Shown here piece by piece: positions 1 through 35,103 of a DNA stretch of 35,103 nt (positions within the stretch are counted from its first letter, which is position 1; each line of letters begins with the position of its first letter). The translations under genes and the position numbers were made by a program. The DNA is from Candidatus Aminicenantota bacterium (GTDB lineage: Bacteria > Acidobacteriota > Aminicenantia > JAMOAD01). The notes beneath the pieces were generated by a model, which saw only the letters and a program-made list of their open reading frames with translations, did no database searches and was not told where the DNA came from. The DNA lies in contig JAMOVU010000102.1 in the NCBI GenBank assembly GCA_027067555.1, positions 1 through 35,103 on the forward strand, read 5' to 3'.

Positions 1-292
1 AGAGATAACAGGTCTTGTAGCAAAAGAACTTTTGCCAGAAATAATTGAGACAAAAAAAAGCATAGATGAAATTATCAAGGAAAAGGGAATCAAAAGCATA
101 AGTTCTGATGAAGATATAATGAAAATCATTCAACAAGTTTTAAAAAATAATGAAGATCAGGTAAAAAAATACAAAGAGGGGAAAACCAAATTGTTTGGAT
201 TTTTTGTAGGTCAGGTTATGAAAGCTACAAAGGGAGCAGCTGATCCCAAGAAAGTAAATACCCTATTAAAGGAGGCCATTGATGGAAACTAA
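1..292 (+). CDS. gatB: Asp-tRNA(Asn)/Glu-tRNA(Gln) amidotransferase subunit B, C-terminal end (partial)
   Basis: The frame is open from base 2 with no start codon, so this is the last 96 or so codons of a gene that begins outside the window. The tail matches the helical YqeY-like C-terminal domain of GatB: a [11 protein letters not shown] stretch at the edge, then [20 protein letters not shown] near the end, the usual GQVMKATxGxAxP signature. GatB is the kinase/amidotransferase subunit of GatCAB, which makes Gln-tRNA(Gln) or Asn-tRNA(Asn) from misacylated tRNA. The stop (TAA, 290-292) overlaps the start of the transketolase subunit, so the two are probably co-transcribed. Confidence 0.92.
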
Positions 293-1154
293 TTTCAAAA
301 CAGATGCAAGAATTGAAAAAGGCAAATACTCAGAAAAAACAATTAATAGGTTAAAAGAAATAGCCAGACAGGTAAGAATTGAAATTGTTAAATCCATTTA
401 TAAAGCACAATCGGGACATCCTGGCGGTTCTCTTTCAGCCACAGACCTTCTGGTTGCTTTGTTTTTTTACAAAATGCATTTCCATCCTCAGGACCTTCAC
501 TGGAAAGACAGAGATCTCTTTGTTCTTTCAAAGGGACATGGGGTTCCGGCTCTCTACAGTGTTTTTACGGAGCTGGGCATTATAAAAGAAGAAGAGCTTT
601 CACATTTAAGACAGGTAGGAAGTATTTTACAGGGGCATCCCGATAGACTAAAGACTCCGGGAATCGAAGCTTCCACAGGCTCTCTCGGACAGGGACTTTC
701 GATTGCCCTTGGCATGGCTCTTTCAATAAGATTAAATAAATCTAAAAGAAAAGTTTATGTTATGATGGGAGATGGTGAGATGCAGGAAGGTCAGATATGG
801 GAGGCAATGCTAAAAGCCGGTAATGAAAAACTGGATAACTTAGTGGGAATCATAGACTATAATGGAATACAGCTGGATGGTATGGTAAAAAAGATAGATG
901 ACCTTGCACCTTTAAAAGAAAAGTGTGAGGCTTTTAAGTGGAAAACAGTTGAAATAGATGGTCACAATTTTGAGGAAATACTCTGGGCATTGGATGAATC
1001 AGATAAACATAAGGGTAAACCATTCATGATTATAGCTCACACAGTTAAAGGAAAGGGTGTCTCATTTATGGAAAACAATCCAGCCTTTCACGGAAAAGCA
1101 CCCAATGAAGAGCAGTATAAACAGGCTTTAAAGGAATTGGGGGCAGAGGAATGA
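282..1154 (+). CDS. Transketolase, N-terminal (TPP-binding) subunit
   Basis: This 290-residue protein matches the thiamine-diphosphate-binding half of transketolase, as encoded by split transketolases. The TPP/Mg motif is visible: GDG at 163-165, followed about 30 residues later by N194. Other family signatures are [12 protein letters not shown] near the N terminus, SKGHG, and [11 protein letters not shown] chose the ATG at 282 because GGAGG (271-275) lies six bases upstream; a TTG at 279 is possible but badly spaced. It overlaps gatB by 11 bases and ftsE by 4. The C-terminal transketolase subunit, normally the next gene, is absent here because ftsE follows. The protein needs that partner for pentose phosphate chemistry. 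Confidence 0.93.
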
Positions 1155-1840
1155 TACAATTCTCCTCTGTTTATAAAAGCTATATAAGAGGAGAATATGC
1201 GCTTGAAGATGTCTCCTTTAAAATAAACAAAGGAGAATTTTTTTTCATTACAGGTCATAGTGGTGCAGGAAAAACCACTCTACTAAAATTAATAACAAAA
1301 GAGATTAAGCCGACAAAAGGAGCTATCTTAATTGAAGGTAAAAATATATCAGTTCTATCGGATAGTAAAATCTATAAATTCAGAAGAGAGATTGGAATAG
1401 TTTTTCAGGATTTCAGACTTCTCGAGGAAAGGACTGTTTTTGAAAATGTGGCAATTTCTCTGAAAATAAGGGGGCTACCAATAAGAAAAATTAAAAAAGA
1501 GGTTTTGGAAGCTCTGAGGTGGGTGGGAATTCACCAGAAAATCTGGAATAAGACAAAAACTCTTTCAGGGGGAGAGCAACAAAGAGTCGCAATAGCAAGA
1601 GCAATAGTAAGTAATCCCAAAATCATACTAGCTGATGAGCCCACCGGGAATCTGGATGAGGAAATTTCTTATGAGATAATGGAAATGTTCAAAAGATTGA
1701 ACTCAAGAGGAGCCACAATAGTAATCGCCACCCACGATAAATTGATTCTGGAAAGATACGGGAAAAAAAATAACATATTAGTACTCCAAAAGGGAAAAAT
1801 AAAACAGCTTATTAAAAGAGATGAAAGTCTTTTTGCTTAA
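1151..1840 (+). CDS. ftsE: Cell division ATP-binding protein FtsE
   Basis: ABC-type ATPase of 229 residues, the normal FtsE length. Walker A is GHSGAGKTT at 35-43, followed by the Q-loop VFQDFRLL, the signature LSGGEQQR, Walker [13 protein letters not shown] and the H-loop ATHD. The GNLD after the Walker B proline is typical of the FtsE/LolD group, and the ftsX gene directly downstream settles the choice. FtsEX sits in the inner membrane at the division septum and controls peptidoglycan hydrolases. The start overlaps the transketolase stop (ATGA), and the end overlaps ftsX by 20 bases. The M23 peptidase at 31881 could be a hydrolase under FtsEX control, but that is only a guess. Confidence 0.94.
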
Positions 1841-2714
1841 ATATATTTTACAGGATAGTATTGAGAGTTTTAAGAATCAAAAATACCTTAATATGCTTTC
1901 TCTAATAACAATAATCTTTACCTTTTTCATTATAAATATTTTTTTCTTCCTAAATTTTAATATCTCATCCTTTGTTAAAAAATTTGCATCTAATTACAAA
2001 GCAGAAATATTTCTCTATGAAACCAATGAAAAAGATTTTGATATAAACAAAATCAAAAATAATAAATTAGTAAAAGATATCAAATTTATAACAAGTGAAA
2101 ATGCAAAAAAAATATTTTTGGAAAACTTTCCTTCTTTAAAGCCTACCTTAAAGGAAATAGGAGAAAATCCATTCCCACCGTCCGTAAGAATTATTTTCAA
2201 AAGTAGCAACAAAAAAGAAATAGAGAAATTTCTAAAGAATTTGAAAAATATTCCAGCTGTAAAAGAAATAAAAACAAACTTTGATCTTATTGAAAAAATA
2301 TCCGGACTAAAGAAAATAATCTTTTTACTCGGACTTTTTTTTGGTTCTATCCTTCTATTTACATCATTTTTTACTATAGTTAATATAATAAAGATTGTTG
2401 CTTATTCCAGAAAAGAGGATGTTCTAATCCTTAGAATGATAGGCGCTTCCAACTTTTATATAGAAGCTCCTCTTATATTAAATGGCATCTTTCTTGGAAT
2501 AATAGGAGCACTAATTTCAATTGGGCTCTTTGAAATATCCTTAAAACTCCTTCCTGTTTACTTAAAAGATTTTTATAAATACTTGAAACCAATATTTGAA
2601 ACAACATCTCTCTCCTTTAAATATTACCTTTACCTTTTGCTCTCAGCTATATTTATAGGAGCTCTCTCATCTTACACATCAGTTTACAAATTCATTCACC
2701 TGGGAGAGGAATAG
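1821..2714 (+). CDS. ftsX: Cell division permease-like protein FtsX
   Basis: Membrane protein of 297 residues with FtsX topology. There is a short basic N terminus, a first membrane helix around 24-46, an extracytoplasmic domain to about 165, then three more hydrophobic helices (roughly 166-192, 213-238, 262-287). The VLRMIGAS-like sequence after the second helix (LILRMIGASN) is the conserved cytoplasmic loop of FtsX/MacB permeases. It works as the membrane partner of FtsE. The ATG at 1821 gives a 20-base overlap with ftsE and has only a weak AAAAGAG ribosome site; a TTG at 1833 is an alternative start. The 3' end overlaps the convergent CYTH gene by 19 bases. Confidence 0.92.
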   Translation: MKVFLLKYILQDSIESFKNQKYLNMLSLITIIFTFFIINIFFFLNFNISSFVKKFASNYKAEIFLYETNEKDFDINKIKNNKLVKDIKFITSENAKKIFLENFPSLKPTLKEIGENPFPPSVRIIFKSSNKKEIEKFLKNLKNIPAVKEIKTNFDLIEKISGLKKIIFLLGLFFGSILLFTSFFTIVNIIKIVAYSRKEDVLILRMIGASNFYIEAPLILNGIFLGIIGALISIGLFEISLKLLPVYLKDFYKYLKPIFETTSLSFKYYLYLLLSAIFIGALSSYTSVYKFIHLGEE

Positions 2715-3259
2715 ACAGACTTATCAAAAAGCATAAAGGATTCTCCATTCTTCCTTTTTTTTAAAAATAACTCATAATATGTCTCTTTTAAAAAAGCTTT
2801 CTTTGTAAATCCTAATTTTTCAGCCATTTTCAAAATAAAGTTCTCGTCTCCTTCAATCTCAATAAAATTCCCTATCGGAGTTTTATCAAGACAAACATGA
2901 TTGGAAGAACGAGAATAGATCTTTCTAAATTTTTGATACCTGAAAAACACTTTATAACCCAGGCCCTTTAAAATTTTTATGGTATTTTCAAAATCACTAA
3001 CTTTAATCTCAATTTCCTCTCTAACTTTGTATTCCGAATATTTTTTCTCAACCTTGTTTTTAAATGTCAAGATTATATTTTCACCTGTTTTTCTTAATCT
3101 CAAAAGCTTTCCCTCTTTTTTCAGTTTTAAATCTTCCACATCAAAAACAAGATTATCTTCAAAGACCCAATCCCTTATCTCATCAAAAATCTCTTTGCTT
3201 AAAATCTTCTCAAAAGGGGAAAAATCCTTTACTTCGATTTTAACTTCAATTTCCATCAT
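2696..3259 (-). CDS. CYTH domain protein (class IV adenylate cyclase / triphosphatase family)
   Basis: A single CYTH domain of 187 residues. The defining ExExK motif is at the very N terminus (EIEVK). Later strands carry LRLRKTG, LTFKNK, an EEIEIKV strand, YQKFRKIY, the VCLDKTPIGNFIEIEG strand pair and the final helical part, matching the acidic and basic residues that line the triphosphate tunnel. Family members hydrolyse inorganic triphosphate or thiamine triphosphate, or make cAMP; sequence alone does not decide. It is the last gene of the five-gene minus-strand operon and overlaps the unknown exported gene by 14 bases. Translation could start at either of two adjacent ATG codons. Confidence 0.85.
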   Translation of the reverse strand: MMEIEVKIEVKDFSPFEKILSKEIFDEIRDWVFEDNLVFDVEDLKLKKEGKLLRLRKTGENIILTFKNKVEKKYSEYKVREEIEIKVSDFENTIKILKGLGYKVFFRYQKFRKIYSRSSNHVCLDKTPIGNFIEIEGDENFILKMAEKLGFTKKAFLKETYYELFLKKRKNGESFMLFDKSVYSSPR

Positions 3260-4271
3260 TTATTGTATCGCCTTTCAAGGACTTAAAAGCTTCGAGATCT
3301 CCATCTTTTTCAATTTGAATAATTTTCCTTAAGAGCTTTTTTAGTTTTCCAAAATTTCTATTTGCATTACTCCCTTTGAAAGAATTATCTCCTACAACTC
3401 TTTTTATAATCCTTCGAGCCACTTTATCATTTTTAAAATCATTAAAAAAAACTAAAAAGATAGCCTTATCATCGGAATTCTTCAAGATTTTCTTCTCCTG
3501 AAGAACTTTTAAAAACAATAGTGACATTATTTTTACCTTAATTTCTTCAAGAACAAGAAAATCCTTCTTAAATCTATCCTTTACCGTTATTACAAAGTAA
3601 TCATTTTTAACAAAAAAAGGTCCCACTCCGGAAGATAAGATTTTACCAGTGAGATAAAATAAGCGTATTGAATCAGGAGGAAAATTGTCAGAATTTACTA
3701 TAACCGAGAATTTTTTCCAGCTATCTTTATCTTTAAAAAAAATAAAGGAGAATTTTTCATTAAATACTTTACTTACGAGAACAATAGGGAAAAAATGATT
3801 TTCATCCTCTAAACCTTCAAAATTTTCATTTTTCAGAAAATCATAAAAAATTGATTCGGCTTTTACAATTTTCTCATTGATGTCCTGCTCCTTTTTCAAA
3901 ACTATGAACCTTCTATTTTGAGTTACAAGAATACCAACCATAATATCTTTTGAAGATAAAAAAAGGGAATTCGCCTCGCTAAAATCTCCTTCTTGGAAAG
4001 AACTTTTCAGGAGCTTAGTATAGTTTCTTTCATCTTCTGACAAATTAAATTCTTTATCTAATTTTTCCAAAAGAGCAATTACAAAATCTTTTTTATCTCT
4101 AATATTATCCACTGTATTTATCTCTTTTGCAATTTTAAGATAAATATCTAACTTTTTAATTTCTAATTCACTTTTCTCTGAAAATAGGAAATTTCCGGTT
4201 AGCACTACTAAAAACAAAGAAATAAAAAGAGATAAGAAAAACCTCTTGTCATTAAGAGAAAAACATCTCAT
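3246..4271 (-). CDS. Exported or membrane-anchored protein of unknown function
   Basis: I do not recognise this 341-residue protein. A short basic N terminus is followed by a hydrophobic stretch at about 11-30, consistent with a Sec signal peptide or a single N-terminal anchor. No lipobox cysteine is present. The rest is rich in Lys, Phe, Asp and Glu, with no metal-binding cysteine cluster or obvious catalytic motif, and looks like a mixed alpha/beta soluble domain. Its start codon overlaps the purN stop (ATGA) and its end overlaps the CYTH gene, so it is translationally coupled to both. The coupling supports expression but does not reveal its role. Confidence 0.7.
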   Translation of the reverse strand: MRCFSLNDKRFFLSLFISLFLVVLTGNFLFSEKSELEIKKLDIYLKIAKEINTVDNIRDKKDFVIALLEKLDKEFNLSEDERNYTKLLKSSFQEGDFSEANSLFLSSKDIMVGILVTQNRRFIVLKKEQDINEKIVKAESIFYDFLKNENFEGLEDENHFFPIVLVSKVFNEKFSFIFFKDKDSWKKFSVIVNSDNFPPDSIRLFYLTGKILSSGVGPFFVKNDYFVITVKDRFKKDFLVLEEIKVKIMSLLFLKVLQEKKILKNSDDKAIFLVFFNDFKNDKVARRIIKRVVGDNSFKGSNANRNFGKLKKLLRKIIQIEKDGDLEAFKSLKGDTINDGN

Positions 4272-4876
4272 TTTATAAACACCTTTCTTCCTCTAATCTC
4301 AAGCCTTCCATCAAAAAACAATTTAACAGCTTCCGGAAAAATCCTATGCTCTTCTCTTAAAATTCTCTCTGAAAGAGTTTCTTCAGTATCATCCTGATAA
4401 ACAGGTACCACTGCCTGTAAAATTATAGGGCCATGATCCATTTTTTCATCAACAAAATGAACTGTACATCCGGAGTATCTCACTCCGTATTTCACAGCTT
4501 TTCTTTGAGCATGAAGCCCCGGAAAAGAGGGAAGGAGTGCCGGATGAATATTCATAATCCTGTTTCTAAAAGAAGATACAAATTCGGCACCTATGATTTT
4601 CATATATCCTGCAAGGATAACAAGATCAACCCCTCTTTCTTTTAAAATTCTAACAATTTCCCTATCATACTCTTCCCGTGAATTAAATTCTTTCAAATTA
4701 ACAAAAATAGCTTCTATTCCGTTTTCCCTTGCAATTTCAAGACCTTTTGCCCCTTTATTATCAGAAATAACAACCACTATTTCAGCTTTTATTTCTCCTT
4801 TTTTAACCTTTTCCAAGATTGCTTTAAAATTCGACCCCCTTCCCGAAAGCAAAACTCCTATCTTACCCTTTTTCAA
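4268..4876 (-). CDS. purN: Phosphoribosylglycinamide formyltransferase
   Basis: PurN transfers a formyl group from 10-formyltetrahydrofolate to GAR in purine synthesis. With the chosen start the protein is 202 residues, the usual length. It begins KIGVLLSGRGSNF, the conserved phosphate-binding N terminus. The catalytic triad is present as N109 and H111 (in MNIHPALLPSFPG) and D147 (in DEKMDHGP). I chose the TTG at 4876 because a perfect AGGAGG (4883-4888) lies six bases upstream; a longer reading from TTG 4903 would add nine residues without a ribosome site. It overlaps the SpsF-like gene upstream by 14 bases and the unknown gene downstream by 4. Confidence 0.94.
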   Translation of the reverse strand: MKKGKIGVLLSGRGSNFKAILEKVKKGEIKAEIVVVISDNKGAKGLEIARENGIEAIFVNLKEFNSREEYDREIVRILKERGVDLVILAGYMKIIGAEFVSSFRNRIMNIHPALLPSFPGLHAQRKAVKYGVRYSGCTVHFVDEKMDHGPIILQAVVPVYQDDTEETLSERILREEHRIFPEAVKLFFDGRLEIRGRKVFIK

Positions 4877-5555
4877 CTCCAACCTCCTTCGCAATTTCGT
4901 CAATTATTCTGGAAAGCCTGAAAGGTTTTCCATCCGTATAATACTTTTCATAAATCTTTTTTGCAAACTCAAACTCATTTTCATAATCCACTGTTATACT
5001 TAAATTCGGATAATAAAGCTCTGATGGGACAGGAGGATAAGCACATCTAAACAATCTTTTCTCTCTTTTCATAAAAAGAGTCACATGCTCTCTGTCATCC
5101 TCTCTTACCGCCAATCTATGAGAAAGCTCTAAAGCCTTATCAGTGAAAATCTCAACAGCTCCTCCTTTAGGCATCCCTTTTTCTACAGAATAATCCACTC
5201 GATGAATTAACATATAATTAATTAATCTGTCAACAGCCTGAAAATCAACAAGCGGATTATCTGCCGTGGCTCTTATGTAAAAGGGAGATGGAAACATTTG
5301 AGCTACTTTAAAATATCTCCCCAGCACATCATACTCCGAACCTTTAACACATTCAACTCCCATTTGTTTTGCAATCTCACAAAGAGGTTCATTTTCTTCC
5401 GTGTCCGGAATAGCAAGCACAACAAATGAATTGGTGGGAACAGAAAGCCTTTCTATTATATAGTACAGCATAGGCTTACCTAAAATATTCTTTAATACCT
5501 TACCTCTCAACCGCGTAGAGCCAATTCTCGCCTGAAGTATTATCGGGATTTTCAT
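4863..5555 (-). CDS. SpsF/CMP-KDO-synthetase-like nucleotidyltransferase
   Basis: A 230-residue protein of the cytidylyltransferase-like glycosyltransferase fold. It opens with IILQARIGSTRLRGKVL, the nucleotide-binding loop of SpsF (spore-coat polysaccharide) and acylneuraminate/KDO cytidylyltransferases. It continues with LGKPMLYYIIERL, the RATADNPL segment and an ITVDYENEFEFAKKIY helix near the end, as in SpsF proteins. It probably activates a sugar for surface polysaccharide or a modified cell component. The ribosome site AAAGGA lies within the last codons of the ATP-grasp gene, four bases upstream, so the two are coupled. The exact substrate cannot be told from sequence. Confidence 0.83.
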   Translation of the reverse strand: MKIPIILQARIGSTRLRGKVLKNILGKPMLYYIIERLSVPTNSFVVLAIPDTEENEPLCEIAKQMGVECVKGSEYDVLGRYFKVAQMFPSPFYIRATADNPLVDFQAVDRLINYMLIHRVDYSVEKGMPKGGAVEIFTDKALELSHRLAVREDDREHVTLFMKREKRLFRCAYPPVPSELYYPNLSITVDYENEFEFAKKIYEKYYTDGKPFRLSRIIDEIAKEVGVEKG

Positions 5556-5559
5556 ATAT

Positions 5560-6543
5560 TCATCCTTTCAAATCTTTTTCTCGTAAGAAAACACTATCTT
5601 CATAGCTTGACATATAAAGTCCTCTCTCAAACTCTCCGATAAAGGGTTTTATCTTCTCGCCAGCTACAAGCTTTAAAAGTATTTCCATAAAATTGACACC
5701 TGCTGCCTTTGTTAGCTGAATTCCCCCGGAAAAGCGGGGATTTATTTCGGTAAAATAAATTTCTCCTCCATCCTTTAAAAACCCCTGAATATTAGCAGGT
5801 CCTTTGATATTAAGCTCTTTTGCAATTTTTATAACACTATTTATTATTTTTTCACTATAAAAAGTTTGTCCTCTATCAGAAATACCTGCTCTAACAGTAA
5901 GCCTTTTTCTCGGAACAATACTTAAAACATCATTATTAAAATCAGAAATAAGATCAACTGTAAACTCCTGCCCTTTAATGTACTCCTGAACTATGGGCTC
6001 TTTAATTCTCTTTAAATAAAATAAAAGCTCTTCTTTATCCCTGACCTTATAACAATTTATACTTCCCCTCCCAAACCTTGGTTTAATAAAAAGCGGAAAG
6101 CTAAGATTTTTTTCTTTTAATATCTCTTCCTTTGTAAATGTCTCAGGGGTCATTAAAAAAAGTGATTTAAAGAACTCATAAGTTTTTATCTTATCATTCG
6201 ATATTTCAGCTGCTTTTTTGCCGGAACATGCAATAATCACTCCTTCTTTTTCATACTCATCTATTCTCTCACCCCATAATGGTAATTCAAGATCCATTGT
6301 CGGAATTACAAGTCTTATCTTTTCTTTTTTAATAATTTTATCTATAAATGAAAAATAGTTTTTATCCTCTATAAGAGGGACAAGATAAAATTTATCCGCA
6401 AAGTGAAGAGCAGGAGATAGGGGTTCGCAATCCACAGCTATCACATTTCCCGCATAATCAAAATGATTTTTTAGCTCTACAAACCCTCTGACAAGGGCTA
6501 CTTTCCTGGATGCAGCAGTTATTAAAATATTTATTTTCTCCAT
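5560..6543 (-). CDS. ATP-grasp domain protein (CarB/PylC-like ligase)
   Basis: 327 residues. The N terminus (INILITAASRKVALVRGF) is the preATP-grasp Rossmann segment found in carbamoyl-phosphate-synthase-like ligases. The central part has the ATP-binding strands LFIKPRFGRGS and IVQEYIKGQEFTVDL. The C-terminal part has the metal-binding sequence EINPRFSGG. Such enzymes couple a carboxylate to an amine or thiol using ATP. Stand-alone members often sit in surface-polysaccharide clusters, and here the next gene is an SpsF-like nucleotidyltransferase. It is the first gene of the operon. A -10 box lies seven bases before the ATG with no ribosome site, suggesting a leaderless mRNA. The substrate is unknown. 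Confidence 0.85.
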   Translation of the reverse strand: MEKINILITAASRKVALVRGFVELKNHFDYAGNVIAVDCEPLSPALHFADKFYLVPLIEDKNYFSFIDKIIKKEKIRLVIPTMDLELPLWGERIDEYEKEGVIIACSGKKAAEISNDKIKTYEFFKSLFLMTPETFTKEEILKEKNLSFPLFIKPRFGRGSINCYKVRDKEELLFYLKRIKEPIVQEYIKGQEFTVDLISDFNNDVLSIVPRKRLTVRAGISDRGQTFYSEKIINSVIKIAKELNIKGPANIQGFLKDGGEIYFTEINPRFSGGIQLTKAAGVNFMEILLKLVAGEKIKPFIGEFERGLYMSSYEDSVFLREKDLKG

Positions 6544-6550
6544 TTGTAAT

Positions 6551-6579
6551 ATTTTAAACCATAGACCGGAGATTGTCTA
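6551..6579 (-). promoter_or_regulatory. Promoter of the ATP-grasp/purN operon, probably leaderless
   Basis: On the minus strand, TAGACA (6574-6579), a 17-base spacer and TAAAAT (6551-6556). Only seven bases separate the -10 box from the ATG at 6543, which places the expected transcription start on the A of ATG. No Shine-Dalgarno sequence is present. Confidence 0.55.
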
Positions 6580-6626
6580 TACTTGGAAATCATTAGAAAT
6601 ACTTCCGTTTTTCCAATAATATTCTA

Positions 6627-6656
6627 TTGACATAGTTACTATTAAAGTGATATTAT
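6627..6656 (+). promoter_or_regulatory. Sigma70-type promoter of the NifX/MinD-ferredoxin cluster
   Basis: A perfect TTGACA (6627-6632), an 18-base spacer and TATTAT (6651-6656). The expected start near 6663 leaves a leader of about 30 bases containing AAGGAGG (6681-6687) before the ATG at 6693. I saw no sigma54-type -24/-12 element here. Confidence 0.65.
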
Positions 6657-6692
6657 AGTCCGAAAAATTAAAATCCTTTGAAGGAGGATAAA

Positions 6693-7088
6693 ATGAAAAT
6701 TTTTGTCACATCAACGGGGGAAAACCTTGAATCAACGGTTGATCCAAAGTTTGGTAGATGTAATTATTATATAATCTATGATACTGAAAAAAAAGAATTT
6801 GAAGTAAAAGAAAACCCCTACAAAACCGGTCAATCTTCAGTGGGAATTTCAGTGGCACAGCTTGCAATTAATAACAATTGCTCTGTTGCAATTTCTGTAA
6901 ACTATGGGCCGAATGCTTTCAGGGTTCTCAGTGAGGGCGGAGTTAAAACTTACAAAGCCAAGGAAGATATGAAAGTTAAAGATGCAATTGAAGCATATTT
7001 AAAAGGAGAACTTGAGGAGGTAAATAACCCCGTTTCCCATGAGCAAGCTGAAAAAATTTTCCCCCATCACCACCATCATGATGATTAA
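6693..7088 (+). CDS. NifX/NafY-like dinitrogenase FeMo-cofactor-binding family protein with His-rich tail
   Basis: 131 residues of the NifB/NifX cofactor-binding fold (RNase H-like). The family also includes the orange protein ORP of sulfate reducers. Visible signatures are an early TSTGENLESTVDPKFGRC segment, a strand-helix core, and NYGPNAFRVLSEGGVKTY. After the domain, the protein ends in a short tail with five consecutive histidines and two aspartates, likely to bind metal. I start at ATG 6693, six bases after AAGGAGG; a TTG at 6678 lies upstream of that site and is unlikely. It is the first gene of a six-gene cluster with two ferredoxin-ATPases. No nitrogenase genes are in the window, so nitrogen fixation should not be assumed. 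Confidence 0.88.
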   Translation: MKIFVTSTGENLESTVDPKFGRCNYYIIYDTEKKEFEVKENPYKTGQSSVGISVAQLAINNNCSVAISVNYGPNAFRVLSEGGVKTYKAKEDMKVKDAIEAYLKGELEEVNNPVSHEQAEKIFPHHHHHDD

Positions 7089-7099
7089 AGGAGAAAGCA

Positions 7100-7936
7100 A
7101 TGAAAATAGCAATAGCATCTGGTAAAGGAGGAACAGGAAAAACAACATTTGCAACTCTTTTTGCCCATGCAATAAGACCATCAACCTATGTTGATGCCGA
7201 TGTGGAGGAACCAAACGGACATATATTCTTAAAACCTGAAATTGAGGAGGAAAAAGATTTTTCAGAATTGGTCCCCAAAATAATAGACGAAAAATGCACA
7301 TTTTGCGGAATTTGCGCGGATGAATGCCCTTACAAAGCTCTTGTAATTTTAAAACCAACAAAAAAGTGGCTATTTTTTCCTGAGTTATGCCATTCGTGCG
7401 GAATTTGTGCTTATGTATGTCCGGTAAAGGGAGCTTTAGTGGAAGTACCGAAAAAAAAGGGAGTAATAAGAAAGGGAAAAGCAGGTAATATAAAATTTAT
7501 GGAGGGAATTTTAAACCTCGGTGAACCAACACCTGTTCCTTTGATATCTTCACTTCTAAGAGAAATCGATGAGAAAGATCAAAATGTGATAATCGATGCT
7601 CCTCCGGGGACATCCTGTCCTGTGGTTGAAACATTGGGATTCGCTGATTTCGTACTTTTAGTAAGTGAACCAACACCTTTCGGAATATATGATCTTTCCC
7701 TCGCAGTTGAACTAACAAGAGATTTGAAAAAGCCATTTGCAATAATAGAAAACAAATACAATCCTGATAATCATCTTCTTGAAGATTATGCAAAGAAGGA
7801 AAACATAGATATTCTTTATAGATTGCCTTTCGAAGAGGAAATCGCAAAATCTTACTCAAAGGGTGAGCTTCCTTTTGAAAGGTTTGAAGAGAGCCTTCGC
7901 CAGCTTTATGAGGAGATTAAAAGGAGGGTGAAATGA
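7100..7936 (+). CDS. MinD/Mrp-family P-loop ATPase with inserted 2[4Fe-4S] ferredoxin domain (copy 1)
   Basis: 278 residues. The deviant Walker A motif GKGGTGKTT is at 8-16, and the switch DAPPGTSCPV lies after residue 150. Between them is a ferredoxin insert with two complete CxxCxxCxxxCP motifs: C66, C69, C72, C76 and C97, C100, C103, C107. These are the ATPases encoded in pairs next to NifX-like proteins in ORP clusters and many anaerobes. They probably use ATP to deliver or reshape a metal cluster. Ribosome site AAAGGAG lies just before the ATG, 11 bases after the NifX gene. It overlaps the second copy by four bases (ATGA). The exact cargo is unknown. Confidence 0.92.
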   Translation: MKIAIASGKGGTGKTTFATLFAHAIRPSTYVDADVEEPNGHIFLKPEIEEEKDFSELVPKIIDEKCTFCGICADECPYKALVILKPTKKWLFFPELCHSCGICAYVCPVKGALVEVPKKKGVIRKGKAGNIKFMEGILNLGEPTPVPLISSLLREIDEKDQNVIIDAPPGTSCPVVETLGFADFVLLVSEPTPFGIYDLSLAVELTRDLKKPFAIIENKYNPDNHLLEDYAKKENIDILYRLPFEEEIAKSYSKGELPFERFEESLRQLYEEIKRRVK

Positions 7937-8820
7937 GAGCAAAAGAAATAGTCCTGATAAGCGGGAAAGGTGGAACAGGGAAAACTACAGTAACCTCCTC
8001 CTTCGTCTGGTGGATGCATAATAATAATTATAATTTTGTAATCGCTGATGCTGATGTTGATGCCGCTGACATGCATCTTTTATTAAAACCTCAAATAAAA
8101 AGAAAAGAGTATTTTACGGGAAAATCCATAGCTAAGATAAATACAGAATCCTGCATATCCTGTGATCTCTGTAAGCAATACTGCAGATTTGATGCAATAG
8201 ATATTATTGACGGTAACTATGTGGTCAATCCATTCAGGTGTGATGGATGTGGGCTTTGCAAATTAGTTTGTCCGGTTGATTCAGCAATAGATATGATTCC
8301 GCAAACTGTTGGTGAATGGTATATATCTGACACAAATTCAGGTAAAATGGTTCACGCAAAGCTTTATCCGGGAGCCGAAAATTCAGGAAACCTTGTCACG
8401 ATGGTGAAACATCAGGCTCACTTAATAGCAGATGAAGCAAACATACCATATATTATTGTTGACGGGCCACCGGGAATTGGTTGCCCTGTAACATCTTCTC
8501 TTTCGGGAGCAAGCTATGCTGTTGTGGTTTCAGAACCCACTTTTTCCGCAATTCATGATATGGAAAGAGCAGTTGATACAGCTTTTCACTTCAGGGTACC
8601 TGTCGGTCTTGTTTTAAATAAAGCATCTTTAAATGATAAGAATGCTCAAGCTATTAAAGAATATGCAGAGAAAAAAGGAATTCCATTTTTAGGAAGCATA
8701 CCATTCTCAAAATGCATTGTGGATGCATTGGTTAACGGAAAATTTGCTCTTGAGGGTTGTCCGGAATTAACCGAAAACTTTGAGAAAATATTTAAAAAAA
8801 TATTAGAGGAAGTAAAATGA
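7933..8820 (+). CDS. MinD/Mrp-family P-loop ATPase with inserted 2[4Fe-4S] ferredoxin domain (copy 2)
   Basis: 295 residues, a diverged paralogue of the preceding gene. Deviant Walker A GKGGTGKTT is at 11-19, and the switch DGPPGIGCPV follows in the second half. Ferredoxin cysteines are C74, C77, C80, C84 and C103, C106, C109, C113. The first set is followed by Arg instead of the usual Pro, whereas all sets in copy 1 keep Pro. The region after the ferredoxin (residues 125-160) differs from copy 1 and contains AKLYPGAENSGNLVTMVK, typical of this second type. The consistent pairing of the two types suggests a heterodimer. It overlaps copy 1 and the DUF59 gene by four bases each. Confidence 0.92.
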   Translation: MRAKEIVLISGKGGTGKTTVTSSFVWWMHNNNYNFVIADADVDAADMHLLLKPQIKRKEYFTGKSIAKINTESCISCDLCKQYCRFDAIDIIDGNYVVNPFRCDGCGLCKLVCPVDSAIDMIPQTVGEWYISDTNSGKMVHAKLYPGAENSGNLVTMVKHQAHLIADEANIPYIIVDGPPGIGCPVTSSLSGASYAVVVSEPTFSAIHDMERAVDTAFHFRVPVGLVLNKASLNDKNAQAIKEYAEKKGIPFLGSIPFSKCIVDALVNGKFALEGCPELTENFEKIFKKILEEVK

Positions 8821-9128
8821 GTTTAAAGGATAAAATAATAGAAAAACTAAAAACAGTTTATGACCCTGAGTTAAGGCAGGATGTTATAACCTTAAAACTG
8901 GTTCAAAATCTTCAAGCTGACGATGAAACAGGTGAAGTTTCCCTGACTTTCAGGCCCACTGCATACTTGTGCCCTATAGGAATTCAACTTGCCCTGATGA
9001 TTAAGCAGGCTATATTAAAAGTTGAAGGGGTAAAAAAGGTTGATATGGAGGTTGTTGATTTTGTTTATGCCAAACAGGCAATGGAATACCTTAAACAGCT
9101 TGATGATCAAAAAGAGAAAAAAGATTAA
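8817..9128 (+). CDS. DUF59/MIP18-family iron-sulfur assembly protein
   Basis: 103 residues of the DUF59 fold (SufT, PaaD, Mrp N terminus). It starts with the usual helix and VYDPELRQDVITLKLVQNL, then a strand rich in FRPTAYLCPIGIQLA with a single cysteine in the position of the family's reactive Cys, and ends with a charged tail. DUF59 proteins help load Fe-S clusters on target proteins and are often fused to Mrp ATPases. Here the domain is a separate gene directly after the two MinD-ferredoxin ATPases, overlapping the second by four bases, so it may play the part of the Mrp N-terminal domain in trans. Confidence 0.85.
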   Translation: MSLKDKIIEKLKTVYDPELRQDVITLKLVQNLQADDETGEVSLTFRPTAYLCPIGIQLALMIKQAILKVEGVKKVDMEVVDFVYAKQAMEYLKQLDDQKEKKD

Positions 9129-9141
9129 GGAGGTCTAATAA

Positions 9142-9471
9142 ATGAGCGAGAGAAAGTATATAGCAGTCGGAGTCGGTAAAGATGAAAAATCTATCTGGGT
9201 GGGACATTTTGGAATCTCACCTTTTTACTATATTTATGATGACAAAGGAAACTTATTGGAAAAAAGAGTAAACCCTTATTCAAAGGGACAACATCATGAT
9301 GACCCCAATTTAATTGTAAACTTTTTAAATGATTGCAAAGTTTTCATAGCAAGAAGAATGGGAGAGGAATCAAGAAGAAAATTGGTAGAAAATTTAAATA
9401 TAGAAACATATCTTACAAAAACAAAAGAGGTGGAAGAAGCTGTAAAAGAGTATATTGCCCAAAAGCAATAA
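9142..9471 (+). CDS. NifX/NafY-like cofactor-binding family protein (second copy)
   Basis: 109 residues of the same fold as the gene at 6693: IAVGVGKDEKSIWVGHFG, a YYIYDDKG strand, NPYSKG and a C-terminal helix EEAVKEYI. It has a QHHDD segment in the middle instead of a His tail. It lacks the GxNAxRVL sequence and has RRMGEESRRKL at the matching place. Ribosome site AAGGAGG lies eight bases upstream of the ATG. The two NifX-like genes frame the ATPases and DUF59, which suggests they are two cofactor carriers or two subunits of one complex. The 3' end overlaps the DUF89 gene by 17 bases. Confidence 0.82.
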   Translation: MSERKYIAVGVGKDEKSIWVGHFGISPFYYIYDDKGNLLEKRVNPYSKGQHHDDPNLIVNFLNDCKVFIARRMGEESRRKLVENLNIETYLTKTKEVEEAVKEYIAQKQ

Positions 9472-10336
9472 GTTGAAAATACAGCTTGATTGTATCCCCT
9501 GCCTTTTTAATCAACTTATAAGAACAGGTAAATTTATTTATGGGAATGATATAAACAAGATAAAAGAGCTGATTGATGGTTTTGGTTATCATCTTAAAGA
9601 GATTGACTTTAATTTAACACCTCCCCATGCCGGACAAATACTTTATGATTATATTATTGAAAAATCAGGGATAGAGGACCCTTACGGAAAAATAAAAAAA
9701 GAAAGTATTAATCTTGTTAAAAACAAAAAACCTCTTATGCAAAAAATAATTGATAGTTCATCAGATAAACTCTTAACAGCAATAGAACTTTCAATTCTCG
9801 GAAATATAATAGATTTCGGAGCAACAGAGAGCTTTGATTTTGAAAAAGAGTTGGAGAATCTCAACACAGAGGACTTTAATTTAAAGGATTATAAAATATT
9901 TAAAGAAAAACTCAACAATTCCACTACAATTCTCTTTATAGGGGACAATGCTGGTGAAACAGTATTTGACACATTTCTTTTAAAAGAATTAAAAGACAGA
10001 GGGAAAAACCTTATCTATGCGGTAAGAGAATCTCCTATAATAAATGATGCAACTTATGAAGATGCAATTATGTCAGGAATCGGTGAATATGCAGAAATAG
10101 TAAAACCGGGTCATACCCTCTCTGGACTTGATATAAACTTAACAAACGACAAATTTAGGAATTTATTCTATTCCAGTGATATGATAATAAGTAAAGGACA
10201 GGGGAATTTCGAGACACTTTCCGACTGCAAAAGAGATATATTTTTTCTTTTTAGAGTGAAGTGCAAAGTTGTTTCAGAGCTTTTGAATGAGCCAATAGGT
10301 GAAGCTATTTTACATTATCACTTCCCAAATAATTAA
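9455..10336 (+). CDS. DUF89/ARMT1-like damage-control phosphatase family protein
   Basis: About 293 residues. It has the N-terminal LDCIPCLFNQ sequence of the prokaryotic DUF89 group, the metal/phosphate motif FIGDNAGETVFD around residue 170, RESPIINDAT, and SKGQGNFETLSD near the C terminus. DUF89 proteins are metal-dependent phosphatases that act on damaged or over-phosphorylated metabolites. The start is uncertain: TTG at 9455 (used here, after a weak AAAGAG) or TTG at 9473, which would give the usual short N terminus. It is the last gene of the NifX/ATPase cluster. Its 3' end overlaps the convergent ABC ATPase gene by 32 bases. Confidence 0.85.
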   Translation: MPKSNKLKIQLDCIPCLFNQLIRTGKFIYGNDINKIKELIDGFGYHLKEIDFNLTPPHAGQILYDYIIEKSGIEDPYGKIKKESINLVKNKKPLMQKIIDSSSDKLLTAIELSILGNIIDFGATESFDFEKELENLNTEDFNLKDYKIFKEKLNNSTTILFIGDNAGETVFDTFLLKELKDRGKNLIYAVRESPIINDATYEDAIMSGIGEYAEIVKPGHTLSGLDINLTNDKFRNLFYSSDMIISKGQGNFETLSDCKRDIFFLFRVKCKVVSELLNEPIGEAILHYHFPNN

Positions 10337-11264
10337 AGCATTTGACTTTTCCTTTATTCTCAATGTTTAGTAAGGGAGGTTTTTCTGTTTGACATTTTGG
10401 CGTTGCAAGTTCGCATCTATTGTAAAAAACACATCCTTGTAATTCATCCCTTGAGAGAGGCAAAAAACCCTTAATGTAGGTAATTTTGCCTTTTTCCTTC
10501 CAGAGCTCCGGATCAGAGTTTAGTAATGAACTTGTGTAAGGATGTAATGGATTCTCCAAAATATTACTGTTTTCCTCAATCAGTTCTCCCCCATAAAGTA
10601 CAATTACATTTGAATAATTCAAAAATTTCAAAAGAGGCAGGTTGTGAGTAATAAGAATAACCGATAAATTTTCAGAATTAACGAGAGCCTCAATAAGTTC
10701 AATTAAATCTTTCTGAAGTTTTTCATCAAGAGCTGTGGTAATTTCATCTGCTATTAAAACTTCACTTTTAATAAGAAGAGCCCTCGCTATTGAAACTCTC
10801 TGAAGCATACCCCCGGAAAGTTCAAAAGGATATAGAGACAAAATTTTTTTTGGCTCATTAAAGCCCAATCTTTTTAGAATATTTATTACTTTAGTATTTT
10901 CATATTCTATACCTTTTGATTTCAAATATTCTTTCAATTGAAACTTGATCTTATATGTGGGATCAAAAGAGATAAAAGGATCCTGATTAAGATAATACAC
11001 TTTCTTTCCTCTAAATTCCAGAAGACTATCTTTATCCATCTCAAAAACAGATTTCCCTTTGTATAAAATATCCCCTTTTGTTTTTTCAAATCCCTCAGGA
11101 AAGAAATTTAAAATAGCCCTTGCTAAAAGAGTCTTCCCCGATCCAGACTCTCCTATAAGTGCGACAATCTCTTTTTCTCTTAATTTGAAAGAAATATCCT
11201 CTAAAAACAGTTTATTACCTTTACTGACAGAGAAATTTCTTATATAAATAAGCTCTTTTTCTAT
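10305..11264 (-). CDS. Oligopeptide/dipeptide-type ABC transporter ATP-binding protein, no standard start codon
   Basis: About 319 residues of the DppD/OppD family. In order: Walker A GESGSGKTLL, Q-loop NQDPFISFDPT, signature ELSGGMLQR, Walker B VLIADEITTALD (Ile where Pro is usual), H-loop ITHN, and the C-terminal oligopeptide-transporter domain with its cysteines (GCVFYNRC, KC, VKC). The reading frame is open back to the enolase stop codon (11268-11270) and contains no ATG, GTG or TTG before Walker A; the first ATG is at 11039, which would delete Walker A. An ATA at 11264 gives an N terminus of normal position (MEKELIYIRNFSV), ten bases after AGAGGG. I chose it, with low certainty on the start. 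No permease or binding protein is nearby. Confidence 0.82.
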   Translation of the reverse strand: MEKELIYIRNFSVSKGNKLFLEDISFKLREKEIVALIGESGSGKTLLARAILNFFPEGFEKTKGDILYKGKSVFEMDKDSLLEFRGKKVYYLNQDPFISFDPTYKIKFQLKEYLKSKGIEYENTKVINILKRLGFNEPKKILSLYPFELSGGMLQRVSIARALLIKSEVLIADEITTALDEKLQKDLIELIEALVNSENLSVILITHNLPLLKFLNYSNVIVLYGGELIEENSNILENPLHPYTSSLLNSDPELWKEKGKITYIKGFLPLSRDELQGCVFYNRCELATPKCQTEKPPLLNIENKGKVKCFNYLGSDNVK

Positions 11265-11267
11265 TTT

Positions 11268-12578
<1,311 letters not shown>

Positions 12579-12584
12579 TTAAAT

Positions 12585-12863
12585 TTAAGCTTCTTCGTTC
12601 TCTTCTTCGGATATTTTTGCTGATTTAATCTTCTCTTTTAATTGATTTATTTTTTCCTCTAATCTTGAAAGCTCTTTTTTCGCTTCTTCGACCTTATCTC
12701 CAACAAACTCCCTCGCTTCACCATATTTCTCACCGAGAAGTTCTCTTGTCTCTCTTCCTGACATGGGGGCAAAAAGTAAAGCCAACCCAGCACCTATAAG
12801 AGCTCCTGTTAAAAATGAAAAAGTAATTTCAAATAATCCGCTTCCTCCATTTCTTTCAGCCAT
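12585..12863 (-). CDS. YtxH-like small membrane protein
   Basis: 92 residues. A glycine-rich hydrophobic segment (FLTGALIGAGLALLFAPMSG) is followed by the typical RETRELLGEKY and a charged coiled coil to the end, the YtxH pattern. The function of this family is not clear; some members are stress proteins. I start at ATG 12863, preceded by AAGGAGGTG that is formed by the last codons of the upstream DUF948-like gene, one base away. The two genes are therefore coupled, as is common for DUF948 and YtxH proteins. Confidence 0.82.
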   Translation of the reverse strand: MAERNGGSGLFEITFSFLTGALIGAGLALLFAPMSGRETRELLGEKYGEAREFVGDKVEEAKKELSRLEEKINQLKEKIKSAKISEEENEEA

Positions 12864-12864
12864 C

Positions 12865-13239
12865 TTACACCTCCTTCTTATTTTTATGCTTTTTTCTTTT
12901 TGAAACAAAATCCCAACCAAATTTAAGAGCCGGGAAAAAGCTCATAACCCCCAAAGATGGGGCCAATATTTTTTTGTTAACTGTATTTAAAGCCTTTGAT
13001 GCACTGTTCAATGTTTTTAATAAGCTTAAAATTATCTCATCTATCTCATCAAGCTCTTTGTTTAATTTATCTATAGTAGTATCAATTTTCTCAAGGGTAT
13101 CCCTTGCATCCTTTACTGTCTCTTCAAGCTCCTTTGAAGTTCTTGTCAAAGAATAAATAAGAGGAAGCAAAGAAGCTATCAAAACCACAAAAGCAATCCC
13201 CACAACTATAATCATTATTTCACTTATTCCAATCTTCAT
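12865..13239 (-). CDS. DUF948-like membrane protein
   Basis: 124 residues. One N-terminal membrane helix at about 8-30 is followed by a long coiled coil (LEETVKDARDTLEKIDTTID onward) and a short hydrophobic C-terminal part ending in a Lys-rich tail. This is the DUF948 arrangement, usually encoded next to a YtxH protein as here. The function is unknown; a structural role at the cell envelope is possible. It is the first gene of the operon leading to enolase. Its promoter lies very close to the ATG and no ribosome site is visible. Confidence 0.78.
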   Translation of the reverse strand: MKIGISEIMIIVVGIAFVVLIASLLPLIYSLTRTSKELEETVKDARDTLEKIDTTIDKLNKELDEIDEIILSLLKTLNSASKALNTVNKKILAPSLGVMSFFPALKFGWDFVSKRKKHKNKKEV

Positions 13240-13248
13240 AGCAAATAA

Positions 13249-13277
13249 ATATTAATCCTTTTTATACACAATGTCAA
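13249..13277 (-). promoter_or_regulatory. Promoter of the DUF948-ytxH-eno operon, short leader
   Basis: On the minus strand, a perfect TTGACA (13272-13277), a 17-base spacer and TAATAT (13249-13254). The ATG at 13239 is nine bases after the -10 box, so the leader would be about two bases. No ribosome site is present. Confidence 0.55.
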
Positions 13278-13442
13278 GATTTCCTTATTCATCAAAAAGA
13301 ATTTTAAAAAAACTAACCTGTTTGCCTGATCATTTTCCTGTTTCTTCAATATAAATCAAGAATCATTGATATCCAGCTGCACATCTCTCCTCCGTGTTAA
13401 ATGTTCAGCTTTTTTTCTTTTTTGTATTTTTTTTAACAATGA

Positions 13443-13455
13443 TATAATATATAAT
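13443..13455 (+). promoter_or_regulatory. Overlapping -10 boxes in front of thpR
   Basis: Two TATAAT sequences (13443-13448 and 13450-13455) stand directly before the ATG at 13461. The second leaves five bases, so its transcript would begin at the ATG. The -35 side is only a T-rich run, with TTGTAT at 13422-13427. Confidence 0.45.
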
Positions 13456-13460
13456 TAGAA

Positions 13461-14021
13461 ATGAGGGTATTTTTGGCATTTGATATTAGTGATGAAGTAA
13501 AAGAGAATGCGGTAAACTCTATTAAAAAGCTGAAGAGAGCGGGTGGTAATGTAAGGTGGGTTAAACCTGAGAATATGCACTTTACTATAAAATTTTTCGG
13601 AGAAATCACAGAAGATGAAGTCGAAAATATTGATAATGTAATAAAAACCCATTTAGGAGCCTTTAATAAATTTAAGATAAAGGTAAGTGGGATTAATACA
13701 TTTCCCCCACTACCCAAAAATCCGAGAGTTGTTTGGGCAGGAATTGAGGATTTTGAAGAGTTAGAAAAGATTCATAAAACCCTTAGACCCGCTTTCCAAA
13801 AAATAGGTTTTCCTGAAGAGTACAGAGAATTTAAACCTCACTTAACCCTTGGAAGAGTAAAAAACACCAGTGGGATAAGTGGTTTAAAAAAGGCTATTGA
13901 AAAAAATCAGAATGAATTTTTCGGGGAACTTGAAGTTAATGCTCTTGTCCTGTACAAAAGTAAATTAACACCTCAGGGGCCTATTTATACTGCAATACAT
14001 AAATACAATTTGGAGAGATAG
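13461..14021 (+). CDS. thpR: RNA 2',3'-cyclic phosphodiesterase (ThpR/LigT family)
   Basis: 186 residues of the 2H phosphoesterase family. Both catalytic HxT motifs are present: H40-F-T42 and H127-L-T129 (in KPHLTLGRVK). Length and the N-terminal RVFLAFDIS strand match ThpR, which hydrolyses 2',3'-cyclic phosphate RNA ends and can ligate tRNA halves. It is the first gene of a long operon; its stop codon directly abuts the plsY start. No ribosome site precedes the ATG, and a -10 box is only five bases away. Confidence 0.92.
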   Translation: MRVFLAFDISDEVKENAVNSIKKLKRAGGNVRWVKPENMHFTIKFFGEITEDEVENIDNVIKTHLGAFNKFKIKVSGINTFPPLPKNPRVVWAGIEDFEELEKIHKTLRPAFQKIGFPEEYREFKPHLTLGRVKNTSGISGLKKAIEKNQNEFFGELEVNALVLYKSKLTPQGPIYTAIHKYNLER

Positions 14022-14606
14022 ATGAACTTTTATGTTTTCTTACTTATAGCATATCTGTCAGGTTCCATTCCTTTTGCTTTTATAATTTATTATCTAAGAA
14101 CCGGTGAGGATATAAGAAAAAAGGGAAGCGGAAATCCGGGAGGAAGCAATGTAATGAGAGAAGCCGGATTGGTTTACGGAATAATTACCGCCATTCTTGA
14201 TATTTCAAAAGCATTTGTCCCTGTTATAATAGCAAAACACTATTTTGGTATTTCAAACCACCTTTTCTTTATCTGGCTTGCAGCCGTTCTGGGGCATATG
14301 TTTTCAATTTTTCTATTGTTTAAAGGAGGTAAAGGAGTCGCAACAACAGTCGGAGGGATTATGGCAATTGACTGGAGGATTTTACTTGTCTTTATCTCTG
14401 TTTTTTTAGTGGTAATACTAATCTCAAAAATTGCATCCATCTCCTCTCTAACAGCTTCTCTATCTCTAATAATCTCTCACCTCTATTTTTATAAAACAAA
14501 CTATATTATTCCAGTGCTTATAATCGTAACACTAATTTTTATAAAACACAGAGGAAATATTAAAAGATTGGTGAGAGGAGAAGAGAGGAGGTTGTTTAGA
14601 AAATGA
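14022..14606 (+). CDS. plsY: Glycerol-3-phosphate acyltransferase PlsY
   Basis: 194 residues, an integral membrane enzyme that transfers acyl groups from acyl-phosphate to glycerol-3-phosphate in phospholipid synthesis. Family motifs are SGSIPFAF, the phosphate-binding GSGNPGGSNVMR (most homologues have GSGNIGATNxxR), GHMFSIFLLFKGGKGVATTVG, and HRGNIKRLVRGEE at the C terminus. Five or so hydrophobic segments are visible. It is placed before gpsA, which supplies its substrate, with a four-base overlap. Confidence 0.94.
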   Translation: MNFYVFLLIAYLSGSIPFAFIIYYLRTGEDIRKKGSGNPGGSNVMREAGLVYGIITAILDISKAFVPVIIAKHYFGISNHLFFIWLAAVLGHMFSIFLLFKGGKGVATTVGGIMAIDWRILLVFISVFLVVILISKIASISSLTASLSLIISHLYFYKTNYIIPVLIIVTLIFIKHRGNIKRLVRGEERRLFRK

Positions 14607-15610
14607 AAATTAGCGTTATAGGTGCAGGTTCATGGGGAACATCTTTTGCAAATTACCTCGCCTCTGCTAAAAGATTAAGGGTAAAAATATGGGCCCTTGA
14701 AAGCGAGGTGGCAGAGGATATAAACAAGAATAGGATTAACAGCACTTATCTTCCGGAGATAAAACTTTCGGAAAACCTTCAGGCAACAACAAATCTTGAA
14801 GATGCTGTGAAAAACGCGGAAATTCTTATCCTTGCTATCCCTTCAAAATTTTGCCCCAATATGTATAAAAAAATAGCTCCTTATTTAAAGAGTCAATATA
14901 TAGTTTCTCTAACGAAGGGACTTGACGAAATAAACATAAACTTTCTTTCTAATCTGATGAAAGAAATTTTCCCGAAACCTGCTTCTGAAAATATATCAAT
15001 AATTTCCGGACCAAGCTTTGCGAAAGAATTAGCTCAAAAATTCCCAACTGCTGTGGTTGTTGCTTCACAAAAAGAGAAAATTGCGAAAGAGATTCAGGAA
15101 AAATTCTCTTCCGAAATTCTAAGATTATATGTAACTGATGATGTGCATGGGGTTGAGTTGGGAGGTGCTCTAAAAAATGTAATAGCAATAGCCTCAGGGA
15201 TAGCAGCCGGAATGGGTTTTGGCTACAATTCAATTGCCTCCCTTATCACCAGAGGAAATATTGAAATTATCAGGTTAGGTATAAAACTGGGAGCAAAAGA
15301 ACAAACATTTTTAGGACTCTCCGGAATCGGGGATCTCATGTTAACATGCTTTGGTCCGCTTTCAAGAAATAGAACATTTGGATTTAGAGTAGGAAAAGGT
15401 GAAAAGATAGAGGATATTTTAAAAGATTCAAAATTTGTAGTGGAGGGGTTAACAACCGTCAAAACAGCTTTAAAACTTGCTTCAAAAGTTGATGTTGAAA
15501 TGCCTATAACGGAAAGTGTTTATAAAGTCATATATGATAATATCCCGGTAAAAGAAGCGTTAAAAAGATTAATGAGCAGGACACTTAAAAAAGAATGGAA
15601 TATAAAATAA
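14603..15610 (+). CDS. gpsA: NAD(P)-dependent glycerol-3-phosphate dehydrogenase
   Basis: 335 residues, full length. The nucleotide-binding loop is GAGSWGT at 7-13. Other motifs are SLTKGLD, SGPSFAKELAQKFPTAVVVAS, the catalytic ELGGALKNVIAIASGI with its Lys, and GLSGIGDLMLTC followed by SRNRTFGFRVGKG. It reduces dihydroxyacetone phosphate to glycerol-3-phosphate, the head group used by PlsY. It overlaps plsY by four bases and the adenylate cyclase gene by 16. Confidence 0.96.
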   Translation: MKISVIGAGSWGTSFANYLASAKRLRVKIWALESEVAEDINKNRINSTYLPEIKLSENLQATTNLEDAVKNAEILILAIPSKFCPNMYKKIAPYLKSQYIVSLTKGLDEININFLSNLMKEIFPKPASENISIISGPSFAKELAQKFPTAVVVASQKEKIAKEIQEKFSSEILRLYVTDDVHGVELGGALKNVIAIASGIAAGMGFGYNSIASLITRGNIEIIRLGIKLGAKEQTFLGLSGIGDLMLTCFGPLSRNRTFGFRVGKGEKIEDILKDSKFVVEGLTTVKTALKLASKVDVEMPITESVYKVIYDNIPVKEALKRLMSRTLKKEWNIK

Positions 15611-17130
15611 TAATATCAGATTCAAAAAATACAAAGGAGTATCCATTAACTAAAAATCTCTATAGATTAGGAAGAGCATCTTTAAATGACATAATTTTAA
15701 AAGATGATACACTTACGGTTTCAAGGTTCCACTGTGAGCTTGAAAGAGATAAAGAAGGGGGCTACTTTTTAAGAGATCTCGGAAGTAAAAACGGGACTTT
15801 TATTAATGGAATCATAACAGAAAAAAAACATCTTGAAAATGGAGACATAATAATTATAGGGCCCTATGAACTAAAATATATTTCAAAAGAAGAGAGTTTA
15901 AAAAAAGAGGAAGACAAAAAACTTGCCTCATTTACAATTGTCAAAGATATTAAAGAGTTAGAAAACTATTGGGAAAAACCAAAAGCAAAACAATCAGTTT
16001 TGCAAACCTTAATTCAATATGCAAAAAAATTATTGGAATGCACAAGTTTACCCTCAATCTTAGATATAACCTCTGATTTTATTCTCGATCACCTGAAACC
16101 CGACAGAGTATTCATATTTTTAAAAGAGAATGGAGACATTGAGTTAAAACATAAAAAGGGACTTACAAACCTTGAAGAAGATAGTGTGAGTAGCTCAATT
16201 CTGGATAAAGCAGTTAAGGATCAGGTGTCAATTTTATCAATAGATACCACCAGTGATGATAGGTTTTCAAGTTCTGAGAGCATCTTGGTTCTGGGGATAA
16301 AATCAGCTATTGCTGTCCCTATGTTTCATGAAAAAAATATTTTCGGTGTAATCTATATGGACAGAATAATAAATAGAAGATCTTTCAATGAAGAAGAGCT
16401 TGATTTTAGCTCTGTAATTGCAAACTATATGTCATCAGCCATCCAGCAATTTCATTTAAGAAAAAAATTGGAAGAGGAAAAATCATTAAGGTTAAGGCTT
16501 CAGAGATACCACTCACCAGCGGTTGTTAACAAAATTCTGGAAAGTGAGAAATTGGAAGATCTCTTTAAATTTACCAAAGGTTATGCTGCAGTTATGTTCC
16601 TGGATATTGTAAAGTTCACCTCTTTAACAGAAAGCCTTGATCCTTTTGAAGTGGGAAAACTTTTAAACACATTCTTTGGAGAAATAACGGATATTATTTT
16701 TAAATATGAAGGTACTCTTGATAAATACATAGGAGATGCGATAATGGCAGTATTTGGAATTCCCTTTAAAATAAAGGATCCTGAGAAAAAAAGTGTTGAT
16801 GCGGCTCTTGAAATATTAGATAAAGTTAAGGAATTAAACAAAAAGGGCGTGCTGCCAAACATAAAGGTTAGAATTGGTATCAATGCGGGCCCGGTAATTT
16901 CAGGTAATTTTGGTTCAATGAGAAGAGTTGATTTTAGCTCTGTCGGAGTTACAGTAAATATAGCTTCCAGATTGGAGGAGTTTATTGCAAAAGAGAATGA
17001 AATTGTGGTAAGCTCTACAATCCATGATAAAACAAAAAACAAATTTAAGTTTGAATCTTTGGGAGAAAAAAAATTGAAGGGACTTTCAAAAAAAATAAAA
17101 GTATTCAAAGTCAAAGGAGGAGTAAAATGA
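15595..17130 (+). CDS. FHA-GAF-adenylate cyclase (class III)
   Basis: 511 residues with three domains. Residues 1-95 are an FHA domain (YRLGRASLNDIIL, SRFHCEL, LRDLGSKNGTFING) that binds phosphothreonine. Residues 140-290 are a GAF domain (DFILDHLKPDRVFIFL, AIAVPMFHEKNIFGVIYMDR). Residues 325-510 are a class III cyclase catalytic domain with metal ligands D337 and D381, base-selecting K377 and T453, and N455 and R459 for transition-state contacts. The Lys/Thr pair indicates ATP as substrate. It has no membrane segment and is probably cytosolic. It overlaps gpsA by 16 bases and the TPR lipoprotein by four. The activating signal is unknown. Confidence 0.92.
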   Translation: MEYKIIISDSKNTKEYPLTKNLYRLGRASLNDIILKDDTLTVSRFHCELERDKEGGYFLRDLGSKNGTFINGIITEKKHLENGDIIIIGPYELKYISKEESLKKEEDKKLASFTIVKDIKELENYWEKPKAKQSVLQTLIQYAKKLLECTSLPSILDITSDFILDHLKPDRVFIFLKENGDIELKHKKGLTNLEEDSVSSSILDKAVKDQVSILSIDTTSDDRFSSSESILVLGIKSAIAVPMFHEKNIFGVIYMDRIINRRSFNEEELDFSSVIANYMSSAIQQFHLRKKLEEEKSLRLRLQRYHSPAVVNKILESEKLEDLFKFTKGYAAVMFLDIVKFTSLTESLDPFEVGKLLNTFFGEITDIIFKYEGTLDKYIGDAIMAVFGIPFKIKDPEKKSVDAALEILDKVKELNKKGVLPNIKVRIGINAGPVISGNFGSMRRVDFSSVGVTVNIASRLEEFIAKENEIVVSSTIHDKTKNKFKFESLGEKKLKGLSKKIKVFKVKGGVK

Positions 17131-17912
17131 AAAAAAATATCCTGCTTATTTTTATAATAATACCATTTATTCTTTCTGTCATTGCATGCGGAGGGCATAA
17201 AGTCAAAATTAATCCAACTATAAAAAAATACAATGAAGCAACTCTGTACTTAAACAATGGAAATATGGAGAGAGCTGAAATCCTTTTAAAACAGGTGATT
17301 AAAAAAGATCCAAATTTTTATCTTGCTTATCATAGCCTCGGTGTAATTGAGCTTTACAAAAGAAATTTTAAAAAGGCATCACAATTGTTTGAAAAAGCAT
17401 TAAAAATAAATCCCTCTTATGCTGAATCATATAATTATCTTGGAATTGCATATAAAGAGATGGGAATGAATAATAAAGCCGAGATGATGTTCAAAAAAGT
17501 TATTGATAATCCTGATTATCCCACCAGAGAAAACGGATACTATAATCTGGCTTTAATAAAGTTCACTGAGAAAAAATATGAGGAAGCTCTTGAATATATA
17601 ACTCACGGTCTTAAAATTAATCCTTCCTTTGCACTGGGATACAATCTAAGAGGCCAGATCTACTCCATACTTAATCAGAACGAAAAAGCAAGGAAAGATT
17701 ACTTAAAAGCAATAAAAATTATGCCTGAAAATCCCCTTTTTAACTTTAATTTAGGGTTATTCTTGTATAAGAAAGATAAAGATTTAACAACCGCTATAAC
17801 TTTTTTTGAGAAAGCGATGGCTCTTTCAAGAGATAAAGAACTTATTAATCTTTGCAGAAAATACTTAAAGGAGATTGATCAACTTAAAAATGAAAGAAAA
17901 AAGCAAAAGTAA
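17127..17912 (+). CDS. TPR-repeat lipoprotein
   Basis: 261 residues. A lipoprotein signal peptide ends in SVIAC, with the Cys at residue 21. Five or more tetratricopeptide repeats follow from about residue 33 (for example AYHSLGVIELYKRNFKKASQ and YNYLGIAYKEMGMNNKAE). The arrangement resembles PilF/PilW-type or NlpI-type envelope lipoproteins that scaffold other proteins, but no specific family can be claimed. AGGAGG precedes the ATG within the end of the cyclase gene. It overlaps the PBP1A gene, so a role in wall assembly is a reasonable inference. Confidence 0.87.
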   Translation: MKKNILLIFIIIPFILSVIACGGHKVKINPTIKKYNEATLYLNNGNMERAEILLKQVIKKDPNFYLAYHSLGVIELYKRNFKKASQLFEKALKINPSYAESYNYLGIAYKEMGMNNKAEMMFKKVIDNPDYPTRENGYYNLALIKFTEKKYEEALEYITHGLKINPSFALGYNLRGQIYSILNQNEKARKDYLKAIKIMPENPLFNFNLGLFLYKKDKDLTTAITFFEKAMALSRDKELINLCRKYLKEIDQLKNERKKQK

Positions 17913-20223
17913 AAAAAGAAAGATTATTAACCTCATTTTAATTGCATTAGGTGTTGCAATAGCCTCCTCCTTAGGTGTGCTTTTCGGAGTATTTTTATCA
18001 TATCAAAAAGGGCTTCCAAAGATTAAAAATCTTGAAGATATAAAACCCTCTGTCGTCTCAGAAGTGTATTCAGATGATGGCAGGGTAATCGGAAGATATT
18101 TTTTAGAAAAGAGAATCATACTGTCTTCAAAAGAGATTCCGGATGTGGTAAAAAATGCTTTTATTGCTGTTGAAGATTCCCGTTTCTACAAACACTGGGG
18201 TGTGGATTTTTATAGAATTATGGGAGCAATAATAAGAAACTTAAAGCATAAAAGAATAGTACAGGGAGCAAGTACAATCACAATGCAGCTTGCAAGAAGT
18301 CTCTTTCTCACCCAGGAAAGAACCCTAAGAAGAAAAATTCAGGAAACACTGTTAGCTCTACAAATAGAAAGGCAGTATACAAAAGAGCAAATTCTTACCT
18401 ACTATTTAAATCAAATCTATCTGGGATATGGAAACTATGGAGTTGAAGCTGCGGCAGAATTTTATTTTGGAAAAAGAGCCAAAGATCTGAGTATAGACGA
18501 AGCGGCTTTACTTGCAGGGATAAACAGTTCTGTTGGAAGATACTCCCCCATTACACACCCTGACAGAGCAATTAAAAGAAGAAATTTTGCGATAAAAAGA
18601 ATGTTTGAAGAAGGCTTTATCTCAAAAAAGGAGTATGAAGAAAATATAAAAAAACCACTCCATATAGTTAAAAAGGATCCTTACAAAACAAATGATTACA
18701 TAGCATATTTCCTTGAAGAGGTTAGAAAATACATTAGTAAACACTATGGAAACAAAGTGCTTTATCAAAGTGGCCTTAAAGTCTATACCACCGTCAACAT
18801 TGAGTATCAAAAGATAGCATATAAAGCTGTTCAAAATGGGTTAAGAGCTCATGATAAAAGAAAAGGATGGCGTTATGACAAAGAAAATATAATAGCAGAA
18901 GGGAAAGACATTGAAACATTCAGCTTAAAAGAGTGGAAAATTCCTCCAAAAAAAGATTGGATAACAAAGGGAGTTGTTTTAAGTGTTACAAGAAAAAAAG
19001 CTAAAATAAAAGTGGGAGATTATACAGCTATTTTAGCCCTTAAAGATGCCCTGTGGACAAAAAAGAAAAGCTTAAGAGCTTTAATAAAGAAGGGAGATAT
19101 CATAGAAGTTAAAATTTTAAATATAAATGAAGACAAAAAGGAGTTAACTGTTTCCCTTGAGCAGGAACCACTTACAGAAGGAGCTCTTCTCGCAATTGAT
19201 CCTCATACAGGTGAAATAAAAGCAATGATAGGAGGATACTCATTTAGAAGAAGCGAATTTAACAATGCAATTCAGGCAAGAAGGCAACCGGGTTCAACTA
19301 TAAAACCCATTATTTATTCAGCAGCTCTTTCAAATGGCTATACTCCCGCCTCCACCTTTATAGATGAACCTGTTACTTTCAACAACAAATGGACAGGTTT
19401 TCAGGATTGGAGTCCTCTAAATTTTGATGAGCAGTACAGAGGACTTTGCACACTAAGGAGAGGAATTGAAGAATCAAGAAATGTTATAACTGCAAAATTG
19501 CTCGAAGCTATAACTCCCGAACTCGCGATAAAATACGCAAGAAGATTCGGTATAACATCTCAACTGCAACCATATCTTTCTCTTTCATTGGGAACACTTG
19601 AAGTATCGCTTCTTGAAATGACATCAGCTTTCTCTGTTTTCCCGAATAATGGAATAAGGATAAAACCTTATTTTATAAAAAAAATAATTGACATGAATGG
19701 AAACATCCTTTATGAAAACAAAATGGAAGTTAATGAAGTTATCTCCCCTCAAGTTGCTTACCAGATGTGCTCACTCCTTCACGGAGTTGTTTTAAGGGGC
19801 ACCGCAAGAAAAGCAAGGGTATTGAATAGAACTCTCGGAGGTAAAACCGGTACTACGGATGATTTCACAGATGCATGGTTTATAGGCTTTTCACCCTCTT
19901 TGACAGCGGGTGTTTGGGTTGGATACAGCATAAAAAAAAGCCTTGGATATTATGAAACAGGAGCAAGAGCAGCCCTTCCCATCTGGATGGAATTTATGGG
20001 GAAAGTTTTAAAAAACAAACCAGATGAAAAATTTCCTGTCCCACCAAATATAAATTTTGTAAAGATTGATTACATGACCGGGCTCTTAGCCACCCCTATT
20101 TGCAAATATGTTATTGACGAAGCCTTTATAGCAGGTACAGAGCCTCAAAGATTCTGCACTGAAGAGGATCATTTAATGGTAAATGATTATTACACCCACG
20201 GAGCCTCTTCACATGAAGAGTAA
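17890..20223 (+). CDS. mrcA: Bifunctional penicillin-binding protein 1A (class A PBP)
   Basis: 777 residues. An N-terminal membrane anchor is followed by a GT51 glycosyltransferase domain: E95 in VEDSRFYKHWGVD, GASTITMQLARS, and RKIQETLLALQIER. There is then an OB-like insert (around 355-430) and a transpeptidase domain with S469-TIK472, S529-R-N531 and K652-T-G654. All catalytic motifs are intact. It polymerises and crosslinks peptidoglycan in the periplasm. The start is uncertain: ATG 17890 is used because it gives a normal basic N terminus, although the AAAGGAG site lies 16 bases upstream; a TTG at 17875 is almost on top of that site. It overlaps the TPR gene. Confidence 0.94.
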   Translation: MKEKSKSKKRKIINLILIALGVAIASSLGVLFGVFLSYQKGLPKIKNLEDIKPSVVSEVYSDDGRVIGRYFLEKRIILSSKEIPDVVKNAFIAVEDSRFYKHWGVDFYRIMGAIIRNLKHKRIVQGASTITMQLARSLFLTQERTLRRKIQETLLALQIERQYTKEQILTYYLNQIYLGYGNYGVEAAAEFYFGKRAKDLSIDEAALLAGINSSVGRYSPITHPDRAIKRRNFAIKRMFEEGFISKKEYEENIKKPLHIVKKDPYKTNDYIAYFLEEVRKYISKHYGNKVLYQSGLKVYTTVNIEYQKIAYKAVQNGLRAHDKRKGWRYDKENIIAEGKDIETFSLKEWKIPPKKDWITKGVVLSVTRKKAKIKVGDYTAILALKDALWTKKKSLRALIKKGDIIEVKILNINEDKKELTVSLEQEPLTEGALLAIDPHTGEIKAMIGGYSFRRSEFNNAIQARRQPGSTIKPIIYSAALSNGYTPASTFIDEPVTFNNKWTGFQDWSPLNFDEQYRGLCTLRRGIEESRNVITAKLLEAITPELAIKYARRFGITSQLQPYLSLSLGTLEVSLLEMTSAFSVFPNNGIRIKPYFIKKIIDMNGNILYENKMEVNEVISPQVAYQMCSLLHGVVLRGTARKARVLNRTLGGKTGTTDDFTDAWFIGFSPSLTAGVWVGYSIKKSLGYYETGARAALPIWMEFMGKVLKNKPDEKFPVPPNINFVKIDYMTGLLATPICKYVIDEAFIAGTEPQRFCTEEDHLMVNDYYTHGASSHEE

Positions 20224-21283
20224 TAAAGAGCTCACAGATCTTTTACAATGCATATCCGCAATTAATAAATCATTAAATATTGAAAGTGTGTTATTCAACA
20301 CAATCTCTCATATTCAAAAAACAATAGGTGTTGAAGCAGTCTCCATCTGGGAGTATGATGAAAAGAAAAATGAACTTTTTTTCAGGGTTTTAAAGGGAGA
20401 GAAAACCGAAAAAATAGTCAACTTACGATTAAAGGAAGGTGTTGGGATAGCAGGAAAAACGTTTCAGGATAGAAAGTTTAAAATAATAAATAATATTGAA
20501 AAAAACAAAGATTGGAATAAAAGTTTTGATAAGATTTCAGGATTTACTACAAAGAATATGATGGTAGGACCTCTTGCAATAGAAAATAAAGTTATTGGAG
20601 TTATTCAAATTATGAATAAAATAAGCGGAAATTTTACAAAAGATGACCTTGAATATTTAAAAATTATCTCATCGCCAATTTCCATAGCCCTTGAAAATGC
20701 AAAGCTCTATGAAAAAAGTAAAAGACTTTTATTTGAAATCTCCCTCTCCTTATCACTTGCAATTGAAAAGAGAGACCCATATACAGGAGGTCATACAAAA
20801 AGAGTTCTGGATTACTCACTTTTAATCGCAGAAGGTTTGAATTTTTCAGCAAAAAGAATTGATAAATTAAAAATATCGGCAATTTTACACGATATAGGTA
20901 AAATAGGAATTCCTGATTCAATATTAAATAAAAAAGGTCCTTTAACCAATAAAGAAAAAGAATTAATGAACAAACACCCTGAAATCGGAGCAGAAATTGT
21001 CTCTCACATAGAAGAAATGGATGATGTTATAGGAGGGATAAAATATCACCATGAAAATTATGATGGTTCAGGCTATCCTTTTGGATTAAAGGGTAAAGAA
21101 ATACCACTATTTGCCCGTATAATCGCTATTGCTGACACTTTTGATGCAATTACCACTGAAAGGCCTTATAAGAAAGCTCTTTCAAAGGATTATGCAATAG
21201 AGGAGTTGGTAAAAAATAAAAACCACCAATTTGATCCAGAATTAATTGATATATTTGTAAAAAAATTTAAAGATCACCCATAA
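20213..21283 (+). CDS. GAF domain-HD-GYP cyclic-di-GMP phosphodiesterase
   Basis: 356 residues from the ATG at 20213, which has GGAG nine bases upstream. Residues 1-160 are a GAF domain, and residues about 175-350 an HD-GYP domain. The HD pair is H226-D227 (in LHDIGKIGIPD), the GYP triplet is at 287-289 (DGSGYP), and further ligands lie in HPEIGAEI, KYHHENYDG and AIADTFDAITTERPYK. HD-GYP proteins degrade cyclic-di-GMP. The GAF domain probably senses a small ligand. It overlaps the PBP1A gene and is the last member of the thpR operon, which thus encodes both a cyclase and a cyclic-dinucleotide phosphodiesterase. Confidence 0.92.
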   Translation: MKSNKELTDLLQCISAINKSLNIESVLFNTISHIQKTIGVEAVSIWEYDEKKNELFFRVLKGEKTEKIVNLRLKEGVGIAGKTFQDRKFKIINNIEKNKDWNKSFDKISGFTTKNMMVGPLAIENKVIGVIQIMNKISGNFTKDDLEYLKIISSPISIALENAKLYEKSKRLLFEISLSLSLAIEKRDPYTGGHTKRVLDYSLLIAEGLNFSAKRIDKLKISAILHDIGKIGIPDSILNKKGPLTNKEKELMNKHPEIGAEIVSHIEEMDDVIGGIKYHHENYDGSGYPFGLKGKEIPLFARIIAIADTFDAITTERPYKKALSKDYAIEELVKNKNHQFDPELIDIFVKKFKDHP

Positions 21284-21337
21284 TTAAAAGCTAACAAATA
21301 AAAAATTAATTCGTATTTTACTATCTGAGGAGGATTA

Positions 21338-22705
21338 ATGACAAAGGTTAATATTGTCTTTCTTCTACTTACAAGTCTATTCCTTTTATTTTTCTTTATA
21401 AGCTCAATTTTTGAAAGAGAGAAAAGAGCTGCTATTGTATCCTCCCTTTTCCTTGGAATAAATATCATTTTTTGGTTCGCTTTAATAGAATACAATCATT
21501 TAAAAACAATACTCTATTTAAATAAAATACTGATAATAGGATTTGTAGCATTCATATTTTTATCACTAATAAAATTTTTCCCCGAAAAAGAAAAAGAGGA
21601 TTTAGACAATGTCGAACTTTTTGATGAAAGGGATCACATGTTTTCCAGAAACAATCTTCAATATTACCCGGAGATTATGGGAAAATATTATAAAGATAAC
21701 CCAGATAAAAAAAAGATAGACGAAAAGATACACAAACTTCCTGAGCTTGGAGAGGAGGGAGCAAAATATTATGATCTTTACCATTCAAAAATTGCAGATG
21801 CAAGCTTTAGAATCCTTGATAGAACCACATTTTTGGTAGAAGGAGAACATTCCAAAATTCAGAAGAAGACAGAACCAGAAAAAGTCACGGAAACTATAAA
21901 ATTCATTGCTAAATATTATGGAGCCGTCGATGTTGGAATTACAAAATTAAAACCGTATCATTATTATTCCTATCATGGAAGAAGAGCTGAAAATTGGGGA
22001 GAAAAAATAATACAAAGGCACAAATATGCAATAGTAATAATTGTAAAAATGGATTATGACATGATAAAAAAGGCTCCTACCCTTCCTGTAATCTTGGAAT
22101 CCTCACGCCAATATGTCGAAGCAGCAAAGATTGCTCATATAATAGCAGAATACATAAGAGTATTGGGCTATGATGCAAGGTCCCATGTTGACGGAAATTA
22201 TGAAATAATTGCTGCCCCACTCGCAAGAGACGCAGGGCTTGGAGAAATAGGGAGATTGGGAATATTAATCCATCCAGATTACGGGCCCCGGGTCAGGATT
22301 TCTGCTGTTACAACAAATCTTAAATTGATAGAAAGCCCAAAAAAAGATTTCAACTACATTCAAGAATTTTGTAAATTCTGCAAAAAATGTGCATACAATT
22401 GCCCGACAAAATCCATAAGTCTTGATGATAGACCACCTATAATCAGGGGATTTCGACATTGGAGCATTAAAATGGAGAGCTGCTATGCTTTCTGGAAAAA
22501 AATAGGAACAGACTGTGCTTTTTGTATAAGATCCTGTCCCTTCACAAAAAAGAATACTTTATTGCACAAATTAGTGAGATTTTACATATCAAGAAACACG
22601 ATAAATCAAAGAATTGCACTATTTTTTGATGATATCTTTTACGGTAGAAATTATAAAATTGAAAGCAATAACTCTTCCTCTTTTTCAATATTAAAAAAAT
22701 TCTAA
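21338..22705 (+). CDS. Membrane-anchored reductive-dehalogenase-like corrinoid/Fe-S protein
   Basis: 455 residues. Three hydrophobic helices lie in the first 80 residues, then a domain resembling the catalytic subunit of reductive dehalogenases (RdhA). Visible parts are YYSYHGRRAENWG, GNYEIIAAPLARDAGLGEIGRLGILIHPDYGPRVR in two adjoining pieces, a first cluster motif C345, C348, C351, C355-P, and a second with C382, C393, C396, C400-P preceded by CYAFW. This is the RdhA spacing and lacks the shorter QueG pattern. The twin-arginine signal of classical RdhA is missing and no RdhB gene is present. AGGAGG precedes the ATG. The substrate is unknown, and halogenated compounds are only one possibility. 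Confidence 0.83.
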   Translation: MTKVNIVFLLLTSLFLLFFFISSIFEREKRAAIVSSLFLGINIIFWFALIEYNHLKTILYLNKILIIGFVAFIFLSLIKFFPEKEKEDLDNVELFDERDHMFSRNNLQYYPEIMGKYYKDNPDKKKIDEKIHKLPELGEEGAKYYDLYHSKIADASFRILDRTTFLVEGEHSKIQKKTEPEKVTETIKFIAKYYGAVDVGITKLKPYHYYSYHGRRAENWGEKIIQRHKYAIVIIVKMDYDMIKKAPTLPVILESSRQYVEAAKIAHIIAEYIRVLGYDARSHVDGNYEIIAAPLARDAGLGEIGRLGILIHPDYGPRVRISAVTTNLKLIESPKKDFNYIQEFCKFCKKCAYNCPTKSISLDDRPPIIRGFRHWSIKMESCYAFWKKIGTDCAFCIRSCPFTKKNTLLHKLVRFYISRNTINQRIALFFDDIFYGRNYKIESNNSSSFSILKKF

Positions 22706-22724
22706 TTGTAAATTAATTTTCATA

Positions 22725-22753
22725 TTGTAAAAGAATTTTTACTATGCTATAAT
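22725..22753 (+). promoter_or_regulatory. perR promoter with embedded palindrome; leaderless start
   Basis: TTGTAA (22725-22730), a 17-base spacer and TATAAT (22748-22753), six bases before the ATG at 22760. A perfect inverted repeat GTAAAA-GAAT-TTTTAC (22727-22742) covers the -35 box and spacer and is a candidate operator for autoregulation. It does not closely match the Bacillus Per box. No ribosome site is present. Confidence 0.6.
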
Positions 22754-22759
22754 AAAATC

Positions 22760-23212
22760 ATGGAGAAAAGAGATTATAGTAAGATTGTTAGGGAATTAAA
22801 GGATAAGGGTTACACTCTTTCAATGGCAAGAATAGCTATTTTAAGATATGTGATGAAAGAGAACGCCCATTACACAGCTGAAGAGATTTACAAAAACCTA
22901 AAAGAGGAATATCCCACACTTTCTATAGCAACTGTGTATAATACTTTAAAACTATTATCAAAGGAAGGATACTTGCAGCAAATAATGATTGATCCAAATA
23001 AGGTAATCTATGATTCCACCCTTGGAATTCATCCTCACTTTTATTGCAAAGTGTGCGGAAAAATCGAAGATATTAATTCTGACATTAAGATTCAATTAAA
23101 CAAAGAAATTAACGGTAATCGTGTGGAAGAAGCCCACATATATGTATATGGAGTATGTAAGGATTGCCTTAAAAAACAAAAATCAAAAAGAGAATCCTTG
23201 TCCTTAAATTAA
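22760..23212 (+). CDS. perR: Peroxide-sensing Fur-family repressor PerR
   Basis: 150 residues of the Fur family: winged-helix DNA-binding domain (YPTLSIATVYNTLKLLSKEG) and dimerisation domain. The structural zinc cysteines are C96, C99, C133 and C136. The regulatory metal ligands of PerR are all present at the same numbers as in Bacillus: H37, D85, H91, H93 and D104. Asp at 85 is the PerR rather than Fur choice. PerR binds Fe or Mn and loses DNA binding when peroxide oxidises its His ligands. It likely controls defence genes and itself, since a palindrome lies in its promoter. The mRNA appears leaderless. Confidence 0.9.
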   Translation: MEKRDYSKIVRELKDKGYTLSMARIAILRYVMKENAHYTAEEIYKNLKEEYPTLSIATVYNTLKLLSKEGYLQQIMIDPNKVIYDSTLGIHPHFYCKVCGKIEDINSDIKIQLNKEINGNRVEEAHIYVYGVCKDCLKKQKSKRESLSLN

Positions 23213-23312
23213 AATTTAAAATTATTAAATTTTCAAAATTTATTTAAAGAGACATCTAAAGTGTTTTAGCAATTAATTTCAAAATTGCATTAGTAATTTC
23301 TTATCTTCCTAT

Positions 23313-25019
23313 TTAGATAAAAAGCTCTCTCAAATCCCCAAACTCTTTTTTCCCATATCCTGCTTTATTAAGCACATCAATATAATGGGTAATCTTATCA
23401 AGGACTTTTTCGGAAGCACCGTATTCAAAGTGAACTCTCGAAAGAAAGAGCTTCACTTCATCCGGAATAACTCCCATTATATCATAACTGATGTTTGCCG
23501 ACTCTTCGGGATTTTTATTTATCCAATCAATAGCCTTCTCTGTTTCTTCGAGAAATATTTGAGCTATTTCAGGGTATTCTTTTAATATTTCACCTTTAAA
23601 AAGCACACCGGCATTGGGTAAATTCCCTTTCTCAGGAAATAGTTTTTCCCAGATATCTCTGTAAGCAATTGATTCAACAATTTCTCCTTTCCCTTCAAAA
23701 ATAGCAAAGCTTGCTTCAGGCTCTCTCAATAGAGCTGTATCTATTTCTCCGCTAATAAGCATATTCTTTATCTCCCCCGGCCTTCCGAAAGGCTCTCCGA
23801 ACACAAATTTAAAATCATCCACATTTTCTCCCAATTCTTTCATTAAAAAGGATGTCACAGCATAGGGAGGAGCTGCTTTAACCAGAGGTAGATATATTTT
23901 ATGTCCCTTTAAATCAGAAAAGCTTTTCGCATGATAACCTTTTGTCAGAATAAAAAAATTATCCCAGACAGCAACTGCCTTCATCTTAATATCAAGGCCC
24001 TTTTGATAAATCTTTGCAACTGCAGCAACAGCAGAAAAACTTATATCAGCTTTACCACTCAAAATCCATCCGAGATGTTTCTCAGTTTTATCCCAGATTT
24101 TAAGCTCTTCAAGCTTTATTTTATCCATAAGTCTTTTAGATTGTAAAAGCCTCATTATTATGGGATAAACAACAGGTGTTGCTGATTGAATTGTCAATGG
24201 TATTCTTCCGCTGTATCTCTTTTTGCTCTTTTTATCCGCTCTTTTTTTATAAAAATACACATGATGCTCAATCGGACTAACCTTATCAACATAAGTTTCA
24301 AAACCGAGAGGCTCTATCATATTAATCAAAGGTGTGGGTTTAAAATACTGAATAATTTTAAAACCATCCCCCTCGGGAGTCTCATTTGCCTTTTTAAGAA
24401 TAGCAGTAAAGGGATCCTCATCCCAACCTCTGACATCTATCTCATCAAATTCATCTTTTCTCTCAATCCAGTTTTCATCTGATTTTTTAGGCGCTCTTTT
24501 TATGTAAAGTTTAAACTCATCATCCTTTACTTCTTCAAGATAAAAAGAATCTCCTGATTCTTTTAACATATTTACAAGAGGAGTTGGATTGAAAGAATTA
24601 ATTATAAGCAATACCTGATTCTCTTCAAGTCTCTTTATTGATGATAAAACTTCTGGCAGAAAGAAATCATCCCTTTCTCTAACATCCAGAAGTACTATTT
24701 GTTTTGCTTTATCAATCCATTCCGGCTTCCCTATTTTTTCCACTTCAGGCTCAAGCATATTTTCTTTAATGCAATTGGGAGCTTTTTCTAAAAGTTCATC
24801 CTCTTTTCCGATAAACCTGTTTACATTGTGCAAAAGTTCACAAATAGAAAAATTACCGAGCTTTGCAACATCTGAGAATGTTGCCCACTGCCCTATTATC
24901 CTGAATATCATAGGATTCTTAAGTTTCTTAAACTTTGGGGAAAGAGTAACCAAAAAATCTTTTAACTCCGGATACTCTTTTAAAGCATCCTTAACTTTTG
25001 TTTTAGCTAAAATTAACAT
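23313..25019 (-). CDS. DUF1858-DUF2249-DUF2249-substrate-binding-protein fusion, cytoplasmic
   Basis: 568 residues without a signal peptide. By my reading residues 1-70 are DUF1858-like (TKVKDALKEYPELKDFLV). About 105-175 and 190-262 are two DUF2249-like, TusA-type domains (LLDVRERDDF and IDVRGWDEDP, each with a NPTPLV or KPTPLI segment). Residues 270-568 resemble the NMT1/NitT/SsuA-type substrate-binding fold (ADISFSAVAAVAKIYQKG, DLKGHKIYLPLVKAAPP, ISGEIDTALLREPEA). DUF1858 and DUF2249 occur with hemerythrin and nitrogen-oxide proteins. A binding-protein fold in the cytoplasm suggests a sensor or carrier and not transport. GGAGG precedes the ATG, 10 bases after the M24 gene. The ligand is unknown. 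Confidence 0.8.
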   Translation of the reverse strand: MLILAKTKVKDALKEYPELKDFLVTLSPKFKKLKNPMIFRIIGQWATFSDVAKLGNFSICELLHNVNRFIGKEDELLEKAPNCIKENMLEPEVEKIGKPEWIDKAKQIVLLDVRERDDFFLPEVLSSIKRLEENQVLLIINSFNPTPLVNMLKESGDSFYLEEVKDDEFKLYIKRAPKKSDENWIERKDEFDEIDVRGWDEDPFTAILKKANETPEGDGFKIIQYFKPTPLINMIEPLGFETYVDKVSPIEHHVYFYKKRADKKSKKRYSGRIPLTIQSATPVVYPIIMRLLQSKRLMDKIKLEELKIWDKTEKHLGWILSGKADISFSAVAAVAKIYQKGLDIKMKAVAVWDNFFILTKGYHAKSFSDLKGHKIYLPLVKAAPPYAVTSFLMKELGENVDDFKFVFGEPFGRPGEIKNMLISGEIDTALLREPEASFAIFEGKGEIVESIAYRDIWEKLFPEKGNLPNAGVLFKGEILKEYPEIAQIFLEETEKAIDWINKNPEESANISYDIMGVIPDEVKLFLSRVHFEYGASEKVLDKITHYIDVLNKAGYGKKEFGDLRELFI

Positions 25020-25029
25020 CCTATCCTCC

Positions 25030-26106
25030 TCATATTCTGGGAATCAGAGGAAAATTTACCAATCTTTCCGCTGTTCCATCATCCTTAATGAGATGAGTAT
25101 CTTCTATTTTTATAGTCCCAAGCTCTTTTCCGCTCAAAGGAGCATGTCCTGCACTTATAACCATATTGGGTTTAACCGGTTTCATCCGATCTCCCGGCAC
25201 TATTGTTAAAATAGGAGTTTCCTCATATCTTAATCCAACCCCATGACCAAATCCGTAAAGATACTCATTTTCAAAACCATATTTTTTAAATATATCAAAA
25301 ACCTTTGATTCAACCTTATTAAAAACATTATCAAGCTCAAGAAGATTTGAAAGATTAAGATGCATCTCCTCCATTGCCTTAAGAGCATCTTCCCTTCTCT
25401 TATCCGGCTTTAATATCACTGTCCTTGCCATATCATAAAAATAACCTTTGTATGATGGCATAAGATCTATCAAAACATAATCTTCAATAACCTTATCTCT
25501 CGGTCTTGCATGAACCCTCGGACCACCTGTATTCACATAGATAAAGGTCTCATCTGCTCCAGCCTTTTTCATCTTATACTCTGCTTCAGCTGCAATCTCA
25601 TACTCTTTAACTCCATCTTTAATAGCATCAAGCGCTGCTTTCATTCCAATCACTGCTATTTCCCCCGCTTTTTTTATGTACTCAACTTCCCTCTCATCCT
25701 TGAACATCCTTAATTTCATTATGAGCTGATGGACATCTACAACCTTTTTTCTTGCATGAATTTTAAAAAACATATCATACAAAAGTGCAGAAGCATCAAT
25801 ATCAAGGTTAAAACCAATTACAGCCATATCCACCCTATTGTGAACACTTTGAATTAGCGTTTTCACATCCCTATAAGGAACGACTTTGTCAACCCATGTA
25901 TTTTCCTTGAGCTCATCAATTTCCTCTTCAATTGCGAAAATAACAGGCTCACCTTCAGCAGGTATCATAATCGCAGGGGGATCCCATTTTACACCCGCAA
26001 AATAGATAAAAGCATAGCTATCCCTTATCATAACCACATCTATTCTCTTTTCTTTTAAAAGCTCCTGAAACCTCTTGACCCTTTGTTCAAAAACCTTTTT
26101 GTCCAT
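25030..26106 (-). CDS. M24-family peptidase homologue (Xaa-Pro aminopeptidase/creatinase fold) with altered active site
   Basis: 358 residues with an N-terminal creatinase-like domain (1-125) and a pita-bread domain. Metal ligands D214, D225, H288 and E335 are present (LIDLMPSYKGYFYD, FGHGVGL, IKIED). The usual first glutamate ligand, in a xEPG context, is replaced: the segment reads ISAGHAPL, with G320/H321 there. The second catalytic His after GHGVGL is Y294. The protein may bind a single metal, use H321 as a ligand, or hydrolyse non-peptide substrates as creatinase does. AGGAGG lies before the ATG, and a TATACT box (26131-26136) is a possible promoter. It is co-directional with the fusion gene, 10 bases apart. 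Confidence 0.83.
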   Translation of the reverse strand: MDKKVFEQRVKRFQELLKEKRIDVVMIRDSYAFIYFAGVKWDPPAIMIPAEGEPVIFAIEEEIDELKENTWVDKVVPYRDVKTLIQSVHNRVDMAVIGFNLDIDASALLYDMFFKIHARKKVVDVHQLIMKLRMFKDEREVEYIKKAGEIAVIGMKAALDAIKDGVKEYEIAAEAEYKMKKAGADETFIYVNTGGPRVHARPRDKVIEDYVLIDLMPSYKGYFYDMARTVILKPDKRREDALKAMEEMHLNLSNLLELDNVFNKVESKVFDIFKKYGFENEYLYGFGHGVGLRYEETPILTIVPGDRMKPVKPNMVISAGHAPLSGKELGTIKIEDTHLIKDDGTAERLVNFPLIPRI

Positions 26107-26166
26107 ATCTACCTCCTAATAAATTAAGATAGTATATCATATTTCCTACTTGTTTTATAGGTTTTT

Positions 26167-26883
26167 TTACTCATTTTTTAAAATTTCTTTATAAATATAC
26201 TCTCCCTTTAAAGCACCCCTCAGTCTTTCCATGTAATTGCGAAGTTTCTCAGGTTTCTCTTTTTTTATTAACTCAACCCTTTTAACTATTGCAAAAACAG
26301 TTTTTATAGCTTTTTTTAACATTTTACCTTTAAAAAGTTTTGCAATTTTATGTTTTGGAATTGATAGATTTTTATACACAAGCAAAGTTTTTCCTTCATA
26401 TGGAATAAATTCTATTCCTCCATAACTATCCTTGGCCGAATCTGATTTTACCATCTTCCAAACAATTCTGTATCCCCCTTCACCATTTTTTTCCAGTTTA
26501 TTATAAGTAATATAGTGACTATCCTTTAGGGGCCACGGGATGTTCAAGACAAAGTATAAATCGAGTTCCGTGGGAGAGTGGTATCTTAAAGGTTTTGAAA
26601 TTTTTAAATCAGGGATAAAATCTTTATGCTCATCATAGGCAAAAAACACTGCACATGCTTCCTCAGGTTTCGCATTAATAAAAGTCTTCAATATTAGTTC
26701 CGGCCATGGGGAGCCTTTTACCTCTTTTAACCTTAGGGAATAACCTTTCTTTAGGATTTCCTCTTTTTCCCTTTGCGTAAGCTGCTTTACTGAATAATCA
26801 ATGGGATAAATGACTGACCATGAGAAAAACAGCCAAATTAATATAATAAATGTGTTTTTTTTCTTAAAGCTCCTTTTCTTCAA
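26167..26883 (-). CDS. Exported SRPBCC/START-like domain protein
   Basis: 238 residues. The N-terminal hydrophobic segment (about 11-27) after a Lys-rich start is a likely signal peptide or anchor. The remainder reads like a START/polyketide-cyclase (SRPBCC) lipid-binding domain: FINAKPEEACAVFFAYDEHK, LDLYFVLNIPWPLKDSHYIT, YRIVWKMVKSD and a long C-terminal helix. The assignment rests on overall pattern. Such domains bind hydrophobic molecules in a deep cavity. It follows the DUF4412-like gene by two bases and is surely co-transcribed with it. The function is unknown. Confidence 0.68.
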   Translation of the reverse strand: MKKRSFKKKNTFIILIWLFFSWSVIYPIDYSVKQLTQREKEEILKKGYSLRLKEVKGSPWPELILKTFINAKPEEACAVFFAYDEHKDFIPDLKISKPLRYHSPTELDLYFVLNIPWPLKDSHYITYNKLEKNGEGGYRIVWKMVKSDSAKDSYGGIEFIPYEGKTLLVYKNLSIPKHKIAKLFKGKMLKKAIKTVFAIVKRVELIKKEKPEKLRNYMERLRGALKGEYIYKEILKNE

Positions 26884-26885
26884 AC

Positions 26886-27710
26886 TTAAAAAGGAGTTCT
26901 TCTTTGTTGTGTATTATTATTAAAGTCCTTTGGAATTTCGAAAAATGATTTGTCAAAATTTCTTGGTTTAACATCAAGGACTTCACTTGTTGTAATAGTC
27001 TTTCCTTTTATTTTACCCTTCTTATCCCTTTCTATTGTAGTTGATATTGTCTTAATAGGAAATCCTAAGTTCTTATATGTACCCAATTCCTCTTTAATTG
27101 CTTCATCAAGTTCATCAAACCCTGTCTTAAACTCTTTGTCAAGAAAGGCGTTTTCATAATTATTGAAATATTTAAAGTCCTTTGAAGCCCAGATTTCCTT
27201 TTCTTCTTCATAATTTATAGTCTTTTTAATAAAAGCTATTTTCATCTTCATCTTGTAAGTTATTAAAAGCTTTACATGATTGCACTTAAAACCATTGACT
27301 GTTTCAGGAGCAAGAACTGTCTTTTTTATATTGTAATCCTCTATGCTAAATTTTACTATTTTACCTATAGCCCTTGTAAGTTGAAGCATTGAGTCAATGG
27401 GCACTACCATATAACTCTTTTCCTGAGGATTAACTATATAAACGACATTTTCCTTGCCTCTGTAAATCCAATAAAGTCCGGAACCTTCATAGGGATTACC
27501 TTGAGAACCACTTCCCTCTATCTTTACAAACTCCTCTCTTATATTAACACCATCAGTGTAAACTTTTGCAATAACAGTTGTGTTATGACCATGTTTTTTT
27601 GTTGATGTTGTAACAGTCTTTAATGTCCACTCAGCCCCTGCAAAGGCAAAAGAAAAACTTAAAATTAAGATAAAAGTAATTGTTAAAATAAATCTTACTC
27701 TTTTGTTCAT
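26886..27710 (-). CDS. Secreted DUF4412-like protein
   Basis: 274 residues with a clear signal peptide (hydrophobic core 8-22, probable cleavage after AFA). The mature part is beta-rich and resembles the DUF4412/LolA-like class of exported proteins: an IWASKDF segment, repeated YMVVPIDS and GFKCNHVKLLI strands, and a basic C terminus ending in RRTPF. In other genomes such proteins are exported and uncharacterised. AAGGAG lies before the ATG. It is the first gene of an operon with the SRPBCC-like gene, and its promoter is at 27740-27768. Confidence 0.68.
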   Translation of the reverse strand: MNKRVRFILTITFILILSFSFAFAGAEWTLKTVTTSTKKHGHNTTVIAKVYTDGVNIREEFVKIEGSGSQGNPYEGSGLYWIYRGKENVVYIVNPQEKSYMVVPIDSMLQLTRAIGKIVKFSIEDYNIKKTVLAPETVNGFKCNHVKLLITYKMKMKIAFIKKTINYEEEKEIWASKDFKYFNNYENAFLDKEFKTGFDELDEAIKEELGTYKNLGFPIKTISTTIERDKKGKIKGKTITTSEVLDVKPRNFDKSFFEIPKDFNNNTQQRRTPF

Positions 27711-27739
27711 AAAACACTCCTTTTTGTAAATTGTCCAAA

Positions 27740-27768
27740 ATTATAGCAGACAAATTAAAGTTTAACAA
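27740..27768 (-). promoter_or_regulatory. Promoter of the DUF4412-like gene
   Basis: On the minus strand, TTGTTA (27763-27768), a 17-base spacer and TATAAT (27740-27745). It lies about 30 bases before the ATG at 27710, leaving room for the AAGGAG ribosome site. Confidence 0.65.
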
Positions 27769-28062
27769 ATAATGCAAAAGCCGAGCAATTATAGATCTAA
27801 AATAAATATAAAAGCTAAACGCCTCTCCTATCAGATTCCTAAAACCTGTCTTGGTTTCCGCTGCCAAAGATAAATACCTCAATAAAACAAAGAGTTTTTT
27901 CGATATTTATACGAGCTCTTTCTGTTTCAACTTTATAACACTTTTCTAACACTTTAAGTCAAATAAAACAAGGTAAACTAAATCTTGCTTCTGAAAAACA
28001 TAAATAAAAAATTAAAGTTAAAAATAAAAATAAATTTAACCAAACATTTAAAAAAATGTGAT

Positions 28063-28090
28063 TGTTTTTTAAGGGTATTTTTTATATAAT
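28063..28090 (+). promoter_or_regulatory. Promoter of the GH18-like gene
   Basis: TTGTTT (28063-28068), a 16-base spacer and TATAAT (28085-28090), about 30 bases upstream of the TTG start at 28122. A GGTGAT sequence seven bases before that TTG may serve as ribosome site. Confidence 0.55.
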
Positions 28091-28121
28091 CTTTCTGTAT
28101 ATTAGGAAATGGTGATTAATT

Positions 28122-29144
28122 TTGAAATTTAAGGCTTTGCTATTAATATTTTTGCCTGTTTTTTTTATAAATTTAATGGCAGAAGAAAGTATACCCGTTA
28201 AATTCGGAGCATGGGTGGTTTATTGGGACTTTAACAGAGGATATGAAGAATTAAGAAGATTCGGGCAGGTATTTGATAAAGCCTCTCTTTTTGCCTATGA
28301 AATAGATTCAAGAGGTTTTCCCGTAAGAGCGAAGGAGCTTACTTATTCAAAAATAAAAAAATTTGTGTTTCTTGCCAAAAGAAAAAAGATAGAACCATGG
28401 CTTACATTGGTAAATGATGTAAGGTTAAAAAATGGTAGAGTACTTTTAAAAGAAAGTTTTCCTTTGAAAAAAATATTTTCAAATAAGAGATTAATGGAGC
28501 GTCAAATAAAGAGTATAATCTATGTTTTGAAAAAATATGGTTTTAAAGGGATTGACATAGATTTTGAAAAGATACCCGATGAATTAGCAGAAGAATACGG
28601 AAATTACATAACAAACCTTATCTATAAATTAAAAGAGCATAAATTAGAATGTAATGTAATAGTTGAACCTTACAATGGGCCATTACCCTACTGGGGTACT
28701 GCAAATCTAACAGTAATGAGTTATAACTTACATTGGTCAAAAACTTTGCCCGGTCCCCGATCCACTTCAAAATTCATAAAAAAGATAGTAAAAAGGGTTG
28801 AGGGAGATGCGAAGGGTTCTCCGGGAATTGCCATTGTCTTAAAGGGCTTTCTCTGGAGGAAAAATGGGAAAACTAAAAGAGTTGATTTTTCAGAGGGCGA
28901 AAATATAAAAATAAACAATCAGGGTAAAATAAAAAGGGATGAAGAGTCAAAAGTCCCATTTCTTAAATTTGAAAACGGAGATGAGTTGTGGTATGATGAT
29001 GTGGTGAGTTTGAAAGATAAGATTAATACATCAATAAAAGCAGGTTATAAAAGAATAATGTTCTGGTATCTTGGGGGAAACCCTGTAAAATTCTTTTATC
29101 TTCTAAATTCATATAAAAAAGATTTTAAAGGAGCTAATAAATGA
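28122..29144 (+). CDS. Exported glycoside hydrolase family 18-like protein
   Basis: 340 residues with a signal peptide (hydrophobic 4-19). The GH18 catalytic signature is visible at 142-149 as KGIDIDFE, where D145, D147 and catalytic E149 are kept but the first Asp of DxxDxDxE is Lys. MSYNLHW and WLGG-like segments (YLGGNP) fit the other barrel strands, so the barrel is probably complete. GH18 members act on chitin, peptidoglycan or N-glycan-type links. It starts with TTG. It overlaps the polysaccharide deacetylase gene by four bases, so they likely act on the same polymer. Confidence 0.8.
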   Translation: MKFKALLLIFLPVFFINLMAEESIPVKFGAWVVYWDFNRGYEELRRFGQVFDKASLFAYEIDSRGFPVRAKELTYSKIKKFVFLAKRKKIEPWLTLVNDVRLKNGRVLLKESFPLKKIFSNKRLMERQIKSIIYVLKKYGFKGIDIDFEKIPDELAEEYGNYITNLIYKLKEHKLECNVIVEPYNGPLPYWGTANLTVMSYNLHWSKTLPGPRSTSKFIKKIVKRVEGDAKGSPGIAIVLKGFLWRKNGKTKRVDFSEGENIKINNQGKIKRDEESKVPFLKFENGDELWYDDVVSLKDKINTSIKAGYKRIMFWYLGGNPVKFFYLLNSYKKDFKGANK

Positions 29145-30109
29145 AAAAAACTTTAATTATTTTATCCGTCTTATTATTACTTATTGCAAACTTATCGTAC
29201 AGTGCCGGAAAGAGAGGGGGATTGGTTTTGGCTTTTGATGATGGATACCCCTGCTGGATAAAAACAGTTGCCCCGCTTTTGCAGCAGGTGGGAGGAGTTG
29301 CTACTGTTTTTGTAAACAATCAGAGAGTTCACAGTGGATACTTAAGCTTTGAAGATTTACTAACTTTACAAAATAAATATGGTTGGGAAATAAACACTCA
29401 TACTTATCATCATTTTAATTCAGTGAGATATGTGGAAAAGTATGGGCTTGACAAATGGATTAAAGATGAAGTGGAAGCATCTGTTTCAGAGTTTGAAAGT
29501 AAAGGAATAAAAAAGATAAGATCCCTTGTTTTTCCTTTCAATGCTTTTAATGATATAACCGCAGGTTATGTAGCAAAAAGGTTCGATAGTTTCAGAAGAT
29601 ATAGCCCCTTACCGCTTACTAAAAAATTGAATCCTGACAAATCCTATCCCGGTACAACAATTGATCTCGGATACTTTGTCCCATTAAGACAGCTTAAAAT
29701 GTGGGTTAATTTTTCAAGAATGCAGAATAAACTTTTATTTGTTTACAGTCACCAGGTATTCTCCGAAGATCACTATATAAGGGGAACAATAAAAGAGGTC
29801 GGACCGGATTACATAATTGCCAAAGAGAGTTTCACTCCTTTGAAAGATAGTGCACTTTGCATGGTACCAACACTTAAAACAAGAATACAGGACACTGACA
29901 TAAAAGTTCTCGGCTTTGAAAATGGGAACAAGATTAAGGTTCTCTCAAACAATTTGCCAAAGCTTACAAAACCGGGCGAAAATTTTATAGTCGGACCGTG
30001 CTATGGAATTCCCTATAAAGAATTTAAAGAATTCATTGAATACACAGCTAAAAAAATTCCATTTTACACACTTTCTCAAGCACTTGAAATATTAAAAAGC
30101 AATAATTAA
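29141..30109 (+). CDS. Exported polysaccharide deacetylase (CE4/NodB-like)
   Basis: 322 residues with a signal peptide ending near residue 22. The NodB-domain motifs are AFDDGY (D33, D34) and the metal pair H87-T-x-x-H91 in NTHTYHHF. A later FPFNAFND segment stands in the position of the third motif. After about residue 210, the C-terminal half is a beta-rich region before a last YTLSQALEIL helix that closes the barrel. It removes N- or O-acyl groups from a polysaccharide. Coupling with the GH18-like gene suggests a joint role in remodelling an amino-sugar polymer. It overlaps the next gene by one base. Confidence 0.83.
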   Translation: MKKTLIILSVLLLLIANLSYSAGKRGGLVLAFDDGYPCWIKTVAPLLQQVGGVATVFVNNQRVHSGYLSFEDLLTLQNKYGWEINTHTYHHFNSVRYVEKYGLDKWIKDEVEASVSEFESKGIKKIRSLVFPFNAFNDITAGYVAKRFDSFRRYSPLPLTKKLNPDKSYPGTTIDLGYFVPLRQLKMWVNFSRMQNKLLFVYSHQVFSEDHYIRGTIKEVGPDYIIAKESFTPLKDSALCMVPTLKTRIQDTDIKVLGFENGNKIKVLSNNLPKLTKPGENFIVGPCYGIPYKEFKEFIEYTAKKIPFYTLSQALEILKSNN

Positions 30110-30645
30110 TGGAGAGAGTAAATTACAGGATAAAAAGACAGTGGTTAAAAGAATTAATTAATAAAATATTTTTTTATGTTTTAGGAAAAGCAAGCGAATT
30201 TCTATCCAAAAGGGATGAGCAAATAAAAAAACTAACAAAAAAATTAAATGTGAATTTTGTTAAACTAACTATTCTTGAGAATGGCCCATCCATTAACTTA
30301 AAAAAAGAGGGGACACATCTGGTGAGAACAAATTCGTTCGGAAATGAAAATATCGAAATTTTCTTTAAAAATACTGATTCCGCCTTTTTACTCCTAACAG
30401 GCCAAATTGGTCCTGAACAGGGGTTTTATGAACACAGGATTTTTCTAAAAGGTAACATAGCCAATGCCCTTATTTTCACTTCAATTCTAAAAAGAGTGGA
30501 AGCAATTCTGTTTCCCGGATTTTTTCATAAAAAATTATTCAGAAAAAAGCCAAAATTAGGATTTAAAGAATACTATTTAAGATTTCTTCTTTATCTATTT
30601 ACCATATTCTGGCTTATAAAATTTCCGTTGGAGAAAAACCAATGA
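30109..30645 (+). CDS. Small protein of unknown function, possibly SCP2-like
   Basis: 178 residues, highly basic, with a hydrophobic C-terminal helix (about 153-170) that may anchor it in the membrane. I recognise no family with certainty. The middle (IEIFFKNTDSAFLLLTGQI and HRIFLKGNIANALIFTSILK) has the strand-then-helix rhythm of SCP2-like lipid-binding domains, which is a weak hint only. The start overlaps the deacetylase stop by one base and the end overlaps the alcohol dehydrogenase by four, so it is coupled to both. Confidence 0.62.
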   Translation: MERVNYRIKRQWLKELINKIFFYVLGKASEFLSKRDEQIKKLTKKLNVNFVKLTILENGPSINLKKEGTHLVRTNSFGNENIEIFFKNTDSAFLLLTGQIGPEQGFYEHRIFLKGNIANALIFTSILKRVEAILFPGFFHKKLFRKKPKLGFKEYYLRFLLYLFTIFWLIKFPLEKNQ

Positions 30646-31820
30646 ACAAAAAATACTTTGAGTTTTATAATCCTGTAAAAATTGTGGCAGGTTATAAATC
30701 CCTTGCCAACCTCCCATTTGAACTTAAATTAATAAAAGGTCTCAATCCCCTCATTTTAACAGACAAAGGTGTAAAAGAAGCCGGGCTTCTGGATAAAGTG
30801 TTAAAGGCCTTCTCAGGCTCGACAGTAAAGCCATGCAATATAATAGATAATATTCCCTCTGATTCATCAGTAAAAATCGTAAATTCCATTGCCAAAATTT
30901 ACAAAAGCTCAGGCTGTGATTCCATAATCGCAGTGGGAGGAGGCTCTGTAATAGATACTGCAAAAGGGGTAAATATTGTGGTTTCTTTAAATATTAAGAA
31001 CTTGAAAGAGTATGAAGGAGCTGAAACAATAGATAAAAAATTAAATCCTCTGATAGTTATACCCACAACTTCAGGCACAGGCTCGGAAGCCACCTATGTG
31101 GCTGTAATCTCAGATCCGGATGAGAATGTAAAATTGGCTTTCACCTCTTATTTTATACTTCCAGATCTTGCAATCATAGACCCGGAAATGACACTTACCT
31201 TGCCTCAAAAATTAACAGCTACAACTTCAATGGATGCTCTTACCCATTCAATAGAAGCATACACAAGTTTGCAAAAGAATCCTTTGAGTGATTCCTATTC
31301 CATAACATCAATAAGATTAATAAATAAATATTTGATAAAAACTCTCAAAGATGGGAAAAATCTTGAAAACAGATACAATCTTGCTATCGCCTCTCTTCTT
31401 GCCGGAATATCCTTTTCAAATTCAATGGTAGGGATAATACACTCAATAGCCCATGCTCTCGGAGGAGTATCCCACCTACCCCACGGACTTGCTAATACAA
31501 TAATTTTACCCTATGGGATGGAATTTAATTTTGAAAAGTGCAATAAACTATACGCTGAACTTTCACTCCATTTTGACATTTATGACATTAAAAAGAGTGA
31601 AAAAGAAAATGCAAAAGAGCTTATCCTGAAAATTTTTTCTTTGCAAGAGGAATTAAAAGCTCTTGCGGGAATACCAATCAAGCTAAAAGATGCCGGAGTT
31701 AGAAAGGAGGATTTTCCCAAAATAGCGGAAAAAGCGGTATTAGACGGCTCTTCAATCTTCAATTGCAAAGAATTTACAGAAGAGGATGTTATTAATATAT
31801 TACAAAAAGCTTATGAATAA
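30642..31820 (+). CDS. Iron-containing alcohol dehydrogenase
   Basis: 392 residues of the Fe-ADH family. The NAD(P)-binding loop is GGGSVIDTAKG at 99-109. Metal ligands are D198, H202, H267 and H281, within MDALTHSIEAYTS and HSIAHALGGVSHLPHG. Family members reduce aldehydes or ketones or oxidise alcohols such as 1,3-propanediol or butanol. The substrate cannot be read from sequence. It is the last gene of the GH18/deacetylase run, overlapping the preceding gene by four bases, and a hairpin terminator covers its 3' end. Confidence 0.92.
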   Translation: MNKKYFEFYNPVKIVAGYKSLANLPFELKLIKGLNPLILTDKGVKEAGLLDKVLKAFSGSTVKPCNIIDNIPSDSSVKIVNSIAKIYKSSGCDSIIAVGGGSVIDTAKGVNIVVSLNIKNLKEYEGAETIDKKLNPLIVIPTTSGTGSEATYVAVISDPDENVKLAFTSYFILPDLAIIDPEMTLTLPQKLTATTSMDALTHSIEAYTSLQKNPLSDSYSITSIRLINKYLIKTLKDGKNLENRYNLAIASLLAGISFSNSMVGIIHSIAHALGGVSHLPHGLANTIILPYGMEFNFEKCNKLYAELSLHFDIYDIKKSEKENAKELILKIFSLQEELKALAGIPIKLKDAGVRKEDFPKIAEKAVLDGSSIFNCKEFTEEDVINILQKAYE

Positions 31821-31839
31821 TGAAAAGCTTTTTCCTTTT
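31804..31839 (+). terminator. Intrinsic terminator at the end of the alcohol dehydrogenase gene
   Basis: A perfect nine-base stem AAAAAGCTT (31804-31812) / AAGCTTTTT (31825-31833) with a 12-base loop is followed by a U-rich run. The left arm lies in the last codons of the dehydrogenase gene. Confidence 0.5.
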
Positions 31840-31846
31840 AATTAAC

Positions 31847-31875
31847 TTCAACTTTAACTCTCTTTAAGGTATAAT
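31847..31875 (+). promoter_or_regulatory. Promoter of the M23 peptidase gene, leaderless
   Basis: TATAAT at 31870-31875 stands five bases before the ATG at 31881, with a poor -35 (TTCAAC, 31847-31852) at 17 bases. Start of transcription would fall on the ATG. No ribosome site is present. Confidence 0.45.
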
Positions 31876-31880
31876 TGAAA

Positions 31881-33176
31881 ATGAACAAAAAAACAAAAAT
31901 TTTAATCATTGTTATAGGTTTTATATTTTTTGCATTCATTACTTTTAAAAATTTTAAAAAGGGAAAAGAATCTCCTCAAGTTTTAAAAAAGCAGGAAATA
32001 AAAACAGTAGAAAAAGCAAACTTTCCCAAACTTACGGAAAAATCAGAAAGGGTGAAAAGAGGAGAGAATATAACAGCAATTCTGACAAGAAACGGCCTAA
32101 CCCGTGCTGAAGCATATACCATGATACAGGAAGTAAAAAAGACTTATAATCTTGCAAAAATAAGAGCGGGAAATAAGTTTAAAATAATAAAGGCAAATGA
32201 TAAATTTATAAAATTCATCTATTACATAGATATCAATAAATATCTTGAAGTTAAAAGAAAAGAAAACAATTTTTCTTCAAAAATAATAACAATACCTTAT
32301 ACAACTAAAAAATCCATAATAAAAGTTAAAATAGAAAGCTCGCTTTTTGAAGCTATCTTAAAAGAAAATGAAAAACCGGAACTTGCTGATATTTTAGCAT
32401 CCTTATATGATTATGATGTTGATTTTAACCGAGACTTGAGAAAGGGAGATGTATTAATAGCAATAATAGAGAAAAAATACTTAAAAGGGAAATTTGTAAA
32501 ATACGGAAATATCATAGCATCTTCATTTATAAACAATGGTTCTCGAATAGATATAATCAGATACAGGAGAAAGAATGGGGAGTACGGATACTTTCATCCG
32601 GATGGAAGAGCAGTAAAAAAGATGTTTTTGAAATCTCCTCTGCCATTTATGAGAATAACATCAAGATTCGGATGGAGGAGACATCCGATTCTGGGTTTTT
32701 CCGCAAAGCATAATGGGGTTGATTTAGGCGCGCCTGTAGGGACTAAAGTGAGAGCAACAGCATCAGGAACAATCATAGCAAGAGGTTATGACAGAGTGAG
32801 AGGAAGATACATTATATTAAGGCATCCAAACGGATACAGAACACATTACTATCATTTAAGCAGATATGCTTCGGGAATAAGAAGAGGGAAAAAGGTTTCG
32901 CAGGGTCAAATAATTGCATATGTTGGAAATACAGGAAGATCAACAGGTCCCCACCTTCACTATGGGGTACAGAAATACGGAAGATACATAAATCCTTTGA
33001 CTTTAAAATCACCATCCTTAAAGCCTTTAAGTAAATTGGAAATTCCAGCTTTCAAAAGATATTCAAGAAAAATCATAAGGCTCTTCAATGAGATAATTGT
33101 CTTTAATATGAACCAAAGAGAAATAAACAAAGAGATATCAAATAAGTTAAACACCATATCACCGCACTTTCTCTGA
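31881..33176 (+). CDS. M23 (LytM-like) peptidase with N-terminal anchor
   Basis: 431 residues. One hydrophobic helix lies at about 6-23, then OapA-like and LysM-like linker domains (SERVKRGENITAILTRNGL, IRAGNKFKII). The M23 domain occupies about 255-375. The zinc ligands are H277 and D281 (HNGVDLGAPVG) and H360 in HLHYGV, with H358 nearby as the catalytic His. It has the architecture of YebA/MepM endopeptidases, which cut peptidoglycan crosslinks outside the cytoplasmic membrane. The start at ATG 31881 follows a -10 box directly; a TTG at 31875 lies inside that box and is unlikely. A short C-terminal tail after 395 is of unknown role. Confidence 0.9.
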   Translation: MNKKTKILIIVIGFIFFAFITFKNFKKGKESPQVLKKQEIKTVEKANFPKLTEKSERVKRGENITAILTRNGLTRAEAYTMIQEVKKTYNLAKIRAGNKFKIIKANDKFIKFIYYIDINKYLEVKRKENNFSSKIITIPYTTKKSIIKVKIESSLFEAILKENEKPELADILASLYDYDVDFNRDLRKGDVLIAIIEKKYLKGKFVKYGNIIASSFINNGSRIDIIRYRRKNGEYGYFHPDGRAVKKMFLKSPLPFMRITSRFGWRRHPILGFSAKHNGVDLGAPVGTKVRATASGTIIARGYDRVRGRYIILRHPNGYRTHYYHLSRYASGIRRGKKVSQGQIIAYVGNTGRSTGPHLHYGVQKYGRYINPLTLKSPSLKPLSKLEIPAFKRYSRKIIRLFNEIIVFNMNQREINKEISNKLNTISPHFL

Positions 33177-33867
33177 TTTAACACTTAAACTCGAAAGCTC
33201 AGGTAAGCACATGATATCAATACCCCCTCCAAGCTTTTCATAAAGCTGAGCAGCTTTTGTCTTGTCCTAAAATAAGTTGACAGTTTTTCACTTTTTCCAT
33301 ATATTAATAATGGATATTCATGGTGTGGGTCTCCCCCCCGATACACCATGGGTATTGTCAGCAGCGGGGAGTTGCTGGTCTGGCACGCTTTTTATAAAAG
33401 TATAAATATCCAAGTTACGAAGTTCCGTAAACTGGGTTTTGTGCTTGATTTTACTGTAAATAAATTGATCAAGATAGATTGGGGACAGAAGATTTTGCAG
33501 GTGCTTTTCACTCATCTTTTATTTCAAAAAAGTATCCTTCAAAGTTTTTGTGGATGTTTAATTTAAATCTTTCCCCAAATTTATAATTGAGTATTTTTCT
33601 TTGAGAGAAATTTTTGAGGTTGTTTTTCTCGTCCCTCTCATTTGCCTATAAATCTACCAACAGTTTCTATTTAGTACCTCTTAATGCCATTATACAGGAT
33701 TGTTTACCCTTTTCAAGTTTTCTATTTTCTTCAAAATGATTTTTTCTTGAAAGTTTTATAGTTTATTTAAGTAGCCTAAAAAATCTTTAATGTTGTTTGT
33801 AGAAAAGAGTTTTGTTTTGTAATTTCTATAACCACACCTGTAAACAAATTAAAAAATTGAATTTATT
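33177..33867 (+). other. Gene-poor region with hairpins and mobile-element remnants
   Basis: These 691 bases hold no convincing gene. From the left I see a palindromic stretch AAAGCTG-AG-CAGCTTT (33242-33257), the candidate insertion-sequence end at 33263, a strong inverted repeat CATGGTGT/ACACCATG (33319-33326 and 33343-33350) and a second small one CAGCA/TGCTG just after. Two short frames (33318-33515 minus, 33348-33566 plus) cross this structure and are not supported by ribosome sites. The part from 33570 is AT-rich and featureless. Confidence 0.5.
33263..33288 (+). mobile_element. Possible solo insertion-sequence end
   Basis: The sequence TGTCCTAAAATAAGTTGACA followed by a T-run looks like the terminal inverted repeat of IS3/IS481-type elements. 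I do not find its partner end in the window and no transposase gene is present. The call rests on resemblance from memory and could be wrong. Confidence 0.3.
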
Positions 33868-34194
33868 TTATGCTGTTTTTTTGTAAATAATTTTACCTGT
33901 TCTTATTATCTCTGATAAAAAGGAGCCTTGCTCATTTCTTTCAATTTCTTCTACTGTTGCTGAAATAGGATCTATATTAACATCAATCTCCCATAAAGGT
34001 CTTGATAAGATTTTGTATGCTTTTAATTTATCCATTTTTGCAAAATCTTTTGAAACTATCAGGATGTCAATATCCGAATCTTTTTCATTAAATTTATCAC
34101 TTAAATAAGAACCAAATAAAATAACCATCTCAATGTCTATCTCTTCTTTTAAGAGTTTTATATATTCCTCTATTTTATCTTTTGTTTTATCCAT
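33868..34194 (-). CDS. mntA: MNT-type nucleotidyltransferase (antitoxin-like)
   Basis: 108 residues of the minimal nucleotidyltransferase family. The active site is GSY at 28-30 followed by DID at 41-43, with a third acidic strand at EIDVNIDP. In several HEPN/MNT pairs the MNT protein adds AMP groups to the HEPN protein and silences it. It lies downstream of the HEPN gene, overlaps it by 25 bases, and should be expressed from the same leaderless mRNA. Confidence 0.88.
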   Translation of the reverse strand: MDKTKDKIEEYIKLLKEEIDIEMVILFGSYLSDKFNEKDSDIDILIVSKDFAKMDKLKAYKILSRPLWEIDVNIDPISATVEEIERNEQGSFLSEIIRTGKIIYKKTA

Positions 34195-34559
34195 TTTAAT
34201 AGCTCCTCTGTTTTTTTTAGCAAAACTTTAGCTTTTTCCTTTGTTATTAATGAACCTAAGCCAATATTTAAGTCAGGATACCTACTATTTAAATAAAAAA
34301 AGCTTAATTCATTTAATAATTCCTTTTGCTCATTATTTAATTCTTCACTTATTTCTGCCTTTACTGCAAGAAATTCAAGCTTATGAACTCTCGGTGAGTA
34401 TTCATTGGTTTTTAAAACAATAAGTGCTTTTAACATTTTTTCAAGAGCTTGTTGACACATAAAAGCTACATAAAAGTATCTTCCCGTTTTTAACATAGCT
34501 TTAGCTGTAGTAAAATCGTATTCAGCAATTTCAATCCACTTGTTAACAATATTACTCAT
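34170..34559 (-). CDS. hepT: HEPN domain protein (toxin-like partner)
   Basis: 129 residues, all-helical, with the HEPN signature FYVAFMCQQALEKMLKALIV and a later SFFYLNSRYPD. The RX4-6H motif of RNA-cutting HEPN toxins is not seen: after R57 the only His is at 59, and after R93 no His follows. It may therefore bind RNA or nucleotide and be non-catalytic, or use another site. It is first in the operon, with a -10 box five bases before the ATG. Confidence 0.85.
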   Translation of the reverse strand: MSNIVNKWIEIAEYDFTTAKAMLKTGRYFYVAFMCQQALEKMLKALIVLKTNEYSPRVHKLEFLAVKAEISEELNNEQKELLNELSFFYLNSRYPDLNIGLGSLITKEKAKVLLKKTEELLKWIKQKIK

Positions 34560-35053
34560 AATATATTATAGGGAAATTTTTATTGTTTAACAACTATCAT
34601 TTTTCAACTCTCTTGCGACTTCGGAAAAGCCCAAAAGATCTTCAAGATGCGAAACTTTTCCAAGCTTTCAAGCTTCCGAGCCTCCATAAAGCAGAGCAGC
34701 CTTTTTTATCTCGTATAAATAGCGAATAAGAATTAGTAGTTTTATGAGTTTTAATCGTCTATTCATTTTTAATTCAGCATTCATAATTCATCCCGCCACG
34801 GGGGATCTCCACTCGTTTCACTCGTTCCGACATGCTACCGCCCTTGGGTTTTTCAGGTCAATCATTTCAATTATCATTTTTTCCATATATATGAATTTAT
34901 TTCAGGTTTTTATACAATTAATTTCCCTCTCTCTACTCCTCCCTGATCTGCTTTCTCTGCCCGCTGAAAAGCAAGCCGGGAGTAAAATAAAAGTTGTGTA
35001 TAAGAGAATAATTTTTTATTTATAAAAAATATTGATAGCGGGAGGTTGAAGGA
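34560..35053 (+). other. Non-coding region with degenerate repeats
   Basis: These 494 bases contain the HEPN promoter, a long-loop hairpin (GGAAAAG 34623-34629 with CTTTTCC 34655-34661), a tandem AAGCTT pair, a segment related to 33229-33262, and a slightly GC-richer patch near 34790-34850 with the tandem CACTCGTTT/CACTCGTTC (34810-34827). A 93-residue frame on the plus strand crosses the patch but does not look like a protein gene. I found no tRNA or other RNA gene. Confidence 0.5.
34565..34593 (-). promoter_or_regulatory. Promoter of the HEPN/MNT operon, leaderless
   Basis: On the minus strand, TTGTTA (34588-34593), a 17-base spacer and TATAAT (34565-34570), then five bases and the ATG at 34559. 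No ribosome site can fit. The two boxes are close to consensus, so the leaderless reading is strongest here. Confidence 0.65.
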
Positions 35054-35103
35054 ATGATAAAAGAGATAGAATATAAAGAAATAGAAGAAATAAAAAACAG
35101 GAG
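35054..35103 (+). CDS. Start of an unidentified gene (partial)
   Basis: ATG at 35054 follows GGGAGG with eight bases between. Only 16 codons are in the window (MIKEIEYKEIEEIKN...), all charged and helical. They are too few to identify the gene. The clear ribosome site and codon choice support a real start. Confidence 0.55.
   Translation, partial: MIKEIEYKEIEEIKNR

Follow-up and report, generated by a model that had tools for sequence, protein, structure and literature searches.

A six-gene operon of NifX-domain, MinD-ferredoxin, DUF59, and DUF89 proteins in an Aminicenantes genome has a core like that of the orange protein (ORP) complex

Gene content and organization of the locus

The window that we analyzed, a stretch of 35,103 nucleotides, belongs to a Candidatus Aminicenantes MAG from an uncultured anaerobe (completeness, 97.7%). 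Positions 6627 to 10336 of the forward strand hold one compact operon, in which the six ORFs, their shared strand, and the domain families named in the original prediction were all confirmed by an ORF check and Pfam gathering scores. The gene order is NifX1, MinD1-ferredoxin, MinD2-ferredoxin, DUF59, NifX2, and DUF89. Junctions are tight throughout, with an 11-bp gap between NifX1 and MinD1, 4-bp overlaps at both MinD1/MinD2 and MinD2/DUF59, a 13-bp gap between DUF59 and NifX2, and a 1-bp gap between NifX2 and DUF89. The starts of NifX1 (ATG, 6693) and DUF89 (TTG, 9473) were set from the starts of orthologues. No further ORF was found between 6693 and 10336, so the cluster has no Orp5-like gene. 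Other Aminicenantes keep the order NifX1-MinD1-MinD2-DUF59 down to 63% MinD2 identity, which is more than chance.

The promoter-like site that had been proposed, TTGACA-N18-TATTAT, lies at positions 6627 to 6656 of the forward strand. It matches the consensus at 11 of 12 positions, has a TG before the -10 hexamer, and is the best of 20 matches in the region. The absence of a sigma54-type signal also held, as no -24/-12 site with GG and GC at the right spacing occurs upstream on the forward strand.

NifX-domain proteins

NifX1 (6693 to 7088, forward strand; PF02579, 78.9 bits) is an ORP/MTH1175-type (FGR-type) NifX-domain protein that groups with FGR-type NifX in the tree, with orthologues at loci L001 to L007 and L009. 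Its relatives of solved structure are 1EO1, 1RDU, and 2WFB. Residues 2 to 108 align with the Desulfovibrio gigas ORP (2WFB; E = 3.6e-12), a whole-domain homology; among solved structures, MTH1175 (1EO1; E = 5.3e-18) matches better still. A His-rich tail (PHHHHHDD) closes the protein.

These features are also what might be expected if the locus served Fe-S storage and trafficking, with iron sulfide or thioferrate bound by NifX1 and NifX2 in the manner of IssA and mobilized by the MinD-ferredoxins and DUF59 for ordinary [4Fe-4S] assembly, without any special cluster. NifX1 is closer to MTH1175 than to ORP among solved structures, its tail is rich in His, and DUF59 is an Fe-S maturation factor. 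MTH1175 shares a cladogram with the Pyrococcus furiosus IssA, which has been modeled on it (PMC5524996). However, the tail of IssA is cationic and rich in Gly and aromatic residues (PMC5524996), whereas that of NifX1 is short, of the His/Asp type, and missing outside the window's family. Thioferrate storage would also have no need of a conserved pair of MinD-ferredoxin ATPases, and we consider this explanation rather unlikely.

NifX2 (9142 to 9471, forward strand; PF02579, 46.5 bits) is a very divergent NifX-domain protein restricted to the window's family. It carries the motifs HFG, GQHHDDP, and DCK (alignment A5), and its great branch length (4.6 changes per site) prevents placement in the tree. 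We rejected NifX2 as a free version of the HFG-type Di-Nase domain of MrpORP, since it has the HFG but not the Cys that follows it and falls outside that clade. The window genome encodes five NifX-like domains in total.

The paired MinD-ferredoxin ATPases

MinD1 (7100 to 7936, forward strand) is a MinD/ParA-type P-loop ATPase with CbiA, ParA, and Fer4 matches and an inserted ferredoxin segment for two [4Fe-4S] clusters; nine of its Cys residues are invariant across 42 sequences. MinD2 (7933 to 8820, forward strand) is a second, distinct MinD-ferredoxin ATPase with a P-loop and paired Fer4 motifs. Eight ferredoxin Cys and one switch-II Cys are invariant in each protein, the latter being the single invariant Cys outside the ferredoxin segment (Cys173 in DAPPGTSC of MinD1 and Cys184 in DGPPGIGC of MinD2). 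Cys261 and Cys276 of MinD2 were considered as cluster ligands and dismissed, being kept in the close set and in only 45 to 66% of sequences across the class. Both proteins are missing the C-terminal CXXC scaffold motif of Mrp/NBP35 (ApbC), and might therefore donate electrons instead of serving as scaffolds. AlphaFold2 monomer models are available for MinD1 (ma6578340f6a3) and MinD2 (maa10a3b0ca30), in both of which the ferredoxin insert is modeled poorly; the solved folds nearest to MinD2 are MinD, FlhG, the nitrogenase Fe protein, and ApbC.

MinD1 and MinD2 adjoin in the same order at all 69 distinct mapped pair loci, which span two phyla, and 65 of them have a NifX gene no more than 5 kb from the pair. 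Natural MinD1-MinD2 fusions of 609 to 621 amino acids occur in both phyla (genomes G002, G008, G035, G146, and G370); the one in G002 is on contig C18 at 8067 to 9896. Three Clostridia loci (L011 to L013) were set aside because only their ferredoxin motifs had matched and no MinD pair was present. A search of plasmids for annotated relatives returned only three partial matches.

The pair could instead act in reductive activation, with a MinD1/MinD2 heterodimer as a NifH-like reductase that delivers low-potential electrons to a client (e.g., a corrinoid or Fe-S enzyme) and NifX as a regulatory or adaptor protein. Each MinD has two ferredoxin-type [4Fe-4S] sites, many nitrogenase and DPOR Fe proteins were among the Foldseek matches, and the invariant Cys stands seven residues after the Walker-B Asp, as Cys132 does in NifH. 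Yet an apparent equivalent exists for only one of the two Cys that hold the bridging cluster of NifH, and no constant client gene adjoins the pair across loci. This role is improbable in our estimation.

Still less credible, to the point of being very nearly dismissed, is a complex for cell division or polar positioning, the function first proposed for the Desulfovibrio vulgaris ORP complex. The top structural match is a MinD fold, and the ORP complex has been termed putatively involved in cell division, with MrpORP at the pole (PMC6345978). However, the two ATPases score at most 55.8 bits against a cutoff of 212.9 for bacterial MinD, the neighborhood contains neither MinC nor MinE, and the presence of NifX partners, DUF59, and DUF89, like the invariant ferredoxin motifs, speaks for metal chemistry.

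Linkage of DUF59 and DUF89 to the core

The single-domain DUF59 protein (8817 to 9128, forward strand; PF01883, 48.5 bits) is of the FeS_assembly_P (SufT/CIA2-like) type, with the solved relatives TM0487 (1UWD) and 2CU6 and with orthologues in alignment A4. Proteins of this family have a role in Fe-S maturation (PMC4982691). Tested against the model for SUF-associated SufT (TIGR02945), it reached 54.7 bits (cutoff, 143.4), and no suf gene is adjacent. DUF59 directly follows MinD2, mostly with an overlap, in three families of Aminicenantes as well as in genomes G346 and G252. The lineages in which it is clustered at the MinD pair number perhaps three to five, and most pair loci are without it. 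Its presence and that of Mrp/NBP35 tend to exclude each other: Mrp/NBP35 was present at 1 of 14 loci with DUF59 compared to 43 of 55 without (1/13/43/12; P = 1.5e-6 over 69 loci, Fisher's test, which ignores shared ancestry). DUF59 need not replace Mrp, since the window genome retains an unfused Mrp elsewhere (contig C63; 318.5 bits, where the MrpORP cutoff is 450).

The last gene (9473 to 10336, forward strand; PF01937, 198.8 bits) has a TTG start and encodes a member of the DUF89/ARMT1-like metal-dependent phosphatase family with PDB matches 2G8L and 2FFJ. The DN..E, ND, and KGxGNxE motifs and an N-terminal CxxC are conserved, with residues kept in at least 95% of 39 homologues; the protein scores below the cutoffs of both NCBIfam phosphatase models. 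Of the 81 genomes of the window's class that carry DUF89, 10 have it no more than 5 kb from the MinD pair, where about 0.4 would be expected, and linked copies were seen in five of eight families. In a second phylum, it was near the pair in four sampled genomes (loci L167, L174, L181, and L189). On the tree, this linkage requires at least four changes. In the class as a whole, the majority of DUF89 genes have no linkage to the pair, including those of G097 and G098 in the window's own family. Many DUF89 genes of the class adjoin a NUDIX gene instead.

It had been suggested that DUF59 and DUF89 would be chance neighbors if never linked to the NifX/MinD core in related genomes; both are linked to it in other genomes. 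In favor of chance, DUF89 is unlinked in most genomes of the class that carry it and the majority of pair loci have no DUF59. Against it stand the 10 linked DUF89 genes, their repeated gain or loss of linkage, and their recurrence in another phylum, together with the position of DUF59 right behind MinD2 in three Aminicenantes families and in G346 and G252. Chance proximity is largely refuted by these counts, and we assign it very little probability. DUF59 and DUF89 are probably real parts of the system, since each turns up again next to this core in distantly related bacteria.

Relationship to ORP and other metal-cluster systems

The resemblance to ORP clusters that had been claimed holds for the homology of NifX1 to ORP and for the core of NifX and two MinD-ferredoxins, which agrees in composition with Orp8, Orp3, and Orp4 of the published parts list (PMC6345978). 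It does not extend to strict membership in the ORP operon family, because MrpORP, Orp5, and a sigma54 promoter are all missing. Like the D. vulgaris complex (Orp3, Orp4, Orp5, Orp8, and MrpORP), the cluster comes from an anaerobe and combines a single-domain ORP/NifX protein and two different MinDs, each with two [4Fe-4S] motifs, in what appears to be the same Fe-S maturation logic; in D. vulgaris, Fe-S is passed from MrpORP to Orp3-Orp4-Orp8 (PMC6345978). The D. vulgaris genes form divergent sigma54 operons, whereas the window has a single unidirectional operon with a sigma70-type promoter, and only the window has a free-standing DUF59, a divergent second NifX, and DUF89. MrpORP (NF041136), a fused Mrp-NifX Fe-S carrier, stands beside the same MinD pair at some loci of the same class but not in the window cluster, and the best score in the window genome is that of the Mrp on C63. 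A true MrpORP at locus L093 (genome G126; 537 bits against the NCBIfam cutoff of 450) adjoins MinD2 and is followed by DUF89.

NifX1 and NifX2 share the PF02579 fold with the NifX/NafY FeMo-co carriers, but the absence of nitrogenase that was originally noted proved to be genome-wide: no nitrogenase or NifEN component (PF00148) was found in the 97.7% complete MAG, which rules out a nitrogenase context for the operon. The ORP reading was to fail if homologues were always found next to nitrogenase, and the genome-wide absence speaks against that. Among molybdenum genes, moaA scored over its cutoff and modA under, and metal supply is not decisive as to a Mo-Cu-S cluster of the kind that ORP carries. 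The eukaryotic cytosolic Cfd1-Nbp35 and CIA2 proteins likewise combine two paralogous MinD/Mrp-class P-loop ATPases with a DUF59 protein. This is an analogy only, as the window MinDs have ferredoxin inserts and are without CXXC, and nothing indicates that the two systems share an ancestor. DUF89 shares PF01937 and its active-site motifs with the DUF89/ARMT1 damage-control phosphatases, but in the window it is linked to a metal-cluster operon.

Proposed function and implications

The interpretation that we favor, with confidence about evenly divided for and against, is that the operon encodes an ORP-type module for ATP- and electron-driven handling of a metal-sulfur cluster, with DUF59 in the place of Mrp and DUF89 as an optional phosphatase. 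MinD1 and MinD2 most likely form an obligate heterodimer, which would link the hydrolysis of ATP to electrons stored in four [4Fe-4S] clusters, much as in NifH or Cfd1-Nbp35. It might assemble, reduce, or release a metal-sulfide cluster on NifX1, and NifX2 could be a second carrier or an acceptor. DUF59 would be the Fe-S delivery or maturation factor, presumably substituting for the Mrp/NBP35 or MrpORP of most such clusters. DUF89 would be a recurrent but optional accessory, a metal-dependent phosphatase that most likely clears a phosphometabolite interfering with the cluster or with the reaction of the client. A further proposal, which we make tentatively and with some doubt, is that of a split ORP pathway in which free DUF59 replaces Mrp/MrpORP and DUF89 is a recurrent functional component in at least two phyla; none of the papers that we found describes such a pathway.

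The ORP system of anaerobes is known for its odd metal cluster but not for its purpose. Considering that the strict pairing of the core and the fused MinDs occur in many uncultured anaerobes, the mechanism could be tested in natural single-chain fusions. DUF59, as a factor for Fe-S delivery in alternation with Mrp, offers one handle on the system, and DUF89 offers another, since the substrate of the phosphatase could show what the system protects. If the split pathway is real, DUF89 would serve metal-cofactor metabolism rather than general metabolite damage control.

Operon and genomic context

Six tightly packed ORFs occupy positions 6693 to 10336 on the + strand, with two 4-bp overlaps and other spacings of 1 to 13 bp, and a TTGACA-N18-TATTAT site lies upstream at 6627. 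Pfam agreed with the families originally predicted, and the six genes are genuine: two NifX-type proteins (NifX1, 6693 to 7088; NifX2, 9142 to 9471), two P-loop ATPases that each carry a two-[4Fe-4S] ferredoxin segment (MinD1, 7100 to 7936; MinD2, 7933 to 8820), DUF59 (PF01883; 8817 to 9128), and DUF89 (PF01937, now ARMT1-like; 9473 to 10336). The window lies on contig C102 of a 2.8-Mb MAG whose closest relatives are Candidatus Aminicenantes MAGs. The lack of nitrogenase genes noted in the original prediction extends to this entire genome, in which zero components were found. Beyond the operon, the genome has three further NifX domains and an unfused Mrp on contig C63; moaA is also there.

The DUF89 gene shares 32 bp (10305 to 10336) at its 3′ end with a convergent oligopeptide-transporter ATPase gene on the − strand. 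At 21338 to 22705, a 455-amino-acid protein with hydrophobic N-terminal helices and a C-terminal dicluster ferredoxin (Fer4_7, its sole Pfam match) resembles membrane-anchored reductive-dehalogenase-like proteins. Several relatives have a gene for a Fur-family regulator next to their NifX/MinD genes (L102:8106-8576, the one checked with Pfam; L103:2389-2862; L109:9499-9960), and the window's Fur gene lies 12 kb from the operon (22760 to 23212).

MinD and NifX proteins

Each of the 69 distinct pair loci mapped from the window's class and a second phylum (that of the genome labelled Spirochaetes bacterium B123_G9) has its MinD1 and MinD2 orthologues side by side, in constant order and on one strand; in the second phylum, 52 of 247 sampled genomes had a strong MinD match. 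All genomes compared are MAGs, several loci are limited by contig ends, and ORF calls at high-GC loci are rough. Both proteins invariably retain all eight ferredoxin cysteines and one Cys past the Walker-B aspartate (DAPPGTSC in MinD1, DGPPGIGC in MinD2). Natural fusions of 609 to 621 amino acids (L104:8067-9896 in G002, L112:4476-6311 in G035, and others in G008, G370, and G146) occur in both phyla and support a predicted MinD1:MinD2 heterodimer. In the predicted MinD2 model, which resembles MinD, FlhG, NifH, and ApbC, long strands flank the inserted ferredoxin segment, itself modelled at low confidence; a sequence search found no solved structure of a MinD-type ATPase fused to a ferredoxin.

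The order NifX1-MinD1-MinD2-DUF59 is maintained across nine Aminicenantes loci, one of which (L008) begins within MinD1, so that its NifX1 lies outside the visible sequence. NifX1 is of the FGR type and alignable with MTH1175, TM1290, and D. gigas ORP (orange protein). NifX2 represents a highly divergent lineage private to the window's family (motifs HFG, GQHHDDP, and DCK), restricted among close Aminicenantes loci to L001 to L003; in L001 and L002, both of the same genus, the next gene is DUF89. A second NifX site in the window's genome (L049:8302-9766, contig C177) has two NifX genes in tandem, preceded by genes for a small Gly/Arg-rich protein and an FAD/NAD-type oxidoreductase; the counterpart of this NifX pair in L003 sits immediately upstream of the NifX1-MinD operon. 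In family f11 (L005:9250-11049; also L007 to L009), DUF59 is followed by an epimerase-type SDR gene and a DUF1848 gene.

DUF59 and DUF89 linkage

The proposed association of DUF59 with the MinD core was found in other genomes: DUF59 lies directly after MinD2, mostly overlapping it, in three families of the class (f1, f11, and f12) and in two second-phylum genomes (G346 and G252), and ~2.4 kb away in G276. Mrp occurred within 5 kb in 1 of 14 pair loci with DUF59 versus 43 of 55 without it (Fisher P = 1.5e-6, inflated by relatedness, with perhaps three to five independent lineages). In D. vulgaris, Orp3-Orp4-Orp8 receives Fe-S clusters from MrpORP, a fused Mrp-NifX (PMC6345978), and DUF59 proteins function in Fe-S maturation (PMC4982691). 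Given this exclusion and these roles, the simplest reading is that DUF59 occupies the Mrp position.

DUF89, present in 81 of 142 genomes of the class, likewise accompanies the core in relatives. Crossing its coordinates with the MinD search gave 10 genomes, from five families (the window's genus; G001; G081 and G083; G100; G123, G126, and G129), in which DUF89 and the pair lie no more than 5 kb apart; uniform placement would predict ~0.4 (P = 3e-11; family-level values from 2e-10 to 2e-5). Intact DUF89 lies close to the pair in four second-phylum loci (L167, L174, L181, and L189), and a broken remnant lies between NifX and MinD1 in G147 (L172:8657-9269), as if the cluster had recently shed the gene. 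On the DUF89 tree, the linked copies require five changes, at least four forced by strongly supported branches, and the order in G123, G126, and G129 is NifX-MinD1-MinD2-Mrp or MrpORP-DUF89, with the G126 MrpORP exceeding the NCBIfam cutoff. DUF89 is thus repeatedly tied to ORP-type clusters; because it is also common elsewhere, for example next to a NUDIX gene, the tie is recurrent but optional. A second recurrent partner of DUF89 is a zinc-ribbon NUDIX hydrolase, encoded immediately upstream in family f2 and G100 (L051, checked with Pfam, and L057, L058, L060, and L061). Among open-licence papers, we found none that connects ORP clusters with either DUF89 or DUF59.

Relation to the ORP system and proposed function

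The operon would work like an ORP system. The earlier description as ORP-like holds for the core common to ORP systems but not for MrpORP, Orp5, and sigma54, features of the D. vulgaris operon that lack counterparts here; therefore, we do not class it as the ORP operon itself. A MinD1:MinD2 heterodimer would use ATP and the electrons of four [4Fe-4S] clusters to act on a metal-sulfide cluster carried by NifX1 (and NifX2), with Fe-S supplied by DUF59. DUF89 conserves its phosphatase motifs (DN..E, ND, and KGxGNxE) and a CxxC; known DUF89 enzymes hydrolyze fructose-1-phosphate or oxidized 4′-phosphopantetheine (PMC8669784). In G100, close downstream of MinD1-MinD2-DUF6485-NUDIX-DUF89, a cation-efflux (CDF) transporter has a NifX domain fused at its C terminus (L051:4606-5820), and this transporter-carrier fusion may offer a clue to the metal.
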